Part shown: piece by piece, positions 1 through 64,000 of the stretch
How positions within the stretch are numbered: the stretch's first letter is position 1
How the letters are laid out: every line of letters starts with the position of its first letter
NCBI GenBank assembly: GCA_903928915.1
Contig: CAIYSL010000139.1
Span: 1 to 64,000, forward strand
Direction of reading: 5' to 3'
Length of the DNA: 64,000 bases
Source: an uncultured Syntrophobacterales bacterium
GTDB lineage: Bacteria > Desulfobacterota > Syntrophia > Syntrophales > UBA5619
Notes under the pieces: model-generated
Told to the model about the DNA's origin: nothing
The model's input: the letters and a program-made list of their open reading frames with translations, nothing else
Databases searched by the model: none
Program-made: the position numbers and the translations under genes

Positions 1-519
1 CAGATCAGGTACTCCCTGGAGCACGGCTTCGCGGGTATTCGCCTGCGCCCGGACCTGCTGATCGATCCGCAAACCTGCAGTGAAGAACGAAACCGGGCGA
101 TCCGCCTCTCCCTGGATTTCCTCCGCACGGGGAAAAGCATCATCCTCTTCTCCACCGTCGGCCCCGATGACCCCTCCCTCAAGGAAACCAAGGACAGAAT
201 GCAATCCCTGGGCATCGATCCCGGCGAAGTCGGAAAGCATCTGGGAAGGCAGCAGGGATTGATCCTGCGTGAACTGGTGGAGACAACGGGGCTGAAGCGG
301 GTGTGCGTCGCCGGCGGCGATACGTGCAGCTATGTCCTGCGGCAGATGGATATCCATTCGCTCGAGCTGCTGATGCCGATCACCCCGGCGGCGCCTCTCT
401 GCCGCGCCTTCTCCCCTAATGCAGCCTTTGCAGGCCTCCAGGTTGCTTCAAAAGGCGGACAGATAGGCGCACCCGAGTATTTCATTCAAGTCCTGAACGG
501 GCAACGAGCCAATCTCTAG
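1..519 (+). CDS. four-carbon acid sugar kinase, C-terminal part (5' end outside window)
   Basis: The open frame enters from the left edge without a start, so only the last 172 residues are seen. They match the nucleotide-binding C-terminal domain of the four-carbon acid sugar kinase family (formerly DUF1537), whose members phosphorylate acid sugars such as D-threonate or 3-oxo-tetronate. Diagnostic stretches are VAGGDTCSYVLRQM near the middle (the GGDT nucleotide loop) and SKGGQIGAPEYF close to the end. In most relatives the residues after GGDT are S/T-G; here they are C-S, a mild deviation. The substrate cannot be told from this half. The next gene, convergent, is an MFS carrier that could serve the same pathway. 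Confidence 0.85.
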   Translation, partial: QIRYSLEHGFAGIRLRPDLLIDPQTCSEERNRAIRLSLDFLRTGKSIILFSTVGPDDPSLKETKDRMQSLGIDPGEVGKHLGRQQGLILRELVETTGLKRVCVAGGDTCSYVLRQMDIHSLELLMPITPAAPLCRAFSPNAAFAGLQVASKGGQIGAPEYFIQVLNGQRANL

Positions 520-604
520 CGCACCCAATATTGGCAGGCGAATATCGCCGCGGCCGTGGCAGGGGCGGCATGCTTGCGCCGGCCCGGCTTCCGCAGGTGA
601 AGGG

Positions 605-1873
605 TCATTTTGTCCGCCCCGGCACGAGCCTGATCCTTCCCGGGCCCGCCTGCCAGATGCTGAGGCAGGCGACGAGGCTGCAGACGATCATGATGAAGAA
701 GACCGGGACATAACTGTTATTCTGATCGTACAGCAGCCCCGCAAGCCACACCCCACAGGCCGCCCCCAGCCCGTTGGGGATCCAGAGCGTCCCCAGGATG
801 GCGCCGAAGCTCCTGCCGGCAAACAGGTCGGCGATGATCAGCGGCGGAAGCGATGCCGTGGCGGCGTATCCCACCCCGAAGGAGGCGGCGTAGAAATACG
901 GCAGATACGGCGAAGGGGTATGGGCGAACAGGATCAGAATCAGGATCCCGCAGATCGAACAGGCCATGCCCAGCGAATAGGTCCTCTCTCTGCCGATCCA
1001 GTCCGACAGGATCGCCCAGAGGATCTTCGCCGCGATGCTGATGACGCCGATCATGCCGACGATAGCGGCGGCGAAACGGGTGGTCAGCCCCTGATCGACG
1101 AAAAAGGCCACCTGGTGGGCAAGCACCGCCTGAACGCTCAGATTGGCAAAAAACAGGAGCAGGCAGAGATACCGGAACTGCTTCGTGGCCGCGGCTTCGC
1201 GGACCGTCCAGATCTTGGCGGCCCATTCCTGATCGACGATCGAGCGGTCGATCTCCGCGGCCCCGGGAAGGCTTCCCGCGGGGGCCGTCCCGGCCGGCGG
1301 GGACCTCCTGAGGAACACGACGGCCGCGGACAGGAACACCAGCGGCATGAACAGGGCCATCGCGAGGTAGGCATTGCGCCACCCGATCAGGCTGATCAGG
1401 TGCTGCACCACCGGGACGTACAGCAGGATTCCGATCCCGATCCCGGCGGAGATGATCCCGATCGGCAGGCCGATCTTCCGTTTGAACCAGCGCTGGACGA
1501 TTCCCACGCTGGGGACCCAGCCCGTGGCCCCCACGCCGATGGCGGTGACGAGCCCGAAGAACAGGTAGAACTGCCAGTGCGACCGGATCAGGCTGCAGGC
1601 CGCGAGCCCTCCCCCCAGGAATAAAGCCCCCGCCAGAAACACCCATCCCGGGCCGAACTTGTCCGCCATCCTCCCCACGAAGGGTCCGACCGCCCCGTGG
1701 ACGATGATGAACAGCGAGAATGCGGCCGCAGCGGTGGAGCGGTCCCAGTTGAACTCCTTGAGCAGGGCCACGAAAAAGACGGAGAAGGAGTACCAGACGC
1801 TGTAGGTGATGCCGAGGGTGATAAACGTGATCGCGACGACGACCCATCCGTAGTGCGGAGATTCCTCTTTCAT
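605..1873 (-). CDS. MFS transporter, oxalate/formate antiporter or monocarboxylate type
   Basis: A 422-residue integral membrane protein with about twelve hydrophobic segments. The opening YGWVVVAITFITLGITYSVW followed by an RMADKFGPG loop between helices 2 and 3 is typical of the OFA/monocarboxylate branch of the major facilitator superfamily, which moves organic acid anions across the inner membrane. Helix 7 begins after a long hydrophilic loop around residues 190-230. The start follows the NUDIX gene stop by only 6 bases, so the two are co-transcribed. The substrate is unknown; the convergent acid-sugar kinase makes a sugar acid possible. Confidence 0.85.
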   Translation of the reverse strand: MKEESPHYGWVVVAITFITLGITYSVWYSFSVFFVALLKEFNWDRSTAAAAFSLFIIVHGAVGPFVGRMADKFGPGWVFLAGALFLGGGLAACSLIRSHWQFYLFFGLVTAIGVGATGWVPSVGIVQRWFKRKIGLPIGIISAGIGIGILLYVPVVQHLISLIGWRNAYLAMALFMPLVFLSAAVVFLRRSPPAGTAPAGSLPGAAEIDRSIVDQEWAAKIWTVREAAATKQFRYLCLLLFFANLSVQAVLAHQVAFFVDQGLTTRFAAAIVGMIGVISIAAKILWAILSDWIGRERTYSLGMACSICGILILILFAHTPSPYLPYFYAASFGVGYAATASLPPLIIADLFAGRSFGAILGTLWIPNGLGAACGVWLAGLLYDQNNSYVPVFFIMIVCSLVACLSIWQAGPGRIRLVPGRTK

Positions 1874-1879
1874 GCCGTC

Positions 1880-2434
1880 CTATCGCAGGCCCGCGCGATA
1901 CTCCATGAAGTAGCGCCAGAAGGCGCAGATCACCAGGGCATGGGTGATCGCCTCCTCCCGGATGAGACGGGGGATCTCCGCCAGGGGCTCCAGGACGACC
2001 GCGATGTCCTCCTTAGCGTCCAGCGATTGGGCCCCGGCCGGGGTCGCCCCGATGGCCAGGAAGGTATGGCAGCGGTTGTTCTGGATCGCCGGGTTGGGGT
2101 GGACGAACCCGAGATCGACCCACCTCTCCGCCCGGTACCCCGTCTCCTCCCGCAGCTCCCGCTTCGCCGCCTCGGGCGGCCCGTCGGCGGCTTCCACCAG
2201 CCCCCCGGGAATTTCGAGGGTCACCTCCCGGGTGCCGTGGCGAAACTGCCGGATGAGAACGGCCTCTTCCCGGTCGGTCAGCGCAATCACGTTCACCCAG
2301 GGGGCCGACTCCAGGCAGATGAAATCGTGCGCCTCGCCCGTGCGGGGGGAGACGGACCGGTCCATCCGGAGGTCGAAGATCCGAAAGGAGCTGTCGAGGC
2401 GGGTGGAGATGCGGGGCCAGGGTTTCGGTGTCAT
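1880..2434 (-). CDS. NUDIX hydrolase, ADP-ribose pyrophosphatase-like
   Basis: A NUDIX box is clear: GGLVE, then AAKRELREETGY, which supplies the Mg-binding REXXEE glutamates. The flanking layout (DLRMDRSVSPRTG near the N-terminus, conserved VALTDREEAVLIRQFRHG before the box) is that of ADP-ribose or sugar-nucleotide pyrophosphatases. Two further in-frame ATGs lie upstream at 2446 and 2470. The ATG at 2434 is preferred because a good promoter ends about 7 bases before it and the protein family starts here; transcription from that promoter would be essentially leaderless. It lies upstream of the MFS gene in one operon. It may be housekeeping and unrelated to transport. Confidence 0.85.
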   Translation of the reverse strand: MTPKPWPRISTRLDSSFRIFDLRMDRSVSPRTGEAHDFICLESAPWVNVIALTDREEAVLIRQFRHGTREVTLEIPGGLVEAADGPPEAAKRELREETGYRAERWVDLGFVHPNPAIQNNRCHTFLAIGATPAGAQSLDAKEDIAVVLEPLAEIPRLIREEAITHALVICAFWRYFMEYRAGLR

Positions 2435-2441
2435 GTCTCGC

Positions 2442-2470
2442 TGCATAGGGGAAAACCGCGGCGAGGTCAA
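2442..2470 (-). promoter_or_regulatory. sigma70-type promoter of the NUDIX/MFS operon
   Basis: On the minus strand TTGACC (2470-2465), 17 bases, then TATGCA (2447-2442). Predicted transcription starts at about 2435, next to the ATG at 2434. Confidence 0.6.
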
Positions 2471-2492
2471 GGAAAATCGGGGTTGGGCGCCC

Positions 2493-3161
2493 TCACCCTT
2501 CCAGGTTCACGGTCTCCACGAGCACCCGGGCCGTCCCCTGTTCGTAGAACCCCAGCTTCCGGGCTGCCCCGGCGCTCAGGTCGATGATCCGCCCCTCCAC
2601 GAAGGGGCCGCGGTCGTTCACCCGCACGACGATGCTGCGGTTGTTGGAGAGGTTGGTCACGCGCACGAACACCGGCAGGGGCAGGTATTTGTGGGCGGCG
2701 CTCAGGCCGTCGGGCTTGAAGGCCTCGCCGTTGGCCGTCATCCGCCCGCCCGGCTGCCGGTAGGTCTCGTAGCCGTACCAGGAGGCGATCCCCTCCTGCC
2801 GGTAGGTCTCGGCCTGCTTGACCGACAGGGGAACGTACCGCTTGCCGTACACCACGTAGGGGGATGCCTTGACGCGCCCCCGGGCGATAGCCTCCTTGGG
2901 GGAAAGGCCGTCGATGGTCTCGATCTCGTCGCGGGTCAGCGGCCAGGAGAGCGGCGCGGTGACCACGTCGAAGGTGAATTCGCCGATCGTGTAGACGGTC
3001 TTGCCCGCGAACTTGGTCACCTGGTAGGTCATCACTACGGCCCCCTTGGTCAGCCGGTAGGTGGTGCCCAGCAGGCAGCAGGCCGACAGCAGCGCGCACG
3101 ACAGCGCCGCGAGCGCCAGGGATACGAAGAGGGGCTTTCTCGTTCTTCCCGTCTCACGCAT
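2493..3161 (-). CDS. rlpA: RlpA-like septal lipoprotein (rare lipoprotein A)
   Basis: A 222-residue lipoprotein. The N-terminus RKPLFVSLALAALSCALLSAC gives a signal peptide with a lipobox, so it should be anchored to the outer membrane facing the periplasm. The C-terminal half carries the double-psi beta-barrel of RlpA: GIASWYGYETYRQPGGRMTANGE, then VRVNDRGPF and RIIDLSAGAARKLG. RlpA proteins are lytic transglycosylases acting on denuded glycan strands at septa. No C-terminal SPOR domain is present, so septal targeting by SPOR would be missing. The start is the ATG at 3161; a promoter with 17-base spacing lies about 110 bases upstream. Confidence 0.9.
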   Translation of the reverse strand: MRETGRTRKPLFVSLALAALSCALLSACCLLGTTYRLTKGAVVMTYQVTKFAGKTVYTIGEFTFDVVTAPLSWPLTRDEIETIDGLSPKEAIARGRVKASPYVVYGKRYVPLSVKQAETYRQEGIASWYGYETYRQPGGRMTANGEAFKPDGLSAAHKYLPLPVFVRVTNLSNNRSIVVRVNDRGPFVEGRIIDLSAGAARKLGFYEQGTARVLVETVNLEG

Positions 3162-3279
3162 GGTTCAGAGCGGCGGCCGGCGGGGCCGGCGCGGGACCGG
3201 AGCTCCTCGATGCCACGGACCGTTTCCTGCGGTCAGGGCGACCGAAGACAGGGGACCACGATTTCGGCTTCATGCCGGA

Positions 3280-3308
3280 TCAATAGGAGAAACCAACGAT
3301 GGGGTCAA
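3280..3308 (-). promoter_or_regulatory. sigma70-type promoter upstream of rlpA
   Basis: Minus strand TTGACC (3308-3303), 17 bases, TATTGA (3285-3280). It fits rlpA with a leader of roughly 110 bases. Apart from this, 3162-3454 shows no gene or strong structure. Confidence 0.55.
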
Positions 3309-3454
3309 GGAAAATCGGCGCTGCGCCCGTGACCACGGGGAATAGTCCCGGGGAGGCCCCCGGCATCGATGGCATGCGGGGAACTATGCGGATGGCGGCA
3401 CGGGCTGGCGAACCTGCCTGCGACGAGCGAACAGGCCGCGTCCCCGGGGCCGGG

Positions 3455-3967
3455 TCAGGGCTTCTTGCCCTTCATGCATGCGGCGGGCGAGAACTTCTTT
3501 CTTCCCAGCTCCACTTTCGTGATCCGGCACTGTTTGGGATTCTTGATATCGGGCTCCGTTCTGACCTTCACCTCCTGCTGCCCGGAGGTGCAGCCGGCCT
3601 TCTTGACGACGTCATCGGGCAGCCGGGCCTCGAACGCATGATCCACCCGGGAATCCAGCATATTCTGAATATGCTTGGTCTGCCGGCTCACATCCGGCAC
3701 GGTCGGCCATCCCTCCCGCTGTTCGAGATACTCGACGGCGGCGATCCGTGCCCGCTGCATGGACTCCCGGCAATCGAACCAGACAATGTCGTCCCTCTCA
3801 GTGTGATGCGTCTTGAGCTTCGTGCCGTCGTCCTCCTGCGCAACGGGCGCATCCGAAATATGGGTCACACCCTTTTCATCCACCCAGGTGTAGAGTGCAG
3901 CCCCGGCGTTTCCCGCGAAGAGGAGAGCGCAGCAGATCAACAAGCCAACGATACAGCCCTCGCGCAT
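3455..3967 (-). CDS. secreted DUF4124-domain protein
   Basis: A 170-residue protein with a cleavable signal peptide (REGCIVGLLICCALLFAGNAGA) followed directly by ALYTWVDEKGVTHISDAP, the hallmark of DUF4124, a short periplasmic or exported domain of unknown function. The rest is hydrophilic with four cysteines (around residues 65, 125, 146 and 163) that could form disulfides in the periplasm. A strong Shine-Dalgarno (AAGGAGG, six bases before the ATG) fixes the start at 3967. No function can be assigned; it lies downstream of the barrel gene on the same strand. Confidence 0.75.
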   Translation of the reverse strand: MREGCIVGLLICCALLFAGNAGAALYTWVDEKGVTHISDAPVAQEDDGTKLKTHHTERDDIVWFDCRESMQRARIAAVEYLEQREGWPTVPDVSRQTKHIQNMLDSRVDHAFEARLPDDVVKKAGCTSGQQEVKVRTEPDIKNPKQCRITKVELGRKKFSPAACMKGKKP

Positions 3968-4082
3968 AGGTCAGCCTCCTTAGATTGTTCCTCATCCGCC
4001 TCCGCAGACCGCAGGGAGGATACGAGGCGCCACAGATCAGGTATCGGCCTTTTCCCGGGAAACATTGATTCGGCTTCCTGCC

Positions 4083-5057
4083 TTAGAAGCAGTACCGCAG
4101 CAGCAGGGAATAGCAATTCTGACCCGACCAGGCCTTTACCCCGTCGGGAAAGGCGAAGTCGATGCCCGGGGCGGAGTTCACCAGGCGGTGGTCCCCCCTG
4201 GTCTCGATTGCCAGGAAGTCCGCCATCGCGGAGAGGGAAAGACGGCCGGTCAGCCCCAGCCTGAGGCCGATCGATCCGTGCCAGGCGTGGCCGTTCGTGT
4301 CCTCGTAGGTGTACCGCTCCCCCGCGCGCAGGACGTGGTGGTCCCGGTTGCGGCCTTCCACATAGGCCCAGTCGAGCTGGACGAGGGCGGTAAGGCCTTC
4401 CAGTCCGGCTGGTCTGGGCAGGTCGAACCCGGCCTTGAGCCCCAGGAAATAGTGCATGTACACCTGCTCGAAGGCGATGCCGTCCCCGGGAAGCGGGGTC
4501 GGCGGCTCCTGCCCCGTCAAGTCCCATTGCGTCCCGTCGTGCGTCGTGAAGCTGAACCGCTGCCGGCGGACCCCCGCGACCGGCCGCAGGTCGACCCAAC
4601 CGGGAAGCCCCAGCCAGTCCGACGTCTTCAGGTCGATGTCCGCCTTGAGCATGTAGCTCCGCTCCAGGCGCAAGCGCGATTCGCTGAAAACGGTCTTGCG
4701 GTCGGGGTCTCCCTCATCATCCCAGTCTGAATCGTACATCCGGCCTTCGACCTCCCGCGACAGGTTCGTGAGGGCCTCGAAGCCGACCGAGAACCGCGGG
4801 AAGTCGGCCCGGAGCTCGGCGCCGGCCCACCAGGAGTCGAGGGGGAATTCCAGGCGGCTCAGGGGCACCTGCTTCGGCGGGTAGGGATTCCCGAATTCGT
4901 AGGAGGTGTGGCTTGCGGCCAGGCGCTGGAGAGTCACGCCGAGGGAGAGACGGTCCGTGAGCCGGAGGGCCGGCTCCTCGCGGGTCGCGGCAACCGCCGG
5001 AACCGCCGCGAGCAGGAAAAGCAGAAGGGCAGCGCCCCCGCTGAATCGCATGGTCAT
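4083..5057 (-). CDS. outer-membrane beta-barrel protein, omptin-like
   Basis: A 324-residue protein with signal peptide MTMRFSGGAALLLFLLAAVPAVAA, alternating amphipathic strands, and a terminal aromatic residue (LLLRYCF) as expected for BamA-inserted barrels. The stretch MYDSDWDDEGDP and the strand pattern RMRLERSYM-like/ADIDLKTSDWLGLPGWVDLRP resemble the omptin fold, but I cannot confirm the omptin catalytic Asp-Asp/Asp-His pairs, so protease activity is not claimed. The ATG at 5057 is chosen because AAGGAAC precedes it at good distance and the signal peptide begins there; an ATG at 5078 is the alternative. It is divergent from the methyltransferase gene. Confidence 0.65.
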   Translation of the reverse strand: MTMRFSGGAALLLFLLAAVPAVAATREEPALRLTDRLSLGVTLQRLAASHTSYEFGNPYPPKQVPLSRLEFPLDSWWAGAELRADFPRFSVGFEALTNLSREVEGRMYDSDWDDEGDPDRKTVFSESRLRLERSYMLKADIDLKTSDWLGLPGWVDLRPVAGVRRQRFSFTTHDGTQWDLTGQEPPTPLPGDGIAFEQVYMHYFLGLKAGFDLPRPAGLEGLTALVQLDWAYVEGRNRDHHVLRAGERYTYEDTNGHAWHGSIGLRLGLTGRLSLSAMADFLAIETRGDHRLVNSAPGIDFAFPDGVKAWSGQNCYSLLLRYCF

Positions 5058-5140
5058 ATTCGCTGTTCCTTTCTGCATGACGTTCTTGCCTTCGAACCGC
5101 CGGCTCCCGTTTCCGGATCGGCCGGTCGGTGTCGTCGGTC

Positions 5141-5169
5141 TGGATACACCAATCGATTCGCCCGGGCAA
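5141..5169 (-). promoter_or_regulatory. candidate promoter for the barrel gene
   Basis: Minus strand TTGCCC (5169-5164), 17 bases, TATCCA (5146-5141). Weak -35; forms a divergent pair with the plus-strand promoter at 5195. Confidence 0.4.
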
Positions 5170-5194
5170 CACAAAGATGCAGTCAATAATCACC

Positions 5195-5223
5195 TTGACA
5201 GGCACAGGGCCTTCCCCTATCCT
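5195..5223 (+). promoter_or_regulatory. sigma70-type promoter of the methyltransferase gene
   Basis: TTGACA (5195-5200), 17 bases, TATCCT (5218-5223). The predicted start near 5230 gives a leader of about 64 bases before the ATG at 5294. Confidence 0.65.
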
Positions 5224-5293
5224 CTGCACCGCAGAAAAACAAGTTTTTATCGGCAGTTGGAAGAGGACTGCTTCGCACGGCAGGGGTGATCCG

Positions 5294-6127
5294 ATGGGCG
5301 ACGAATACCTTGCATCAGGATTTTCCGACGTGGATGCGCGCGGGGACGCCACAGCGTACGGGCAGTGCCTCTCTCTGCTCGACTCCCTGCCCTACTTCCG
5401 GCGCACCAAGGAACGCAGCTACGACCTTCTCCGACTCTCCGCGGGCATGACCGTCCTGGAGGTGGGCTGCGGTATCGGAGACGACGCGCTGCGCATGGCC
5501 GAGAGGGTCGCCCCGGGCGGGACGGTGGTCGGCGTCGATGCCAGCGCCCGGATGATCGCCGCGGCCCGCGCCCGGCTCGCCGCACATCCGCAGGTCGCAC
5601 TGCACCGGGCCGACGCCCGCCGCCTCCCCTTTCGGGACGCGAGCTTCGCGCGGTGCCGCGTGGACCGCACCCTCCAGCATATCCAGCACCCCGGGCAGGT
5701 CCTGCAGGAGATGGCACGGACGCTCAAACCGGGCGGACTCCTGCTGGCGTATGACAACGACTGGGGCACCTTCTCCCTGAGCGGCAGCGACGACGAATGC
5801 ACGCGGATCATGGAGACCCTCTGGGGGGACTCCTTCGCCAACCGCTGGATCGGCCGGTACCTGAGGCGCTACTTCCGGGAGGCGGGGCTCGCCGAAGTGG
5901 CGGCGGTTCCGTCGGTCTGCGTGCTCGACGATTTCGCACTGGCCGATCGGGTCTACAACCTCCGCCAGACGGCAGAGCGGGCCGTTAAAGGGGGCCGCGT
6001 CACTCCCGCACGTGCCGCGCGATGGCTTGCGGACCTGGAAGAGCAAAGCCGGGCGGGCGCCTTCCTCTGCACCCTCACGGCGTTCACGGTTGTGGGAACA
6101 AAACCCGGCCGCGGGACGGCGTCGTGA
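5294..6127 (+). CDS. class I SAM-dependent methyltransferase (UbiE/methyltransferase-11 type)
   Basis: A 277-residue soluble protein. Motif I is VLEVGCGIGDDALRMAE, followed by the acidic loop VVGVDAS and a motif IV/V region FRDASFARCRVDRTLQHI and LKPGGLLLAYD, as in the UbiE/COQ5-like family. The acceptor is not evident. The reading frame stays open upstream, but the promoter at 5195-5223 and the family length both place the start at the ATG at 5294 (GGGGTGAT just before it). It appears monocistronic, with about 140 bases before the kor operon. Confidence 0.85.
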   Translation: MGDEYLASGFSDVDARGDATAYGQCLSLLDSLPYFRRTKERSYDLLRLSAGMTVLEVGCGIGDDALRMAERVAPGGTVVGVDASARMIAAARARLAAHPQVALHRADARRLPFRDASFARCRVDRTLQHIQHPGQVLQEMARTLKPGGLLLAYDNDWGTFSLSGSDDECTRIMETLWGDSFANRWIGRYLRRYFREAGLAEVAAVPSVCVLDDFALADRVYNLRQTAERAVKGGRVTPARAARWLADLEEQSRAGAFLCTLTAFTVVGTKPGRGTAS

Positions 6128-6264
6128 GGGCATCCGCGAGCAGAAGGACCGGAAGCGCGCTTCCGCTGCGGACTTCTTGACGTATTGTTTTTTCCCGCGG
6201 AGTGCGGTAACGTGGCGGCCGGCAGTGAACCCCCTTTGTGAATCTCGACCGGGCAGGGATGGAT

Positions 6265-6474
6265 ATGGCAAGACCAAAGCTGAAGGGACACGTGATCAAT
6301 CGCGACTGGTGCAAGGGATGCGGGATCTGCGTCCATTTTTGTCCCAAGCGGGTTCTGGAGCTGGATGAACACGACAAGGTGGTGGCGGCCAGGCCGCAGG
6401 ATTGCGTCTGCTGCAAGCTCTGCGAGCTGCGGTGCCCGGATTTGGCGATCGAGGTAGCGACGGAGCAGGAGTGA
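6265..6474 (+). CDS. korD: 2-oxoacid:ferredoxin oxidoreductase, delta (ferredoxin-like) subunit
   Basis: A 69-residue two-cluster ferredoxin: C16-x2-C19-x2-C22-x3-C26 (CKGCGICVHFCP) and C47-x2-C50-x2-C53-x3-C57 (CVCCKLCELRCP). As delta subunit it carries electrons from the catalytic core to external ferredoxin. Its stop is one base from the alpha-subunit ATG, the usual order of a KorDABC operon. Start choice: AGGG six bases upstream favours the ATG at 6265; the frame could begin at an ATG at 6259 or a GTG at 6238. Confidence 0.88.
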   Translation: MARPKLKGHVINRDWCKGCGICVHFCPKRVLELDEHDKVVAARPQDCVCCKLCELRCPDLAIEVATEQE

Positions 6475-6475
6475 T

Positions 6476-7624
6476 ATGGGCGGCAGATTGACGTTTGTCC
6501 AGGGCAACGAGGCCTGCGTGGAAGCGGCCCTGTACGCGGGGCTGGACTTCTTCGCGGGGTACCCGATCACCCCCTCGACGGAGATCGCGGAGCTGATGTC
6601 GGTGCGCCTGCCCCAGAAGGGGGCGCGGTTCATGCAGATGGAGGACGAGATCGCCTCGATCTGCGCGATCATCGGGGCGTCGCTGACGGGAAGCAAGGTG
6701 ATGACGGCCACCAGCGGCCCGGGGTTCTCGCTGATGCAGGAGGGGCTGGGGTACGCGATCATGGCGGAGATTCCCTGCGTGATCGTGGACGTGCAGCGGG
6801 GCGGCCCGTCGACAGGGCTGCCGACGAAGGTGAGCCAGGGGGACATCAACCAGGCCCGCTGGGGGGTGCACGGGGACCATTCGATCATCGCCTTGACCGC
6901 CTCGAACCACCAGGACGTGTTCGCGATGACGGTGGAGGCCTTCAACTTCTCCGAGACCTACCGCACGCCGGTCATCCTGCTGTTCGACGAGGTGGTGGGC
7001 CACATGCGGGAGCGCCTGCTGATCCCCGAGTCCGGGGAGATTCCCCTGGTTGAGCGGCTCAAGACGTCGGTGCGCGAAGGGGTGGACTACCATCCCTACC
7101 TGCCGCGGGAGGACGGGCGTCTGCCCATGTCCGATTTCGGGGGGGTGCACCGGTACAACGTGACGGGGCTGTTCCACGACATGTGGGGGTTCCCCTCGGA
7201 CAACCCGCAGGTGGTCCACGAACTCCTGCGCCACCTGGTGGACAAGATCGAAAGCCACGTGGACGAGGTGACCCGCTTTCGGGAGTACTACCTCGACGAC
7301 GCGGAGCTGCTCTTGATCTCCTACGGGTCCGCGGCGCGTTCGGCGCTCCACGTGGTGATGGACCGCCGCCAGCACGGGGAGCGGATCGGGCTTCTGGAGC
7401 TCCAGACGCTCTGGCCCTTTCCCACGGCCCTGGTGCAGGAGAAGGCCAAGCACGCCCGGTACGTGGTGGTGGTGGAGATGAACATGGGCCAGGTGCTCCA
7501 GTCGGTCAAGGTGGCCGTCGACCGGCCGGAACGGGTCTTCCTGGCCAACCGCGTCGACGGGGTGCTGATCACCCCCTTCGACATCCGCAACATCCTCCGG
7601 CTGATCCAGGGCAAAGGAGTCTGA
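6476..7624 (+). CDS. korA: 2-oxoacid (2-oxoglutarate-type):ferredoxin oxidoreductase, alpha subunit
   Basis: A 382-residue subunit containing the pyrimidine-binding and transketolase C-terminal-like domains. The segment FFAGYPITPSTEIAE with the conserved YPITPSTE, the glutamate-rich MEDEIASI and TSGPGFSLMQEGLGYAI are standard for the alpha subunit. With beta, gamma and delta it oxidatively decarboxylates a 2-oxoacid to the acyl-CoA, reducing ferredoxin; in anaerobes it often runs reductively. 2-oxoglutarate is the likeliest substrate by subunit layout and length, but branched-chain or other 2-oxoacids are not excluded. Confidence 0.92.
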   Translation: MGGRLTFVQGNEACVEAALYAGLDFFAGYPITPSTEIAELMSVRLPQKGARFMQMEDEIASICAIIGASLTGSKVMTATSGPGFSLMQEGLGYAIMAEIPCVIVDVQRGGPSTGLPTKVSQGDINQARWGVHGDHSIIALTASNHQDVFAMTVEAFNFSETYRTPVILLFDEVVGHMRERLLIPESGEIPLVERLKTSVREGVDYHPYLPREDGRLPMSDFGGVHRYNVTGLFHDMWGFPSDNPQVVHELLRHLVDKIESHVDEVTRFREYYLDDAELLLISYGSAARSALHVVMDRRQHGERIGLLELQTLWPFPTALVQEKAKHARYVVVVEMNMGQVLQSVKVAVDRPERVFLANRVDGVLITPFDIRNILRLIQGKGV

Positions 7625-7625
7625 C

Positions 7626-8429
7626 ATGGCCATCAAGGACTACATCCGGGAGAAGTTCTTTCCGCACATCTGGTGCCCGGGCTGCGGCCACGGGATCGCG
7701 CTCAACGGTCTGCTCCACGCGGTGGAGAACATGGGGCTGAAGAAGAACGACGTGGTGATGGTGTCGGGGATCGGCTGCTCCTCCCGGATCGCGGGCTACC
7801 TCGACTTCCATACGCTGCACACGATCCACGGCCGGGCCCTGGCCTTCGCCATCGGGGTGAAGATGAGCCGGCCGGAGCTGACGCTGCTGGCGCCGATGGG
7901 CGACGGCGATGCCCTGTCGATCGGGGGGAACCACTTCATCCACGCCTGCCGGCGGAACATCGACATGACCGCGATCGTGATGAACAACAAGGTGTACGGG
8001 ATGACGGGCGGGCAGTACTCGCCGCTGTCGGGCTACGGCACCATGGCGACGACTGCGCCCTATTCGAACATCGACCAGCAGTTCGACGTGGTGGATATGG
8101 CGACCGCGGCGGGGGCGACCTTCGTGGCGCGCACGACGGCCTACCACGTCCAGCAGATGGCCGACATCCTGGAGGAGGCGATCCGCCACAAGGGGTTCTC
8201 GGTGGTGGAGGTGATGACCCCCTGCCCGACCTACTTCGGCAGGAAGAACCGGGAAGGCAGCGCCGTGGACATGATGGAGAAGCTCAAGACGATGACGACG
8301 CCGATCGGCTCGAAGGCGAAACAGGAGAACCCCGCCCTGATCGAGCGGGGGGTGTTCGTGAAGAAGGAGATGCCGGAGTACTGCGCCGAGTACCAGAAGA
8401 TCATCGAGCGGGCGACAAAGGGGAACTGA
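7626..8429 (+). CDS. korB: 2-oxoacid:ferredoxin oxidoreductase, beta (TPP-binding) subunit
   Basis: A 267-residue subunit. WCPGCGHG at residues 16-23 and the thiamine-diphosphate motif GDGDALSIGGNH (GDG at 92-94) ending in VMNN are all present. The CPGC pair contributes to the core Fe-S/TPP site. It starts one base after the korA stop and ends two bases before the korC start, so the four subunits are tightly coupled. Confidence 0.93.
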   Translation: MAIKDYIREKFFPHIWCPGCGHGIALNGLLHAVENMGLKKNDVVMVSGIGCSSRIAGYLDFHTLHTIHGRALAFAIGVKMSRPELTLLAPMGDGDALSIGGNHFIHACRRNIDMTAIVMNNKVYGMTGGQYSPLSGYGTMATTAPYSNIDQQFDVVDMATAAGATFVARTTAYHVQQMADILEEAIRHKGFSVVEVMTPCPTYFGRKNREGSAVDMMEKLKTMTTPIGSKAKQENPALIERGVFVKKEMPEYCAEYQKIIERATKGN

Positions 8430-8431
8430 CG

Positions 8432-8977
8432 ATGGAGCGATGCAGGATGGTGTTTTCCGGTTCGGGCGGGCAGGGGGTGATCACGGCGGCGATCATCCTG
8501 GCCGAGGCGGCCGTACTGCACGAGCATCTGATCGCCGTGCAGTCCCAGTCCTACGGGCCTGAGGCGCGCGGCGGGGCGACGCGCTCCGACGTCATCATCG
8601 CCGAGTCGCCGATCTACTTCCCCAAGGTGATCCAGCCGAACGTCCTGGTCTGCCTGACCCAGCAGGCCTACTCGAACTACCATTCGATCCTCCGTCCGGG
8701 GGGGTTGTTCGTGACGGACAGCCACTTCGTGAAACTGGGCAAGAAGGTGGATGCCCGCCAGGTGGAGTTGCCGATGTACGAGACGGTGCTGGAGAAGATC
8801 GGCCGGCCGATCGTGTTCAACATCTGCATGCTCGGGGCGGTGCTCGGGCTGACCGGGCTCGTGAAGCCCGAGTCGATCATGAAGGTGCTCGAAACGCAGA
8901 TCAACCCCAGTTTCCTCGAGATGAACCGCCAGGCCCTCGCAATCGGGCTCGGTCTCTCCGCGGGCATCGACGCCTGA
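8432..8977 (+). CDS. korC: 2-oxoacid:ferredoxin oxidoreductase, gamma subunit
   Basis: A 181-residue subunit with the pyruvate/ketoisovalerate oxidoreductase gamma domain: FSGSGGQGVITAAIILAEAA at the start, and QSQSYGPEARGGATRSDVII, which contacts CoA and the alpha subunit. The ATG at 8432 follows the korB stop directly. It is the last gene of the operon; a short GC hairpin follows the stop. Confidence 0.92.
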   Translation: MERCRMVFSGSGGQGVITAAIILAEAAVLHEHLIAVQSQSYGPEARGGATRSDVIIAESPIYFPKVIQPNVLVCLTQQAYSNYHSILRPGGLFVTDSHFVKLGKKVDARQVELPMYETVLEKIGRPIVFNICMLGAVLGLTGLVKPESIMKVLETQINPSFLEMNRQALAIGLGLSAGIDA

Positions 8978-8978
8978 T

Positions 8979-8994
8979 CCCCGCCGCTGCGGGG
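8979..8994 (+). terminator. weak GC hairpin after korC
   Basis: CCCCGC, loop CGCT, GCGGGG. It begins just after the korC stop but has no T-run, so it may only stall or protect the 3' end. Confidence 0.3.
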
Positions 8995-9044
8995 CACATC
9001 ATCATTCGGTACGCCTCCGGATGCGGGGCCTTCCCCCCTTTCAC

Positions 9045-9074
9045 TTGACTTTGGCCGCGCTATTCAGGTACATC
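9045..9074 (+). promoter_or_regulatory. sigma70-type promoter of the 97-residue protein gene
   Basis: TTGACT (9045-9050), 18 bases, TACATC (9069-9074). GGAGG then lies eight bases before the ATG at 9094. Confidence 0.5.
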
Positions 9075-9093
9075 TTCCGCGGAGGATTGAACG

Positions 9094-9387
9094 ATGACCC
9101 GCAGTGACGTGTTTATGCAAGTCCTGGCGGAAATCGCCGCGGAACATAAACGGGAAGTGCAGGAACTGCTCGCAGCCTTCCAATCATCCATTCCCGGGCT
9201 CGATAAATTCGACAGAGAGTTGCCGGACGATGAAGCCGCCCGGCTGTTGGATGATTTTCGCATGGATAAAGACTCAATCCGCGTGTGGCTCCTGCAGGGG
9301 CGCAACCAGTTCGTCTCGCGGGCCAAGAAGAGAGGCGCAGCGGGCAAGGCCCCGCGGAAAGGGGAAGCGGGCGGGGGTACGCCTTGA
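9094..9387 (+). CDS. small hydrophilic protein, function unknown
   Basis: A 97-residue protein with a convincing Shine-Dalgarno (GGAGG) and its own promoter. Residues 1-75 are predicted mostly helical and acidic (HKREVQELLAAFQSSIPGLDKF, LPDDEAARLLDDFRMDKDSI); the last 20 are basic and glycine-rich (AKKRGAAGKAPRKGEAGGG). I do not recognise a family. No signal peptide or membrane segment. Its stop codon overlaps the -35 box of the promoter that reads into the aryl-polyene-like cluster, so it may be a regulator or an unrelated neighbour. Confidence 0.6.
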   Translation: MTRSDVFMQVLAEIAAEHKREVQELLAAFQSSIPGLDKFDRELPDDEAARLLDDFRMDKDSIRVWLLQGRNQFVSRAKKRGAAGKAPRKGEAGGGTP

Positions 9388-9412
9388 CTTTGCCGGCATC
9401 ATTGGGTAGATA
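9384..9412 (+). promoter_or_regulatory. sigma70-type promoter of the aryl-polyene-like cluster
   Basis: TTGACT (9384-9389), 17 bases, TAGATA (9407-9412). The leader to the acyl-CoA ligase ATG (9524) is about 105 bases. It is the only clear promoter on this strand before 23 kb. Confidence 0.55.
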
Positions 9413-9523
9413 CCGCGCGATGCGGCAGGGCTCGTATCCGGGGCGGGCGCGGCGGCCGCCGCGAAACGGAGCGAAGCCCCGCCTGCTGGCGGGGGGCCTG
9501 ATTCTTCGTCTGACGGGGGGCGC

Positions 9524-11038
9524 ATGAACGTCGGAGAGTGGGTGTTCAAGCGCGCCGCAACCTATCCGGACGGGCCGTTCCTGGAGGAGGACGGGCGCTC
9601 GTTCACGAACCGCGCGTTCAACGAACGGGTGAACCGGATGGCCCACGCGCTTGCGGCCTGGGGGGTCGACAGGGGCGAGCGGGTCGCGGTGCTGATGGCC
9701 AATTCCTCCGAGTTCCTCGAGATCTTCTTCGCCTGCGCCAAGACCGGGGCGATCATGGCGCCGCTCAATTTCCGCCTGGCCGTACCGGAGCTGGTGTTCA
9801 TCCTCAGGGACTGCACCCCCCGCCTCCTCGTCTATTCGGCGGACTTCAGCGCCAAGGCCGGGGAGCTGAGGGCCGCCCTGCCCGGGGCGCTGCGCTTCCT
9901 TCGGCAAGGCGGCGCCGAGGGGGAGGACCCGCCGCTGGCCGATGCCGCAGCGGCCTTTTCCGTTGCAGAGCCGGCCGTGGCAGCGGAGGTAACGCTGGAC
10001 GACCCGCTGTTCATCATGTACACCTCGGGGACCACGGGCGACCCCAAGGGGGCGGTCCTGACCCACATGAACGTCCTGTTCGGGTCGATCAACACGGTCG
10101 TGGGGTGCGGGATCGACCGCTCCTTCCGGTCGCTCGTCGTGGCCCCGCTGTTCCATATCGGCGCCCTGGGGGCGTCGGCGCTCCCGATCCTCTACGCCGG
10201 CGGTTCGCTGGTCCTGAAGGAGTTCACCAACGCCTCCGAGGTGATCGAGCTCATCTCCCGCGGCGGGATCAACTACCTGTTCGCCGTCCCGGTGATGTTC
10301 CAGCTCCTGCTCAAGACCGAGCAGTGGCCCACGGCGGATTTTTCCTCCGTCCGCTTCTTCATCGCCGGCGGCGCCCCGATGCCGCTCGAGGTCATCCGGA
10401 AATACCAGCAGGACAAGGGGGTCTTCTTTTCCCAGGGCTACGGCATGACCGAGACCTTCCGCCTCACCTCGCTCGACCTGGCGGACTCGATCCGGAAGGC
10501 CGGATCGGTGGGCAAAGAGGTGCTCCACGTCCTCATGCGGATCGTCGACGACAGCGGGCAGGACGTGACGCCGGGGGAGTCGGGGGAGATCATCGTCAAG
10601 GGTCCCAACGTCTTTTCCGGATACTGGCGGCGGCCCGCCGAAACCGCCGCGGCGATGGCCGGCGGATGGTTCCACACCGGCGACATGGGACGCCGCGACG
10701 AGGAGGGGTTCCTGTACATCGTCGGCCGGAAGGTGGAGCTGATCATCAGCTCCGGTGAGAACATCTACCCCGCCGAGGTGGAGCGGGCCGTCCAGGCGCT
10801 TCCCGGAGTCCGCGAGGCGGCCGCCGTGGGGATGCCCGACCGGAAGAAGGGGGAGGTCGTGGCCGTGTTCGTGTTGCCCACGGAGGGGGCCGGCCTCACC
10901 GAGGAGGCGCTCCTGGAGGGACTGCGGGGGAAGATTGCCCCGTTCAAGCTCCCCCGGAAGGTGGTTTTCGTCGCGGAGTTCCCCCGCAACGCAACGGGGA
11001 AGATCCTCAAGAACGGGCTCAGAGAGATGCTTCGCTGA
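9524..11038 (+). CDS. acyl-CoA synthetase (AMP-forming)
   Basis: A 504-residue member of the ANL superfamily. The phosphate loop YTSGTTGDPKGAVLTH, the A5 motif QGYGMTE, WFHTGDMG and the C-terminal catalytic lysine region RNATGKILKNGLR are all intact, so the enzyme should be active. Length and motifs fit fatty-acyl or cinnamoyl-type CoA ligases. As first gene of the run that includes an aromatic ammonia-lyase, it could activate a cinnamate or coumarate, or a fatty acid; the sequence alone does not decide. It reads into fabG with 33 bases between. Confidence 0.88.
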   Translation: MNVGEWVFKRAATYPDGPFLEEDGRSFTNRAFNERVNRMAHALAAWGVDRGERVAVLMANSSEFLEIFFACAKTGAIMAPLNFRLAVPELVFILRDCTPRLLVYSADFSAKAGELRAALPGALRFLRQGGAEGEDPPLADAAAAFSVAEPAVAAEVTLDDPLFIMYTSGTTGDPKGAVLTHMNVLFGSINTVVGCGIDRSFRSLVVAPLFHIGALGASALPILYAGGSLVLKEFTNASEVIELISRGGINYLFAVPVMFQLLLKTEQWPTADFSSVRFFIAGGAPMPLEVIRKYQQDKGVFFSQGYGMTETFRLTSLDLADSIRKAGSVGKEVLHVLMRIVDDSGQDVTPGESGEIIVKGPNVFSGYWRRPAETAAAMAGGWFHTGDMGRRDEEGFLYIVGRKVELIISSGENIYPAEVERAVQALPGVREAAAVGMPDRKKGEVVAVFVLPTEGAGLTEEALLEGLRGKIAPFKLPRKVVFVAEFPRNATGKILKNGLREMLR

Positions 11039-11071
11039 ACGGGCGTTGCAGCATCAGGGGAGGATGAAGGG

Positions 11072-11800
11072 ATGGAGGAACGGAAGAAAGCCATCGTCAC
11101 GGGCGGGAGCCGGGGGATCGGCCGGGCGGTCGCCGTCGAGCTGGCCGTCTGCGGCTACGACGTGGACATCACCTACCGGGCAAACGACGAGGCGGCCGCG
11201 GAGACGCTGCGGCTGATCAGTGCGGCGGGCGGCGGCGGGGAGGCCCTGAAGTTCGACGTGGCCGACGCGGCCGAGGCTGAGGCGCGGCTGAACGAACTGC
11301 TCAGCCGCCGGGAGCGGATCGACGCCCTGATCAACAATGCCGGGATAACCGCCGACGGCCTGTTCTTGATGATGCCCCGCACGGACTGGGACGCGGTGCT
11401 CGACACCACGCTCAGCGGGTTCTACAACATGACCAAACCGGTGCTCCGGAAGATGCTCCGGAAAAAGTCGGGCGCCATCGTCTCCTTGGCCTCGGTCTCG
11501 GCCCTGGTCGGGAACCGGGGGCAGGCGAATTACGCCGCAGCCAAGGCCGGCCTGATCGCCGCCAGTCGCGTCCTGGCCGCGGAGACGGCGCGGCTCGGCA
11601 TCCGGGTGAACGTGGTGGCGCCGGGACCGATCGAGACGGAGATGATCAAGGATTTCCCGCGGGAGCACGTCAAGCAGCTGATCCCGATGGGGCGGGTCGG
11701 CAGGCCCGAGGAGGTGGCGAAGGTGGTCCGCTTCCTCTGCTCGGACGACGCCTCGTACGTCACCGGCCAGGTGATCTCGGTGAACGGGGGGATGGTGTGA
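11072..11800 (+). CDS. fabG: 3-oxoacyl-ACP reductase (FabG/ApeQ-like)
   Basis: A 242-residue short-chain dehydrogenase. The NADP(H) loop TGGSRGIGRA, NNAG, the active-site serine in SLASVSALVG, the YAAAKAG tyrosine/lysine pair and the C-terminal PIETEMI and GGMV are all present. FabG-type reductases reduce 3-oxoacyl-ACP in fatty-acid and aryl-polyene assembly. Its stop overlaps the GTG start of the LolA-like gene (GTGA), so they are translationally coupled. A paralogue for primary metabolism would be expected elsewhere. Confidence 0.88.
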   Translation: MEERKKAIVTGGSRGIGRAVAVELAVCGYDVDITYRANDEAAAETLRLISAAGGGGEALKFDVADAAEAEARLNELLSRRERIDALINNAGITADGLFLMMPRTDWDAVLDTTLSGFYNMTKPVLRKMLRKKSGAIVSLASVSALVGNRGQANYAAAKAGLIAASRVLAAETARLGIRVNVVAPGPIETEMIKDFPREHVKQLIPMGRVGRPEEVAKVVRFLCSDDASYVTGQVISVNGGMV

Positions 11801-12438
11801 GCCCACGCGGTTTCCCGGCAGCGGGCCCCCCGCGGGCGGCCCTGTGCGGGCTCCTCCTGCTCGTCCCGCTCCTCATCGCCTGGGCCGACACCTGGGAGGG
11901 GCTCCGCGACGCCTCCCGTACGATCACCTCGGTCGAGGCGCGGTTCACCCAGAAGAAGACGCTTCCCATCCTGGCAAAGCCCTTTGTCTCGTCGGGCCGG
12001 TTCTCCTTCCAGAAGCCCGGGTCGCTCCGGTGGGAGTACGACCGGCCGGTGAAAAGCGTCCTGCTGATGCACGGGGGGGCGGTGAAACGCTACCTCGGCG
12101 ACAAGGGCGGCTGGCGCGAGGAAGGCGGCGCCCCCCTCACGGCGATGCAGACGGTCCTGGAGGAGATCCTCAACTGGCAGCAGGGCCGCTTCGACGCCAA
12201 TCCCCATTTCCGTGCCACGCTCGAGGCCAGCCCCGCGACCCGGGTGGTCCTCGTCCCGAAAGAGCCTTCCTGGAAGAAGATGATCCGGCAGATCGAGCTC
12301 ACCCTGTCCCGCGAGCACGCGGGCGTCATGCAGAGCGTCCGGGTGGTGGAGGACGAGGCGAGCTTCACCCTCCTCGAATTCGACCAGGTCAGACTCAATC
12401 GGCCCCTGCCGGCTTCCCTGTTCGAGAAGGCGGAATGA
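11797..12438 (+). CDS. LolA-like outer-membrane lipoprotein carrier (aryl-polyene type)
   Basis: A 213-residue exported protein with a hydrophobic signal (ALCGLLLLVPLLIAWA). The sequence then shows the LolA pattern: EARFTQKKTLPILAKPFVSSGRFSFQKPGSLRWEYDRPVKS, a beta half-barrel with hydrophobic groove. Standalone LolA-like proteins of this kind are regular members of aryl-polyene clusters, where they are thought to ferry the lipid product across the periplasm. It uses a GTG start in a 4-base overlap with fabG and its stop overlaps an ATG at 12435. Confidence 0.85.
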   Translation: MSPRGFPAAGPPRAALCGLLLLVPLLIAWADTWEGLRDASRTITSVEARFTQKKTLPILAKPFVSSGRFSFQKPGSLRWEYDRPVKSVLLMHGGAVKRYLGDKGGWREEGGAPLTAMQTVLEEILNWQQGRFDANPHFRATLEASPATRVVLVPKEPSWKKMIRQIELTLSREHAGVMQSVRVVEDEASFTLLEFDQVRLNRPLPASLFEKAE

Positions 12439-12446
12439 GCAGAGAC

Positions 12447-12590
12447 GACGGCTGCGGAAAAAGCCCGGATGCTTCGTTGCGCTTCGCCCCTCCCCGGCCT
12501 TCGCCGGGGCAGGCATGCGGCGTACGAAAAGGTACGCCGCACTCCTCGGGCCGTGCGCGCCATACCCGCGCGACTTTATGCGAAGCCGTC
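12447..12590. repeat. 144-bp palindromic interspersed element with imperfect terminal inverted repeats
   Basis: The ends, 12447-12467 and 12570-12590, are imperfect inverted copies (both begin GACGGCT when read inward, about 16 of 20 matching). Inside lie three hairpins: 12492-12509 (CCCCGGC, CTTC, GCCGGGG), 12517-12540 (a perfect 9-bp stem GCGGCGTAC around GAAAAG) and 12555-12571 (5-bp stem, 7-base loop). It codes for nothing recognisable. It sits between the LolA-like and DUF3261 genes. Similar palindromic units ending in a GACTTT-GCGAAGCCGTC-like edge are, from memory, common in deltaproteobacterial genomes; copy number here is unknown. Confidence 0.6.
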
Positions 12591-12641
12591 ACGGCCGTTC
12601 ATGCATCGACGGCAACGCACTCGTTTGCGGCCCGCGGTTTC

Positions 12642-13343
12642 GTGAACGATGAAGCCCCGCCCCTCCATCCGCGTGCCGATCGGAAGCCGCTTTGGCCTCT
12701 GCTGGTGATGCTCACGCTTCTCCTCGTTGCCGGGTGCGCGGGCCCGGCGCCCCTCAAGCCCCTCGCCGAGACCCTCAGACCCGCCGTCTTCGCGGAGTGC
12801 GGCCAGCCCTTCCTGCCCCGGAAGTACCGTCTCGTCCACCGGATTGCGGCCGAGCTCCCCGGCGGCGGGACGGCGACGGCGATCGGCGTCCTGGTTGCCG
12901 ATCCGCGGGAGAGGAGCTTCCGGTCGGTCCTGATGACCCTCGAGGGGATGGTCCTGTTCGACGTGGAGGCCGGTGCGGTCCCGCGGGTCCACCGGGCCGT
13001 GCCCCCCTTCGACCCGCCCGGGTTCGCGCAGCGGATGGCCGAGGACATCAGTCTGGCCTTCTTCCCCCCCGCCGGGGCGGAACCGGTCCGCTGGGGGGAG
13101 GCAAAGCAGGGGGGGCGCGGTTGCCGGTACGAGCTGGCGGAGGGAGGGTTCGTGGACGTCCTTGCGCAAGCATCCGGCCCCCGGGAAATCAGGCGTTACG
13201 GGGCTGGACAAGAGCTCCTGAAAAGGGTAAAGATTCTCTTCCTGGAGAGGCCGGGTCTGGCCGGCGAGCTGGAGATCAGGGGCGAGGGCTGGCCCTCCTA
13301 TGGGCTGCGGCTGCGGCTGATCGAGGCGGAACCCGTCGATTGA
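12642..13343 (+). CDS. DUF3261 lipoprotein of aryl-polyene-type clusters
   Basis: A lipoprotein with signal core PLWPLLVMLTLLLVAGC and a body that fits DUF3261 (LKPLAETLRPAVFAECGQPF near the mature start). DUF3261 lipoproteins accompany LolA-like and MMPL proteins in aryl-polyene clusters; their role is unproven, probably outer-membrane loading. The frame is open back to an ATG at 12435 overlapping the previous stop, but that would add residues encoded by the palindromic element and push the signal peptide to residue 85 or so. A GTG at 12642 gives a normal 31-residue lipoprotein leader (233 residues total) and is preferred, though no strong Shine-Dalgarno precedes it. Confidence 0.75.
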   Translation: MNDEAPPLHPRADRKPLWPLLVMLTLLLVAGCAGPAPLKPLAETLRPAVFAECGQPFLPRKYRLVHRIAAELPGGGTATAIGVLVADPRERSFRSVLMTLEGMVLFDVEAGAVPRVHRAVPPFDPPGFAQRMAEDISLAFFPPAGAEPVRWGEAKQGGRGCRYELAEGGFVDVLAQASGPREIRRYGAGQELLKRVKILFLERPGLAGELEIRGEGWPSYGLRLRLIEAEPVD

Positions 13344-13371
13344 CCGGCGGCTTCGGAAGAGGAACGATGCG

Positions 13372-14637
13372 ATGAAGTTCAGATTGATCTACCCCCGCTG
13401 GAAGAAACTGGAGCGGCAGACGGAATTCCACCTGCCCCCCCACGGGCCGGTGGTGTTCGCCGCGGCGCTTCCCCCCGGGTGGGAGGTGGAGTTCATCGAC
13501 GAAAACGTCGAGCCGCTTCCCGCGGACGGCTCCCCCGACGCCGTCGGGATCTCGATGATGCTCACCGCCCAGGTGAAGCGCGGATGGGAGATCGCCGACG
13601 ACTACCGCCGCCGGGGCATCCCGGTGATCTGCGGGGGGATCGGGACGATGCTCCACGCCGAAGAGACTGCGAAGCACGCCGACGCCGTGTTCCTCGGGGA
13701 GGCCGAGGGGAGGATGGAGCAGGTCCTCGGGGACCTGCAACAGGGCCGCCTCAAACCCCTCTACGACCACTTCGGCGCTCACCCGCCCACCGAGGCCATC
13801 GGCCCGGCGCGGCGCGACATCCTCAACCGGGCCTTGTACAACTACAAGGGAATCCAGATGGTGGATTTGGTCCATGCCTCGCGCGGCTGCCGGTTCAACT
13901 GCTATCCCTGCTGTGTCAGCTACCTGGGGGGGCGGCAGTTCCGCCCCCGCCCCGTGGACAAGGTGATCGCGGAGATGGCCGCGATCGACAACAACCGCCT
14001 GTTCATCGTCGACAATTCGCTCGCCCAGGACCGCGCCTGGGAGCTCGACCTGTTTCGCGAGATGATCCCGCTGAAGAAGAAATGGTGCTGTCACCCCATC
14101 GAGGAGGACGACGAGGTCCTCGACCTGGCCGCGCAGGCCGGGGCCTGGTACGTCTACCAGGCGGTGTTCGACACCTCGGACCGCATCCGCGACCGGATCA
14201 AGCGCTACCACGACCACGGGATCGCCGTGGAGGGGACGGTCCTGTTAGGCCTCGACCAGCACAGCGAGGACGGCATCAAGCGGCTGATCGATTTTCTGCG
14301 GGAGGTGGAGCTGGACCTGGCGGAATTCACGATCCTGACCCCCTTTCCCCATACCCGGACGTACGAGGAGTTCGAGCGGGACAACCGGATCCTGACCCAC
14401 GACTGGGACGCCTACACGGCCGACCGGGTGGTCTTTCAGCCGCGGCAGATGAGTCCCGAGCGGCTCCAGGAGCTGTACGCCTACGCCTGGGATACCTTCT
14501 ACCGGGACGAACCCCAGAACTACAAGATGTTCAAGCTGTTCAAACGGGTCATCGAACGGGAAAAGGAGGACGGCTCCTTCCGGCCCCGGCAGCGGTCGCT
14601 GGCGGGGAGACGCTTCGGACGGGAGGGGGAGGCGTAA
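13372..14637 (+). CDS. B12-binding-domain radical SAM protein
   Basis: A 421-residue protein. Residues 1-150 form a cobalamin-binding-like Rossmann domain (FIDENVEPL, VGISMMLTAQVKRGWEIAD, VICGGIGTMLH), followed by the radical SAM core with C173-x3-C177-x2-C180 (CRFNCYPC) and the downstream VDNSLAQD, GTVLLGLD and PFPHTRTYEEF stretches. Such proteins modify lipids, tetrapyrroles or natural products, often by methylation or ring formation. It lies inside the aryl-polyene-like run, 28 bases after DUF3261, and might tailor the polyene. This is inference from position only. Confidence 0.85.
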   Translation: MKFRLIYPRWKKLERQTEFHLPPHGPVVFAAALPPGWEVEFIDENVEPLPADGSPDAVGISMMLTAQVKRGWEIADDYRRRGIPVICGGIGTMLHAEETAKHADAVFLGEAEGRMEQVLGDLQQGRLKPLYDHFGAHPPTEAIGPARRDILNRALYNYKGIQMVDLVHASRGCRFNCYPCCVSYLGGRQFRPRPVDKVIAEMAAIDNNRLFIVDNSLAQDRAWELDLFREMIPLKKKWCCHPIEEDDEVLDLAAQAGAWYVYQAVFDTSDRIRDRIKRYHDHGIAVEGTVLLGLDQHSEDGIKRLIDFLREVELDLAEFTILTPFPHTRTYEEFERDNRILTHDWDAYTADRVVFQPRQMSPERLQELYAYAWDTFYRDEPQNYKMFKLFKRVIEREKEDGSFRPRQRSLAGRRFGREGEA

Positions 14638-14707
14638 CCTCCGCCGTTTCCCGGGGAAGAGGAAGGCCGGTGTTTCACACCACGCATACTGCACTGAAGG
14701 GATAGAA

Positions 14708-16261
14708 ATGGCAGGAGAGGAAAAAGAGATTGCGGCCGTGACGGTGGGCGAAGGGCCGCTGGGGCTGGCGGAGATCATCGCCGTGGCCCGGCGCGGGGCG
14801 CAGGTGGCCCTGAGCGGGAAGGCCGCGTTCCGGAAACGGATCGAGGCATCCCGCCGACTCCTCCAGAAGGCCATCGCGGCCGGGGTCCCGGTCTACGGCG
14901 TGACCACGGGGTACGGTAAGTCCTGCGGGAACCGGCTGAGCGGGGGGGCGGTCCCGAAGAACGGCGAGAACCTGATGCGGTTCCACGGCTGCGGGACCGG
15001 GGAGCCGCTCGGCGTCGAGGAGGCGCGCGCGGCGATGCTCTGCCGGCTCCTCTGTCTGGCGCGGGGCTGTTCGGGGGTCTCCTTCCCGCTGCTCGAAGGG
15101 CTCGCCGCCTTTCTCAACCGGGGGATCACGCCGGTCATCCCCTGCGAGGGATCGGTGGGCGCCTCGGGCGATCTCACCCCGCTGTCGTACCTCCTGGCGG
15201 CCCTGGCGGGCGAACGGGAGGTGTTTTACCGCGGCAAACGGATGCCGGCTGCCCGGGCGCTGCGGATGGCAGGGCTGAAACCCTACCTTTGCGAGCCCAA
15301 GGAGCCGCTCGCCATGGTCAACGGGACCTCGGTGATGACCGGGATCGCCGCGGTCTGCCTCGACCGGGCCGAGCACCTGCTCGAGGCGGTCATCGCCGCC
15401 TCGGCCCTGAGCGTCCACGCCCTGCGCGGGAAGGCGCACCATTACCACCCGGCCATCGGCGCGGCGAAGCCCTTCCCGGGACAGATCGCCGTGGCCGGCC
15501 GGCTCCGGGAGCTCCTGGCGGTTGAAGGCCCGGCGGCGGGCCTCGAGGCCGACGGGCCGGAGGCCCTGCAGGACCCCTACTCGCTGCGCTGCGCCCCGCA
15601 GGTCATGGGTGTCCTGGCCGACGCCCTGGCCTGGATGCGGCCCTGGGTGGAGGTGGAGGCGAACAGCGCCAACGACAACCCCCTGTTCGACCGGTCGGCA
15701 GACCACCCCCTGATGGGGGGGAATTTCTACGGCGGCCACATCGCCTTCGCCATGGACGCACTGAAACCGGCGCTGGCGTCGCTCGCCGACATGGCGGACC
15801 GGCAGGTGGCGCTCCTGGTGAACCCGAACGTGAACCGGGGGCTTCCGGCCGATCTCGTCCGCCTGACCGGGGAGGCCCGGCTGCGCCACCACGGGTTCAA
15901 GGCCATGTCGATTTCCGCCTCCGCGCTCGCGGCCGAGGCCCTGAAGGCGACGATGCCCGCCGCCTCCTTCTCCCGGTCGACGGAGTCCCACAACCAGGAC
16001 AAGGTCAGCATGGGGACGATCGCCAGCCGCGACGCCGCCCGGGTCTGCACCCTTGCCGAGCGGGTCGCGGCGATCCATCTGCTGGCCGCGGTCCAGGCCT
16101 GCGAGATCCGGGGCCGCGTCGAGTGCCGCCCCCGCCTGGTCCCGCTGGTCATGGCGCTCCGCGCCCTGGCCGGGCCGACGCTCGAGGATCGGCCGATGGA
16201 TGCCGACATCGAGGCCGTGGCCGGCCGGATCGCGGCAACGGGATTTCCGGGAGGGACGTGA
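14708..16261 (+). CDS. aromatic amino acid ammonia-lyase (HAL/PAL/TAL family)
   Basis: A 517-residue member of the MIO-dependent lyase family. The tripeptide A152-S153-G154 (GSVGASGDLTPLSYLL) will cyclise to the MIO electrophile; VYGVTTGYG near residue 62, NANDNPL-type SANDNPLFD, and the NQDKVSMGT stretch complete the active site. The selectivity pair after ENLMR is F92-H93. Histidine lyases usually have S-H there, tyrosine lyases H-L, phenylalanine lyases F-L, so the substrate is uncertain; an aromatic acid starter for a polyene is plausible. AAGGGA precedes the ATG. Its stop overlaps the thioesterase ATG by one base. Confidence 0.9.
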   Translation: MAGEEKEIAAVTVGEGPLGLAEIIAVARRGAQVALSGKAAFRKRIEASRRLLQKAIAAGVPVYGVTTGYGKSCGNRLSGGAVPKNGENLMRFHGCGTGEPLGVEEARAAMLCRLLCLARGCSGVSFPLLEGLAAFLNRGITPVIPCEGSVGASGDLTPLSYLLAALAGEREVFYRGKRMPAARALRMAGLKPYLCEPKEPLAMVNGTSVMTGIAAVCLDRAEHLLEAVIAASALSVHALRGKAHHYHPAIGAAKPFPGQIAVAGRLRELLAVEGPAAGLEADGPEALQDPYSLRCAPQVMGVLADALAWMRPWVEVEANSANDNPLFDRSADHPLMGGNFYGGHIAFAMDALKPALASLADMADRQVALLVNPNVNRGLPADLVRLTGEARLRHHGFKAMSISASALAAEALKATMPAASFSRSTESHNQDKVSMGTIASRDAARVCTLAERVAAIHLLAAVQACEIRGRVECRPRLVPLVMALRALAGPTLEDRPMDADIEAVAGRIAATGFPGGT

Positions 16262-16680
16262 TGGAGACGCAGGAACGGCCGAGTTGCGAGGTGACGCTCA
16301 AGGTTCCCTTCTACGACCTCGACCCGATGCAGATCGTCTGGCACGGGAACTACCTGAAGTATTTCGATATCGCCCGTTCGGAGCTGTACGACCGCCTGGG
16401 GGTTGACCTCTTCGCCTTCCATGACCGGACCCGGTACATCTTTCCGATCATCCGCTCCTCCGTCAAACACATCCGGCCGCTCAAGCGGGGGGATGAGTTC
16501 ATCTGCCGGGCCACGGTGAAGGAGGCGGCTACCAAGATCGTGGTGGCCTTCGAGATCAGACTCGTCAAGGACGGAACGATCTGCGCCCGGGGCGCGACGG
16601 AGCAGGTCGCCGTCCGGGAGCCGGAGATGGAGCTGGAATTCTCCATCCCGGCAGATATCCGCCGGGCGCTGGGGGGCTGA
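16261..16680 (+). CDS. acyl-CoA/ACP thioesterase, YbgC/4-hydroxybenzoyl-CoA type
   Basis: A 139-residue hot-dog-fold protein. The catalytic signature VPFYDLDPMQIVWHGNYLKY (aspartate in YDLDPM, then WHGNY and YFDIAR) is that of 4HBT/YbgC thioesterases. One such thioesterase is a standard member of aryl-polyene clusters and could release or edit the acyl chain. The start is the ATG at 16261, in a 1-base overlap with the lyase stop; the frame is open further upstream but that part lies inside the lyase gene. Confidence 0.88.
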   Translation: METQERPSCEVTLKVPFYDLDPMQIVWHGNYLKYFDIARSELYDRLGVDLFAFHDRTRYIFPIIRSSVKHIRPLKRGDEFICRATVKEAATKIVVAFEIRLVKDGTICARGATEQVAVREPEMELEFSIPADIRRALGG

Positions 16681-16681
16681 G

Positions 16682-18394
16682 ATGGGGGCACCCTTCGCAG
16701 AGGCCCTGATCGCCGGTGTGGAGCGGGTCACCGCCTGGGCGGACCTCCTGGACGAGATCAACGTCTTTCCCGTGGCCGACGGCGACACGGGCCGGAATCT
16801 CGTCGTCAGCCTGGCGCCTCTGCGCCGGACGGCCCGGGGCCGCGAGGAGACCGTCCGGGAGCTCCTCCTGGCGGCGCGGGGGAACTCGGGCAACATCGCC
16901 GCCCGGTTTTTCTCCGGGCTGCTTGCGGCCGACAGCCTCGAACAGATGACCGACGCGATCCGGCAGGGGCGCGACCGGGCCTGGGAGGCGGTGCGCGATC
17001 CGCGCCCCGGCACGATGCTCACGGTGTTCGACGCCCTCGTTTCCGCCGTCGAGGAGGGGGCGGGCGCCTACGATGCCGACTGGCACGGCCGGGTCGTGGG
17101 GCGTCTGGAGGCGGCCGTCCGTTCCACCCCGGAGTTCCTGCCGCGGCTCAAGGCGGCCGGCGTCGTCGATGCCGGGGCGCTGGGGGCCTTCATCTTCCTG
17201 GAGGGATTCTTCGCCTCGCTCACGGCCCAGGCCGGGACGTCCCGGCCGGTCACCGAGACCTTCCGCGGCCAGCTTGCCATCTCCCCGGGGTTTCGGGAGG
17301 AGGGCGAAGGGGGGTGCTGCATCGACACGGTGCTGGCAATCGACGGGGATCAGGAGGCCGTCGCGGGCAGGTTGGCCGCCCTCGGCGAGAGCGTCGTCGT
17401 CCTTAGGGGGGAGGGATGCCTCAAGGTCCATCTCCACGCCCGGGACGGGCAGCAGATGCGCAGCGACATCGCGGCCCTGGGGGAGGTCGTGCGGTGGTCC
17501 GTCGACGACCTGGGCGCCCAGGTCGACGCCTTCCGGAAGCGGCCCGCAGGGCAGGCGGTGCACATCATGACCGACGCCGCGGGCTCGCTGACCCGCGAGG
17601 AGGCCGGCCGGCTGGGGATCACCCTGCTGGCCAGCTACATCTCCATCGCGGGGCGGTCGCTTCCCGAGACCCACCTCAGTCCGGAGGAGCTGTACCCGGC
17701 GATGCGACGGGGCGTCAAGGTTTCCACCTCCCAGGCCTCGCTGTTCGAACGGCAGGAGCGCTACCGGAGCGTGCTGGAGCGCCACCGGCGGGTCCTGTAC
17801 CTGGCCGTCGGTTCGGCCTACACCGGGAACGTCAGCGCGGCCGCGGAGTGGAAACAGGCGAACGACCGGGCGGACCGCTTCACGATCATCGACACCGGCG
17901 CGGCCTCGGGACGCCTGGGGCTCCTGGCCGTGGCCGTGGCCCGCTTCGCCCGCTCGGCGGCGGACGCCGAGGCGGTGGTCCGGTTCAGTCGCGCAACCCT
18001 GGAGCGCTGCCAGGAGTACGTCTTCCTCGACCGACTCCAGTACCTGGCCGCCGGCGGGCGTCTCTCCAGGGGGAGCGCCTTCTTCGGCGACATGCTCCAC
18101 ATGAAGCCGGTCATCTCCCCCCAGCCCGACGGGGCCCGGAAGATGGGGGTCGTCCGGGACGGGGACGGACAGATACGGTTCGCGCGGGAGCGGCTGGAAG
18201 AGGGGCTGGCCGGGAACGGAACCGGGGCGCTGATCATGCTGGAGTACACCGACAACGCCGCCTGGGTGACCGAAGCGGTGCTGCCGGAGATCGCCGGCCG
18301 GTACCCCGGGGCGGAGATCCTCTTGAGCCCCATGTCCCTCACCTCGGGCGCCCACATGGGGCCGGGCACCTGGGGCGTTGCCTTCCTGCCGTAG
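16682..18394 (+). CDS. DhaL-DegV fusion, predicted one-chain fatty-acid kinase
   Basis: A 570-residue protein with three parts. Residues 1-195 are a DhaL kinase domain: NVFPVADGDTGRN (D33 and D35 for Mg-ATP) and ARGNSGNI (68-72). Residues 200-285 resemble the FakA middle domain (LGESVVVLRGEGCLKVHLHA, then GEVVRWSVDDLGAQ). Residues 290-570 are a DegV/FakB fatty-acid-binding domain (VHIMTDAAGSLTREEAG, KVSTSQASLFE, RLQYLAAGGRLSRGSAFFG). In Firmicutes, FakA and FakB are separate and together make acyl-phosphate. The fusion suggests a self-contained kinase. In this cluster it may activate a polyene or fatty acid for the LpxL-like acyltransferase downstream. Confidence 0.85.
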   Translation: MGAPFAEALIAGVERVTAWADLLDEINVFPVADGDTGRNLVVSLAPLRRTARGREETVRELLLAARGNSGNIAARFFSGLLAADSLEQMTDAIRQGRDRAWEAVRDPRPGTMLTVFDALVSAVEEGAGAYDADWHGRVVGRLEAAVRSTPEFLPRLKAAGVVDAGALGAFIFLEGFFASLTAQAGTSRPVTETFRGQLAISPGFREEGEGGCCIDTVLAIDGDQEAVAGRLAALGESVVVLRGEGCLKVHLHARDGQQMRSDIAALGEVVRWSVDDLGAQVDAFRKRPAGQAVHIMTDAAGSLTREEAGRLGITLLASYISIAGRSLPETHLSPEELYPAMRRGVKVSTSQASLFERQERYRSVLERHRRVLYLAVGSAYTGNVSAAAEWKQANDRADRFTIIDTGAASGRLGLLAVAVARFARSAADAEAVVRFSRATLERCQEYVFLDRLQYLAAGGRLSRGSAFFGDMLHMKPVISPQPDGARKMGVVRDGDGQIRFARERLEEGLAGNGTGALIMLEYTDNAAWVTEAVLPEIAGRYPGAEILLSPMSLTSGAHMGPGTWGVAFLP

Positions 18395-18418
18395 AGACAG
18401 ATGTCCTACCGGCGAAAG

Positions 18419-18446
18419 CCCGGATCCCGCTACCGGGAGATCCGGG
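18419..18446 (+). terminator. hairpin after the DhaL-DegV gene within a REP-like sequence
   Basis: CCCGGATC-CC pairs with GG-GAGATCCGGG across GCTACC, with a small bulge. The preceding ACCGGCGAAAGCC resembles common proteobacterial REP-type repeats. There is no T-run; it may stabilise the upstream message rather than end it, since the GT2 gene follows at once. Confidence 0.35.
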
Positions 18447-18459
18447 TTCGGAGTACTGC

Positions 18460-19161
18460 ATGAATGACCGCTTCGCGATCCTCATCCCGGCGTACAACCA
18501 CGCCGCCGGGGTCGGCCCGGTGATCGAACGGGCCCGGGCACTGGGGCTGCCGATCTGGGTCGTCGACGACGGATCGACCGATGGCACCGCGGCCGTGCTC
18601 GCGGGGATCGGGGGGATCGACCTGATCCGTCACGAACGGAACCTCGGCAAGGGGGCGGCCCTCCTGACCGGGTTTGCCGCCCTCGCGGGAACGGCGGACT
18701 GGGCGGTCACGCTCGACGCCGATGGCCAGCACGACCCGGCCGACTGCCCCGGCCTCATCGCGGCGATCCCCGCCGGGGTGCGCCCGATCGTCATCGGCCG
18801 GCGGGAGGGGATGGTCGGCGCCGATGTCCCCTGGACGAGCCGCTTCGGACGGGGGTTCTCCAACTTCTGGGTCCGCTGCGCCGGCGGCCCTTCGCTTGCG
18901 GACACGCAGAGCGGGATGCGCATCTACCCCCTGCCCGAGGCGGCGGGACTCGGCGTCCGGGCCCGCCGTTTCCAGTTCGAGGTGGAGGTACTCGTCCGCG
19001 CCCGGTGGGCGGGGATCCCCGTGGTCGAGGCGCCGGTGGGGGTCTCCTACCGGCCCGGGATGAGGCGGATCTCGCATTTTCGGCCCTTTGTCGATTTCTG
19101 CCGCAACTCGGCGACCTTCACGCGGCTGATCTGGCTTCGGTTCTTCCGGCGCAGGCGCTGA
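18460..19161 (+). CDS. family 2 glycosyltransferase (ApeJ-like)
   Basis: A 233-residue GT-A fold enzyme: FAILIPAYNHAAGV, WVVDDGSTDGTAAVL, LGKGAALLTGF and VTLDADGQHDP (the DXD-like metal site). No membrane anchors are seen, so it works at the cytoplasmic face. The group is close to polyprenyl-phosphate/dolichyl-phosphate-type transferases and to the glycosyltransferases of aryl-polyene clusters, which are proposed to decorate the lipid head. The donor is unknown. It starts at the ATG at 18460 and is followed by the MMPL gene after 41 bases. Confidence 0.85.
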   Translation: MNDRFAILIPAYNHAAGVGPVIERARALGLPIWVVDDGSTDGTAAVLAGIGGIDLIRHERNLGKGAALLTGFAALAGTADWAVTLDADGQHDPADCPGLIAAIPAGVRPIVIGRREGMVGADVPWTSRFGRGFSNFWVRCAGGPSLADTQSGMRIYPLPEAAGLGVRARRFQFEVEVLVRARWAGIPVVEAPVGVSYRPGMRRISHFRPFVDFCRNSATFTRLIWLRFFRRRR

Positions 19162-19202
19162 ATTACCACTCCCTGCGCAGCCCGCAACGGCTCAGAGGTA
19201 CG

Positions 19203-22200
19203 ATGAAGTTCTTAAAGCGTTACCGATTCCGCTGGTCCCTGATCGCCGCTGTCGTCGTGATCCTGGGGGCGGCCCTGCTGTACGAATCGACCGGCATCCG
19301 GCTCGAGACGGACATCCTGGCCTCACTCCCCCGCCGCGACCCGGTCCTGGCCGCAGCCCACCGCATCGTCCCCCATCTGCCCGGCCAGAACCGTCTGATC
19401 GTCGACTGCGCGATCAGCGGCGGGGACCGAAACGCCCTTGTCGCCGCCGCCGGGCTGATCGAAGCGGGGCTCAGAGAGAGCGGTCTGTTCCGCGAGGTCG
19501 GGACCGGCAGGATGGAGGAGCTCTTCCCCGCTCTTGTCGGCCATGCGGCCTCCCATCTTCCGCTGCTGTTCGACCGGGAACAGCTCGAAGCGCAGGTGGC
19601 GCCGCTGCTTGCCCCTTCCGATGTGCGCCGGATCCTGGCGGAGGATCTCCAGGCGCTCCAGGGGCTCGAGGGGATCGGCCAGGCAGACCTCGTCAGCCGC
19701 GACCCGCTGGGCCTCAGAAACCTCGTGCTCAGCCGGATGGCCCAGCTGATTCCGAGCAAAGACGCCCAGCTTCACCAGGGAAAGATCATCTCCCGCGACG
19801 GGACCCATGCGCTTGTCATCGCCGAACTCACGGGGGCCGCAACCGATGCGGCCTATGCGCGGCAGATCCCGCCCCTGATCGTCGCCCTGGAACAGAAGCT
19901 CAACAGCGGACAGGCCGGCGGCGTCCGGTTCACCCTGACCCCGGTCGGGGCCTACCGCGCCGCCCTGGACAACGAGACCGCTGCGCGCCGAGACATGCGG
20001 ACCGCGATCCTGCTGACGACCGTCGGGATCGCGGCGCTCCTCGTCGTTACCTTTCCCCGGCCGCTGATCGGGCTCCTCGCGCTCCTGCCGTCCGCGGCCG
20101 GGGCGGTCTTCAGCCTGCTGATCTGCTCCTTCTTCTTCCCCTCCCTGTCGATCCTGGCGGTCAGCTTCGGCGGGGCGATCATGGCCTTCACGGTGGATCT
20201 GGGGCTCACCTACCTGTTGTTCCTCGACCGCCCCTGCGAGGTATCGGGGAGGCAGGCGGCCCGCGAGGTCCAGTCGGGCGAGGTCCTGGCCGCCCTGACG
20301 ACGATCGGGGCCTTTCTGCTGCTCCTGGTGAGCGAATTTCGCGTCCTGGCCGAGATCGGACTGTTCGCCGCCCTGGGGGTGGCCTTCACCTACGGATTCG
20401 TTCACTGGGTCTTCCCCCGGCTCTTTCCGGTGATGCCGCCGGCCCTGAGGCACCGGGGTGCGCGGCTCGGCCGCCTCCTCGACGGGATCGCCCTGCGGGG
20501 GGGGAGGGTGAAGCTTGCCGCGGCGGCGCTGTTCTTCACGGCCATGCTCTTCTTCGCCCGTCCCGTATTTCTCGTCGACATCAGCGCCATGAACTCGCTC
20601 AGTCCGGAGTCCGTTGCCGCGGAACAGACCCTCCAGCGGGTCTGGGGGGACCTGACGAGCCGCGTCACCGTGATGATCGAGGGAGCAACGCTCAGTCAGC
20701 TCCAGGCGAAGAGCGACCGCCTGGCCGAGATGGTCCGCCGGGACCGTGACCGAGGCGTCCTGGGGGCGGCCTTTCTCCTGGCCGACCTGTACCCCGGGGA
20801 GGAACTCGCGGGCCGCCGCGCCGCGGACTGGCGGGCCTTCTGGACCCCCGGCCGGGTGGCCGCCCTCGAACGTGAATTCGGACAGACCGGGAAGGAACTG
20901 GGGTTCGCCCGGGGGGCCTTTACCCCCTTTCTGGCGCAGCTCGCCGGTCCGCCGCCCGCCGCGGTCCCCGTTCCCGAGCGGCTCTGGGGCCTGCTCGGGA
21001 TCGCGGCGGAGGGCGCCGCGGTGTTCCAGGTCGCCCTGGTGACCCCGGGGCCGGCCTACGACGCGGAGGCCTTCTTCGCCCGGTACGCGGCGGCGGACCT
21101 GGCGAGCATCTTCGACGCGGGGCTGTTCAGCCGGCGGCTGGGCGAGGTCCTGGTCACGCTCTTTTCCGAGATCGCCGTGATCACGGCAGCGGGGATCGTC
21201 CTGGTGGTCGTCTTCTTTTTTCTCGACTGGCGGCTTACCCTGATCGTCCTGTCGCCGGTGCTGTTCGCACTGGTGGCCACTCTGGGGAGTCTGAAACTCC
21301 TCGGGCGTCCGATCGACATCCCGGGGATCATGCTCTGGATCGTCATCATGGGGATGGGGATCGACTACGGGATCTACTACACCTGCGCGTACCAGCGGTA
21401 CCTCGACGAGCGCCACCCGTCGCTGACGCTCATCCGCCAGGCCATGTTCCTGGCGGGGGCGACGACGCTGATCGGGTTCGGCGTCCTGGCCCTGGCGGAG
21501 CATGCGGTCCTCAGGAGCATCGGCCTGACTTCGCTCTTGGGCATCGCCTATTCGCTTGCCGGGGCCTTTCTGATCGTCCCCCCCCTGGTGAAGGCCGCGC
21601 TCGTTCCCGCCGACCTTCCGGCGGAACACCTCAGCGCGGGGTCGCCCCGCCACAGCGAGCGGACGCTGCTGCGGTACCGCACCGTCGAGACCACCCCGCG
21701 GCTGTTCGCCCGCGGGAAGCTCCGGCTCGACCCGATGTTCCCCCGGCTCGCCGGGTTCCTGAAGGACCCGCGGCGGATCCTCGACGTGGGCTGCGGCTAC
21801 GGCGTTCCGTCGGCCTGGCTCATGGAACTCTTCCCCGCGGCCACGGTCTCCGGCATCGATCCCGACGGGGAGCGGGTCCGGGTGGCCGGCCGCGCCTGGG
21901 GCAGTCGGGGGGAGGTCCGCGTCGGCCGGGCGCCGGCGCTCGGAGGACTTCCCGGCGGCGCCGACACGGCGCTCGTCCTCGACGTGATCCACATGCTCGC
22001 CGACACCGAGCTCAGGGAGACCCTGGCCGTCCTGAACGAGAAGCTCGTCCCCGGGGGCAGGCTTGTCCTGCGGGTGACGATCCCGGCGGGCGGACGCCGG
22101 CCCTGGATGGGCCGGATCGAGGAGTTCCGTCTGAAGCTTCGCCACATCGCGCCGCGGTACCGGGGCCGCGATCTACTGGAGGCGATGATCGCCGGCGCGG

Positions 22201-22295
22201 GGTTTCGGATCGTGACGGTGGAACGGGCGGCGCCGCAGAGCGAGCAGTTCTGGCTGATCGCCGACCGGCGGGCGTCGGCAGGGGGAACGCCGTGA
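19203..22295 (+). CDS. MMPL/RND exporter fused to a class I methyltransferase
   Basis: A 1030-residue protein. Residues 1-800 are an MMPL exporter: N-terminal helix (WSLIAAVVVILGAALLYES), a periplasmic loop, five helices beginning TAILLTTVGIAALLVVTF, then a repeat of the same plan. A matching 'exporter' is a standard aryl-polyene cluster protein. Residues 840-1030 are a SAM methyltransferase: ILDVGCGYGVPSAWL, SGIDPDGERV, LVLDVIHML, LVPGGRLVLR. The two are in one continuous frame without stop or shift, so the fusion looks real. The methyltransferase would sit on the cytoplasmic side, right where product enters the pump. The ATG at 19203 (MKFLKRYRFRW) is the start. Confidence 0.85.
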   Translation: MKFLKRYRFRWSLIAAVVVILGAALLYESTGIRLETDILASLPRRDPVLAAAHRIVPHLPGQNRLIVDCAISGGDRNALVAAAGLIEAGLRESGLFREVGTGRMEELFPALVGHAASHLPLLFDREQLEAQVAPLLAPSDVRRILAEDLQALQGLEGIGQADLVSRDPLGLRNLVLSRMAQLIPSKDAQLHQGKIISRDGTHALVIAELTGAATDAAYARQIPPLIVALEQKLNSGQAGGVRFTLTPVGAYRAALDNETAARRDMRTAILLTTVGIAALLVVTFPRPLIGLLALLPSAAGAVFSLLICSFFFPSLSILAVSFGGAIMAFTVDLGLTYLLFLDRPCEVSGRQAAREVQSGEVLAALTTIGAFLLLLVSEFRVLAEIGLFAALGVAFTYGFVHWVFPRLFPVMPPALRHRGARLGRLLDGIALRGGRVKLAAAALFFTAMLFFARPVFLVDISAMNSLSPESVAAEQTLQRVWGDLTSRVTVMIEGATLSQLQAKSDRLAEMVRRDRDRGVLGAAFLLADLYPGEELAGRRAADWRAFWTPGRVAALEREFGQTGKELGFARGAFTPFLAQLAGPPPAAVPVPERLWGLLGIAAEGAAVFQVALVTPGPAYDAEAFFARYAAADLASIFDAGLFSRRLGEVLVTLFSEIAVITAAGIVLVVVFFFLDWRLTLIVLSPVLFALVATLGSLKLLGRPIDIPGIMLWIVIMGMGIDYGIYYTCAYQRYLDERHPSLTLIRQAMFLAGATTLIGFGVLALAEHAVLRSIGLTSLLGIAYSLAGAFLIVPPLVKAALVPADLPAEHLSAGSPRHSERTLLRYRTVETTPRLFARGKLRLDPMFPRLAGFLKDPRRILDVGCGYGVPSAWLMELFPAATVSGIDPDGERVRVAGRAWGSRGEVRVGRAPALGGLPGGADTALVLDVIHMLADTELRETLAVLNEKLVPGGRLVLRVTIPAGGRRPWMGRIEEFRLKLRHIAPRYRGRDLLEAMIAGAGFRIVTVERAAPQSEQFWLIADRRASAGGTP

Positions 22296-23218
22296 AGGAC
22301 CTCTTCTACCGGATCCTGATGGTCTTGACGAGACGCTTCGGAAGATGGGTGTTTCTGCTGATCGCCTGGCACGTGGCGCTGGGGTATTTTCTCCTCTTTC
22401 CCCGCCGGGTCGCCGTGAGCGTCCGGTTCTACCGCCGCCTCTTCCCGGGGCGTCCGCGGCGGTATGCCCTCTGGTGCGCCTGGCAGCAGTACCACCATTT
22501 CGTCCATGTCTTCCTCGACCGGTTCCTCCTGCTGGAAGGGGCCAAGCTCGCGACGACCTACGAGGGATGGGAGCACATCACCGCCGCGGCGCGCAGCGGG
22601 CGCGGCGGGATCATCCTGATGTCCCACCTGGGGAGCTGGGAGGTCGCCGCGCACCTCCTGATGCGGTACGGGCAACAAGATCAGGGCATGAAGTTGATGC
22701 TCTACCTGGGGGAAAAGCACCGGGAGCAGATCGAAGGGCGGCAGAAACGGAGCGTCGCGGAGAGCGGCATCCGCATCGTCTCGGTTCCGGAGGAAGGGGG
22801 CTCGGCTACGGACATCCTGGAGGGGCTGAAGTTCCTCCGGGAGGGGGGGCTGGTCTCGCTGACGGGGGACCGGCTGTGGGGCCCCCTGCAGCAGGCCGTC
22901 ACCGTCCGGTTCGCCGGCTGTACGGCCCGTCTCCCCGAGATCCCCTACATCCTGGCGCTGATCTCCGGGGCGCCGCTGCTGATCTTTTTCGGGTACCGCA
23001 CGGGGAGGGGGGAGTACCACCTCGTCACGAAACCGCCCCTTGCCGTGGCCGCGGCAACGCGGGGCGAGCGGCACAGCGCCGTAGCCGCGGCTGCCCAGGC
23101 CTACGCCGACCTCCTGGAGGAAACGGCCCGCGCCCACCCCTCCGAATGGTTCCACTTCGAGCCGTTCCTGGGAGAGCAGACGTGCGGTAAGGAGGGGGAG
23201 AAGATTTCACCCGGTTAG
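22292..23218 (+). CDS. LpxL/HtrB-like lysophospholipid acyltransferase (aryl-polyene type)
   Basis: A 308-residue inner-membrane-associated acyltransferase. The catalytic H-x4-E is in LMSHLGSWEVAA; an N-terminal hydrophobic helix (WVFLLIAWHVALGYFLLF) anchors it. Other family marks are FLREGGLVSLTGDR and LPEIPYILAL. Such proteins move an acyl chain onto a lipid or glycolipid head and occur in aryl-polyene clusters. It begins with GTG in a 4-base overlap with the exporter gene and closes the plus-strand run. Confidence 0.85.
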   Translation: MKDLFYRILMVLTRRFGRWVFLLIAWHVALGYFLLFPRRVAVSVRFYRRLFPGRPRRYALWCAWQQYHHFVHVFLDRFLLLEGAKLATTYEGWEHITAAARSGRGGIILMSHLGSWEVAAHLLMRYGQQDQGMKLMLYLGEKHREQIEGRQKRSVAESGIRIVSVPEEGGSATDILEGLKFLREGGLVSLTGDRLWGPLQQAVTVRFAGCTARLPEIPYILALISGAPLLIFFGYRTGRGEYHLVTKPPLAVAAATRGERHSAVAAAAQAYADLLEETARAHPSEWFHFEPFLGEQTCGKEGEKISPG

Positions 23219-23354
23219 CCTTGGCAAGGGCCATTAGCCGGTCGTCCAACAGTTCATACAGGACCCGCCAGTCGCCGATCCTGAGGCGATAACCGTTGTC
23301 CCTCCCGCAGTTACCGGCGAACGGCCTGCTGATCGCTGCGTACGATTTCCGCAA
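23205..23354 (-). pseudogene. remnant of a RelE/ParE-family toxin gene
   Basis: The minus-strand frame reads NGYRLRIGDWRVLYEL then DRLMALAKANR, which is the central strand pair of RelE toxins (typically GYRLRVGDYRVIYEI). The first half of the toxin, most of the C-terminal histidine/arginine strand (GHRRDVY) and any antitoxin gene are missing. It overlaps the 3' ends of both flanking genes. A degraded toxin-antitoxin relic is the simplest reading. Confidence 0.55.
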
Positions 23355-24300
23355 TGCGCTCGGCCCGGTCGGAGTAGAGCGCGATGGCCGCCCAGTCGGT
23401 TTCGCCGCAGAGCTTCTGCATTAGCAGGCCGTCCCCGCCGTGCCAGCCCGGCAGCGCGCCGCCGAGGAAGAAGCCGCAGCCACGCAGGATATCCGCAGCC
23501 GCTGCTGCGAAGGGCGAGGTGAGGGGCAGCCAGAGCTGGAAGACCTCGGCGCCTTTCCCGGCGGCCTCGTTCACGCGCTCGGCCGCAAAGGGTGCGAAGT
23601 CGGCGCCGATGCGCTGAATCGCGATCCGGGCGACCTGGGCGGTGGGAAAGAGCTGCATTGCCCCCTCGGTCGCTCCTGCGTTCGGAAGCTCCCCGGCCGG
23701 TTCCGCGAACGAGCGTTCGACCCCCATGCCGGCGTACAGGTACGCCAGCGGGTCGCGGTAGACCGGCGGCAGGTACAGTCTCCGCGGCGCCGGCTTGTGG
23801 CGGAAATATCCCAGGAGCACGGAGACGCGGCCCCGGGCGCTCTGCTCCGCAGTATAGGCAGCCGCTGGCATCAGGTCCACCTCCAGGCCGGTCTCGATGT
23901 AGCCGAGTCGGTGGCACATCTTCTGCAGGTGGAGGTGGTTGCAGACCGGTTCGCCGATGACCTCCTCGGCGCCGAAGCGCTCCGCGGCATCGACGATCGA
24001 ATGCGTAAACACCCGGAAGAAGACGCCCTGGCCGCGGCACTCCGCCCGCACCGCGCCGGCGGCGTTTTCGTACAGGCGGCTCGCGGGGTCCAGGAGCACG
24101 AGCGCGTCATGGCCGACGACCTCTCCCTCCGGCGTCCGCGCCACGCTGGAGAGGACGCGGCCCGCGGCGTTCTCTTCGCACAGGCGCTCCGGCCGGTAGT
24201 AGACGTCCACGGGGTAGCCCTCGCCGTACACCTGGCGAAACAGCCGGGCTACGCCCGGGGCGTCCTCGGGCTGGAAAAAATCGATTTCGATCTCCTGCAT
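23311..24300 (-). CDS. GNAT-family N-acetyltransferase-like protein
   Basis: A 329-residue protein. The N-terminal third is GNAT-like (DFFQPEDAPGVARLFRQVYGEGYP, then VGHDALVLLDPASRLYENAAGAVRAECRGQGV, where RGQG marks the acetyl-CoA loop). The C-terminal part, from about residue 160, is a second alpha/beta region without a name I can give. It is last in a minus-strand operon after an ATP-grasp ligase. Pairing of a GNAT protein with a ligase suggests a small peptide or amide product; its substrate is unknown. Confidence 0.7.
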   Translation of the reverse strand: MQEIEIDFFQPEDAPGVARLFRQVYGEGYPVDVYYRPERLCEENAAGRVLSSVARTPEGEVVGHDALVLLDPASRLYENAAGAVRAECRGQGVFFRVFTHSIVDAAERFGAEEVIGEPVCNHLHLQKMCHRLGYIETGLEVDLMPAAAYTAEQSARGRVSVLLGYFRHKPAPRRLYLPPVYRDPLAYLYAGMGVERSFAEPAGELPNAGATEGAMQLFPTAQVARIAIQRIGADFAPFAAERVNEAAGKGAEVFQLWLPLTSPFAAAAADILRGCGFFLGGALPGWHGGDGLLMQKLCGETDWAAIALYSDRAERIAEIVRSDQQAVRR

Positions 24301-24392
24301 CTTCTGACCCTTTCAATCGTCTGAACATACGGGATACATTCAATAACGCAAGAAAGCCCGGATCGGACCGGGCGGCGGGAAAAGCGGGGCCA

Positions 24393-25376
24393 TCAACCTT
24401 TGCGGTGGGCGGAACAGGCGTTGAGGTCGGTTACGATCCGGCCCACGATCTCGGCATGGGAATAACCGGCGGCGGCGCCCGCCGCAACGATGCCGCTGTA
24501 CTTCGTTATGCGGGGGTTTGCGTTTACCTCCAGCACATACACGTTTTCCTCCTGGTCGGTGCGCATGTCGATCCGCGCATACCCTCTGAGCCCGAAGGTG
24601 TGCCAGCAGTCGAGAACCGTTTTTCGCAGTGTGGTCCGCAGTTTTTCGCTCAGGTCGGACGGGAATACCCTCCGGCAGTTCTTGTACTGGAATGAACCCT
24701 CGACCCATTTGGCCTTGTAGCTGACTATCTTGTGGAGCCGGTCGGAATAATTCCGGAAGACCATTTCCGCCGGCGGCATCACCTCCGGCCCTGTGGGGCC
24801 GCTCAGGACGCCCATGTGGAACTCTCTCCCGTCGACGAACTCCTCGATGAACCAGTGCGCGTCGTGCTTGCCGGCGAGCATCTCCGGCGGGGTGCCGTCA
24901 AAGGTGAATACCGACTCCTCGGTGATCCCCAGGGATCCGTCTTCCCATACCGGTTTGAGGATGTACTTTTTCCCAGGGACGAGTCTGTCCGCCTCGGTCA
25001 CCCGGCAGCCGCCGGCGACCGGAATGCCGTTGGTCTCCATGATCCGGCGCGCCAGGACCTTGCTGGCCGTGGCGAACACGGCCTCCAGCGGACACCCCGT
25101 GTAGGGGATGTGATGGGCGTTGAGAAGGGCGGGTGCGAAGTACAGGATCTCGGCTTTGTTCCCGATCGATTCGACGAGATTGAAGACGTAATCGAACCCC
25201 TGACCGGCGATGCTCCCTATCTCGCGGACAAGGTCGTCCGTGATCCCCTGGAGCGAAACCCGGTGACCGATCTCCCGCAGGACCTCCCGGATGAAATGCA
25301 CCTGGTCGAGGACATCGACCTCGTCGGGCAAGGCGTCGGCAGCCGGCTGATTGTAGATGATCAGGCAGTTCTTCAT
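24393..25376 (-). CDS. ATP-grasp ligase, D-Ala-D-Ala-ligase-like
   Basis: A 327-residue ATP-grasp enzyme. An N-terminal Rossmann part (CLIIYNQP, DYVFNLVESIGNKAEI) is followed by the ATP-binding core: GKKYILKPVWEDGSLGI, WFIEEFVDGREFHMGVL and the metal site ARIDMRTDQEENVYVLEVNANPRI. Metal ligands D, E and N are all conserved, so catalysis is expected. It would join a carboxylate to an amine through an acyl-phosphate. The true Ddl-type ligase is at 35.5 kb, so this is a paralogue with another substrate. It lies between mipA and the GNAT gene. Confidence 0.8.
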   Translation of the reverse strand: MKNCLIIYNQPAADALPDEVDVLDQVHFIREVLREIGHRVSLQGITDDLVREIGSIAGQGFDYVFNLVESIGNKAEILYFAPALLNAHHIPYTGCPLEAVFATASKVLARRIMETNGIPVAGGCRVTEADRLVPGKKYILKPVWEDGSLGITEESVFTFDGTPPEMLAGKHDAHWFIEEFVDGREFHMGVLSGPTGPEVMPPAEMVFRNYSDRLHKIVSYKAKWVEGSFQYKNCRRVFPSDLSEKLRTTLRKTVLDCWHTFGLRGYARIDMRTDQEENVYVLEVNANPRITKYSGIVAAGAAAGYSHAEIVGRIVTDLNACSAHRKG

Positions 25377-25445
25377 AGTCCTGTGGGTCTGCGGCGCTCC
25401 CTGGCAGTTTTCCTCGTCATCTCACTCAGCCCCCGGACGGAACGC

Positions 25446-26303
25446 CTACCGTTCCGCAGAAACGCTCGTTGCCGACTTCCAGAAGATCCAGGAGACCGCG
25501 ATGCCGCTCAGCACGGAATAGCGCGACTTGACCAGCGGGCTGTCCGCGAAGACCGAGCCGTGCAGAAAGTGGACCCGGACGAATCCGTTGATCAGCAGCG
25601 GTCCATACGCCCTGTTCAGACTGAGCGTAACCAGAGAGCCGCTGTACCCGCCGCCGGCGTCGTAGGCGCCGCGCGAGGCCGTGGCATAGGCGGGATCGAC
25701 GGAATAGTAATAGCTGTTGTACCCGCCGTCGGCGAACAGCATGCCTGCCGACAGCCCCAGGTTCCAGCCGGTTCCGGGAATGACGTCGCCCTTGTCGAAG
25801 GACAGATGCGGGCTGAAGACCCACCCCTCGTGGCGGAGCGACCGGAAATCGGTGGAAAAGACGGCCCGCGCCGGCAGGGAGAGGTCCATCCGATACCGGT
25901 CCCCCCGGTTTTCCAGGAGCGTGACCTTCAGGGACGGCCCCACTTCGAAGGTCGGGTCGAGGTCGGGCATGCCGCGGCGGGCGTCGTTGTCCGAGCTCTT
26001 GACGGGCACCTGCCCGTACAGGCTGATGTCCAGAAGGGCCCGGTCGGTCTTGAAGATCCGTCCCGAGATCCTCTCCCGGTCGACCTGCAGGATGTCGCCG
26101 CGGTAGATGAAGTAGGGGTAGGGCAGCAGATACAGCCGGTTCTTGTCGGAGCCTCGGTAGTCGGGCAGCTGCAGAAACGCGAACCCGGCGCCCACCTCCC
26201 AGAGGGGTTTCTCCGCTGCGGCACGGGCGGATGCCGGTACGGCCGGGACGAGCGATACGAGCCCCAGCAGGAGCAGCCATCTCCAGCGGCGAGGGGTTCG
26301 CAT
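25446..26303 (-). CDS. MipA/OmpV-family outer-membrane protein
   Basis: A 285-residue barrel with signal peptide (WRWLLLLGLVSLVPAVPASARA). The family pattern is clear: LPDYRGSDKNRLYLLPYPYFIYRGDIL near residue 46-72, VGPSLKVTLL, and final strand SVLSGIAVSWIFWKS. MipA/OmpV proteins sit in the outer membrane; the founding member contacts the MltA-PBP1B complex, but many are of unknown role. The gene starts one base after the AMP-ligase stop, so the two are co-transcribed. Confidence 0.85.
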   Translation of the reverse strand: MRTPRRWRWLLLLGLVSLVPAVPASARAAAEKPLWEVGAGFAFLQLPDYRGSDKNRLYLLPYPYFIYRGDILQVDRERISGRIFKTDRALLDISLYGQVPVKSSDNDARRGMPDLDPTFEVGPSLKVTLLENRGDRYRMDLSLPARAVFSTDFRSLRHEGWVFSPHLSFDKGDVIPGTGWNLGLSAGMLFADGGYNSYYYSVDPAYATASRGAYDAGGGYSGSLVTLSLNRAYGPLLINGFVRVHFLHGSVFADSPLVKSRYSVLSGIAVSWIFWKSATSVSAER

Positions 26304-26304
26304 G

Positions 26305-27687
26305 TCAGCCCTCCGCTCCGGGTGGCGTCCCCGGTCTTACCTGCCGGGGGAGGGCGAGGAGCCGGTCGACCTCTTGCCGGTCGATCTTCCCGTTCGGCAG
26401 GACCGGGAGGGCGTCGACGATTCGCAGCCGCCTCGGTCGGCCGGACGATTCATCCAGCGACCGGACGGCCGCCCGGAGGCTGCGGGCCGGCGCGTCGCTC
26501 ACCACCAGGGCCCCAATCTCCACCTGCCGCGCCCGTTTCAGCGGGAGCGCCGCGACGTAGGCATCCCTGACGCCGGGGATCCGCCGGATCTTCTCCCCGA
26601 CCTCCTCCAGGTCCACCCGTTTGCCGGCGATCTTGACGACGTGGTCCGCCCGGCCGGCCAGGGTAAACCGTCGTCCCCCCGCGTCCTCGGCGACGCGATC
26701 CGCCGTCAGGAAGAACCCTTCGGCGTCGCACGGCAGGTCCGGAGAGACGAAGGGCGAGCGGACGCAGAGATGGCCCGCGCGGATCTTCCAGTCGATGCAG
26801 CGAAAGGGCTCCCAGGATCCGTGCTCCCCCCCGGAGGTGCGGATCGCCATCCCCCCCGTCTCCGTCGACCCGTACACCTCGGTGATCGCCAGCCCCGTCT
26901 GCTCACGGAAGAAGGCGGCGTCCTCGGCGTCGAGCGGGGCCGCCGAGGAGAAGGCGAACCGGAGCGAATGCCGCCCGATACCGCAGGTCCTCAGTGCCCG
27001 GTAGTGGATCGGCACGCCGACCAGCACGGTGGCTCGCTCCTCCTCGAGGGCGGTCAGGATCTCCTGGGGAAAGGTGCAGGTGCGGCCGAGCACCCGGGCC
27101 GCGGCGACAAAGGGGAGCAGGACCGAAAACAGGAGGCCGTAGATGTGCTGCGGCGGGACCGTGGGCAGGATCAGGTCGTTCGCCCCGACGGCGAAGGTCC
27201 GGCTGAGGTTGAGCGCCTCCCCGAAGAGGTTTGCGGGGGTCTTGGACCAGATCCGGGGTTTCCCCGTGGACCCGCCCGTGAACAGCGAGAGGAACGCCTC
27301 GTCGGGCGCGCGGACGAATTCCGGCAGGCGTCCGGCCGGATTGCATTCCCGAAGCCCGATCACGGTCGTCCCCGGGGGCGGCTCGACGGCGGTATCCGCT
27401 AGGATCAGCCGGAAGGGGCGCACGTCCCGTACCTCGGCCAGGACCTGCGGGTGAAGGGCATGGGGCAGGATCACCGGCGGCGCGCCGGCCAGCGTCGCCA
27501 GCAGCGCGGCCAGGAGATGCGACCGCTCCGCGATGCAGAGGCACACCGGCTCGGCCGCGGGTACGTCCCGCCCGCTCAGACGCTCCCGGATTCCCGCCGC
27601 CAGGGCTTCGATCTCCCCGATCGTCGGTCCGGAGGGGCTGTAGCGGCCGTCGCTGTTCTCCAGCAGGGTGCGTATCGTTTCGAGCAT
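26305..27687 (-). CDS. AMP-dependent ligase of aryl-polyene type (ApeH-like)
   Basis: A 460-residue ANL-superfamily enzyme, shorter than standard acyl-CoA ligases. The phosphate loop is the unusual LFTGGSTGKPRIWSKTPANL (GGST in place of SGTT and W-x-K instead of a following threonine-histidine), typical of the AMP ligases found in aryl-polyene and related clusters. EVYGSTETGG, a hinge LAGRAD and a catalytic NGKIDRQEV are intact. It may load an aromatic acid or fatty acid onto an acyl carrier protein. First gene of a four-gene minus-strand operon behind a good promoter. Confidence 0.8.
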   Translation of the reverse strand: MLETIRTLLENSDGRYSPSGPTIGEIEALAAGIRERLSGRDVPAAEPVCLCIAERSHLLAALLATLAGAPPVILPHALHPQVLAEVRDVRPFRLILADTAVEPPPGTTVIGLRECNPAGRLPEFVRAPDEAFLSLFTGGSTGKPRIWSKTPANLFGEALNLSRTFAVGANDLILPTVPPQHIYGLLFSVLLPFVAAARVLGRTCTFPQEILTALEEERATVLVGVPIHYRALRTCGIGRHSLRFAFSSAAPLDAEDAAFFREQTGLAITEVYGSTETGGMAIRTSGGEHGSWEPFRCIDWKIRAGHLCVRSPFVSPDLPCDAEGFFLTADRVAEDAGGRRFTLAGRADHVVKIAGKRVDLEEVGEKIRRIPGVRDAYVAALPLKRARQVEIGALVVSDAPARSLRAAVRSLDESSGRPRRLRIVDALPVLPNGKIDRQEVDRLLALPRQVRPGTPPGAEG

Positions 27688-27734
27688 CTCAGTTCCTCGG
27701 AAGCCGGCAGGACAAACGCACGTTTTGCCGGGGA

Positions 27735-27763
27735 AGGATACGAGGGACGGCCGCGGCTGTCAA
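27735..27763 (-). promoter_or_regulatory. sigma70-type promoter of the AMP-ligase/mipA/ATP-grasp/GNAT operon
   Basis: Minus strand TTGACA (27763-27758), 17 bases, TATCCT (27740-27735). The -35 overlaps the sensor-kinase stop codon. Leader about 40 bases. Confidence 0.65.
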
Positions 27764-30030
27764 CAAGTTTCTCTGTCCAGTTCCTGCCGCACGGCGAGGG
27801 CCAGTTGGTCGGCCGTGTAGGGCTTCTTCAGGTAGGCCCCCGCGCCCAGCCGCTGCGCCTCCTTTACCCGGTCGGTTTCCGAAAAGCCGCTGGTGATCAG
27901 GGCCTTCTGGCCGGGGGCGAGCGCGAGGATCTTCCGGTAGGTATCCAGTCCGTCCATCCCCGGCTCCATGATCATGTCCAGCAGCACGAGGTCGAAGCGG
28001 CGCTCGCCGACGGCGGCCACGGCTGCTTCGCCGCTGGCGGCCACGGCTGCGGTGTATCCCAGCCGGGCGAGCATTCGCCGGGCGAGGTCCCGCTGTTGGG
28101 CGATGTCGTCGACGATCAGCACGGTCTCCCCGCGTCCGCGGACCTGCCCCAGGTCGACGGGGGCGTCGGAGAGTTCGACCTCCCGCCTCGTCGCGGGCAG
28201 GTAGATGGTGAAACGGGTCCCCGTATCGCGGGCGCTCTCCACGTCGATGTACCCGTTGTGGTCCTTCACGGTTCCCCAGACCACGGCCATCCCCAGTCCC
28301 GTGCCGCTGCGCCCCATCGCCTTTTTCGTGTAGAAGGGCTCGAAGATCTTTTCCCGGTCCTCCGGAGCGATGCCGACCCCCGCATCCGCGATGGTCAGGA
28401 CGACATAGTCCCCCTCCCGGATCTCGTCATACCCCCGGATCGGGCGGTCGACGTAGACGTTCCCGGTGCCGATGGAGATGACGCCGCCGAGGGGCATGGC
28501 CTCGGCAGCATTGGTCACGAGATTCATCACGGTCTTGACCAGGTGGACGGGCGAGCCGGAAACGTTCATCAACTCCGGGCTCAGCCGCGTTTCCACGCGG
28601 GCGCCGGGGTAGTAGGTCTGCAGCTTGTCGAATTCGGGGCTGCGGAGGTACTCTGCGACGATGCCGTTCAGGTTGAGGATCCTGCTGGCGGCAACCCCCC
28701 GCCGGGCCAGGGTGAGCAGGTCCTGCACGATCGCCGCCGCCTTCAGGCCGCTCTCCTTGATCGTCTGCACCGGTTCCCGCAGGGCGCTGTCGCCGGGCGG
28801 GAGCTGCATCAGCAGGAGATCGGGGTACCCTACGATCCCGGAGAGGATGTTGTTGAGGTCGTGGGCGACACCCCCCGCCAGGGTTCCCAGGGCCTCCATC
28901 TTCTCGGCGCGCGTGATCCGGGCCTCCAGCTGCCGCTGCGCCTCTTCGGTGCGCTTCAATTCGGTGATGTCGCGGACCGTTGTCAGCAGGGAGGCCTCCC
29001 CGCCGATGACGATCGGAAAGGAGTACACCTCCACGTCCAGGGAGGAGCCGTCGTTGCGCAGGTCTCTGAGCCGGTAGAACCGCTCCGGGAGGGCGGGCCA
29101 GCTTTTCCGGCGGGCCGCCAGGATGTGCCGGTCCTCCGGATACAGGACGTTGATCGCGTCCATGCCGAGGACGTCCTCCTTCCGGGCATACCCGTGAATC
29201 TTCAGCCAGGCCGGGTTGACATCGACGATCTTCCCCGCGGTGGTCAGACTCATGCCGTCGAGCGAATCTTCAAAGAGCGTTCGGTACCGCGCTTCGGATC
29301 GGATGAGCCGCTCGATCAGCTGGTCCCGGTCGTGGACCGTCGTCTCGTATTCCTCGAGCAGGTCCCGCGCCGTCCAGCGGATGAACCGGTTGAGCAGCCC
29401 GCGGAGGAGCTGCTTGTGCAGGGGGGCGGGTCTCCAGGTGATCCGGAAGCGGCAGTGGTCGGCGCCGTCGACGACGCAGCACGGCTCCTCCGTCCGCACG
29501 TTCGTCACGCCGGTCAGTCGGGCGATCCCCGTGTAGATGCCCATGTTCCAGTGGCAGACGTTCTTGGTCACCCGGAAGCCCGGCCGGTACCGCAGTTCGA
29601 AGGACAGGGAGCCGTCGGTCGAATCGACCAGCCGGACGTCCTTGGTCTTGTTGAACCGGGCGTTTATCTTTGCCGCCTGCCGGGCCGTGCCGACGGGACC
29701 CAGCAGCCGGGCGGCGAAGAGCATGCGCCGGGAGAAGTTTTCCTGAACGGCGCCGATGCCCAGCTCGATCAGCGGATTCGGGGCGGCCACCACCTTGGAG
29801 ACGTTTTCGAACAGGGCCAGGGAGAATTCGTTGGACACCCAGTAGGCGGGATCGGTCAGATGGGACTCCCGGACCGTATGGACCGCCGCGGGGTCGTATT
29901 TGTCGCGGATCAGGTACCGCGGATTGTCCGTCAGCCCCTCTAGGAGGCCGCGCACCCCCGGTTCGCCGTAGTGGTTCCTGATGTACGCGATCATCCCCTG
30001 CCAATTCTGACAGCAGATGTCCCGGTCCAT
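27760..30030 (-). CDS. hybrid sensor histidine kinase (V4R-like/PAS/HisKA/HATPase/REC)
   Basis: A 756-residue soluble hybrid kinase. Residues 1-215 look like a V4R/heme-NO-binding-like sensor domain (ending EEPCCVVDGADHCRFRITW). A PAS domain follows (ARYRTLFEDSLDGMSL to TVRDITELKRTEEA), then HisKA with the phospho-histidine in GGVAHDLNNILSG, HATPase (NLVTNAAEAM, DAGVGI, GTGLGMAVV) and a C-terminal receiver with phospho-aspartate in LVLLDMIME. No membrane helices, so it reads a cytoplasmic signal. No partner regulator is next to it. The ATG at 30030 is the likely start; no strong Shine-Dalgarno was seen. Confidence 0.88.
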   Translation of the reverse strand: MDRDICCQNWQGMIAYIRNHYGEPGVRGLLEGLTDNPRYLIRDKYDPAAVHTVRESHLTDPAYWVSNEFSLALFENVSKVVAAPNPLIELGIGAVQENFSRRMLFAARLLGPVGTARQAAKINARFNKTKDVRLVDSTDGSLSFELRYRPGFRVTKNVCHWNMGIYTGIARLTGVTNVRTEEPCCVVDGADHCRFRITWRPAPLHKQLLRGLLNRFIRWTARDLLEEYETTVHDRDQLIERLIRSEARYRTLFEDSLDGMSLTTAGKIVDVNPAWLKIHGYARKEDVLGMDAINVLYPEDRHILAARRKSWPALPERFYRLRDLRNDGSSLDVEVYSFPIVIGGEASLLTTVRDITELKRTEEAQRQLEARITRAEKMEALGTLAGGVAHDLNNILSGIVGYPDLLLMQLPPGDSALREPVQTIKESGLKAAAIVQDLLTLARRGVAASRILNLNGIVAEYLRSPEFDKLQTYYPGARVETRLSPELMNVSGSPVHLVKTVMNLVTNAAEAMPLGGVISIGTGNVYVDRPIRGYDEIREGDYVVLTIADAGVGIAPEDREKIFEPFYTKKAMGRSGTGLGMAVVWGTVKDHNGYIDVESARDTGTRFTIYLPATRREVELSDAPVDLGQVRGRGETVLIVDDIAQQRDLARRMLARLGYTAAVAASGEAAVAAVGERRFDLVLLDMIMEPGMDGLDTYRKILALAPGQKALITSGFSETDRVKEAQRLGAGAYLKKPYTADQLALAVRQELDRETC

Positions 30031-30089
30031 CACGGCGGCGTGCGCGGCTTCTCCGCGGGGAGGGGATGGGGCGGTGTGCGGGGCAGGGG

Positions 30090-30635
30090 TCACATCCAGT
30101 ACTCCGGGTACTTCCGGTGCGGCGAGAGGTTGTTGACCACGAGGGCGACCGCCAGCAGGACCAGCGCGCCCAGCCCCGCCGGGATCAGGGGATACAGGAA
30201 CCCGAGGGCGTGCACCTTCGGCCCGCCGATCACGGCGATCAGCGCCGTCGCCCCGCCGGGGGGGTGGACGGTCTTCGTCGCCAGCATCGCCGCGATGGCA
30301 AGCGATACCGCGAGGGAGGCCGCCAGCCAGGGGGTCTGGCCGAAAAACTGAAAGCAGGCCACCCCCACGAGCCCGGAGATGACATGACCGCCCACCAGGT
30401 TTCGCGGCTGCGCGAAGGGGCTCCTGATCGCGCCGTACACCAGGACTGCCGATGCCCCCAGCGGCCCCACCATCAGCGTCAGGTCCCGGGGTTCGAAATA
30501 GTGCAGCGAGAGATACCCGCAGAGGCAGATCGCCAGCGTCGAGCCGGCGAAGGCCCACAGCACCTCTGCGATGCCCACTCCCGGGGGGCTCTTCGCCCCG
30601 CCCTTCATCTTTGCCAGGTAGCCACGAACCGTCAT
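30090..30635 (-). CDS. HPP-family integral membrane protein
   Basis: A 181-residue protein with four or five membrane helices and the name-giving motif TKTVHPPGGATALIAVIGG around residue 121. HPP-family proteins are small membrane proteins; plant chloroplast members move nitrite, bacterial ones are uncharacterised and often linked to CBS domains. Here the ATG overlaps the stop of a CBS protein by four bases, the split version of the HPP-CBS fusion known in other bacteria. Confidence 0.88.
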   Translation of the reverse strand: MTVRGYLAKMKGGAKSPPGVGIAEVLWAFAGSTLAICLCGYLSLHYFEPRDLTLMVGPLGASAVLVYGAIRSPFAQPRNLVGGHVISGLVGVACFQFFGQTPWLAASLAVSLAIAAMLATKTVHPPGGATALIAVIGGPKVHALGFLYPLIPAGLGALVLLAVALVVNNLSPHRKYPEYWM

Positions 30636-31216
30636 GCCGCCCCGATTGCCCGGACGATGTCCGCCCGGGAGATGATGCCGATCAGCCTGCCTGCGCCGTC
30701 CACCACCGGGAGGCTCTTGATCCGCTTTTCGTCGAGCCTCGCGGCCGCGTCCCGGATGTCCGCGTCGGGTCCGGTCGTTATGGCCGGCGAACTCATCGCG
30801 TCCCGGAGCCGCCCGCCTTCCTGCGGCCGGGGAAGCGGTTCGCCGAGGATCTGGCGGACGATGTCCTTGAAGGTGCGCTCCCGGCGCATACCCGCCATCG
30901 ACAGGACATCCGCCTCCGTGACCACGCCGACGACCCGGTTGCCTTCATCCACTACCGGCAGGCCGCTGATCCGGTGCTCCGAAAGGAGGTTCGTCACCGT
31001 GGCGAAGTCCGCATCGGCCGTCACCGTGACGACGTCTTTGGTCATCACGTCGCGGACGAAGATCCGGGGGGCGGTCCGCCGCGCCGCATGCCGGAGCGCG
31101 ATCGCATAGATCCGCTTCAGGTCGTCCTCGGTGACGTCCACGTAGCCCTTCAGCTCCTTCAGGGCCGCCCGCAGGTCCTCAGCGGAGATCTCGCATCGCT
31201 GCAGTTCTTCGTCCAT
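30632..31216 (-). CDS. tandem CBS-domain protein
   Basis: A 194-residue protein. After a short helical N-terminus (CEISAEDLRAALKELKGYVD) come two CBS units: VRDVMTKDVVTVTADADFATV to GVVTEADVL, and LRDAMSSPAITTGPDADIRDA to GIISRADIV. CBS pairs bind adenine nucleotides and gate transporters or enzymes. Overlap with the HPP gene suggests it senses energy state for that membrane protein. Confidence 0.88.
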   Translation of the reverse strand: MDEELQRCEISAEDLRAALKELKGYVDVTEDDLKRIYAIALRHAARRTAPRIFVRDVMTKDVVTVTADADFATVTNLLSEHRISGLPVVDEGNRVVGVVTEADVLSMAGMRRERTFKDIVRQILGEPLPRPQEGGRLRDAMSSPAITTGPDADIRDAAARLDEKRIKSLPVVDGAGRLIGIISRADIVRAIGAA

Positions 31217-31314
31217 GCGATTCGTGCCTCGCCTGCCCCCCCGTTATCCTTCCCGTTCCCCCGGTCTCCGGCCGGATCGGGGTTTCCGTGTGCGTCCGGC
31301 TGAGCGCCTGTCAA

Positions 31315-31343
31315 ACGATACGAGGAACCGTCTCGTCTGTCAA
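31315..31343 (-). promoter_or_regulatory. sigma70-type promoter of the CBS/HPP/kinase genes
   Basis: Minus strand TTGACA (31343-31338), 17 bases, TATCGT (31320-31315), overlapping the stop of the RNase Z-like gene. Leader about 90 bases to the ATG at 31216. Confidence 0.6.
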
Positions 31344-32344
31344 CGGGATTCTGCCTGAAATGCCTCCATCGCCTCGCCGACGATCAGCCCCGCCGCCCCC
31401 GTGTACTTGGGGGAGAAATGGAACAGGACGATCCGCTTCGCGCCCGCCTGCCGCGCCAGCGTCCCCGCCTGCCCGGCCGTCAGGTGGTGCTTGCGGCGGG
31501 CGGTTTCCGCGTCGGCGCCGAGAAAGGTCGCCTCGATGAACAACAGCTCCGCGCCCCGGGCGATCTCCACGATCCGGCGGCTGTTCTCCGCGCCGGCCGC
31601 GGCGTCGGTGACGTAGGCGACGACCTGGCCCGGCGTCACCTTCACGGCCTGCTCGCGCAGGAGCCCCAGCGCCACCGTCCTCTCCTCCGGTCCGGCGGCG
31701 CCGCGCCACCGGACCCGCAGCGGCTCCTCGTCCGGGGCCCCCCGGATGATGCGCTCCTTGAGCTCCTGGAGCCAGGCCCCCGTGGGGAGCCCCATCTCCC
31801 TGAGGACGTTCTTCTTGATGTTGAGCCGGGTCTTCTCCTCGAACCGGAAGGCCAGGCAGGGGGTGCCGTGGTCGAGGAACGCCGCCCGGACGGTGAAGAA
31901 CTCCCCGGCGACGAGCGTTCCGTCGAAGGTGCGCCGCTCCTCCCCGGACGGCCGGAAGGCGTCCCGGCAGCGGTACCGCCGGGTGACGAGCTCCCCGGGA
32001 CGGACCTCCGTCACGAGCAGTTCGAAGTCGTTGGTGTAGTTCGCCACCAGGTTCCAGGTGTAGGCGTTGAGTTTGTCCTCCACGTTGGCGAGGAACGCCG
32101 GCGGCCCGAACAGACGGATGCGCCGGTCCCTCCCCAGGGAGACCCTCAGGAGATGGTCGAACCCGATGAAATGGTCCATGTGGGTGTGGGAGACGAAGAT
32201 GTGGCCGATCTTCAGGAGTTTGCGCGGCGGCAGGGGGCGGAGGTCGCCCAGGTCGAACAGGAATGCCTCGTTGCGGTAATTGAAATCCACTTACACGCCG
32301 GGATCGCCGAAGGGATCGTTGATCAGAGAAGCGCTGTGGATCAT
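31340..32344 (-). pseudogene. RNase Z-like metallo-beta-lactamase hydrolase with an in-frame TAA
   Basis: Reading from the ATG at 32344 (GAGGAG three bases before it) gives SLINDPFGDPGV, a TAA at 32293-32291, then VDFNYRNEAFLFDLGD and a complete MBL fold: SHTHMDHFIGFDHLL (metal ligands), DHGTP, EATF and LFHFSPKY. Relatives usually read GDPG-x-YVDF, so the stop replaces a conserved tyrosine codon (TAC or TAT to TAA, one base). Either the gene is newly broken, or this is a sequencing error, or translation restarts at the GTG at 32290, which would give 316 residues lacking the first strand. Function if intact: tRNA 3' processing-like nuclease or another phosphodiesterase. Confidence 0.8.
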
Positions 32345-32365
32345 GGTCTCCTCTCGCATTTTCTC

Positions 32366-32394
32366 TTGACAGGCGGAACGCTTTTTCGTACCGT
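32366..32394 (+). promoter_or_regulatory. sigma70-type promoter of mutY
   Basis: TTGACA (32366-32371), 17 bases, TACCGT (32389-32394). Predicted start near 32401, only about three bases before the ATG at 32404, so the message is probably leaderless. Confidence 0.6.
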
Positions 32395-32403
32395 CCCGGT
32401 CCC

Positions 32404-33228
32404 ATGAACCCCCTTGCCCCCTCCGCCGTCCAGGCCTTCCGGAAGAGGATCAACGCCCACTACCGCGCCGGCGGCCGCGATCTCCCCTGGCGGAACACGG
32501 AGGACCCCTACCGGATCCTGGTCTCCGAGGTCATGCTCCAGCAGACGCAGGTCGAGCGGGTTATCGGCAAATACGGCGAATTCCTCGCCGCCTTTCCCGA
32601 TTTCCCGGCCCTCGCTGCGGCGCCGCTCCCGCGGCTGCTGCGGATCTGGCAGGGGATGGGGTACAATCGGCGCGCCCTGATGCTCCGCGCGCTCGCCCGG
32701 ACGGTCGTTGCCGACCATCAGGGGCGTCTGCCCGCCGATCCCGAGATCCTGCGCGGACTGCCGGGGATCGGCCCCTACACCGCCGGGGCGATCATGGCCT
32801 TTGCCTTCAACCGGGCGGTGGTATTCCTCGACACGAACATCCGGCGGGTTTACCTCGACGCCTTCTTCCCCGGCCGGGAGAAGGTCCGTGACGCCGAGAT
32901 CCTCCCGCTGCTCCTCCAGACCCTCGACCGGCGCAACCCGCGCCGGTGGTACAACGCCCTGATGGATTACGGCGCCCTGCTGAAGGCGGGGCGGGCCAAC
33001 CCCAACCAGCGGAGCGCCCACTACGCCCGTCAGGGCCGGTTTGAAAACTCGGACCGCCAGGCGCGGGGAAGGATCCTGAAGGCGCTCGTCGCCGGGTCGC
33101 CGCTGAGTGCGGCGGGAATCGTCCGGGCCACGGGCGTGGAGGCGGCCCGGGTGGAGAAGAACCTGCTCGCCCTGGAGCGGGAGGCGTTCATCGAACGGAA
33201 GGGACGCCGGTACGTGCTTCGGGCGTAA
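32404..33228 (+). CDS. mutY: A/G-specific adenine glycosylase, MutY-type without Fe-S cluster
   Basis: A 274-residue HhH-GPD glycosylase. The catalytic glutamate is E42 (SEVMLQQTQVERV) and the aspartate D143 (FLDTNIRRVY); the helix-hairpin-helix reads LPGIGPYTAGAIMAFA. MutY excises adenine opposite 8-oxoguanine. After MDYGALL, where ordinary MutY has four cysteines for a 4Fe-4S cluster, this protein has KAGRANPNQRSAHYARQ and no cysteine, so it belongs to the cluster-less branch. The C-terminal 8-oxoG-recognition domain is missing; a short winged-helix-like tail is present instead. Confidence 0.85.
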   Translation: MNPLAPSAVQAFRKRINAHYRAGGRDLPWRNTEDPYRILVSEVMLQQTQVERVIGKYGEFLAAFPDFPALAAAPLPRLLRIWQGMGYNRRALMLRALARTVVADHQGRLPADPEILRGLPGIGPYTAGAIMAFAFNRAVVFLDTNIRRVYLDAFFPGREKVRDAEILPLLLQTLDRRNPRRWYNALMDYGALLKAGRANPNQRSAHYARQGRFENSDRQARGRILKALVAGSPLSAAGIVRATGVEAARVEKNLLALEREAFIERKGRRYVLRA

Positions 33229-33260
33229 CCCCTTCCGGGGGGAGGGCCGGCCGGAAGGGG
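33229..33260. terminator. bidirectional hairpin between convergent mutY and the LytR_C gene
   Basis: CCCCTTCCGG (33229-33238) and CCGGAAGGGG (33251-33260), perfect 10-bp stem with a 12-base loop, directly after the mutY stop. No long T-run. Confidence 0.5.
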
Positions 33261-33296
33261 GACGGAGGAAGGGGGTGCGGAGCCGGGTGCTGCCAG

Positions 33297-34403
33297 TCAG
33301 TTCCTGCGTCCCGACACGACGATGAGGTCGAAGGAGGATGACCAGGTAAGCGGCCGGGCCGCGGTGCCGCTCCCGAGCCGTTTTGCCATTGCCTCGCCGG
33401 CCGCGCGGTGTTCGCTTCCGTAGAACACGACGGTGGCGTCAAAATCGGACCGCGGGGCCTTGTCCACCGACTGGACCCGGTAGCCCATCTTGCCCAGTTT
33501 CGCCGACAGGGCCTTTGCCGAGGCGAGGTCTCCGTCGCCGGCGAGGACCTTGACCTTGAGGGATTGCGGGCGCGGCTTCGGCGCCGCCGGCGCGACGCGG
33601 CCGGCTTGCTTCGTCCCTGCGGCCGGTTTTTCTTCCTTGGGCGCCTCTTTCTTCGCCGGCGCCGGCGGAGGTTCCTTTGCAGCGCCCTGACCCTGCCCGC
33701 CCTCCTCGAATAGCTTCATCTGGAGGGCCAGGTCGTCCAGGGAGGGCACGTCCCGGCCCTTTGCCGCCGGCGCTTCCGGTTTGGCCTCCGGCTTCGCCTC
33801 CGCGGCTTTTTCCGGCAGATTTTCCGGTTCCTTTTTCCGCACTGACGCCGCCGAATCGGGTTTCCCGGCGGCGAGCTTCTGCTTCGCTTCGGCGATCTGT
33901 TTCATCACCTCGCTCGTATCCGCCGGTTTCTGGTCCTGCTCCTGCTCCTCCCCTTTGGCAGGGGGCTTGCGGACCGCCCGTTTCGGGGGCGGGGTCTTCT
34001 TGGCCGGTTTCGGCTTTTCCTTCTTCGCCGGCAGCAGCTCGACTTCCTTCAACGGGCGTTCCCGCTGCTGCGTTTCCTGGAGCAGCCGCATCTGCAGGTT
34101 CAGGTCTTCCACGGATCTGTTCAGGGCGGTGACCTGTTTATTCGCCTGGGCGATTTCGGCCTGCTGATCCGACAGGTCCTGCGTCAGCCGGGTGAGCTCC
34201 GCCTGCTGTTCGGCGAGCCGTTTCTGGTAGGCGGCCTTTTCCTTCTCCAGGGCCTGGGTCTGGTTCCAGAGGTCATCCTTGGACAGCTGGGCTTTCTGCT
34301 GCTCTTCGGGAGAGGATTCCCCGAACAGGGGGAGGCTCGCGCACCCCGCCGTTGTGATGAGCAGCAGGAACAGCGAGACAGCAAGCATCCTTCGCGTGGA
34401 CAT
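33297..34403 (-). CDS. coiled-coil lipoprotein with C-terminal LytR_C domain
   Basis: A 368-residue lipoprotein: signal RMLAVSLFLLLITTAGC, then a coiled coil over residues 30-95 (QTQALEKEKAAYQKRLAEQQ), a long Lys/Pro/Ala/Glu-rich low-complexity stretch (about 110-270), and a C-terminal domain (LKVKVLAGDGDLASAKALSAKLGKMGYRV to SFDLIVVSGR) that fits LytR_C. LytR_C is thought to bind cell-wall or glycan ligands. Chosen start is the ATG at 34403. It is a paralogue of the 34767-35405 gene and lies downstream of ddl in the same direction. Confidence 0.75.
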   Translation of the reverse strand: MSTRRMLAVSLFLLLITTAGCASLPLFGESSPEEQQKAQLSKDDLWNQTQALEKEKAAYQKRLAEQQAELTRLTQDLSDQQAEIAQANKQVTALNRSVEDLNLQMRLLQETQQRERPLKEVELLPAKKEKPKPAKKTPPPKRAVRKPPAKGEEQEQDQKPADTSEVMKQIAEAKQKLAAGKPDSAASVRKKEPENLPEKAAEAKPEAKPEAPAAKGRDVPSLDDLALQMKLFEEGGQGQGAAKEPPPAPAKKEAPKEEKPAAGTKQAGRVAPAAPKPRPQSLKVKVLAGDGDLASAKALSAKLGKMGYRVQSVDKAPRSDFDATVVFYGSEHRAAGEAMAKRLGSGTAARPLTWSSSFDLIVVSGRRN

Positions 34404-34766
34404 GGCGTACCTCCGAACGGGTTGTCGCAGGATTTCCCGGATGCCGGGCGGTTTCGTCCGGGATAAACACCCGAACGTCACCGCCGCGGGGCAGGGCGCG
34501 GGTTCCCACGGGATGCGCCCCTTCCCGGCAGCGGGGAAACCGTACCGGCCGCCGGGGCCTGACGGCTTGGGGAAAGGGTACGAAGAACGGTCGCGTAAGT
34601 CAATAGTTTTCTCGGGAAGTTGTCACCGAAAGGAGAAATCGGCGGGACAAAAGCGGCAACGGGAATCGCTGCCGGAGGCTGCCGCCGCAGCGCGAAGGCG
34701 GAATGAGTAAACGAAAACGGCGGCCCGCGCCCGCCCTCCGATCCCCGGCAGCAACGGCGGTCTCCC
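34404..34766. other. intergenic region between the two LytR_C lipoprotein genes
   Basis: About 360 bases with no coding signal. It holds the promoter at 34575-34603 for the downstream gene and a roughly 170-base 5' leader after it. From 34604 to 34766 nothing else could be recognised. Confidence 0.5.
34575..34603 (-). promoter_or_regulatory. sigma70-type promoter of the larger LytR_C lipoprotein gene
   Basis: Minus strand TTGACT (34603-34598), 17 bases, TACCCT (34580-34575). The leader to the ATG at 34403 is about 165 bases, long enough to hold control elements, though none was seen. Confidence 0.55.
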
Positions 34767-35405
34767 TCAGGGCCTCCGTCCCGAGACGACCACGAGGTTG
34801 AACACCGACCGCCAGGTGCGGGGCTTGAGGACGACCCCCGTGCCGAGCCGTTTCGCCATCACGGCGGCGTCCTTCTTGCTGCCGGGACCGTAGAAGATCG
34901 TCGTCAGCTTGTAGTCCCACCGGCGCGCCAGGTCGGTGCCCTCGATCCGGTATCCCATCCCCTCCAGCTTTTTGGCCAGCCGGTGGGCAGCGGCGATCTT
35001 CCCGTTGCCGGCGAGGACCTTGATCAGCAGCTGCTTGCCCTGCGGGGCGGCCTTCTGCGGCGGCTGGGGCGCCGGTTCCGGCGGTTGCTTCAGCTGGTTG
35101 TTCAGGGCTTCGACGGTCTTGTTCAACTCCACGAACCGTCCGTCCGCCTGGGCCGTTTCATTCTGCCAGTAGGCCAGCTCCTTCTTGACCCGGGCGATTT
35201 CCGCCTCCTGGTCGGCGAGCTGCTTCCGGGCCGCGGCCTTTTCCCGCTCCAGCGCCTGCGTCTGATCCCAGAGCTCGTCTTTGGTCGCCTGAAATTTCTG
35301 CATCTCCTCGGGCGAGCTGTTGTCTATCGACCGGAACAGCGAACACGCGGGCGTCATCGCCAGAAGCGCGATCATCAGGGCCGCGATCATCGTTCGTCGG
35401 AGCAT
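34767..35405 (-). CDS. short coiled-coil lipoprotein with LytR_C domain
   Basis: A 212-residue lipoprotein: signal TMIAALMIALLAMTPAC, coiled coil (TQALEREKAAARKQLADQEAEI), proline-rich hinge (QPPEPAPQPPQKAAP) and LytR_C (LLIKVLAGNGKIAAAHRLAKKLEGMGYRI to VFNLVVVSGR). It shares the SSPEE-QK-Q--KD-LW-QTQALE segment and the domain plan with the larger neighbour, so the two arose by duplication. It sits 72 bases after ddl. A periplasmic scaffold near peptidoglycan is a reasonable guess. Confidence 0.75.
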   Translation of the reverse strand: MLRRTMIAALMIALLAMTPACSLFRSIDNSSPEEMQKFQATKDELWDQTQALEREKAAARKQLADQEAEIARVKKELAYWQNETAQADGRFVELNKTVEALNNQLKQPPEPAPQPPQKAAPQGKQLLIKVLAGNGKIAAAHRLAKKLEGMGYRIEGTDLARRWDYKLTTIFYGPGSKKDAAVMAKRLGTGVVLKPRTWRSVFNLVVVSGRRP

Positions 35406-35477
35406 CGGGTACCTCCTCTGCCGTGTCTCGTACTAGTATCGGCGGATTCCCCGCATTTCTGTAGCGGGCAATCCGCC

Positions 35478-36533
35478 CTACAGCGGTCCGTTCTTCTGCC
35501 GGTGGATCACCAGCGCGTTTTCGATCAGCCTGCCGATGACCATCGCCGGGAGCATCCCCGCGCAGGCCGCCTGCTCGAAGAAGAACGACGAGGGGGCCAT
35601 GCCGGAGGCGGAGTTGGGGTCCGTGATCAGGATGCGGCCGTCCGGCAGATAGAACCCGTCGATCCGGCCGTAGGACCGGAACCCCAGGGCCACGAAGGCG
35701 CGCACTGCCTCGCGCTTGATCGCCTCCAGGGCGTCGGCCGGGATGCCCCGGGGCGGGGTGAACTTGCGGCAGCGGCCGGGCATGTACTTGTCGTCGTAGG
35801 TGAAGTAATCGCTCTGGGGGGTGATCTCGGTGAGCTCCAGGGCGCGCGGCTCCCCCTCCTCCTCCAGGATGATGGAGGAGAACTCCTTCCCCCGCAGATA
35901 CTCCTCGACGAGGACGGCCCGGTCCCACCGGAGCGCCTCCTCGACGCCGCGGACCAGGGCCTCCGCGTCGCGGACCAGGGTGACGCCGATGCTCGAGCCC
36001 TCCCGCGGGGGCTTGGTGAACAGCGGGAACCCGAACCGGTCGGCCAGGGCCTTCGCGGTCGCTCCGCGCTCCGTGCGCCACTGCTCCTCGCGGACCAGGA
36101 CGCTCGCCGGGACGCCGATCCCGGCGGCCCGGAGGATCGCCTGCTGGATGTGCTTGTCCATGCCCAGTGCAGAGGCGAGGACGCCGGGGCCGGTGTAGGG
36201 GAGGCCGAGCAGCTCGAGGAGCCCCTGGACGCAGCCGTCCTCGCCGTATTTCCCGTGCAGCGAGATAAAGGCGAAGTCGATCTCATCCCGGAGCCCCTCG
36301 TAGGAGATCCGCCGTGCCTCGGCCTCCAGCCGCTCGGAGATGTCCTTCGTCGTGTTCTGGGAGATGAGCTGCCAGGGGATCGCCCAGAGCCGCCCTCCGT
36401 CGTCCATGAAGATCGCCCGGGGATCGTACGCCTCCCGGTCGAGGTTGTCGAACACGTTCCTGCCGCTGTTGAGGGAGACCTCCCGTTCCGACGACATCCC
36501 CCCCAGGATCACCCCCACCCGCAATTTTTCCAT
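35478..36533 (-). CDS. ddl: D-alanine-D-alanine ligase-type ATP-grasp enzyme
   Basis: A 351-residue ATP-grasp ligase with Ddl features: VGVILGGMSSEREVSLNSG (the SEREVSL glutamate and serine), LHGKYGEDGCVQGLLELLG, YTGPG and TKPPREGSSIGV. The usual metal-site stretch E-x-N-x-x-P-G-M-T is changed to TDPNSASGMAP: the Mg-ligand glutamate is aspartate and the Pro-Gly is Ser-Gly. It may make a variant dipeptide or depsipeptide. It lies after the alanine racemase gene in the same direction, supporting a role in peptidoglycan precursors. The ATG at 36533 has GAAGGA in front. Confidence 0.8.
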   Translation of the reverse strand: MEKLRVGVILGGMSSEREVSLNSGRNVFDNLDREAYDPRAIFMDDGGRLWAIPWQLISQNTTKDISERLEAEARRISYEGLRDEIDFAFISLHGKYGEDGCVQGLLELLGLPYTGPGVLASALGMDKHIQQAILRAAGIGVPASVLVREEQWRTERGATAKALADRFGFPLFTKPPREGSSIGVTLVRDAEALVRGVEEALRWDRAVLVEEYLRGKEFSSIILEEEGEPRALELTEITPQSDYFTYDDKYMPGRCRKFTPPRGIPADALEAIKREAVRAFVALGFRSYGRIDGFYLPDGRILITDPNSASGMAPSSFFFEQAACAGMLPAMVIGRLIENALVIHRQKNGPL

Positions 36534-36633
36534 TCCTTCAGTACCTTTTCTTTCCCGTATTACGTCACCGGCAGCCTGCCGGAAAATGGAAACAACTCCT
36601 CTATCCTTTTTCCCCGCTACACTCCCCCCACCC

Positions 36634-36825
36634 AATGAGGGAAACGAGGTTTGTCAGGGGGCGATTTGGAGATTTTTCCGGGCCACCGTGCCGCCGCAGC
36701 GGAGCGTCCGCCGGGAAAACTGTCTGAGCGCCTGCAAGGCGCGAGTTTTTTCCCGGCAGCACAGCGAGGACGAGCACGGTCGGAAAAAGATCCTGAGCCC
36801 CCCTGACAAGCCCCGTTTCCCCATT
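36634..36825. repeat. 192-bp long imperfect palindrome between alr and ddl
   Basis: Outer arms 36634-36661 and 36799-36825 match in inverted orientation (AATG-GGGAAACG-GG-TTGTCAGGGGG, about 24 of 27). Inner arms CCGGGAAAAC (36711-36720) and GTTTTTTCCCGG (36745-36756) pair, and the tip is GCGCCT-GCA-AGGCGC (36728-36742). Intermediate arms are partly paired. The whole folds as one long hairpin in DNA or RNA. It fills nearly all of the 300 bases between the racemase stop and the ligase start. It could be a MITE-like element, an RNase III site or an attenuator for ddl. Confidence 0.65.
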
Positions 36826-36833
36826 CCTACCCC

Positions 36834-38792
36834 TCACAACTCCCAGATGAACGTCACGCCGCTCGTGGGGAAGATCCAGGCGTCGTTGCCGAGCCTCAGC
36901 GTGACCGATTTCCCCTGCTCCCGGGTGACCTCCGGGTAGGGGTGCTTCCCGGCGAAGAACCCGATGTCCCGGACGTTCTTGATCCCCGTCCCGTCGTACC
37001 GGAAGGAGATCTCCATCCCCCGGGTGGGATAGACCAGATACGCGGAGAACAGACCGTTGCTCTTGAGCTTCTTCGTCTCGATCTCGATCGCCATCCGGAC
37101 CTGGCGGTTGAGCCTCCCGGCGAGTTCCTCCGCCCCGCACCAGACCTCGAACCCCCGCGCGGTGCTCTCCGCCCGGACGATCGGGACGTCCGCGCCGTCG
37201 ACCTGCACGCGGTTCACCCGGAAATCCCGCTCCGCCGCCAGGTGCGCGCCGCCGTTGAGCAGCCAGCGGTACTCGCACCGCTTGTCCGCGAAGAACGAGG
37301 CGAGCTGCTCGTTGTCCTTGGCGCAGCCGATCAGAAAGCGGGCGTTCCGGAGGGCCTTCGTATACTCCGCCCGGGTCGTTACCTTGAAGTAGTCCTGCCG
37401 GACCTGCGCGTCGGGCTCTTCTGCGGGGGTGAACTCGGTCACCCGGATTGCGTACGTAAAGTCGTCGCGCAGCTCCAGCTGCCGGTCCTCCTTGCCGAAG
37501 AGGGTCTCGAACATCTCGTAGTAGATCGCGTCGCCGAGCTCCTCGTTGCGGGCCCGCGTCTGGAAGCAGTGGCGGACGATGCTGTCGATCCGGGCGATCG
37601 ACTTCTCCTCGTCGGGGATGAAGATGCGCCTCAGCCGCGGCTCCACCCGGCCGGCCCGCCCCTTGTGGAGGAAAACCCGCGGCGCCCGCTTCCCCAGGGC
37701 GCAGAGGATCTCGTAGCTGATCGAGCGGACCTTCGCGGCGATCTCGTCGGCGGTGATCCCTTCGCTCCCCTGTTCCCCCATCAGGACCGCCTCGTCGCCG
37801 ATGGCGCACTCGGGGATGTGGCTCACGTCGAGGGTGCACATGTCCATGGAGATCCGGCCGGCGATCGGGGCGCGCCTCCCCCGGATCAGCGCCTCCCCCT
37901 GGTTGGAGAGCAGCCAGCCGAACCCGTCGCCGTAACCCACCGGGAGCGTGGCGATCCGGGTGGGGCGCCGGGTGATGTACGTGCGGCCGTAGCCGATGCT
38001 GTACCCCGCGGGGAACTCCTTGACGAGCACGACCCGGGTCTTGAAGCTCATCACCGGGCTGAGGGCCGCCTTCGGCCGGGTCTCCGGGGAGGGATAGATC
38101 CCGTAGGACATGATCCCCGGCCGCACCATGTCGAGGCAGTACTGGGGGTAGTTCAGGATGGCGCCGCTGTTGGCGATGTGGCGGAGCGGGATCGCGAGCC
38201 CTTGCCCGGCCAGCGTGGCCAGGATCTCCTGGAAGGAGCGCCACTGCTGATCGTTGTAGGAGGAGGGGATCTCGCTCTCCGCGAAGTGGGTGAAGACCCC
38301 CTCGACGCAAAGGTTGGCAAGGCCGGCGATCTCGCCGATGATCCGGCAGGCCTCTGTCTGCATCGTCCCGCCCCGGCCCATCCCCGTGTCCACCTCGCAG
38401 TGGATCGGCGTCCGGACCCCGGCCTTTTTCGCCCGCTTCTGGAGCTCCCGGGCGAACCCGATGTCGGAGACCGAGGGGGTGAGCGTGTACTTGATGATCT
38501 GGTCGATCTCGGAGCCGGTGGCCGGGGAGAGGATGACGACCGGGGCGGTGATCCCGCTCACCCGGAGCTGCACCCCCTCGTCGGCGTTCGCCACGCCCAG
38601 GCAGGCGGCGCCGTTTTCGATCGCCGCGTTGGAGATCTCGATCGCGCCGTGGCCGTAGGCGTCCGCCTTGACCACCTGCATGATCTTCACCTCCGGCCCC
38701 ACCAGCCGCCGCATCTCCGCCCAGTTCGCGGCGAAGCTGCCGAGGTCCACCTCGACCCAGTTCCGGTATCCCTGCTGCTCCTTCTGCGTCAT
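36834..38792 (-). CDS. alr: alanine racemase with an extra C-terminal domain
   Basis: A 652-residue protein. Residues 1-383 are a complete PLP alanine racemase: PLP lysine K42 (VVKADAYGHG), second catalytic tyrosine Y268 (SIGYGRTY), PGIMSYG and GRISMDM. It makes D-alanine for peptidoglycan. Ordinary Alr ends near residue 370-380; here about 270 residues follow (from LRRIFIPDEEKSIARID to TSGVTFIWEL) that I do not recognise. They include EVWCGAEELAGRLNRQVRMA and KSNGLFSAYLVYPTRGM and look like a mixed alpha/beta domain without membrane helices or signal. The fusion is in one open frame. Confidence 0.85.
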   Translation of the reverse strand: MTQKEQQGYRNWVEVDLGSFAANWAEMRRLVGPEVKIMQVVKADAYGHGAIEISNAAIENGAACLGVANADEGVQLRVSGITAPVVILSPATGSEIDQIIKYTLTPSVSDIGFARELQKRAKKAGVRTPIHCEVDTGMGRGGTMQTEACRIIGEIAGLANLCVEGVFTHFAESEIPSSYNDQQWRSFQEILATLAGQGLAIPLRHIANSGAILNYPQYCLDMVRPGIMSYGIYPSPETRPKAALSPVMSFKTRVVLVKEFPAGYSIGYGRTYITRRPTRIATLPVGYGDGFGWLLSNQGEALIRGRRAPIAGRISMDMCTLDVSHIPECAIGDEAVLMGEQGSEGITADEIAAKVRSISYEILCALGKRAPRVFLHKGRAGRVEPRLRRIFIPDEEKSIARIDSIVRHCFQTRARNEELGDAIYYEMFETLFGKEDRQLELRDDFTYAIRVTEFTPAEEPDAQVRQDYFKVTTRAEYTKALRNARFLIGCAKDNEQLASFFADKRCEYRWLLNGGAHLAAERDFRVNRVQVDGADVPIVRAESTARGFEVWCGAEELAGRLNRQVRMAIEIETKKLKSNGLFSAYLVYPTRGMEISFRYDGTGIKNVRDIGFFAGKHPYPEVTREQGKSVTLRLGNDAWIFPTSGVTFIWEL

Positions 38793-38826
38793 TGCCTCGC
38801 GTTCCCTCGCCCCGCCCGGGGGCTCG

Positions 38827-41076
38827 TCATTTCTTCGTCAGCGTGAACACGCCGTCCCACTCCCCGGCGGGAGGGTTTGCCTGCAACTGGCGGCACCGCT
38901 CCAGGTACATCCGGCTGGGGACATCCTCGGGCCGCAGGCCGAGCACGGACTCGAAGGCGGCGATCGCCTCGTCCCAGCGGCCGGCGCGGTAGCGGTCGAG
39001 CGCCGCGGCGAAGCGGTCCGCGAAGTCGCTCCACGGGGCCGCGTCCTTCCGCTCACCCAGCAGCTCGAAGATCCGGACCGGGAGCTTCTTCCCCTTCACC
39101 CGGACCGCGTCGAGCTCGCGGCAGAAGAGCTCCCCCTTGACCATCTCGTGGGTGAACTCGCTGATGATGATGTTCGTCCCGTACTCCTTGTTGGTCCCCT
39201 CCAGGCGGGAGGCGAGGTTGACGTGGTCCCCCATGACGGTGTAGTCGAACCGCATCTCCGAGCCCATGTTCCCCACCACCATGTCGCCGCTGTTGATCCC
39301 GACGCCGATGTCCACGTCCGGCCGCCCCTCGGCCGCCCACTTCTCCCGGAGCCGGCGGAGCTCCGAAGTCATGCCGAGGGCGGTCCGGCAGGCCCGCAGC
39401 GCGTGGTCGGGCTGGTCGAGCGGCGCCCCGAACACCGCCATGATCGCGTCGCCGATGTACTTGTCCAGGAGGCCGTCGTACTTGAACACCACGTCGGTCA
39501 TCGCCGTCAGGTACTCGTTGAGCAGATGGACCAGCTCCTCCGGAGTGAGTTTCTCGGAGATCGAGGTGAACCCCCGGATGTCCGAGAACAGCACCGAGAG
39601 GTTCTTCCTGTCGCCGCCCAGCTTGAGTTTGGAGGGGTCCTTGAGGATCTCGTTCACCACCGAGGCGGTGAGGTAGTACTGGAAGGCGCCGCGGATCTTC
39701 TTCTTCTCCCGCTCCTCGGTGACGTACCGGTAGACCGTGATCCCCAGGTAGATCGCGAGCATCGTCAGGACCGGGTAGATCAGGTTCATCCAGAGGTTGA
39801 ACCGGACGAACAGCGCCGTGTTGACGACGACGAAGGAGCCGATCAGGGCGGCGCAGAGCGCGATGCCCGCCACGGCCTTCATCCGGGGGACGGCTATCCC
39901 CATGATCAGTCCCGCGGCGATGATCGTGAGCACGTCGAAGAACCGCGTCCAGCCCGAATGGATGAGAAAATTCCGGTGGAGGATGTTGTCGATCACGGTG
40001 GCGTGGATCTCGATCCCCGGGTAGACGGCGGAAAAGGGGGTGACCCGCATGTCGTACACCCCCGTGGCCGTGGCCCCGATCAGCACGATCTTCCCACGGA
40101 AATTTTCCGCCGCCAGCCTGCCGGCCAGGAGGTCGGAGACGGAGTAGTGGGGGATGGTCTTGGCCGGGCCGAGGTAGTTGACGAGCATCCTGCCGTGCTC
40201 GTCGGTGGGGATCGTCAGCTTGTCGAGCGTCACCCCGTCCGCGCCGTACTCGGCCAGGTTGAGCACGATCATCGGCCAGTTGAGGTACTGGACGACCAGC
40301 GACAGGGCCAGCGAGGCGTAGTAGTTGTCCCTAAACCTGATGGCCAGCGGCGACCAGCGGATGACGCCGTCGCTGTCCGGGAAGGAGTTGAAAAACCCGC
40401 TGTTCTCGGCGGCCTCCGAAAAGGCCGGGAGGTTCGGCTGGGCCGCGTGCGCCCGGACCAGGGGGGCTTCGCTGGCGTCCTTTTGGCTGCGGACCATCTG
40501 GTAGCGGGAATTGGCGATCTCCTTCTCCCCGGCGGCGAGCTGGTCCGCGGTCAGATGGGCCACCTCTTTGTCGGTGATGTGGAAGAAGTAGCCGAGGGTG
40601 ACGTTCCCGGCCTTTTCGATCGACCGGGCGAGGGCGGCATCGGTGTCGGCGAGCTTTTCCTTTGCCCGGAGCAGTCCCAAGAGCCGCGCATCCCCGATCC
40701 CCGCCTCCTTCGCCTCCCGGGAGAGCTCGGCCACGGTCCTGAGGCCGGAGTTCGTGTCCGGTTCGGCAAACACGATGTCGAACCCCACCGCCTTGGCGCC
40801 GTACCCCTTCAGGGCGTCTACCACCCGGGCGACGGTGGTGCGCGGCCAGGGCCACCGCCCCAGCTCGTTCAGGCTCCGCTCGTCGATGGCCACGATGCAG
40901 GTCTCGCCCCCGGCCGGGACGACCCCCCGGGAGACCATCCGGAGGTCCAGGGCCTTGAGCTCCATGAACCTCAGGAAGGGGGCGTCGACGAAAAACAGCA
41001 CGATGGCCAGGATGATCACCGCCAGGGCGATCTTCAGCGGCGTCACGGCCAGTATCTTCTGCAAGCGTGCCTTCAC
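38827..41076 (-). CDS. CHASE2-domain adenylate/guanylate cyclase
   Basis: A 749-residue membrane protein. An N-terminal helix (LKIALAVIILAIVLFFVDAPF) is followed by a periplasmic CHASE2 sensor (CIVAIDERSLNELGRWPWPRT, IVLIGATATGVYD), three membrane helices around residues 355-425, and a class III cyclase domain with metal aspartates in LFSDIRGFTSISE and GDAIMAVFG and a lysine in DKYIGDA as in adenylate cyclases. A TPR-like tail closes the protein. Start is a GTG at 41076 preceded by GGGAG. It is first in the block that continues into alr, 34 bases on. Confidence 0.88.
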   Translation of the reverse strand: MKARLQKILAVTPLKIALAVIILAIVLFFVDAPFLRFMELKALDLRMVSRGVVPAGGETCIVAIDERSLNELGRWPWPRTTVARVVDALKGYGAKAVGFDIVFAEPDTNSGLRTVAELSREAKEAGIGDARLLGLLRAKEKLADTDAALARSIEKAGNVTLGYFFHITDKEVAHLTADQLAAGEKEIANSRYQMVRSQKDASEAPLVRAHAAQPNLPAFSEAAENSGFFNSFPDSDGVIRWSPLAIRFRDNYYASLALSLVVQYLNWPMIVLNLAEYGADGVTLDKLTIPTDEHGRMLVNYLGPAKTIPHYSVSDLLAGRLAAENFRGKIVLIGATATGVYDMRVTPFSAVYPGIEIHATVIDNILHRNFLIHSGWTRFFDVLTIIAAGLIMGIAVPRMKAVAGIALCAALIGSFVVVNTALFVRFNLWMNLIYPVLTMLAIYLGITVYRYVTEEREKKKIRGAFQYYLTASVVNEILKDPSKLKLGGDRKNLSVLFSDIRGFTSISEKLTPEELVHLLNEYLTAMTDVVFKYDGLLDKYIGDAIMAVFGAPLDQPDHALRACRTALGMTSELRRLREKWAAEGRPDVDIGVGINSGDMVVGNMGSEMRFDYTVMGDHVNLASRLEGTNKEYGTNIIISEFTHEMVKGELFCRELDAVRVKGKKLPVRIFELLGERKDAAPWSDFADRFAAALDRYRAGRWDEAIAAFESVLGLRPEDVPSRMYLERCRQLQANPPAGEWDGVFTLTKK

Positions 41077-41105
41077 GAACGGGCTCCCGGGGCTAAGTTC
41101 CGGGA

Positions 41106-41133
41106 ATCATACCAGAGAAACCCCGCAAGTCAA
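41106..41133 (-). promoter_or_regulatory. sigma70-type promoter of the CHASE2 cyclase/alr block
   Basis: Minus strand TTGACT (41133-41128), 16 bases, TATGAT (41111-41106), close to consensus; leader about 25 bases. Confidence 0.65.
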
Positions 41134-41258
41134 GGCAAATGCGGTACGTAGATTTGCCCCCTGTCCCCGGCTGCACCCCGCCGGAACGGGGGCGACCTGT
41201 TTCCGGTTCCGTCAGGGGGGACATGCTTATCGTGCCTGAACGGCGGTGCATGAAAATC

Positions 41259-41287
41259 TTGACAAGGACGAAGGGTTGCGATAGATA
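41259..41287 (+). promoter_or_regulatory. sigma70-type promoter of the tRNA-Thr gene
   Basis: TTGACA (41259-41264), 17 bases, TAGATA (41282-41287), about 43 bases upstream of the tRNA 5' end. Confidence 0.65.
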
Positions 41288-41330
41288 GTCAAACCTTCCA
41301 CGGGTGCATGCCCGTCGACGGATAAAAAAA

Positions 41331-41406
41331 GCCGATGTAGCTCAGACGGTAGAGCAGCTGATTCGTAATCAGCAGGTCAGCAGTTCGATCCTGCTCATCG
41401 GCTCCA
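41331..41406 (+). tRNA. tRNA-Thr (anticodon CGU)
   Basis: A full cloverleaf: acceptor GCCGATG/CATCGGC, D arm GCTC/GAGC, anticodon stem GCTGA/TCAGC with loop TTCGTAA (anticodon CGT), variable AGGTC, T arm AGCAG/CTGCT with loop TTCGATC. Discriminator T and an encoded CCA follow. Confidence 0.95.
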
Positions 41407-41414
41407 GCACACAG

Positions 41415-41448
41415 ACGAGGGGCTGACCCGATGCGGTCAGCCCCTCGT
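41415..41448 (+). terminator. strong hairpin terminator after tRNA-Thr
   Basis: ACGAGGGGCTGACC and GGTCAGCCCCTCGT form a perfect 14-bp stem with loop CGATGC, followed by TCGTT. It starts nine bases after the CCA end. Confidence 0.8.
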
Positions 41449-41479
41449 TCGTTCAGATCCCCCAGGCCCCTCGGTGCCC

Positions 41480-42397
41480 CTAGATCTTCCCGACGGCTTT
41501 CAGGAAGCGGGCCTGTCGAGCCTTGGGGGCCTTCACCGGGGTATAGGTGCCGCCTGCTCTTCGCAGGACCTCACTGATGCGGTCCTGCGGCGCGGGATGG
41601 GTCTTGGCGAACCCGGCTTCGTCTCCCGGGTTCAGTTTCTTTTCCATCACCATCAGCATTGCGACGAGCCCGTTCGGATCATAGCCCACGCGCCTGAGAA
41701 TGGTCTGCGCGACATCGTCGGCGGCGTATTCGAAGGAGCGGGAGTAGCCGTTGTGGATCATGGTCGTGATATCCGAGATCACGCCGCCGAAGGTCTCCGT
41801 GAAACGGTCTGCCTCGCCGGGCGCCAGCACCCTGACGCTTTCGGTGGCGATCGTGTTCACGGCGTCGGTGACGCGCGCCTTCTTGATTGCCTGTATCCCG
41901 TGCTTGAGCTGGATGTGTCCGATTTCGTGAGCCAGTATCGCCGCTACCGCGTCCTCGTTCGGGCAGCAGCGCAAGAGCCCCCGGGTGACGAAGATGTGCC
42001 CGCCCGGCGTGGCGAAGGCGTTGATCTCGTCGGAGTTCAGCACGAGAAACCGGTACCCGAGGAAAATCTGCGGCATGTCCGAGGCCTGGGCCAGTGTCTG
42101 GCCGAGGAGGTTCAGATATTCGTTCGCCTGCCGGCTTGCATAGGAGGGATACTTGGTCAGGATGACCGCCGCTACGGAGCGTCCGATGTAGTACTCCTGC
42201 TCGGGCGTGAACCCTTCCATGGTTCGGGAAACTGCAGTGGTGCTCTTCTTGATCGACACCGCCGTCGCGGGTGCGATCATCCCTGACTGCTCTGCCTTGT
42301 CCGTCGCCTTCACGGTCGAGGTCAGCATTGCCTGGCAGCCGCACAGGAGGAACAGGGCAGTCGGAAGCAGGCAGAGGAAGAAAAGCCGTTTCTTCAT
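41480..42397 (-). CDS. M48-family metalloprotease, lipoprotein
   Basis: A 305-residue lipoprotein: signal KRLFFLCLLPTALFLLCGC, then the zinc motif AHEIGHIQLKHG around residue 152-163 and the third ligand in SFEYAADDVA. Its shape (peptidase M48 near the membrane surface, few or no membrane helices) is that of periplasmic LoiP/YcaL-type proteases acting on outer-membrane protein quality control. The stop region is followed by the tRNA gene on the other strand. Its ATG overlaps the SH3 gene stop by four bases. Confidence 0.88.
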   Translation of the reverse strand: MKKRLFFLCLLPTALFLLCGCQAMLTSTVKATDKAEQSGMIAPATAVSIKKSTTAVSRTMEGFTPEQEYYIGRSVAAVILTKYPSYASRQANEYLNLLGQTLAQASDMPQIFLGYRFLVLNSDEINAFATPGGHIFVTRGLLRCCPNEDAVAAILAHEIGHIQLKHGIQAIKKARVTDAVNTIATESVRVLAPGEADRFTETFGGVISDITTMIHNGYSRSFEYAADDVAQTILRRVGYDPNGLVAMLMVMEKKLNPGDEAGFAKTHPAPQDRISEVLRRAGGTYTPVKAPKARQARFLKAVGKI

Positions 42398-42900
42398 GGC
42401 GCAGGCTCCTTGGGCGCGGCAACCTGCCCCTGCTTGAGAAACGCCTGCATCTGGCCGGGTTTGATCGCCAGGGCCTCCATTTTATCCACGCGGGTGTAAT
42501 CGATGCCCGTATGCTTGCTCTTGAATTCCGCTTCCACTTTGGCGTTGAACCCCTTGCCGGCGATGGCCAGCTCGCTGCTCGTCGCCGAGGTCATGACATC
42601 GGTCTTTCCCGCCTGCAGGACGATCGGTTTGCTGCTCAGGGCGGAGACGTGCATCCAGCCCTTGACCTTGCGGATCGCGACCAGCTTCCATGCGCCCCGG
42701 TCTTCGAGCAGCGCAACCCTGTCTCCGTAGGCGAGAACGCTTTTTATGTTTCCCCAGAAAGACGGGGTGGCGCGAAGTTGTCCCTGCTTGACCTGGACGC
42801 TCAGGTACTCGGTGGTTGCGGAACATAACGGCCGGCTGAAGGCGCAGAGGATGAGTATGATCAGAAACATTGCGGGCCGCGACACCATTTCCTTCGACAT
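42394..42900 (-). CDS. exported SH3b-domain protein
   Basis: A 168-residue protein with signal peptide (MFLIILILCAFSRPLCS) and a bacterial SH3 domain (LSVQVKQGQLRATPSFWGN to VKGWMHVSALSSKP). The tail (residues 95-168) is helical and lacks a recognised domain. SH3b domains often bind peptidoglycan or peptides. Translational coupling with the M48 protease suggests a partner or activator of that enzyme in the periplasm. Confidence 0.75.
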   Translation of the reverse strand: MSKEMVSRPAMFLIILILCAFSRPLCSATTEYLSVQVKQGQLRATPSFWGNIKSVLAYGDRVALLEDRGAWKLVAIRKVKGWMHVSALSSKPIVLQAGKTDVMTSATSSELAIAGKGFNAKVEAEFKSKHTGIDYTRVDKMEALAIKPGQMQAFLKQGQVAAPKEPAP

Positions 42901-42907
42901 GTCCCCC

Positions 42908-43678
42908 TCACTTTGCCGTGCAGCCGCCGTCGATCAGCACGACCTGTCCGGTGGTGTAGCTCGATGCCTCCGAGGCGAAGTACAGGACGAGCGGAACGAC
43001 CTCTGCCAGCTCGGCGGGGCGCTGCAGCGGGATCTCGGCCAGGCGCTCCTTCGGGATGGTGGGAATGGCCGTGGCGCCGGCGTAGGAGCGGTCCGTGTTG
43101 ATGATCCCCGGGGCAACGGCGTTCACGAGGATGTTGTGGGGCGCCCATTCCACTGCGAGGGCCAGGGTGAGCTGGTCGAGCCCCCCCTTGCTGGCGCAGT
43201 AGGCGCTGACACCGGCCCGACCGCGGCTGCCGGCCCGGGAGGAGATGTTGATCACCCTGCCGCCCCCCTGGCGGATCATGACGGGGCCAACCGCCTTGCA
43301 GCAGAGGAAGGCGCCGGTGAGGTTGGTGTCGACTACGGTCCGCCACTCCTCGGGCGACAGGTCGAGCACCGGTTTGTGCGACCGGGTGGCGGCGTTGTTC
43401 ACCAGGATGTCGATCCGGCCGAATTCCGCCACGATCTTCCGCACCGCCGCTTCCACCTGCACATAGTCGGTGACATCCATCGTCAGGGCCAGGGCCTTGC
43501 GGCCGCGGTCCCTGACCTCCTGCGCCGCCTTTTCCAGCTCGGACAGGGAGCGGCCGGTGAGGGCCACGTCCGCGCCGGCCTCGGCCAGGGCCAAGGCGAT
43601 CTCCCTGCCCAGGTTCCGGCCGGCCCCGGTAACCAGGGCGACTCGGCTGCGGAGAGTGAATCGGTCCATCACGGGCAT
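42908..43678 (-). CDS. short-chain dehydrogenase/reductase (SDR), FabG-like
   Basis: A 256-residue Rossmann dehydrogenase: VALVTGAGRNLGREIALALA, NNAA, INISSRAGSRG, YCASKGG (catalytic Tyr/Lys) and VLIDGGCTAK at the end. The ATG at 43678 is chosen by GAAGGAG eight bases upstream. It follows the tctACB transporter genes on the same strand and could act on the imported acid. Substrate unknown. Confidence 0.85.
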   Translation of the reverse strand: MPVMDRFTLRSRVALVTGAGRNLGREIALALAEAGADVALTGRSLSELEKAAQEVRDRGRKALALTMDVTDYVQVEAAVRKIVAEFGRIDILVNNAATRSHKPVLDLSPEEWRTVVDTNLTGAFLCCKAVGPVMIRQGGGRVINISSRAGSRGRAGVSAYCASKGGLDQLTLALAVEWAPHNILVNAVAPGIINTDRSYAGATAIPTIPKERLAEIPLQRPAELAEVVPLVLYFASEASSYTTGQVVLIDGGCTAK

Positions 43679-43810
43679 AGGGCAGACTCCTTCAGCGAGG
43701 TGACTCAACAGGCGCGGCCCGGCAGCGGGGAACGGGCCGCAGCGAAAACCGCGAGAATGGCCCGGCTGCGGCAAAATTCACGGGCGTCCGCGGCGCGGGA
43801 CCAGCTCCGG

Positions 43811-44263
43811 TCACTTCAGCGGGACCATCAGCACCCGACCGAACAGGAAATAGGTCGCCAGGGAATACCCCGCGGCCACGCACAGCAGGACGTACCACTT
43901 GCGCACGCCCCCCAAGAGCATCATGGCGAGCAGGAACCCGGTTGTGGTGATCAGGTAGCTCGCCTTGTCGAACACGAACCCGTACAGGACGCTGAGGGCT
44001 ATCGTTCCGGCAAACACACGCCAGGAAAAGACGCCCCCCTCCGCGTCTCCGGTGCCGCTTTCGACCGGCGCCGCCTTCTTCCGCCAGGACAGGAGGATCT
44101 GGGCCGCAGCGGCGACAAACAGCAGCAGGGAGAGCGTGCGCGGGAAGAGCCCCGGACCCGGATCGTCGGGATTGACGCTCTGGGTGAATCCGCCGAGGAA
44201 ATAGAACAGGGCCGCCAGTGCGGCCATCCCGGCGCTGATCGCTATCTCCGCTCTCCGTTGCAC
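43811..44263 (-). CDS. tctB: tripartite tricarboxylate transporter, small membrane subunit TctB
   Basis: A 150-residue protein with four membrane helices (ISAGMAALAALFYFLGGF, FPRTLSLLLFVAAAAQILL, FAGTIALSVLYGFVF, YLITTTGFLLAMMLLGG), as in TctB. A GTG start at 44263 is selected because AGGAGG lies seven bases upstream. With TctA and TctC it forms a secondary uptake system for carboxylates. A hairpin of 7 bp (43714-43720 with 43734-43740) lies downstream, before the SDR gene. Confidence 0.85.
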   Translation of the reverse strand: MQRRAEIAISAGMAALAALFYFLGGFTQSVNPDDPGPGLFPRTLSLLLFVAAAAQILLSWRKKAAPVESGTGDAEGGVFSWRVFAGTIALSVLYGFVFDKASYLITTTGFLLAMMLLGGVRKWYVLLCVAAGYSLATYFLFGRVLMVPLK

Positions 44264-44353
44264 GCCCGTTCCTCCTGCCCCTGTTTCCCGACCACAGGGC
44301 AAATCATTTCCCGACGCATACCGGCCGCCCCGGACTCGATCCCGGGGCGAGAC

Positions 44354-45340
44354 CTATTTCTTCACCACCTTCTGGAGCAGTTTGCCCATGTACTCGTAAT
44401 CGGCGCGCACCGCGGCGGTGAACTCCGCCGGCCCCATGAACTCGGCAAACTGGGAGTTCTTGGCCAGGTAGTCCTTGAACCCGGGCTCCTCCATGGCCTT
44501 CCTGATCGCCTCGACCAGGGTCGCGCGCACGTCGGCGGGAAGCCCCTTCTTGGCGCCGAACCCGCGGTACTGGGTGATGACGATGTTGTACCCGAGCTCC
44601 TTGAGCGTGGGCACGTCCTTCCACTGGGGGAGCCGCTTCTCGCCGCTCACCACCAGGGCCCGCACCTTGCCGGAGGCGACGTACTGGTTCATCGTCGTGG
44701 GCGAGGAGACGGTGACCGGGATATGGCCGCCCAGGAGGTTGGTGATGATCTCCGACCCGCCGCCGTAGGGGACGTAGGACATGGGCATGCCCGATTCCTC
44801 GGCCACCGCCAGGGCCAGCAGGTGCAGCGCCGAATAGGTCGCCTGGCCGCCCATCTTTATCCGGGGGTTCTTCTTGGCATGGTCGATCAGCTCGTTGAGC
44901 GTCTTGAAGGGGCTGTCGCTCCTGACGACGATGCAGAAGGGCTCCTTCTGGACATGGACGAGGAACTCGAACTGGTCGATCGAAAAGTCCTTCTTCAGGT
45001 CGCCGTGCAGCCCGGTGATCAGGGCGCTGGTGATCGTCGAGATGGTGTACCCGTCCGCCGGGTCCGCCATCAGCGACGCGAACATCACCCCGCCGCTGCC
45101 GCCCGTCTTGTTGACGACCACCATCGGCTGGCTCAGGTGTTTCTTCGCGTTCTGGGCGATCTGCCGGGCCATCACGTCGGCGGGCGAGCCGGCGGGCGAC
45201 GAATTGAGGATGGTGACCGGCTTGGCCGGAAACTTGTCCGCAGCCTCCGCGGGAGTTACACCGAACGAATACCCAGCCGCGAGCGCGATCACCGCCAGTG
45301 CGGTCAGAACGATCTTTCCCCGATTCTTCCTGGATTTCAT
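44354..45340 (-). CDS. tctC: tripartite tricarboxylate transporter, periplasmic binding protein TctC
   Basis: A 328-residue exported solute-binding protein: signal KIVLTALAVIALAAGYSFGVTPAEAA, then FPAKPVTILNSSPAGSPADVMARQIA and VVVNKTGGSGGVMFASLMADPADGYT, hallmarks of the TctC/Bug family. These bind organic acids such as citrate, nicotinate or terephthalate; the ligand cannot be read here. The start is the ATG at 45340 with GGAGG upstream. Confidence 0.92.
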   Translation of the reverse strand: MKSRKNRGKIVLTALAVIALAAGYSFGVTPAEAADKFPAKPVTILNSSPAGSPADVMARQIAQNAKKHLSQPMVVVNKTGGSGGVMFASLMADPADGYTISTITSALITGLHGDLKKDFSIDQFEFLVHVQKEPFCIVVRSDSPFKTLNELIDHAKKNPRIKMGGQATYSALHLLALAVAEESGMPMSYVPYGGGSEIITNLLGGHIPVTVSSPTTMNQYVASGKVRALVVSGEKRLPQWKDVPTLKELGYNIVITQYRGFGAKKGLPADVRATLVEAIRKAMEEPGFKDYLAKNSQFAEFMGPAEFTAAVRADYEYMGKLLQKVVKK

Positions 45341-45397
45341 GTTCTTGCTCCTCCTTTCCCGATGGGGCATCTTACGAGCCCGTTTGGGCGAAACGGG

Positions 45398-46885
45398 TCA
45401 GACGACCCGAGTCGGGCCCGTTCGCTTCTTTCTCGACCGATAGACCTGAAACGCGATCGACAGCAGCGCGACCGCGAGCAGAATGATGGTCACCGGCCGT
45501 TCCAAGAATATCATGGCGCTGCCGTCCGAGAGGATGAGCGACTTGCGGAAGGATGTCTCGATCATCTTTCCCAACACCATCGCCAGCACGACCGGGGCGA
45601 TCGGAAACCCGAACTTCCGCATGACGTACCCCAAAATCCCGAACCCCAGGGCCAGCCACAGCGAAAAGAGGCTGTTCGATTCGGCGTAGCAGGCAAACAG
45701 CGTCACCGCCAGCACGATCGGGGTCAGGATGCTCTTCGGCACCCTGAGGACCATCGCCCAGAGCTGAGTGCCCATGAGCCCCATGGCCAGCATGACCACG
45801 TTGCCGGCCAGGAGCCCGGCGAACAGGCCGTACACCAGCTCCGGCTGCTTCACGAACAGCAGCGGCCCGGGCTGCAGGCCCTGGATGGTGAAGGCCCCGA
45901 TCAGGACGGCTGCGGCGGCCGAGCCCGGGATGCCCAGGGTCAGAAGCGGCACGAGGGCCCCGCTCACCACGGAGTTGTTGGCCGCCTCGGGGGCGGCAAC
46001 CCCCTCCAGGATGCCGGTGCCGAACAGCTCGGGGTGCCGGGAGGCGCGCTTCTCTTCGTTGTAGGCGATGAAGGAGGCCACCGCCTTGCCGGCCCCGGGG
46101 ATGATGCCGACGAGATAGCCGATCAGCGTCCCGCGGACCATGGCCCGGTGGCAGCGCAGGTATTCCTTGAGCGTGGGCAGGGAGCCGGAGATCCTGTTGA
46201 ACGCCACGTTCTGCGTCAGAGCCTCCATGGTCATCAGCACTTCCGAGATGGCGAACAGGCCGATCAGGATGGGGACCAGGGGCAGGCCTTCATACAGGGC
46301 GTTGACGAAGATGTACCGGCTCGTGCCGCTGATGTCGTCGATGCCGATGGTGTTGATCAAGAGCCCGAACAGGACCCCGATCGCCCCCTTTACCCAGGAC
46401 TTGCCCGCCAGGGCCGCAACGGCGGTCAGACCGAACAGGCCGAGGGCGAAATATTCCGGCGGTCCGAAGCTCAGGGCCATGCCGGCCAGCGGGACCGCGG
46501 TGAGGATCAGGGCGATCGTGCTGACGATGCCGGCATAGAAGGAGGCGACGATCGACATCCCCAGGGCCTTGGCGGGGAATCCCTGCTGTGTCAGGGGGTA
46601 GCCGTCGAAGGTGGTGGGGGTGGCCGCAGTCTCGCCGGGAATGTTTAGCGTGACCGCCGTGATCGACCCGCCGTATTCCGCGGCGCCGTACAGCGAGGTG
46701 AGAAACAGCAGGCTGGGCAGCGGGGTCAGGTAGAAGGTGAAGGGGAGGCACAGGGCGATGCCCATGGTGGCGCTGAGCCCCGGCAGCGCCCCCACCAGGT
46801 AGCCCACCACCGACCCGCCGACGATGGCCAGGATGCTGTTCCACTGCATGAGCGGGACGAACCCGCCGATCAAATGCTCGACCAT
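45398..46885 (-). CDS. tctA: tripartite tricarboxylate transporter, large membrane subunit TctA
   Basis: A 495-residue permease with about twelve membrane helices and the two TctA marks: [20 protein letters not shown] near the N-terminus and [22 protein letters not shown] in the middle. [33 protein letters not shown] is also typical. It is the first gene; order tctA-tctC-tctB differs from the common C-B-A. Confidence 0.92.
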
Positions 46886-47089
46886 TACCCGATCCCTTCT
46901 CCTGCGGTCGGTTGGCTTGCGGAACGCTGGACACCCGATCTCACTCGGCATGTGCCCGGGGGTCCCGTTTCCCATACCACAGGGATGCCTGTCTTTGCCA
47001 CAGATTTGCGCTGCGGGAATCATGCCGGAATGGCGGGCGGGGAATCCCGGTACGGGATCGACGCACTGTGCGGGAAACGCGACAATCGG

Positions 47090-47728
47090 CTACCCATCCG
47101 CTCGCGGCAGCATGTTCGCGTCGACCTCGCGGACCGCCATCTCCCGGGCCGGATAGGGTTTCAGGAGCGGTGCGAGCTCGGCGGGCCTGACGCTCCGCGG
47201 GTCGAGCCAGGCCGCCTCGCTCTCCTTCGGGACGATCACGGGCATCCGGTCGTGGACGGGGCGGATCAGGTCGTTCGCGTCGGTGGTGATGATCGTGCAG
47301 GAATGGATGCGCTCCCTCGCCGGGGAGACCCAGGTCTCGTACAGTCCGGCCATGCCGAAGGGGCGGCCCGACGTGAGGGAGTAGAGGAGCGGCCGCTTCC
47401 GGTTGCCCGCCTTCTGCCATTCGTAGAACCCGTCGGCGGGGATCAGGCAGCGCCGCCTCTGGAAGGCCTCCTTGAAGCTGGGCTTCTCCGCCAGGGTCTC
47501 GGCCCGGGCGTTGAACATGCGGCTCCCGAGGGAGGGGTCGTCGGCCCAGGCGGGGATCAGCCCCCACCTGAGGGTGACGAGCTTCTTCTTATTCGTGAGA
47601 ACGATCGCGGCGACCTGCTGGGTGGGGCAGATGTCGGCCGCCGGCCGGTATTCGGTGGCGATCTCCTCGACGTCGAAGGCCTCGGCCAGGGCTGCCAGGT
47701 CGGTCAGGAGGATGAACCGTCCGCACAT
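47090..47728 (-). CDS. SRAP-domain protein (YedK/HMCES family)
   Basis: A 212-residue protein starting MCGRF, whose Cys2 crosslinks to abasic sites in single-stranded DNA. Other active-site parts are intact: N in MFNARAET, E in GFYEW and H in PVHDRMPVI. It protects and later releases abasic DNA. No DNA-repair neighbour is seen; a patatin gene lies just upstream. The 204 bases between it and tctA (46886-47089) hold nothing recognisable. Confidence 0.92.
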   Translation of the reverse strand: MCGRFILLTDLAALAEAFDVEEIATEYRPAADICPTQQVAAIVLTNKKKLVTLRWGLIPAWADDPSLGSRMFNARAETLAEKPSFKEAFQRRRCLIPADGFYEWQKAGNRKRPLLYSLTSGRPFGMAGLYETWVSPARERIHSCTIITTDANDLIRPVHDRMPVIVPKESEAAWLDPRSVRPAELAPLLKPYPAREMAVREVDANMLPRADG

Positions 47729-47772
47729 GGCCTACGCCGCCCCCCTGCTCGCGTCTCCGCTTCGGCGGCCGC

Positions 47773-48918
47773 TCATGCGAGGAAGTCCTCCAGCTCCGCC
47801 CGGCGCGCATGGGCGTCCGCTTCGCCGATCTCCATGATGTTCCGGATGTAGGCGGGGTCGAACATGATCATGCTGAGCCACTCGTAGCTCCCGGTCTTGG
47901 AAGTGCCGAGCCGGCGCGTGAGGAACCGGAAGGAGCGGGGCAGCCGCGGCTCGTACCGCCCCGCGATTTCGGCCAGGTCGACGGAGGGGCGCAGCGTGAA
48001 GGCCTTGACCAGCCTGACTGCGGAGGCCGCCTCCGGCGGCTGGCTCTCCAGCAGACGGTTCACCCGCTCCAGCCCCAGCAGGTCCTGATCGAGGAGGTCC
48101 ACGAAAATCGCGTTCATCAGCACGTCGAGGATCCGGGCGACGGAGGGGTAGCCGCGGCTCACCACGTGGCCCGCCTCGGCCGGCGCGGGCTTGTGGCGCG
48201 TGGAGACGGCGACGATGCATTTTGCGCCCAGGTGCAGCGACGGGGAGAGGGGGGCGTACTGGCGGATCCCGCCGTCACCATACCAGGAATCCCCGACCCG
48301 GACGGCGGGAAAGAACAGCGGCAGGGCCGTGGAGGCCATGACCTGTTCCACCGTGATCTCCGTCATCACGCTGTGCCGGTGGGGCCGCTCCCACATCTCG
48401 ATGTTCTTCCCCTGCACCCAGGTGACGGCCTGGCCGGTGGTGTAGTTGGTGGCGGTGATGGCCAGGGCCTTGAGCCGCTGTTGCCGGATGTTCTCGCCGA
48501 TCCCGGCGATCCCGCCCCCGGGGGAGCCGAACCCCCGCGTGAGCAGTCTCCGCAACGGCGCCGTGTCGACGATCGATTTCGGGGGCTCCGCGGCGGAGAG
48601 CCCGCCGGTGAGGAACTGGAACCCCCAGAGCAGCGCCCGCTGGGCCAGACTCCCGGCGTTCGCGTCGTACACCTGATCGATGCTGAGGTTGCGCCAGAAT
48701 TCGCTGAGGCTGCCGATGGCCTCCGGAAAGGTGCCCGGGTGGCTGGCGATGAACGCGGCGTTGATCGCCCCGGCGGAGATCCCCGTCAGGATGGGGATGC
48801 GGATCCCGGGGCAGTGGTCGGCGAGGCAGCGCAGGAATCCCACCTGGTAGGCGGCATGGGCGCCGCCTCCGCTCAGGACCAGCGACACGTCGTTTACGAC
48901 ATCGATCATCGGTTGCAC
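47773..48918 (-). CDS. patatin-like phospholipase
   Basis: A 381-residue protein with the patatin dyad: oxyanion loop LVLSGGGAHAAYQVG, nucleophile in LTGISAGAINA (G-x-S-x-G) and aspartate in WYGDGGIRQYAPL. It should hydrolyse lipid esters, in the cytoplasm since no signal peptide is seen. The C-terminal 120 residues are family-typical without a separate domain. Start at 48918 or the ATG three codons later. Confidence 0.88.
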   Translation of the reverse strand: MQPMIDVVNDVSLVLSGGGAHAAYQVGFLRCLADHCPGIRIPILTGISAGAINAAFIASHPGTFPEAIGSLSEFWRNLSIDQVYDANAGSLAQRALLWGFQFLTGGLSAAEPPKSIVDTAPLRRLLTRGFGSPGGGIAGIGENIRQQRLKALAITATNYTTGQAVTWVQGKNIEMWERPHRHSVMTEITVEQVMASTALPLFFPAVRVGDSWYGDGGIRQYAPLSPSLHLGAKCIVAVSTRHKPAPAEAGHVVSRGYPSVARILDVLMNAIFVDLLDQDLLGLERVNRLLESQPPEAASAVRLVKAFTLRPSVDLAEIAGRYEPRLPRSFRFLTRRLGTSKTGSYEWLSMIMFDPAYIRNIMEIGEADAHARRAELEDFLA

Positions 48919-48943
48919 CCGCAGCGGGGTCCGGCGGCCCCGC

Positions 48944-49498
48944 TCAGTGGAGGTCCTTCCGGTGGTTCCCCGCGGCGAACTCCTGCGCGACGATCCCCTC
49001 GATCTCGGCGGGCTCGACCCTGCCGCAGGCGGTCAGCAGCCGCCGGTACCGGGCCTTGTCGAAGGATTGCCCCGTCGCCGCGGAGGTGTACAGCACGTGG
49101 AGCAGGATCATGATGACGAAGTGGACCGCCTCGTGCCGCGAGAGCCCCTTTCCCTCCATCGCCTCGCAGAACAGCCCCGTTTCCACGGGGGCGTCGGCCG
49201 CCAGTTGATCCTCGACCATCTGGTGGGTGCTGATGTGCAGGAAAGGGTTGAACTGCGACCCCGCGTCGTATTCGCGGCCGTCCAGGATGGCGGTGTTCTC
49301 GAAATGGTCGCCGTACTCCTGATGGTCCATCAGGATCAGCGCCAGGTCGTTCTCCTTGTCCGACAGCTCGTTTCGTCTGCCGGCCTTGACCATCTCCCAG
49401 ATCCGGTAAAGGTTCTGCCGGAAGTTCTTCCGCTGCAGCCGCCGGTGCGCCTCGGTGTCCTGCTCATCCGCCATCGGTCGTCCCCGCCGTACCGTCAT
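48944..49498 (-). CDS. DUF1841-family protein
   Basis: A 184-residue soluble protein. The central NPFLHISTHQMVEDQLA and GLSRHEAVHFVIMILLHVLY stretches, with three histidines that could bind metal, fit DUF1841, a family of unknown role. An internal ATG at 49474 (MADEQD) is an alternative start. It lies between the cupin and patatin genes, all on the minus strand with short gaps. Confidence 0.7.
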   Translation of the reverse strand: MTVRRGRPMADEQDTEAHRRLQRKNFRQNLYRIWEMVKAGRRNELSDKENDLALILMDHQEYGDHFENTAILDGREYDAGSQFNPFLHISTHQMVEDQLAADAPVETGLFCEAMEGKGLSRHEAVHFVIMILLHVLYTSAATGQSFDKARYRRLLTACGRVEPAEIEGIVAQEFAAGNHRKDLH

Positions 49499-49510
49499 GC
49501 CGTCCCCGCC

Positions 49511-49822
49511 CTACGACCGGATCATCACCAGCATCATCTTGAACCGCTTGGGCGCCTTCAGGGCGTGGGGTTTCCCGCCGGGCATGATGATCATCTCCCC
49601 TGCCGTCAGAAGGTGCGGCTGGCCGGCGATGATGATCTCCGCCTCGCCGTCGAGGATGCAGACCAGGGCGTCGAAGGGGGCCGTATGCTCGCTCAGCCCC
49701 TGGTCCCGGTCGAAGGCGAACAGGGTAACCGTCCCGGTCGTTTTCTTGATGATCTCCTTGCTGACGATCGAACCGTCCTGATAGGCGACGAGATCCTTCA
49801 TGCTGGCTGCCTTCTCGATCAT
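49511..49822 (-). CDS. small cupin-domain protein
   Basis: A 103-residue single-domain cupin: DQGLSEHTAPFDALVCILDGEAEI and a second motif with MPGGKPHALKA. One histidine of the first motif and one of the second remain, so metal binding is possible. Likely a small-molecule binder or regulator. GGAGG seven bases upstream supports the ATG at 49822 over an upstream ATG at 49849. Confidence 0.8.
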   Translation of the reverse strand: MIEKAASMKDLVAYQDGSIVSKEIIKKTTGTVTLFAFDRDQGLSEHTAPFDALVCILDGEAEIIIAGQPHLLTAGEMIIMPGGKPHALKAPKRFKMMLVMIRS

Positions 49823-50012
49823 AGAGCCTCCTCCGGTACAGAAATCCATTCCCTGTGCCCGGAAAGAATAACCACAACTTTCGGCCTCTGTCCACTGGAT
49901 TTATGCGGAGGCGGGGGCTCGGTTCAGGACGCCGGGGGGACCGGACGGGCGCCCGGGCCGGCGGCGCGTTCTGGTAGCTGGGCCCTACCAATATCCCCAC
50001 TATCAACCAGCG

Positions 50013-50042
50013 TTGACCTGCGGACCGAAGGGTCAATACACT
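50013..50042 (+). promoter_or_regulatory. sigma70-type promoter of the YtxH gene
   Basis: TTGACC (50013-50018), 18 bases, TACACT (50037-50042), about 55 bases before the start of transcription-to-ATG distance ends at 50105. The rest of 49823-50104 has no gene. Confidence 0.5.
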
Positions 50043-50104
50043 GATGCAAAACAAAAGGGAATCATCGCCGTTGCACAAGGCGAGACGCGAAAGGAGAAAG
50101 GCAG

Positions 50105-50392
50105 ATGGCAGCGGATGACGTGGTCAAGGGACTGCTGATAGGCGGCCTGCTCGGCGCGGCCGCGGGGATGCTGTATGCCCCGAAAAGCGGAAAGGAGACG
50201 CGGGAGGACATCCGTCATTCCGCCGAGGAGCTGCTGGATAAGGCGAAGAGCCGGTACGAGGATGCGTACCGGACCCTGGAGAAGATGGCCGTTGAGGAGA
50301 AGGAGTCGTACCTGGGCAAGAAGGACCGGCTGAAAAAGGCCTTTGATGCGGGCGTGGAGGCGTTCCGCGCGGAACAGACCGCCGCCCGGTAA
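50105..50392 (+). CDS. YtxH-domain small membrane-associated protein
   Basis: A 95-residue protein: VVKGLLIGGLLGAAAGMLYAPKSGKETREDI is the YtxH signature (glycine-rich hydrophobic helix, then APKSGKETR), followed by a charged helical tail. YtxH proteins are often stress-induced and of unknown function. AAAGGAG precedes the ATG. It opens a run of small genes on the plus strand. Confidence 0.85.
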   Translation: MAADDVVKGLLIGGLLGAAAGMLYAPKSGKETREDIRHSAEELLDKAKSRYEDAYRTLEKMAVEEKESYLGKKDRLKKAFDAGVEAFRAEQTAAR

Positions 50393-50473
50393 GCAGCCGG
50401 AAGAAAGGTCCGCCCGGGGGCCGGGCGATGGGGCAGAGGCAAAGAAGGCCCCGCGCGGGGCAGAAGGTTCGCC

Positions 50474-50689
50474 ATGGCGGTATCGGGAAAGTACGGAAAA
50501 GTGGACATCCCCAGGATTGCCGCGGAAGAGCCCGTGTTCATCCTGCGGGCCCAGGACGCCCTGGCGGCGACGGTGATTCGGATGTACCAGCTGCTGGCGG
50601 AATCCCACGGGAGACCGCTGGCCGGTGAATTGGACAGGCAGATAGAAGCCTTCAAGAAGTGGAAGGGAAACCGGAAGCTGCCGGACTGA
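50474..50689 (+). CDS. small conserved-looking protein, unknown function
   Basis: A 71-residue soluble protein (KVDIPRIAAEEPVFILRAQDALA, IRMYQLLAESHG, AFKKWKGNRKLPD). The mixed composition and clean termini suggest a real protein; I recall similar short proteins in anaerobes but cannot name a family. It lies 81 bases after ytxH and may share its promoter. Confidence 0.55.
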   Translation: MAVSGKYGKVDIPRIAAEEPVFILRAQDALAATVIRMYQLLAESHGRPLAGELDRQIEAFKKWKGNRKLPD

Positions 50690-50706
50690 AAGGATCGGCG
50701 GTCACC

Positions 50707-51199
50707 ATGGCCGGAGGCAGGATGAACGGTTCGGAACCTCCCTATCGAGATCGGACCGATGCCGGCAGGGTCCTGGCCGGGTACGTGAACCACTACGATC
50801 CCGCCGCGGCAATCGTGCTGGCCATCCCGCGCGGCGGCATACCGGACATATCTGAGACCCTCCTCCGTTGAGGGGAAAGCGGCCATCATCATAGACGACG
50901 GACTGGCTTCCGGATATACGATGATGGCCGCATCTAAATCAATACGTCAGCGGGGCGCGGCAACGGTCGCGGCGGCGGCGCCGGTCGCCTCCTCGACCGC
51001 GCGGGAACTGCTCGCCGCGGTCGTCGATGAGGTGGTGAGCCCCGTTATTTCCCATCGCACCCCCTTTGCCGTAGCCGGATTCTACCGGGAGTGGCACGAC
51101 CTGACGGACGAAGAGGTGTCCGTCGAACTGAAGGGATTTGCGGAATATGGCAAGAGGCAACGACGCGGCCCGGGAGGCCCTGTTCTGGGAGAAACTTGA
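50707..51199 (+). pseudogene. phosphoribosyltransferase gene, internally deleted and frameshifted
   Basis: The first part (50707-50845) reads YRDRTDAGRVLAGYVNHYD then AIVLAIPRGGIP, the start of an Rv0571c-like phosphoribosyltransferase. The frame then changes; from 50867 a second frame reads VEGKAAIIIDDGLASGYTMMA (the PRPP-binding loop) and continues to FYREWHDLTDEEV. About 110 residues usually found between the two parts are missing, and the two halves are in different frames, so the gene is dead. Its 3' end overlaps the amrS start. Confidence 0.7.
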
Positions 51200-52175
51200 G
51201 GGGAATCGGGGACAGTGCCACCTGTGCGCCCATGAATGCAGGATCCCCGCAGGAAACTTTGGCATCTGCGGCGTCCGGCAGAACGTCGCCGGGGTCCTCC
51301 GGACGCTGGTATACGGTCGGCTGATCGCCGCCAATGTCGATCCCATCGAGAAAAAGCCGCTGTACCATTTCCTGCCCGGTTCCACCTCCTATTCCGTGGC
51401 CACGGTCGGCTGCAATTTCAAGTGCGGCTTCTGCCAGAATTGGCAGATCTCCCAGGCTTCGCCGCGAGACGGCGCCAACCCGCCGGACCGCCAGGTGGCG
51501 CCCGGCGAGATCGTGGCCGCGGCCCAACGGCACGGCTGCCGGAGCATTTCCTATACCTACACCGAGCCCACCATCTATTTCGAGTACGCCTACGACACGG
51601 CCCGGCTGGCCAGGGAGGCGGGACTCGCCAACGTGTTCGTGACCAACGGCTACATGACCCGGCAGGCCCTCGATACGATCAAACCCTACCTCGCCGCCGC
51701 CAATGTGGACCTGAAGAGCTTCCGCGACGAGTCCTACCGGACCACCTGCAAGGCCCGTCTGCAGCCCGTGCTGGACACCATCGCCGCCATGAAAGAGCTC
51801 GGCGTCTGGCTGGAGGTGACCACCCTGGTCATCCCGGGCGAGAACGACTCCGACGAGGAGCTGGGAGAGATCGCCGCGTTTTTGGCCCGGATCGACGGCG
51901 ACATCCCCTGGCATGTCAGTCAATTCCATCCCGATTACCAGTTCGACCACCGCGGTCCCACCCCCGTGGAGACGCTGAAGCGCGCCCGGGACATCGGCCG
52001 CAGGGCAGGGCTCAGGTACGTGTACCTGGGGAACGTCCGGGAGGGAACCGACACCTTCTGCCCCCGGTGCCGCGAGCCGCTCGTCGAACGAACGTATATG
52101 CGGCTGGGCAGGGTCAACCTCAACGGCGGCAAGTGTCCCACCTGCGGCGCCTCGATCGGCGGCGTCTGGTCGTGA
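51147..52175 (+). CDS. amrS: AmmeMemoRadiSam-system radical SAM enzyme
   Basis: A 342-residue radical SAM protein. An N-terminal zinc/Fe-S-like stretch (CHLCAHECRIPAGNFGICGVR) precedes the radical SAM loop C-x3-C-x2-C in VGCNFKCGFCQNWQISQ. SYTYTEPTIYFEYAYD and VTNGYMTRQAL are family marks, and a C-terminal zinc ribbon (CPRCREPL, CPTCGASIG) closes it. AmrS relatives resemble pyruvate-formate-lyase activases; the usual AMMECR1 and MEMO partners are not adjacent. Start chosen as the ATG at 51147. Confidence 0.88.
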   Translation: MARGNDAAREALFWEKLEGNRGQCHLCAHECRIPAGNFGICGVRQNVAGVLRTLVYGRLIAANVDPIEKKPLYHFLPGSTSYSVATVGCNFKCGFCQNWQISQASPRDGANPPDRQVAPGEIVAAAQRHGCRSISYTYTEPTIYFEYAYDTARLAREAGLANVFVTNGYMTRQALDTIKPYLAAANVDLKSFRDESYRTTCKARLQPVLDTIAAMKELGVWLEVTTLVIPGENDSDEELGEIAAFLARIDGDIPWHVSQFHPDYQFDHRGPTPVETLKRARDIGRRAGLRYVYLGNVREGTDTFCPRCREPLVERTYMRLGRVNLNGGKCPTCGASIGGVWS

Positions 52176-52318
52176 GGGGTCCCCTGGTGCACGCCCCATC
52201 ACCCCGCACCCCCCTGAAAAATCATAGTGAAGGTTGCCCGCGCTTCTGCTAACATCGCAGCCGTAGCCCCTTGCCCGGTCCGGCATGCGCCGGGGCGCCG
52301 GTGAGGAAAGGAGATGCG

Positions 52319-53179
52319 ATGCAGTTAGTTCTCGGCCTGTTACTGGCCGCCGTGTCGATCGCGGGTCCCGCCGCGGCGCAGGAGGTCCGGTTTCCCCGCC
52401 TCGACGGCTGGCGGCTGACAGCGGAGGTCCAGCGGTTCCTCCCCAAGACCCTGTACGAGTACATCAACGGCGCGGCCGACCTCTACCTGGCCTGCGATTT
52501 CGAAGAGCTGTGGGTGGCGGAGTACGCAAGCGACCGGAAGGGCTCGGTGGTCGTGGAGGTGTACCGCCACCGGACCCCCCGGGACGCCTTCGGGATCTAC
52601 AGCCAGGAACGGCCGGCCGAAGCGCCTCCGGTTCCGGTGGGCAGCCAGGGGTACGCCGACACGAATCTCCTCAACTTCGTGGCCGGCCCCTATTACGTCA
52701 AGATCAGCAGCTCCGGAACCGGGGCCGCGGACCGGGAGGTGCTGATGCGCTTCGGCTCGGCCACGGCCTCCGGCCTGGGGACGGACGGGGGGCTGCCCCC
52801 GGAGCTGCAGCTCTTCCCCGCGGAGGGGAAGCGGGCAAACTCGGAGAAGTACCTTACCAGGAATTTCCTCGGGTACCCCTTTTTCAACGCCGTGTTCACC
52901 GCCGAGTACGAACGCGCCGGCAGAAGGTTTCGGCTGTTCATCCTGGCGGCCAGGGACGCGGCGGAGTGCCGGGAGCTCCTGGGCCGGTACCTGAGGCAGA
53001 CGAAAGCCCCGGAGCAGGATCCGAAGGAGGGCCGCCTGCGGGTCAGGGACCCGCACCACGGGGCCGTTGAATTGTCCTGGCAGGGGCGGTATATCTGGGG
53101 CAGCGTCGATCTGGCGGACCCCGACCTGTCTGCGGGATACCTGGCGCGTATCGAAGCGCTGATGAAGGAAGTGAGATAA
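52319..53179 (+). CDS. secreted DUF6599-family protein
   Basis: A 286-residue exported protein: signal LVLGLLLAAVSIAGPAAA, then TLYEYINGAADLYLACDFEELW and RDAFGIYSQERP, which fit DUF6599 (family recalled, not checked). No enzyme motif is seen. AAAGGAG before the ATG fixes the start. It opens the redox cassette with the aldo/keto reductase, DUF362 and polyferredoxin genes; a periplasmic partner of these is likely. Confidence 0.7.
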   Translation: MQLVLGLLLAAVSIAGPAAAQEVRFPRLDGWRLTAEVQRFLPKTLYEYINGAADLYLACDFEELWVAEYASDRKGSVVVEVYRHRTPRDAFGIYSQERPAEAPPVPVGSQGYADTNLLNFVAGPYYVKISSSGTGAADREVLMRFGSATASGLGTDGGLPPELQLFPAEGKRANSEKYLTRNFLGYPFFNAVFTAEYERAGRRFRLFILAARDAAECRELLGRYLRQTKAPEQDPKEGRLRVRDPHHGAVELSWQGRYIWGSVDLADPDLSAGYLARIEALMKEVR

Positions 53180-53266
53180 GCTCAGCGGAGCGGCTCGGGC
53201 GGCGGTGAGGCGAAAAGTGAGGGAGACCGCGGACGGTGCACCGATCGCGGAGGAGAGGGAGGGACC

Positions 53267-54472
53267 ATGGCAAAAGGGAAGATCGGCAGACGGCAGTTCA
53301 TGAAGACGACGCTGGCGGGGTTCGGTGGGTTTTCCGTGCTCGCCGCTCTGGAGAACAAACCCGCGGAGACGCGGGGCGATGCCGGGACCAGGGCCAGAAA
53401 ACCGGTCACGCGGGTGCTGGGCGGAACGGGGCTCACGCTCCCGGTGGTCAACATGGGGGTGATGAACTCGGACAACCCCAGCCTGATCCGGGCCGCCCTG
53501 GACGCGGGCATGGTGCTTCTGGACACGGCCCATGCCTACATGCAGGGGCGAAACGAAGAGGTGATCGGGAGTGTGGTCAAGGGGCGGCCGCGGGACTCCT
53601 TCCTGATCGGCAGCAAGGTGGGGCTCCCCCAGGACCGCACCACCGGCCGGTACCTCGAGGGGGCCACGGAGGCGGAGTTCCTGAAGAAGCTCGACCTCAG
53701 CCTCAAGAGGCTGGGGCTCGAGCATGTGGACATCCTGTACCACCATAACGTGTCGAGACGGGAATCTGCCTTTTACGAGCCGGTGCTCAACGCCATGGCC
53801 AAGGCGAAGAAGGCGGGGAAGTTCCGGTATGCCGGGATCACCACCCATTCCAACGAGCCGGAGGTGATCCGGGCGGCGGTGGACACGAAATTCTACGAGG
53901 TCATCCTCACCTCCTACAACTACCAGCAGCGCCACGTGGCCGAGGTGAAGGAGGCGATCGGCCGCGCGGCCCGGGCGGGAATCGGGATCGTGGGGATGAA
54001 GGCGATCCGGGGCGGGTTCCGCCAGAGTCCGTCGGTGCCGAGCGCCTCCGCTGCCCTGAAGTGGGTCCTCCAGGACGAGAACGTCCACACGATCGTCCCC
54101 GGGTTCACCACCTTCGACCAACTGGAGACGGACCTGGCCGTGATGGAGGAGCCCCGCCTGACCGATGCCGAGCGGCGCGAGCTGGCAGCGGCGTCGCTGC
54201 TGCCGGGGCTCACCTGCCAGGGGTGCCGCACGTGCCTCGGGCAGTGCGTCGCCGGGCTTCCCATCCCCGACCTGATGCGGGCCGCGATGTACGTCTACGA
54301 CTACCGGCACCTCGGCATGGCCCGGGAGCTCGTCGTCTCTCTGGGGCTGTCGCCGCGCCCCTGCGGGGAGTGTTCTGTCTGCCCGGTTCGCTGCCCCCAG
54401 GGGTTCGCCGTCCGGGAGCGGGTTGAGGACATCGTCCGCATCCGGCAGGTCCCGGAGGAGTTCCTGGTATGA
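53267..54472 (+). CDS. Tat-exported aldo/keto reductase with C-terminal ferredoxin domain
   Basis: A 401-residue protein. N-terminal Tat motif GRRQFMKTTLAGFGGF; then an aldo/keto reductase barrel with the tetrad in DTAHAYMQGRNE (Asp, Tyr), IGSKVGLP (Lys) and DILYHHN (His). The C-terminus has two 4Fe-4S motifs, CQGCRTCLGQC and CGECSVCPVRC. NAD(P)H is absent from the periplasm, so electrons probably come through the Fe-S centres rather than from NADPH. Its stop overlaps the DUF362 ATG by four bases. Confidence 0.85.
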   Translation: MAKGKIGRRQFMKTTLAGFGGFSVLAALENKPAETRGDAGTRARKPVTRVLGGTGLTLPVVNMGVMNSDNPSLIRAALDAGMVLLDTAHAYMQGRNEEVIGSVVKGRPRDSFLIGSKVGLPQDRTTGRYLEGATEAEFLKKLDLSLKRLGLEHVDILYHHNVSRRESAFYEPVLNAMAKAKKAGKFRYAGITTHSNEPEVIRAAVDTKFYEVILTSYNYQQRHVAEVKEAIGRAARAGIGIVGMKAIRGGFRQSPSVPSASAALKWVLQDENVHTIVPGFTTFDQLETDLAVMEEPRLTDAERRELAAASLLPGLTCQGCRTCLGQCVAGLPIPDLMRAAMYVYDYRHLGMARELVVSLGLSPRPCGECSVCPVRCPQGFAVRERVEDIVRIRQVPEEFLV

Positions 54473-55380
54473 GCATATCGCGACGGCAATTCCTGAAGGC
54501 AACCGCGGCCGGGGTGGCGATCGGCCTGGCGGGCCCGCCCGGCTTCGCGGGCGCGGCAGAGGAGGTGGACCTGGCGGTGATCTCGGGCGAGCCGGCAGCG
54601 GCCACGGCCAAGGCCCTGGAGACCTTGGGGGGGATCTCCCGGTTCGTGAAGAAGGGGCAGCGCGTCCTGATCAAGCCCAACATGTCCTTTGCCAAGGGGC
54701 CGGACATTGCCGCCACCACGCACCCGCTGGTCGTCGCCGCGGTGGCGCGGGCCTGCAGCGAGGCCGGGGCAGGGGAGGTCCTGGTTCTGGACCACACGCT
54801 CCAGCGGGCCGAACTCTGCCTCGAACGGACCGGGATCCGCGAGGCCTGCCGGGGCATCCCGGGGGTCCACTGCCTGGCCGTCCAGGACCGGAAGTTCTTC
54901 AGGGAGGTCAAGGTCCCGCGGGGCAAGGTGCTGGAGCGGGTGGAGGTGGTCCGGGACCTCCTCGACGACTGCGTCCTGATCAGCGTCCCCGTGGCCAAGT
55001 CCCACTCCACCACCGGGGTGAGCCTCGGGCTGAAGGGGTTGATGGGGCTGATCTGGGACCGGGAGAGTTTCCACTCCCAGTTCAACATCAACGAGGGGAT
55101 CGCGGATTTGGCCACGGTGGTCCGCCCCCGGCTGACCGTCCTGGACGCCACCCGGGCCCTCACGACGGGCGGTCCGGGGGGGCCGGGCGAGGTCAAGCGG
55201 CCGAACCTCGTCGTGGCCGGGACAGACCCGGTGGCCGTGGACTCCTTCGGCGTGGGGATTGTCCCCTGGTACGGCCAGAGCTTCCGGGGCCGCCAGGTGG
55301 AGCACCTCCTGGCCGCCCACCAGCGCGGCCTGGGGCAGATCGACGTGGACAAGCTCCGAATCCGCAGGGCGAGCGTATGA
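54469..55380 (+). CDS. Tat-exported DUF362-domain protein
   Basis: A 303-residue protein with Tat motif ISRRQFLKATAAGVAIGLAG and the DUF362 core (LIKPNMSFAKGPDIAATTHP, VAKSHSTTGVSLGLKGLMG, GTDPVAVDSFGV). DUF362 proteins of this type often carry or accompany Fe-S clusters; this one has few cysteines and depends on neighbours. Four-base overlaps on both sides place it in a tight operon. Confidence 0.85.
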   Translation: MSISRRQFLKATAAGVAIGLAGPPGFAGAAEEVDLAVISGEPAAATAKALETLGGISRFVKKGQRVLIKPNMSFAKGPDIAATTHPLVVAAVARACSEAGAGEVLVLDHTLQRAELCLERTGIREACRGIPGVHCLAVQDRKFFREVKVPRGKVLERVEVVRDLLDDCVLISVPVAKSHSTTGVSLGLKGLMGLIWDRESFHSQFNINEGIADLATVVRPRLTVLDATRALTTGGPGGPGEVKRPNLVVAGTDPVAVDSFGVGIVPWYGQSFRGRQVEHLLAAHQRGLGQIDVDKLRIRRASV

Positions 55381-57044
55381 GAAGAGCGGTCCAATCGCTG
55401 TCGCTGCTCCTGTTCACCCTGCTGTTCCTGCTGGCCACCTTTCGGCTCCCCGGGTGGCTCCCCGCCGACATCTACCTGCGGATCGACCCGCTCATCGGGC
55501 TCACCGCCGTGGCAGCCTCGCGGGAGATGATCCCCCGGGTCCTCTGGGCGTTGGTCCTGGTCGGGGCGACCCTGGCACTCGGGCGGTTCTTCTGCGCCTG
55601 GCTCTGCCCGCTGGGGGCGACCATCGACGGCTTCGACGGCATCCTGTTCCGGAAGGTCCGCCGGCCGGGGCCGAGCGGGGAGACGAACCTGCGGAAGACG
55701 AAGTACGTGCTTTTGATCCTGATCGTCGGCGCGGCGCTCCTCGGGGTCTCGCTGGCCTACCTGCTCGACCCGATCGCGCTCCTGACCCGGTTCTACGCCC
55801 TGGTCCTGTACCCTGCGGCCGTGGCGGTGGCCAACGTCCTGCTGGACCTCCTGCGGCCGCTGACCGGGGCGATGGGCTGGGTCGGCCTCTCCCACCTGCG
55901 GTATCCCCAGCCGGTATTCTACATGACGGGCCTGACGCTTTTGCTCTTCGGCGGGGTGATCAGCCTGGGGCTGCTGGCGCCGCGGTTCTGGTGCCGCTTC
56001 CTCTGCCCCCTGGGGGCCCTGCTCAGCCTGATCGCGCCGCTGGGGCTGTTCAAGCGCCGGGTGAGCGCCGCGTGCACCCGCTGCCTGGCCTGCCAAAAGG
56101 CCTGCCCGATGGGGGCGATCCCCGCCGATCCGCTTGCCACCCGGGCGCCCGAATGCATCCAGTGCCGCACCTGCGCCGCGGTCTGCCCCGAGCGGGCCGT
56201 CTCCTACCCCGCCTCGCTTTCCGGGATGGGCGAGCACTCCCGGTTCGACCTGTCGCGCCGGGGGGCGATCGCCTCCCTGGGCGGGGGGCTGACCCTGGGG
56301 TTCGTGACGCTCCAGAGCCCCTTCACCTTCTTGGAGGGGCGGCGGCAGCTCATCCGGCCGCCGGGCGCGCTCCCCGAGGAGGCCTTCCTGCGCACCTGCG
56401 TCCGCTGTGGGGAGTGCATGAAGTCCTGCGTCACCAACACGCTCCAGCCCTGCCTGTGGGAGTCGGGTCTGCAGGGGCTCTGGACCCCCAAGGCGGAGCT
56501 CCGGATGGCCCCCTGCGAGCCGAACTGCAACGTCTGCGGTCGGGTCTGTCCGACCCAGGCGATCCGGTCGGTGTCGCTGGAGGAGAAGAACCACGCCAAG
56601 ATCGGGACGGCGATCCTCAAGAAGGAGCAGTGCCTGGTCTGGGCCCAGAACAAGCTCTGCCTAATCTGCGACGAGATCTGCCCGTACAACGCCATCGTGT
56701 TTCGGCCGATCGACGGATTCCGGCGGCCCGTGGTGATCGCCTCGCGGTGCAACGGCTGCGGGTACTGCGAGCAGCGCTGCCCCGTGAAGGGGGACTCCGC
56801 CATCGTCGTGGTCCCGGACGGCGAGATCCGCCTGAAGGAGGGCTCCTACATCCGCGAGGCGAAGAAGCTCCAGCTCGAGTTCAAGCCCGACCCCGGCGAC
56901 GACAGATACCTGATCGGCGAGTCGGGGTTCGAGATCGGCGGGCAGCCCCCGGCCGCGCCGGGCGGACTGCCCGCCGCAGGACCCCCCGCCGGGACCGCGC
57001 CCGGCTCCCTCCCGCCCGCCGGGAAGCCCAAGGGGTTCCTCTAA
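55377..57044 (+). CDS. membrane polyferredoxin, NapH/RnfC-like electron carrier
   Basis: A 555-residue protein. Five or so membrane helices in residues 1-225 are interspersed with CxxxCP pairs (FFCAWLCPLG and FWCRFLCPLG) as in NapH/NosR-type quinol or membrane electron proteins. Then come many 4Fe-4S motifs: CTRCLACQKACP, CIQCRTCAAVCP, CVRCGECMKSC, CNVCGRVCP, CLICDEICP and CNGCGYCEQRCP. A proline-rich tail ends the protein. It could carry electrons from the quinone pool or cytoplasm to the two Tat proteins encoded upstream. Confidence 0.85.
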   Translation: MRRAVQSLSLLLFTLLFLLATFRLPGWLPADIYLRIDPLIGLTAVAASREMIPRVLWALVLVGATLALGRFFCAWLCPLGATIDGFDGILFRKVRRPGPSGETNLRKTKYVLLILIVGAALLGVSLAYLLDPIALLTRFYALVLYPAAVAVANVLLDLLRPLTGAMGWVGLSHLRYPQPVFYMTGLTLLLFGGVISLGLLAPRFWCRFLCPLGALLSLIAPLGLFKRRVSAACTRCLACQKACPMGAIPADPLATRAPECIQCRTCAAVCPERAVSYPASLSGMGEHSRFDLSRRGAIASLGGGLTLGFVTLQSPFTFLEGRRQLIRPPGALPEEAFLRTCVRCGECMKSCVTNTLQPCLWESGLQGLWTPKAELRMAPCEPNCNVCGRVCPTQAIRSVSLEEKNHAKIGTAILKKEQCLVWAQNKLCLICDEICPYNAIVFRPIDGFRRPVVIASRCNGCGYCEQRCPVKGDSAIVVVPDGEIRLKEGSYIREAKKLQLEFKPDPGDDRYLIGESGFEIGGQPPAAPGGLPAAGPPAGTAPGSLPPAGKPKGFL

Positions 57045-57353
57045 ATCACCGGCCGCTTTTCCCCCCCGGGCCCTGCACGGCAGGGTGATCAAGCGGGGAT
57101 ACCGCCACTCCGGCGGAGGCCGGAATCCAGCGGAAAAGCGGGATGCGGGCCGCCTCCGGCGCGACATACCCATTGACAGGCCGAGCCGTCGGGCGTATAG
57201 CACCCGCTCGCCTGCGGCAGGTACTGCCCAGCCGCCGGCGCCGGCAGGAGGCGCGGCGCGCCCCGGCAGGGGCGCTCCGGAGCCGGGATGCACGGAAGCG
57301 AATCGCAGTACGCCGCCCGGGGGAATCATTTCTATCGGTAAGGAACAGCGATA
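57045..57353. other. 309-base intergenic region with REP-like repeat and a promoter
   Basis: It holds a 6-bp hairpin CCCTGC-ACG-GCAGGG (57071-57085), a REP-like stretch with CCGCC-ACTCC-GGCGG followed by AGGCCGGAATCCAG (57102-57130), and a promoter TTGACA (57173-57178), 17 bases, TATAGC (57196-57201) that would transcribe the EamA gene with a leader of about 145 bases. Confidence 0.5.
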
Positions 57354-58325
57354 ATGATCCACAACGCCCTGCGGGGCATCCTCTTGATGATCAGCGCCAT
57401 GGTCTTCCTCCCGGTCAAGGACGGGATGGCCAAGGTCCTCGGCGGCGCTTACCCGCCGCTCCAGATCATCTGGGCGCAGTTCAGCATCGTCTACCTGGTG
57501 CTCGCCCCGTTCATCGTCCTGCGGTACGGCGCCGGGATGCTGTTGCCCCGTCCGCCGGGGCTCCAGTTTCTCCGCGGGGTGTTCACCTTCTGGGGGATCG
57601 GGTTCTTCTACTGGGCCGTGCAATACATCCCGCTGGCGAGCACGACCTCGATCTATTTCCTGGCCCCGCTGGTGGTGACGGCGCTCTCCCCGTGGGTATT
57701 GAAGGAGCGGGTGGACCTGCGCCGCTGGGTGGCCGTGGTGGTGGGGTTCCTGGGGGTGACCTTGATCCTCCGGCCCGACCTGCGGGAGTTCAACCCGGGG
57801 TATGCCATCGCCGTCGTCGGCGGGATCAGCATCGGCCTGTTCTACATCGCCAACCGGAGGCTCGCGGACGGGGGACCGGCGGTGGTGATGCTCGCCCATT
57901 CGGTCCTGATCGGCGCGGTCCTCTCCTCCTTCGCCGTCCCCTTCGTCTGGGTCCCGCCCCGGGCGGCGGACGTCCCGCTGATCGCGGCGTTCGTTCTCTG
58001 CGCCCTGGTGGGGCAGGGGCTCCTGATGGCCGCCTTCAAGAACGCGCCGGCCTCGATCGTCGCCCCGTTCCAGTACAGCGCCATCATCTCGGCGACGCTG
58101 TTCGGGTTTTTCGCCCTGGGCGAATTCCCCGATCGGCTGACGATCGCCGGGATCGCCGTGGTCGTGGCCAGCGGCTTGTACATCGCGCTCCGCGAGGGAA
58201 GGATCAGGAACGGGAGCGACCGGCGATCAATTCTCCCTGCCGAATCCATTGACAGAAAAGCGGCAATCGGCTTATGCTGCACGGCACGAACGAAAACCCT
58301 GCCGAAAGCGGACGGAGATACCTGA
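57354..58325 (+). CDS. EamA/DMT-superfamily transporter
   Basis: A 323-residue inner-membrane protein with ten hydrophobic segments in two EamA halves (MISAMVFLPVKDGMAKVLGGAYPPLQIIWAQF to GVTLILRP; AIAVVGGISIGLFYIANRRLA to GLYIALREG). Such carriers export or import metabolites; substrate unknown. A hydrophilic tail of about 35 residues follows the last helix. AAGGAACAGCGATA precedes the ATG. Confidence 0.85.
   Translation: MIHNALRGILLMISAMVFLPVKDGMAKVLGGAYPPLQIIWAQFSIVYLVLAPFIVLRYGAGMLLPRPPGLQFLRGVFTFWGIGFFYWAVQYIPLASTTSIYFLAPLVVTALSPWVLKERVDLRRWVAVVVGFLGVTLILRPDLREFNPGYAIAVVGGISIGLFYIANRRLADGGPAVVMLAHSVLIGAVLSSFAVPFVWVPPRAADVPLIAAFVLCALVGQGLLMAAFKNAPASIVAPFQYSAIISATLFGFFALGEFPDRLTIAGIAVVVASGLYIALREGRIRNGSDRRSILPAESIDRKAAIGLCCTARTKTLPKADGDT
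58249..58278 (+). promoter_or_regulatory. sigma70-type promoter of the TIM-barrel gene
   Basis: TTGACA (58249-58254), 18 bases, TATGCT (58273-58278), inside the 3' end of the EamA gene; leader about 42 bases to the ATG at 58327. Confidence 0.5.
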
Positions 58326-58326
58326 C

Positions 58327-59232
58327 ATGGATGAAATGCAGCTTCAGACGAGACTCGCGCTCCATCCCTGGAGCCTCGAGACGACGCCGCTGGCGGTCCT
58401 GCTGCGCGTGGCGCGGGAGACGGGCTGGAACGCGGTGGAGCTGCGGAATGCCGATTTCGCGGTTGCGGCCGGCGCCGGGATGGGCAACGGCGAGGTTCTG
58501 GCGCTGATCCGGGAAAGCGGCATGCCGGTCTCGGTCCTCGGCGTCAAGTACGGCTGGATCTTTGCCCGGGGCGAGGAGCGGCGCCGGCTGTTCGCGGATT
58601 TTGCCGACACCTGCGCCAACGCCGTGGCGCTCGGCTGCGACATGCTGATGAGTGCGCCGGGACCGCGGGCCGAAGGCACGATTTCCGCTGCGGCTGCCAG
58701 CCTGCGCGAAGCGGGCGACGTCGCCCGATCGTACGGCCTGCGGCTGGCGATCGAGTTCAGTTGCACCCACAACGTCATCAACAGCCTCGAAAAGGCCCGG
58801 GAAATGCTGGCGCTGGCTGGCCATCCCAGCTGCGGCCTCCTTTTGGACACGTACCACCTTGAACGCACCGGCGCCGGCGGTCGTGCCTTCGCGGAGGTCC
58901 CGCCGCAGGAGATCTTCGCCTTTCATTTCAGCGACTGCCCTGCGACCCCGCTGGCGCCCGATACGGCGCGTCCGGTCGATCGCCTTGTCCCGGGGCGGGG
59001 CGTTGTGCGCTGGCGCGAGGTTCTCGGACTGCTGATCGAAAAGGGCTATTCGGGCTACCTCAGCTACGAAGGTCCGAACCCGGTGCAATGGGCGAGGTCT
59101 CCGGAAGAGGTAGCGCGAGAAGCCGCCGCTGCGATGCGCACCATTCTGGCATCGCTCCGCGGAGAATCGGAGCTGCACCCCCCTGGTGCGGGAGCGCGGA
59201 GAGCAGCGCATGGAACCGAAGGCGGAGCATAG
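58327..59232 (+). CDS. sugar phosphate isomerase/epimerase, xylose-isomerase-like TIM barrel
   Basis: A 301-residue barrel with the metal set E-D-H-E: LAIEFSCTHN, LLLDTYHLE, FAFHFSDC and YLSYEGPNP. It belongs to the AP-endonuclease-2/xylose-isomerase-like family and could be a sugar epimerase, isomerase or inosose dehydratase-like enzyme. Linked to the EamA transporter by position only. The C-terminal 20 residues are low complexity. Confidence 0.85.
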   Translation: MDEMQLQTRLALHPWSLETTPLAVLLRVARETGWNAVELRNADFAVAAGAGMGNGEVLALIRESGMPVSVLGVKYGWIFARGEERRRLFADFADTCANAVALGCDMLMSAPGPRAEGTISAAAASLREAGDVARSYGLRLAIEFSCTHNVINSLEKAREMLALAGHPSCGLLLDTYHLERTGAGGRAFAEVPPQEIFAFHFSDCPATPLAPDTARPVDRLVPGRGVVRWREVLGLLIEKGYSGYLSYEGPNPVQWARSPEEVAREAAAAMRTILASLRGESELHPPGAGARRAAHGTEGGA

Positions 59233-59309
59233 GCGCCGGGAGCGGCGCCTGCCGGACGATGATGTCCTCCGCCCGGGAACCGGCCACCGGCCTCCGGGGA
59301 GGTCCGGCG

Positions 59310-59657
59310 GTGCATGAGGTTGCGCTAACCGGGGCGCTGCTCGCGATCGTGGAGGAATACGCCCAGCGGGAGAAGTTCGGCCGGGTCAACTCCCTCCGGC
59401 TCTCCCTCGGCCGCCTCTCCTGTCTCGACCCCGAGGCCCTCGAATTCACCTTCGCCGTCCAGGCCCGGGGCACCGTGGCCGAGGGGGCCCGGCTGGAGTT
59501 CGCGATCCAGCCCGCTGTGCTCGCCTGCGTTGCTTGTGGAAAGGACTCGGTCTGCGAAGGCCCCTTTGAAACCTGCTGTCCTCATTGCGGGAGTTGCGAC
59601 GTCCTCTTGACGGGAGGAACGCAAGATCTGAAACTCCTGGAGTTGGATGTGGATTAG
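59310..59657 (+). CDS. hypA: hydrogenase nickel-insertion protein HypA
   Basis: A 115-residue protein that begins V/M-HEVALTGALLAIVEEYA (His2 is the nickel ligand) and has a zinc site in CVACGKDSVC and CPHCGSC. HypA helps load Ni into the large subunit precursor. It uses a GTG start at 59310, preceded by GGGGAGG at good distance; without it His2 would not be the second residue. No other hyp gene is in the window. Confidence 0.9.
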   Translation: MHEVALTGALLAIVEEYAQREKFGRVNSLRLSLGRLSCLDPEALEFTFAVQARGTVAEGARLEFAIQPAVLACVACGKDSVCEGPFETCCPHCGSCDVLLTGGTQDLKLLELDVD

Positions 59658-59801
59658 CGCAGAGGACTCCGCGCCCTATCTTCTGCGCTCAATTCGTGAC
59701 CCCGCCCGAATCAGGTGAGTACCTTTCACCGCATTCTCGGGACCTCCTCCCGGTCCCTCCTATACTGTCAATCAGATGACGGATAATCACGAAAAAAATA
59801 G

Positions 59802-59830
59802 TTGACAGACGTCCAGTCTTCTCCAATAAT
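59802..59830 (+). promoter_or_regulatory. sigma70-type promoter of the hydrogenase operon
   Basis: TTGACA (59802-59807), 17 bases, AATAAT (59825-59830), in an unusually AT-rich stretch. Upstream CTGTCAA (59766-59772) is the inverted copy of TTGACAG. A GGGACC/GGTCCC hairpin near 59738 may end hypA transcription. Confidence 0.5.
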
Positions 59831-59883
59831 GTATATACAGGAGCATACAGGTACATACTGAAGCGAAAAAAAAGGGGGAGGGT

Positions 59884-61083
59884 ATGGAAACGGAAGGGGA
59901 CGCGTATCGGAGGAAGGTAAAGACGCAATACAGGGAATTGCTTTCCCATTGCCAGGAAAACCTGGACCGGATGGAGGGAGAATTACCGAAGCCTCGGGTG
60001 AATCTCCATGAGGAACTAACTTCCCAGGGCATCAGTCGGCGAGATTTCATCAAGTGGACCTCGGTCACCACAGCCCTCTTGATGCTGCCGCCGGTTTTCA
60101 AACCCCTGGTGGCCAGGGCCGCCGAGCAGTTCAGCCGCCTTCCCGTCGTATGGCTTCACTTTGCTGAATGCACGGGATGCAGCGAGGCGCTGTTGCGCAC
60201 CAGCTACCCCAACGTGGACAGCATCCTGCTCGACACGATCTCGCTGGAGTACCACGAGACACTCATGGCCGCAGCGGGACACCAGGCAGAGCAGAACCTG
60301 GAGAAGGCCCTTGCTGACTTCAACGGGAAGTTCATCTGCGTCGTTGAGGGCGCCCTGCCGCGCGGCCTGGACGGTAAGTATCTTACCCTCGGACCAAAGG
60401 GGAAAACGGGGATCGCGCTGGCCAGGGAGGTCACATCGAAGGCAGCTGCCGTGATCTGTATCGGCAGTTGCGCCTCCTTTGGCAACGTGCAGGCAGCCAA
60501 GCCGAATCCGACGGACGCCGCAAGCATCGGCTGGGCGCTGAAGATCCAAACCGTGAACATCGCGGGCTGTCCCCCGAACCCGGCCAACTTTGTCGGCACC
60601 GTTCTGCACTACCTCTTATTCGGTGGATTACCGGCGCTTGACTCCCTGGGCCGCCCGATCTGGGCTTACCGAATGCGGATCCATGACTATTGTGAAAGAC
60701 GTCCCCACTATGATGCCGCCGAATACGTTGAGGAGTGGGGCGACATGGCTGCCGCGAAAGGCTGGTGCCTCTACAAAATGGGGTGCAAAGGTCCCTATAC
60801 CTATGGCAACTGCGGCAAGGTGCGTTTCAATGATGCCGTCTCCTGGCCGATCATGGCGGGGCATGGCTGTATGGGCTGCACGGAGCCCGGCTTCTGGGAC
60901 ACCATGGCTCCCCTGGAGAAGCCGATCGATGAGAAGACGCTGGGCGGCGGCGAGAAGACCATCGATACGCTCGGCGTGACCCTCCTGGGAGCGACCTTGG
61001 CCGGAATTGGTGCTCATGCAGGGTTGATGGCGGTCAAGCATAGGGATAAATTGCACATCTACGAAACGTCCCATAAGGAATAG
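59884..61083 (+). CDS. hyaA: NiFe hydrogenase small subunit, Tat-exported
   Basis: A 399-residue subunit with Tat motif S51-RRDFIK and a C-terminal membrane helix (LGVTLLGATLAGIGAHAGLMAV). Proximal cluster cysteines begin AECTGCSEALLR; GSCASFGNVQAA, AGCPPNP, HDYCERR and GHGCMGCTEPGFWD complete the three clusters. The positions where O2-tolerant hydrogenases carry extra cysteines (CTCC and SxGC) are G and N here, so an ordinary O2-sensitive proximal cluster is expected. The Tat arginines come after a 50-residue hydrophilic extension, longer than usual. GGGGGAGGGT precedes the ATG. Confidence 0.92.
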   Translation: METEGDAYRRKVKTQYRELLSHCQENLDRMEGELPKPRVNLHEELTSQGISRRDFIKWTSVTTALLMLPPVFKPLVARAAEQFSRLPVVWLHFAECTGCSEALLRTSYPNVDSILLDTISLEYHETLMAAAGHQAEQNLEKALADFNGKFICVVEGALPRGLDGKYLTLGPKGKTGIALAREVTSKAAAVICIGSCASFGNVQAAKPNPTDAASIGWALKIQTVNIAGCPPNPANFVGTVLHYLLFGGLPALDSLGRPIWAYRMRIHDYCERRPHYDAAEYVEEWGDMAAAKGWCLYKMGCKGPYTYGNCGKVRFNDAVSWPIMAGHGCMGCTEPGFWDTMAPLEKPIDEKTLGGGEKTIDTLGVTLLGATLAGIGAHAGLMAVKHRDKLHIYETSHKE

Positions 61084-61099
61084 AACGGGAGGAATTGAA

Positions 61100-62770
61100 A
61101 TGACGAAGCGCATCATTGTCGATCCCGTCACGAGGATCGAGGGGCACTTGCGAATCGAAGTCGAAGTCGACGAGAGCAACGTGATAAAGGATGCCTGGAG
61201 CAGCATCACACTGTGGCGTGGCATTGAGACCATCCTCAAGGGACGCGATCCGCGGGACGCCGGTCTGATGACCCAGCGCTTCTGCGGCGTTTGCACCTAT
61301 TCGCACTATGAGGCGAGCATTCTTGCCTGTGAGGATGCATTCAAGGTCACACCGCCGCCCAATGCGCGGCTCATCCGCAACCTGATCAACGGCGGCCAGT
61401 ACCTCACGGACCATATCATGCATTTCTACCACCTGCACGGCCTGGACTGGGTGGACATCGTCAGCGCTCTGTCTGCCGACCCTCGGAAGGCCGTCGACCT
61501 GGCGAAATCCTACCACGCGAATCCCTTCAACTGCTCGGAGACCCATTACCGGGCTGTCCAGGAGCGCCTTGCCCGGTTTGTAAAAACAGGGCGGCTGGGT
61601 CCCTTTGCCAATGCATACTGGGGAAATCCCTCCTTCAAGCTCCCCCCGGAGGCGAACCTCGTTATCGTCTCCCACTACCTTGACGCCCTCCAGGTGTCCA
61701 AGATCGGTGCCCAGATGATGGCTATCTTCGGCGGCAAGAATCCCCATCCACAGACCCTCGTCGTGGGCGGTGTCACTTCCATCATGGATCTTGACGCCCA
61801 CCGCATCGGCGAGTACCTCTTTCGGTTGCGGGAGGTGAAGGCCTTCGTCGAGACGGCCTATATCCCCGATGTCCTGCTCGCGGCAACATACTATAAAGGG
61901 GAGGGGCTCCAGGGGATAGGCGGCGGCGTGAAGAACTACCTTTCCTACGGCGGCTTCCCGCTGGACGACCGCTGGAGGAATCTCCTGTTCCCGAGAGGGA
62001 TTGTGAAGGATCGCGATCTGTCGAAACCCCAGAGACTCGGCGAGGCGAAAATCACCGAAGAGGTTACCCATGCCTGGTACCGGGGGACAGAGTCCCAGCA
62101 CCCCTCCGTGGGTACGACGGAGCCCGAATACACCGGCTATGACGCAAATGGAAATGTGAAGGGAGGAGAGAAGTATACATGGTGCAAGGCGCCCCGCTAT
62201 GACGGCGAGCCTTACGAAGTGGGGCCGCTCGCCCGCTTCCTGGTCGCCTATGCTCAAGGAAACCCGGAGATAAGGGGTCTCGTTGATTCCACCTTGAAGG
62301 CCACTGGACTTCCGGCGAGCGCACTCTTCTCGACACTGGGGCGAACGGCCGCACGGGCCTTGGAAACGAAATATATCGGCGACCATGTCGAGAGCTGGGT
62401 CAATGAGCTCGTGACCAACATCAAGACCGGCGACACCAGAACCTGGACCCGGTGCGAAGTTCCCGACCAGGCCGAAGGCCGGGGGATGACGGAAGTCCCC
62501 CGGGGCGCCCTGGGCCATTGGATCCGCATTGAGGACAAGGTAATCGCCAACTACCAGGCAGTGGTTCCCTCGACCTGGAACTGCTCGCCCCGGGACAAGG
62601 CGGGACGGCGCGGTCCCTATGAAGAATCCCTCATCGGGATAAGACTGGCCAAGGTGGACCAGCCCCTGGAGATCCTCCGCACGATTCACTCCTTCGATCC
62701 CTGCATGGCCTGTGCGGTCCATATCATCGATCCGAAATCGGACACGATCAGACAGTTCAAAGTGTCCTGA
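61100..62770 (+). CDS. hyaB: NiFe hydrogenase large subunit
   Basis: A 556-residue subunit carrying the NiFe(CN)2CO site: L1 C62-x2-C65 in RFCGVCTYSH and L2 C535-x2-C538 in DPCMACAVH, with His541 as the cleavage point followed by a 15-residue C-terminal peptide removed by the maturation protease. It exports with the small subunit through Tat (hitch-hiker). RIIVDPVTRIEGHLRIE opens the protein. The ATG at 61100 follows the small subunit by 16 bases. Confidence 0.95.
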   Translation: MTKRIIVDPVTRIEGHLRIEVEVDESNVIKDAWSSITLWRGIETILKGRDPRDAGLMTQRFCGVCTYSHYEASILACEDAFKVTPPPNARLIRNLINGGQYLTDHIMHFYHLHGLDWVDIVSALSADPRKAVDLAKSYHANPFNCSETHYRAVQERLARFVKTGRLGPFANAYWGNPSFKLPPEANLVIVSHYLDALQVSKIGAQMMAIFGGKNPHPQTLVVGGVTSIMDLDAHRIGEYLFRLREVKAFVETAYIPDVLLAATYYKGEGLQGIGGGVKNYLSYGGFPLDDRWRNLLFPRGIVKDRDLSKPQRLGEAKITEEVTHAWYRGTESQHPSVGTTEPEYTGYDANGNVKGGEKYTWCKAPRYDGEPYEVGPLARFLVAYAQGNPEIRGLVDSTLKATGLPASALFSTLGRTAARALETKYIGDHVESWVNELVTNIKTGDTRTWTRCEVPDQAEGRGMTEVPRGALGHWIRIEDKVIANYQAVVPSTWNCSPRDKAGRRGPYEESLIGIRLAKVDQPLEILRTIHSFDPCMACAVHIIDPKSDTIRQFKVS

Positions 62771-62782
62771 AAGGAGGCATCC

Positions 62783-63451
62783 GTGGAGACGATTACACCC
62801 AAGAAGGAATGGTCCGCGGCGATCCGTTTGAACCACTGGCTCAGGGTAATATGCATCTCCTTTCTCATTATCACTGGGCTATACATCGCCGAGCCCTACA
62901 CCATCGAGAAGGGGTGGACGGGGGAGAAGATGTTTATGGCGGAGGTTCGTTTCTGGCACATATTCTTCGGAATGAGCATCGGCCTCCTCTTTATCTGGCG
63001 ATTCTATCTCTCGTTTTTCTCGCGGTTCCACGCGGACTGGCAAGACTTCCTCGCCTGGACGAATTGGACGAATGTGAAGCAGGAGCTCCGATTCTATTTT
63101 CTCCTTTCCAAGGAGCCGCCGGAGGCAAAATATCTCTTCGATCCCCTTCAGTCGCTTTCCTATTTGGGGTTCATGGTAATGCTGTTCGGCCTGATTCTGA
63201 CGGGGACGATTATGATGGGTGCCGGCTACGATCAGGGGCTTACGGCTCTGGTCTATAGGATAGTCAAGCCGGTCGAAATCTGGATAGGGGGGCTTGCCAC
63301 GATCCGCTGGATACACCATATCATGATGTGGGGGGTCATCCTCTTCATGGCGATCCACGTCAACATGGCCTTCCTGCACGATTATCTGTTCAAGGAGGGG
63401 ACCGTATCTTCGATGATCAGCGGTACGCTTTTCCATCGGTCGCACAAATAA
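62783..63451 (+). CDS. hyaC: hydrogenase cytochrome b subunit
   Basis: A 222-residue membrane protein with four to five helices and several histidines for two b hemes (IRLNHWLRVICISFLIITGLY, EVRFWHIFFGM, RWIHHIMMWGVILFMAIHVNMAF). It passes electrons from the hydrogenase to the quinone pool. GTG start with AAAGGAGG upstream. Placement after the large subunit is that of hyaABC. Confidence 0.9.
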   Translation: METITPKKEWSAAIRLNHWLRVICISFLIITGLYIAEPYTIEKGWTGEKMFMAEVRFWHIFFGMSIGLLFIWRFYLSFFSRFHADWQDFLAWTNWTNVKQELRFYFLLSKEPPEAKYLFDPLQSLSYLGFMVMLFGLILTGTIMMGAGYDQGLTALVYRIVKPVEIWIGGLATIRWIHHIMMWGVILFMAIHVNMAFLHDYLFKEGTVSSMISGTLFHRSHK

Positions 63452-63478
63452 CAGTTGGAGAGAGAGGGTTTCACACAG

Positions 63479-63500
63479 GGGGGGAGGGCGCCCTCCCCCC
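63479..63500. repeat. 22-bp perfect palindrome between hyaC and hyaD
   Basis: GGGGGGAGGGC followed at once by GCCCTCCCCCC. It could form a hairpin with a minimal loop and lower expression of the protease gene. Confidence 0.5.
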
Positions 63501-63519
63501 TGCATTCACAGGAGACGCG

Positions 63520-64000
63520 ATGGGGGAAAGACCGATCATCATTCTGGGGCTGGGTAATATCATGATGGGCGACGAAGGCTTCGGCGTCCACTTCATCCGA
63601 TGGCTTGCAGGGCGTTACCGGCCTCTCCCGGGGCTGGAGATCATAGACGGCGGCACGCTGGGCTACGTCTTGCTGGATACGATCTGCCGCGCCAGGCACG
63701 TGATCGTCATCGATTGTATTCGCCTGGTCGACACGCCGGGCTCTCTGTACCGTTTCGATCGAAAGGCGATGGAGGCCCACCTCCCCCCGCCGAGGTCGGC
63801 ACATGAAGTGAAGTTTTCCGATGTCCTGTGCAAGGCAGAGATGATGGGAGAATGCCCGGGGATGACCTTTCTGTGCGTGGTACCGGAGCGAATCGTCGAT
63901 ATGGACCTGAAGATGACTCCTGCGGTGCAGGGAAGATTCCTGCGGATGGAAGAGATCCTCATGGCAGAACTGGCTACCCATTTCCTGTTTCCTGAGAGGA
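63520..64000 (+). CDS. hyaD: hydrogenase maturation endopeptidase (HyaD/HybD family), 3' end outside window
   Basis: 160 codons are seen and no stop before the edge. GLGNIMMGDEGFGVHFI opens it; the nickel ligands expected from HybD are present as E19 (GDEG), D65 (VIVIDC) and H95 (SAHEVKFSD). The enzyme trims the large subunit after His541 once the NiFe site is loaded. GGAGAC lies just before the ATG. Only the last few residues should be missing. Confidence 0.9.
   Translation, partial: MGERPIIILGLGNIMMGDEGFGVHFIRWLAGRYRPLPGLEIIDGGTLGYVLLDTICRARHVIVIDCIRLVDTPGSLYRFDRKAMEAHLPPPRSAHEVKFSDVLCKAEMMGECPGMTFLCVVPERIVDMDLKMTPAVQGRFLRMEEILMAELATHFLFPER

Follow-up and report, generated by a model that had tools for sequence, protein, structure and literature searches.

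We analyzed a window of 64,000 nucleotides (the whole stretch of DNA) and focused on the junction between two of its plus-strand genes, lolA at 11797 to 12438 (PF03548, E value of 4.1e-15) and a lipoprotein gene that most likely runs from 12642 to 13343. Further downstream on the same strand lies a B12-binding/radical-SAM gene (13372 to 14637), whose start motif recurs at the downstream position in 9 of 11 loci from relatives. Between lolA and the lipoprotein gene, 8 nt after the lolA stop codon, we found a palindromic mobile element with a core of 144 bp at 12447 to 12590. The family consensus of this element reads on the minus strand, and the plus strand of the window corresponds to the transcript orientation. 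The core is bounded by an outer arm adjoining lolA at 12447 to 12463 (GACGGCTGCGGAAAAAG, plus strand), which is terminal-repeat-like and pairs with a second outer arm at 12574 to 12590 (GACGGCTTCGCATAAAG on the minus strand). A first-pass annotation made from the letters of the window had delimited the same unit, with imperfect terminal inverted repeats, and these limits hold: a covariance model built on six copies aligned end to end, the window copy among them, recovered this copy with its exact ends, 12447 and 12590 (E value of 2.8e-27).

The element is repeated within its own genome (G000) and well beyond it. A genome-wide BLASTN count with the 144-bp unit, as proposed by the first-pass annotation for what it had called a MITE-like element, gave seven matches at an E value of ≤0.01, two of which are both ends of one element, while the covariance model identified 12 full-length places in the same genome, all with E values below 1e-12, and seven further rows, of which four are repeats on the opposite strand and three are weak places. 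With this model, we found the element in 42 of 61 genomes (our own and 60 of the order; E value of ≤1e-3) and in 93 of 247 genomes sampled from the phylum (E value of ≤1e-8), where the highest numbers of matches per genome are minima (at least 57 in the first survey and at least 14 in the second). An exact pattern for the central hairpin occurs at at least 80 loci of named genomes. Among the matches listed, 78 bear Deltaproteobacteria-type names (Syntrophaceae, Syntrophales, Syntrophus, Desulfosarcina, Thermodesulfobacteriota, and Deltaproteobacteria), and two are labeled just "Proteobacteria" or "bacterium". To characterize the family we used 196 HMM hits, of which 25 were partial; from the 171 full-length ones, opposite-strand repeats, near-edge copies, and duplicate copies were removed, which left 144 copies. 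Loci L103 to L221 had been picked by the exact central-hairpin pattern, and those copies are therefore biased to intact centers. In the copy alignment, the core measures 118 to 146 bp and contains no transposase gene. The element is short and multicopy, as expected of a MITE.

Folding of the unit as a single strand is more stable than that of shuffled sequences (z-scores of −3.12 for RNA and −3.52 for DNA), and the six-copy alignment folds into one long hairpin. Three internal hairpins had been proposed for the window copy. Two of them are solid, namely, the extra inner hairpin of what we call the long form at 12487 to 12513 (CCTGCCCCGGCGAAGGCCGGGGAGGGG, minus strand, with the stem CCCCGGC/GCCGGGG) and the central hairpin at 12511 to 12546 (plus strand, arms 12511 to 12525 and 12532 to 12546), whose pairs are family-wide. 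The third, near 12553 to 12573, appears in the DNA folds only and is absent from the RNA fold; in the family consensus, these bases pair across the element instead. We measured covariation on 40 copies aligned with MAFFT, for which the predicted fold comprises 34 pairs: 95.5% of cells are paired, versus 85.5% after shuffling and 34 to 42% after sliding, and 23 of the 34 pairs show a compensatory change on both sides with pairing kept, versus 12.6 in shuffled and 7 to 10 in slid alignments, all counts that lean towards the modeled structure, since the copies were found by a sequence and structure model. The outer arms (helix 1) are paired in 92.7% of cells, as terminal inverted repeats would be. 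A scan of 12000 to 13400 against Rfam at an E value of ≤1 gave no match, and among seven loci scanned at an E value of ≤0.1 there were only two matches, both in L024 and off the element. At L024:435-504 there is a subthreshold Rfam match to a microRNA family, mir-373 (E value of 0.004, both strands), which is probably a mere hairpin.

The outer arms are kept among copies, and the inner part differs. The window copy carries the hairpin CCTGCCCC and represents the long form, whose hairpin at 12487 to 12513 recurs in copies of four other genomes (G016, G001, G005, and G013); a pattern search allowing up to one mismatch found it in 4 of 26 genomes, counting our own (G001, G005, and G013 besides). 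Variants of its stem keep the pairing (GGC/GCC, TGC/GCA, and CGC/GCG), and two of the copies with this hairpin, in L228 and L230, are devoid of the usual left half. Other inner parts were observed as well. The copy at L058:2134-2270 of G001 has the inner palindrome CTTCGACAAGCTCAGG...CCTGTCGAACC, and those at L203:4674-4808 and L199:6376-6507 have the inner hairpin GGGGCACGGCATGCCGTGCCCC nested in the same, here weaker, outer arms. A subfamily in L014, L015, and L046 shows a central GCGTAT...ATACG hairpin and ends of the GCTGGC-, GCAGGC-, or AAAGGC-type; its body is like that of the GACGGC type, and its ends are unlike.

A comparison with relatives shows that the junction exists both with and without the element, again as expected of a MITE. 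The first-pass annotation had noted that an ATG at 12435 (12435 to 12437, plus strand) overlaps the upstream stop codon, which we place at 12436 to 12438 as the stop of lolA, and that the element interrupts the expected start overlap. The relatives bear this out: 15 of 17 loci lack the element at the lolA junction, and the lipoprotein start overlaps the lolA stop or nearly follows it, at offset −1 in 14 of these loci and at +8 in one, where the offsets refer to the first start codon found by our script (TTG in L064 and GTG in L067). The ATG now upstream of the element is thus of the ancestral type. One of the 17 loci, L068, has no lipoprotein open reading frame (ORF), and a scan of named genomes for the lipoprotein retrieved no relative. 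The filled site is that of G001 (L058), where an element occupies this junction too (66.3 bits, E value of 1.3e-17); it has the same orientation and begins 3 nt past the stop of lolA.

The sharing of a filled junction by G000 and G001 could reflect a single old insertion before the two genomes parted, which is possible, or two independent insertions guided by a strong target preference, which we regard as somewhat the less probable course of events. In line with independent events, the two copies differ in their inner palindromes and in their gap to the lolA stop (8 versus 3 nt); furthermore, the LolA tree does not resolve G000 and G001, and the lipoprotein tree separates them, if weakly (59/34). 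On the other hand, the orientation is identical and the position nearly so, and a tree of three joined proteins places G000 and G001 on one side of a branch, albeit with a support of only 55/28; in this tree, the family's seven rows with an empty site share a branch at 82/81.

The mobile unit extends beyond the core. Many copies read, in the transcript orientation, as a duplication, GACGGCTTCGTAAAAAGTCC, the hairpin, GAAGCCGTC, a tail like CCATTTTCATGACTTTTAAGACTTTTTACGAGGTCGTC, and the duplication again. The family tail measures ∼38 nt, and its end repeats the arm motif, which makes it a third arm-like motif. For the 142 of 144 copies with 120 nt on each side, exact flanking duplications of at least 8 bp were found in 24, versus a mean of 1.0 in five shuffles of the right flank, while most of the 142 are without a duplication of that length. 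This signal emerged once the tail was allowed for; directly at the ends of the 125-nt core, there was no clear signal for duplications of 3 bp or more. A second end type, GCAGGCTGTTGAAAAACG, seems by eye to be bordered by short CTA/TTA repeats. In L024:1501-1625 (G012) and L025:1199-1323 (G007), the flanks are near-identical, and the insertion, right after a TGA, is apparently shared by the two. What had been described as a MITE-like unit of 144 bp is accordingly a multicopy core, whereas the mobile unit elsewhere is longer by the tail and the duplication. At the position of the family tail, the window has the stretch between the element and the likely gene start (12591 to 12641, plus strand), whose similarity to the tail is not significant (ranks of 768 out of 2,000 and 164 out of 3,000), and the window copy shows no clear target duplication. 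Its right boundary is therefore uncertain. The corresponding stretch of G001 does resemble the family tail (rank 6 of 3,000). A search of our own genome with 12591 to 12735 gave no full-length repeat and three short matches at an E value of 0.045. A target duplication was presumably made at the window site too.

The family favors the 3′ ends of genes and, more precisely, their stop codons. According to gene calls from a simple hexamer script, 100 of the 144 copies have a nearest upstream gene that is directed at the element, and in 74 of the 144 its stop lies within −3 to +12 nt of the element, whereas only 5.8% of 6,268 random intergenic draws fall 0 to 12 nt after such a stop; the draws are from intergenic positions, which makes offsets of −3 to −1 impossible in this null. 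Where the junction has a stop triplet and the upstream gene is directed towards the element (65 copies), the gene ends at exactly that stop in 49. Some of this abutment could stem from stops that the element supplied to genes it had cut, but the reading frames are very unequal (33 copies at −2 and 4 at −13), and several duplications contain the stop. The strong covariation and the location of about half of the copies just past a stop codon are also what one would expect if the unit were not mobile but part of lolA, as a conserved structured RNA or a terminator of transcription. We consider such an RNA very unlikely given the empty junction in most relatives, the presence of the element at many other places of the same genomes, the target duplications, and the absence of an Rfam match.

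We then turned to the lipoprotein gene and its start. From ATG 12435 the frame is open through the element to 13343 (302 amino acids) and the lipobox cysteine is residue 101; the first-pass annotation was therefore right to place the signal peptide about 85 codons on. From GTG 12642 the gene encodes 233 amino acids with the lipobox cysteine at position 32, close to the 222 to 256 amino acids of the relatives with an empty site. The GC3 values over 12435 to 12641 (0.67/0.64/0.71) show no codon-position pattern, while those of the mature part do (0.87/0.76/0.51). Over 12642 to 12734, a stretch of only 31 codons, they are 0.71/0.81/0.45, with a low third value as in the mature part and a first value unlike it. 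Additionally, the start regions of L053 and L054 each match 12643 to 12661 with a score of 25, compared with best scores of 20 and 22 in 100 shuffles. Other observations are less favorable to the GTG: GC3 from 12642 peaks in frame 2 and not in the gene's own frame, which counts against this start, the relatives' start regions exceed shuffles at the start itself in only 2 of 9 cases, and GTG 12642 is without a good Shine-Dalgarno sequence. For one more of these nine relatives, L058, the match lies instead at its lolA end (12638 to 12648 of the window), narrowly above shuffles (22 versus 21). Taken together, we infer that the present lipoprotein probably starts at GTG 12642. The earlier proposal that the element displaced the start is likewise probable, and the change in expression that it also suggested may have followed. 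Its label for the protein, DUF3261, is a weak one: the match scores 11.9 bits against a Pfam cutoff of 22.3 (E value of 0.21), and of two relatives one scores equally and the other not at all.

Alternatively, the element may have been absorbed into the coding sequence, with translation starting at the coupled ATG 12435 and reading through in frame to give an N-terminal extension of ∼70 residues. In-frame fusions of this kind have been reported for RPE, RU, and YPAL (PMC2229807 and PMC10969869). At our locus, the 302 open codons, the Shine-Dalgarno-like GAAGGCGG just upstream of ATG 12435, and the frame of G001 fit this notion: the latter is open as well (290 amino acids), including through its different inner palindrome, although by eye the left end of the element is read there in another frame, and open frames in both genomes are what one would expect if read-through were selected. 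G001 is also the sole relative with a comparably long N terminus, and it carries the element at the same place, whereas a long N terminus without the element would have spoken against the displacement of the start. However, open frames are common in the element (212 of 426 core frames, from 142 copies in three frames), the region upstream of the GTG is devoid of a codon-position pattern, and the first 40 codons of G001 are unclear as well (GC3 of 0.60/0.75/0.53). Moreover, a signal peptide ∼85 residues into a protein would be unusual for Sec export. Read-through from the ATG is therefore unlikely in our view, and GTG 12642 is retained as the probable start.

With respect to mobility, RAYT-mobilized REP/REPIN elements, which a Y1 transposase moves as single-stranded DNA, share with our family the long hairpin, copies in the tens, and a mostly intergenic location. 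Many genomes hold both Y1_Tnp and the element (e.g., G012, G013, and G006), and by eye CGTC precedes the central hairpin in many copies, as in CGTC-tagged REPs (PMC3733652). Nevertheless, our own genome has no Y1_Tnp match and thus no resident RAYT by this measure; seven genomes (G005, G007, G023, G030, G033, G042, and G052) have between 25 and at least 57 element matches and no Y1_Tnp match, and G008, G037, and G056 have 4, 9, and 7 Y1_Tnp matches, respectively, and no element match. The target duplications of the family point the same way, since to our knowledge IS200/IS605-type transposition makes none. Given the lack of a Y1_Tnp match in the own genome and of consistent co-occurrence across the 61 genomes, mobilization by a RAYT is disfavored and appears very unlikely. 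Some other transposase would presumably move the element. In a search for an autonomous parent, we collected end pairs 0.6 to 3.5 kb apart, of which there are 30 (19 plus 11) in 1.28 Mb of loci, and for 12 facing pairs we read the longest ORF by eye, recognizing no transposase; some of these ORFs seem to be spurious antisense frames, and others presumably encode a thiolase, GroEL, and a transport permease. In G013 the end motif has 122 matches in total, and among the matches listed two pairs fall within this distance, one end of each having a single mismatch; we take the genes enclosed by them to be outer-membrane-channel-like and DnaX-like.

By analogy, the element looks like other bacterial MITEs, such as YPAL and ERIC, in its mode of action. 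YPAL/RU-2 is similar by description, with ∼168 bp, internal inverted repeats, target duplications of varying length, expression with upstream genes, and known in-frame fusions (PMC2229807), but it occurs in another host group, and for our element we measured a tail that carries a third arm-like motif, as well as the stop abutment. ERIC (IRU/RU-1) is a 127-bp repeat that is cotranscribed with its neighbors and reported to alter the stability of upstream transcripts (PMC2229807); our element is comparable as a repeat that would be cotranscribed, and its copies end in GACGGC or GCAGGC, in contrast to the TA termini reported for ERIC. Another former deltaproteobacterium, Geobacter uraniireducens, harbors Chunjie, described as a MITE of 178 to 235 bp with terminal and direct repeats that is inserted in an operon (PMC10969869), which is similar to our element on that description. 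CGTC-tagged REPs, described as palindromes of 20 to 40 bp (PMC3733652), are likewise small palindromes without a dedicated transposase, and many of our copies have CGTC beside the central hairpin, but the core of the element is much longer (118 to 146 bp) and comes with duplications, and the window copy has no CGTC tag; the main text of PMC3733652 makes no mention of Geobacter, Syntroph-, Desulf-, or Deltaproteo-. Multicopy palindromic intergenic families have been reported for the related bacteria Geobacter metallireducens and Geobacter bemidjiensis (PMC2700814 and PMC2996986), and, going by these descriptions, our family may already be among them. A literature search with the string GTACGCCGCA returned no paper on such repeats, as judged by titles and the beginnings of abstracts, and the entries listed for Syntrophus or Desulfosarcina repeats held nothing on this family. 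Compared with known MITEs, the traits that stand out are the preference for stop codons and the exchange of inner palindromes.

Overall, we think it likely that a nonautonomous, MITE-type palindrome inserted into the stop/start overlap of lolA and the lipoprotein gene, which now probably starts at GTG 12642. The insertion would have occurred with a target duplication, as a rule against the stop codon of the upstream gene, and perhaps before the own genome and its congener G001 parted. Given that the family duplicates its target and abuts stops, an insertion at such an overlap can leave the stop on one side and the start on the other; here lolA keeps its own stop, the lipoprotein would most likely start at the GTG, and ATG 12435 would remain as an in-frame relic upstream of the element. 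In a transcript spanning lolA and the lipoprotein gene, the element would fold into a long hairpin that could uncouple translation of the lipoprotein from that of lolA and may protect the mRNA or lead to its cleavage at the junction.

This accounts for the odd gene start, and it cautions that ATG 12435 should not be annotated as the start of the lipoprotein unless there is evidence for it. A wider generalization, which we put forward tentatively and hold to be rather doubtful as a whole, is that a phylum-wide hairpin family prefers operon stops and stop/start overlaps, where the target duplication would keep both genes whole, that it would place an RNA hairpin of standard form between genes transcribed together, and that it would replace its inner palindromes by other repeats and retain the outer arms. 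With tens of copies at stop codons and operon junctions, such a repeat could determine the ratio between adjacent genes of an operon in bacteria of the Syntrophales type and in their relatives, and the matched filled and empty sites described here would allow such an effect to be tested.

Follow-up and report, generated by a model that had tools for sequence, protein, structure and literature searches.

A conserved gene cassette combining a NapH-NapG-type polyferredoxin with exported DUF362, aldo/keto reductase and DUF6599 proteins

Results

Organisation of the cassette

The window, by which we mean the whole 64,000-nucleotide stretch of DNA analysed, belongs to a contig (C139) that is part of a 4.34 Mb genome. 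Four adjacent genes are found in it, all on the + strand and at the positions given in an earlier note on this DNA; their families were confirmed by Pfam and NCBIfam. The genes and the features within them are listed below.

52319..53179, + strand: DUF6599 protein, 286 amino acids; Sec signal peptide (residues 1-20) followed by two tandem domains; Pfam PF20244, E 8.5e-47
53267..54472, + strand: Tat aldo/keto reductase (AKR; P0002), 401 amino acids; barrel (Aldo_ket_red, 9.5e-33) with a C-terminal two-cluster ferredoxin domain (Fer4_9); twin arginine at residues 8-9
54215..54394, + strand: the two [4Fe-4S] cysteine motifs of the AKR (residues 317-327 and 366-376), each C-x2-C-x2-C-x3-C
54469..55380, + strand: Tat DUF362 protein (P0003), 303 amino acids; Pfam PF04015, 1.2e-46, and TAT_signal; its ATG overlaps the AKR stop codon
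54997..55035, + strand: DUF362 motif K177-x-H179-x9-K189, present in 94/94 sequences; profile alignment to LarA, with a weak score
55377..57044, + strand: NapH-NapG fusion polyferredoxin (P0004), 555 amino acids; dual Sec/Tat membrane protein; its ATG overlaps the DUF362 stop codon
56256..56261, + strand: internal twin arginine of the polyferredoxin (R294-R295), ahead of its last, weakly hydrophobic segment

The AKR and DUF362 genes overlap by an ATGA at 54469-54472 and the DUF362 and polyferredoxin genes by another at 55377-55380, bearing out the translational coupling that had been proposed for these three genes; a gap of 87 bp separates the end of the DUF6599 gene from the AKR start. The polyferredoxin was taken to start at the ATG at 55377, the mechanically called reading frame running too far 5'. 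Both the AKR (GRRQFMKT) and the DUF362 protein (SRRQFLKA) carry a classical Tat motif, and the signal of DUF6599 is of the Sec type. The earlier note was thus correct in assigning two Tat proteins, one of them an AKR with two Fe-S motifs, and in counting at least six cluster motifs in the polyferredoxin, where six cluster-type cysteine groups were found together with two NapH-type CxxxCP motifs. No CxxCH heme motif was detected by pattern search in any of the four proteins. The named relatives that the cassette matches are Syntrophus- and Syntrophaceae-like assemblies.

The polyferredoxin is a fusion of NapH and NapG

Several Fer4 families and two Fer4_5 stretches are recognised in P0004 by Pfam. 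Its first half matches the NCBIfam NapH model (3.7e-25) and its second half the MauM/NapG model (7.8e-24, covering residues 319-487), both matches lying below the equivalog cut-offs. The NapH-like part has CxxxCP motifs at residues 73-77 and 206-210 and the motifs of a two-cluster domain at 233-243 and 260-270. Furthermore, an RR-type motif was found by pattern search in the corresponding region of the polyferredoxin in 30 of 31 relatives. A fusion of NapH with NapG has previously been described in the MLMS-1 polyferredoxin, a dual Sec/Tat protein in which Tat moves the last transmembrane segment (PMC5449189). From its domain matches and its internal twin-arginine motif, P0004 is a fusion of this published kind. 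The earlier description of a membrane polyferredoxin stands; such a protein is not new, and that P0004 is a fusion with an internal twin arginine had been missed. A phmmer search for a solved relative of the fusion protein returned none at E values up to 1e-6. NapGH is a quinol dehydrogenase and, because P0004 is its homologue, a link of P0004 to quinone would be expected.

Two separable modules

The order DUF6599-AKR-DUF362-fusion recurs in six further loci (L002, L003, L004, L006, L007 and L013) with AKR identities of 58-77%. Co-occurrence was assessed in 99 genomes of the class Syntrophia, using Fisher p-values that ignore shared ancestry. DUF362 and the fusion protein are found together in 61 genomes against 42.0 expected (p 5.7e-18), the AKR and DUF6599 in 23 against 6.1 (p 3.7e-19), and the fusion protein is present in 24 of the 25 AKR genomes against 16.4 (p 1.5e-4); in other phyla it accompanies the AKR in 19-22 of 25 genomes. 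Since the four-gene order recurs and the gene pairs are so strongly linked across genomes, the cassette is not a chance assembly.

DUF362 adjoins the fusion protein in nearly all of the loci read (23-24 of 25 in Bacteroidota) and lies immediately 5' of the polyferredoxin throughout Syntrophia and Bacteroidota. The Tat AKR is paired with DUF6599, its neighbour, in several phyla. The two modules stand side by side in some families only, their gene order varies, and in many genomes they are unlinked. The cassette joins two separable modules, DUF362-polyferredoxin and AKR-DUF6599. Linkage of the four families had been anticipated, and each pair is indeed linked; however, DUF362 rather than the AKR is the polyferredoxin's obligate partner. 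The proposal that DUF6599 is the secreted partner of the AKR agrees with their co-occurrence, although DUF6599 also occurs next to DUF362 in loci lacking the AKR (L049, L067, L071, where DUF362 is remote, L102 and L104) and so partners both modules. AmrS was considered as a further member and ruled out, being missing from the closest relatives.

Taken together, we read the cassette as encoding a redox system that works outside the cytoplasm and is connected to the quinone pool, with AKR-DUF6599 as a second module, and give this reading a probability of roughly 0.55. The fusion protein would give electrons to (mena)quinone in the membrane or take them from it, its Fe-S clusters providing the path to the outer face. 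Its constant partner, the Tat DUF362 protein, would be the principal subunit for catalysis or electron exchange. The Tat AKR, with its two [4Fe-4S] clusters, and the secreted DUF6599 would form the separable module, joined to the first in this lineage by fusion of the operon. The exported Fe-S AKR of the earlier note is supported, and a quinone-type electron relay lies beside it. Against this reading, G075 and G109, a closed Aminicenantes genome, have AKR-DUF6599 but no fusion protein, and the frequent separation of the modules points the same way.

DUF362 and its likeness to LarA

DUF362 and DUF2088 (LarA) are stated to belong to one Pfam clan, CL0471 (PMC11770544). K177, H179 and K189 are conserved in all 94 DUF362 sequences aligned, from Syntrophia, Bacteroidota and other phyla; in P0003, H179 and K189 align with LarA His174 and Lys184, at a spacing of ten in both proteins, with an HHalign probability (<1%) that is not significant. 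In LarA, His174 is a catalytic residue and Lys184 tethers the cofactor. A LarA protein in turn matches the Pfam DUF362 model in the same region at E 0.0023, which is below the cut-off. The likeness is incomplete: the 94-sequence alignment has no conserved histidine in the region of His108, the second catalytic histidine of LarA, a conserved Asp108 being found there, and DUF362 has no LarA_C domain. No solved DUF362 relative was returned by phmmer at E up to 1, and structure prediction from ten near-identical sequences was poor (pLDDT 43). A literature search found DUF362 in a few papers, none of which assigns a function to DUF362 of the cassette type.

Genes for the nickel-pincer cofactor (NPN) lie close to some of these proteins. 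The genes larC, larE and larB were found within about 8 kb of DUF362-NapHG in three Syntrophales (G030, G045, G062) and four Bacteroidota (G116, G118, G120, G189), where chance expectation for the distances, calculated for genomes with both genes, is 0.13 for Syntrophia and 0.04 for Bacteroidota; some genomes had been chosen via the AKR, and since G116/G118 and G045/G062 are near relatives the cases represent about four independent lineages. In G189 (L163) six genes, DUF362-NapH-NapG-larC-larE-larB, lie on the same strand, overlapping or separated by short gaps, and in G120 (L113) larC and larE alone lie within the contig. The lar genes were verified by NCBIfam matches above cut-off for L163 and L109 and, for L041, in the case of LarE and LarB. 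LarC was never near LarA in the surveyed genomes; no canonical LarA was detected in G030, G045 or G189, and the LarA matches of G116, G118 and G120 are weak, partial and of a kind that genomes lacking larC also show.

In Bacteroidota, LarC is present in 7/24 genomes with DUF362 against 2/50 without it (p 0.004). No such co-occurrence with the fusion protein is seen among the 99 Syntrophia genomes (33/65 against 32.2 expected), a weak test, since LarA itself fails it (23 against 20.8, OR 1.4, p 0.42). The idea that every DUF362-NapHG protein uses NPN was rejected as receiving no support from Syntrophia, though with the same reservation about LarA. In the window's genome larC is on a different contig from the cassette. 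Many genomes with the conserved Lys and His have no larC, and these may use some other cofactor or NPN that is imported.

In around 15% of genomes larB, larC and larE occur without larA, from which an NPN user of non-LarA fold has been inferred (PMC11796402). DUF362, as a distant member of the clan, is a testable candidate for that user, and a reasonable one for at least a subset of the larBCE genomes without larA. The NPN connection with DUF362 and LarA was not seen in the earlier note. In its full form this alternative would make the DUF362 protein a LarA-clan enzyme that receives NPN in the cytoplasm, leaves through Tat and is linked to quinone by NapHG, the hydride that NPN takes from a substrate or gives to it being passed on as electrons. 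The clan, the aligned residues and the neighbouring lar genes argue for it, and the insignificant profile score, the missing His108 and LarA_C equivalents and the many genomes without LarC argue against. We regard such a respiratory non-LarA NPN enzyme with net redox chemistry as possible but doubtful; all known NPN enzymes are, to our knowledge, racemases or epimerases.

The AKR has kept its clusters and lost NADP contacts

Forty-nine members of the AKR family, from Syntrophia and other phyla, were aligned. The controls were 20 AKRs outside the family, taken from these genomes or related ones; 12 were plain and 8 contained an Fe-S motif. Of the eight cluster cysteines, seven never vary within the family and the remaining one is present in 48/49; they are missing from the 12 plain controls. 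Position 214, taken, like the other putative NADP contacts, by analogy with AKRs in general to be the glutamine holding the nicotinamide amide, is leucine in 48/49 family members and glutamine in 11/12 plain and 7/8 cytosolic Fe-S controls. Met244-Lys245 replaces Tyr-Ser, as in some of the controls, and the contacts to the adenosine phosphate (R/Q..E-N) are degenerate as judged from the alignment. The loss of NADP-binding features, for which the earlier note had suggested a check, is supported, and the alignment partly supports the view that the AKR is not a free-NADP(H) enzyme. Since the barrel has lost conserved NADP contacts, its electrons would probably enter or leave via the clusters.

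The Asp-Tyr-Lys-His tetrad (D86, Y91, K117, H160), however, is complete in P0002 and most of the family, which would fit ordinary carbonyl chemistry, and we know of no route from cluster electrons to hydride in a flavin-less barrel. Alternatively, the AKR may be a Tat enzyme like glucose-fructose oxidoreductase (GFOR), with NADP permanently bound and clusters that serve only stability or partner docking. Tat can export folded NADP-bound holoenzymes, GFOR among them, and the absence of NAD(P)H outside the cytoplasm, from which the earlier note had argued for an AKR without NADP, therefore does not by itself exclude NADP; it is the lost contacts that favour the note's conclusion. These losses also make a GFOR-like enzyme unlikely. 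The catalytic Lys and His are gone in 7/49 members, and an Aminicenantes subgroup lacks both residues and has retained the clusters, which are thus better conserved than the chemistry of NADP.

DUF6599 as a secreted partner

The AlphaFold2 model of DUF6599 is good (pLDDT 88.5). Comparison by VIA-align matched residues 20-156 to the PknH sensor domain (Z 13.0, rmsd 2.9, 127 aligned) and also to TiME, and residues 160-286 to TM1622 (Z 10.2, rmsd 3.0, 117 aligned); RseB and MucB match both halves, all of these being matches to single domains. Foldseek gave no match below E 0.001 in the PDB or viral libraries, no cofactor motif was found in DUF6599, and a literature search found no DUF6599 paper. 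DUF6599 is best seen as a probable secreted binding or docking partner, the modelled fold likeness not in itself showing function. A maturation or repair apparatus, in which NapHG supplies low-potential electrons for the activation or repair of some exported metalloenzyme and DUF362, the AKR and DUF6599 are accessories, would suit the sensor- or scaffold-like domains of DUF6599, the [NiFe] hydrogenase operon that begins about 3 kb downstream in the window and the lack of recurrent substrate-specific neighbours, but is improbable given that no conserved target gene adjoins the cassette in relatives.

Discussion

In the cassette a known quinone relay is brought together with two exported proteins that are uncharacterised, and this combination is new. 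If our reading of it as a quinone-wired extracytoplasmic redox system is broadly right, NapHG relays linked to quinone serve, in many anaerobes, a class of exported enzymes that has gone unrecognised and that includes an AKR that gave up NADP contacts and kept its clusters. The possible link between DUF362 and nickel is the most interesting lead from the cassette, and can be tested with existing expression systems. If true, it would provide a concrete candidate for the NPN users of genomes with larB, larC and larE but without larA (PMC11796402) and the first NPN enzyme tied to respiration.

Several known systems resemble parts of the cassette. The NapH-NapG quinol dehydrogenase, and the fused MLMS-1 form, have in common with P0004 the CxxxCP motifs, the cytosolic two-cluster domain, the internal RR and the NapG-like four-cluster domain; the partners in the cassette are, however, DUF362 and an AKR rather than nitrate reductase. 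The LarA racemases of clan CL0471 have a cofactor-site His and Lys with which two DUF362 residues align at equal spacing, and larC, larE and larB lie beside DUF362 in some genomes, but DUF362 lacks the C-terminal domain and His108 equivalent of LarA, is exported and is paired with a quinone-type relay. Cytosolic AKRs of the COG1453 type have the same barrel with a C-terminal Fe-S motif, and His194 and Met244 are common to the Fe-S controls; the cassette AKR differs in its Tat signal, the leucine in place of Gln214 and an invariant Lys245, and only in its family are R338, M341 and Y342 of the cluster domain invariant. Finally, MsrP-MsrQ (YedYZ) is likewise a Tat-exported enzyme fed from the respiratory chain via a membrane partner, with Moco and heme where the cassette has Fe-S clusters and AKR and DUF362 proteins.

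Genes flanking the cassette

The gene immediately upstream of the cassette in the window, and the group that begins around 2.2 kb downstream of it, are as follows:

51138-52175, AmrS, an AmmeMemoRadiSam radical SAM enzyme (TIGR04337)
59259-63999, + strand (that of the cassette), HypA, the small and large subunits of a [NiFe] hydrogenase, cytochrome b and a hydrogenase maturation protease

At L118, L119, L131 and L132, too, no more than about 4 kb separates AmrS from either DUF362 or DUF6599; such proximity was observed at 5 loci, compared to roughly 0.3 expected. Among the closest relatives of the cassette, AmrS was not found near either gene. A second DUF6599 is present in the window's own genome (contig C49 of G000, L071 4526-6342), where it adjoins a remote DUF362 protein.

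Relatives of the cassette and the lar genes

Several AKR relatives (L014, L015, L016 and L019-L022), mostly from Aminicenantes, have lost the catalytic lysine and histidine and retain the Fe-S cysteines.

In genome G030, one gene is flanked by DUF6599 and the lar genes:

L041 10712-11614, 3-hydroxyacyl-CoA dehydrogenase

Across the 99 Syntrophia genomes surveyed, LarC was undetected in 19 of the 42 that bear the lactate racemase LarA, and LarA was absent from 26 of the 49 that bear LarC; therefore, in this class, synthesis of the nickel-pincer nucleotide is uncoupled from its known use.
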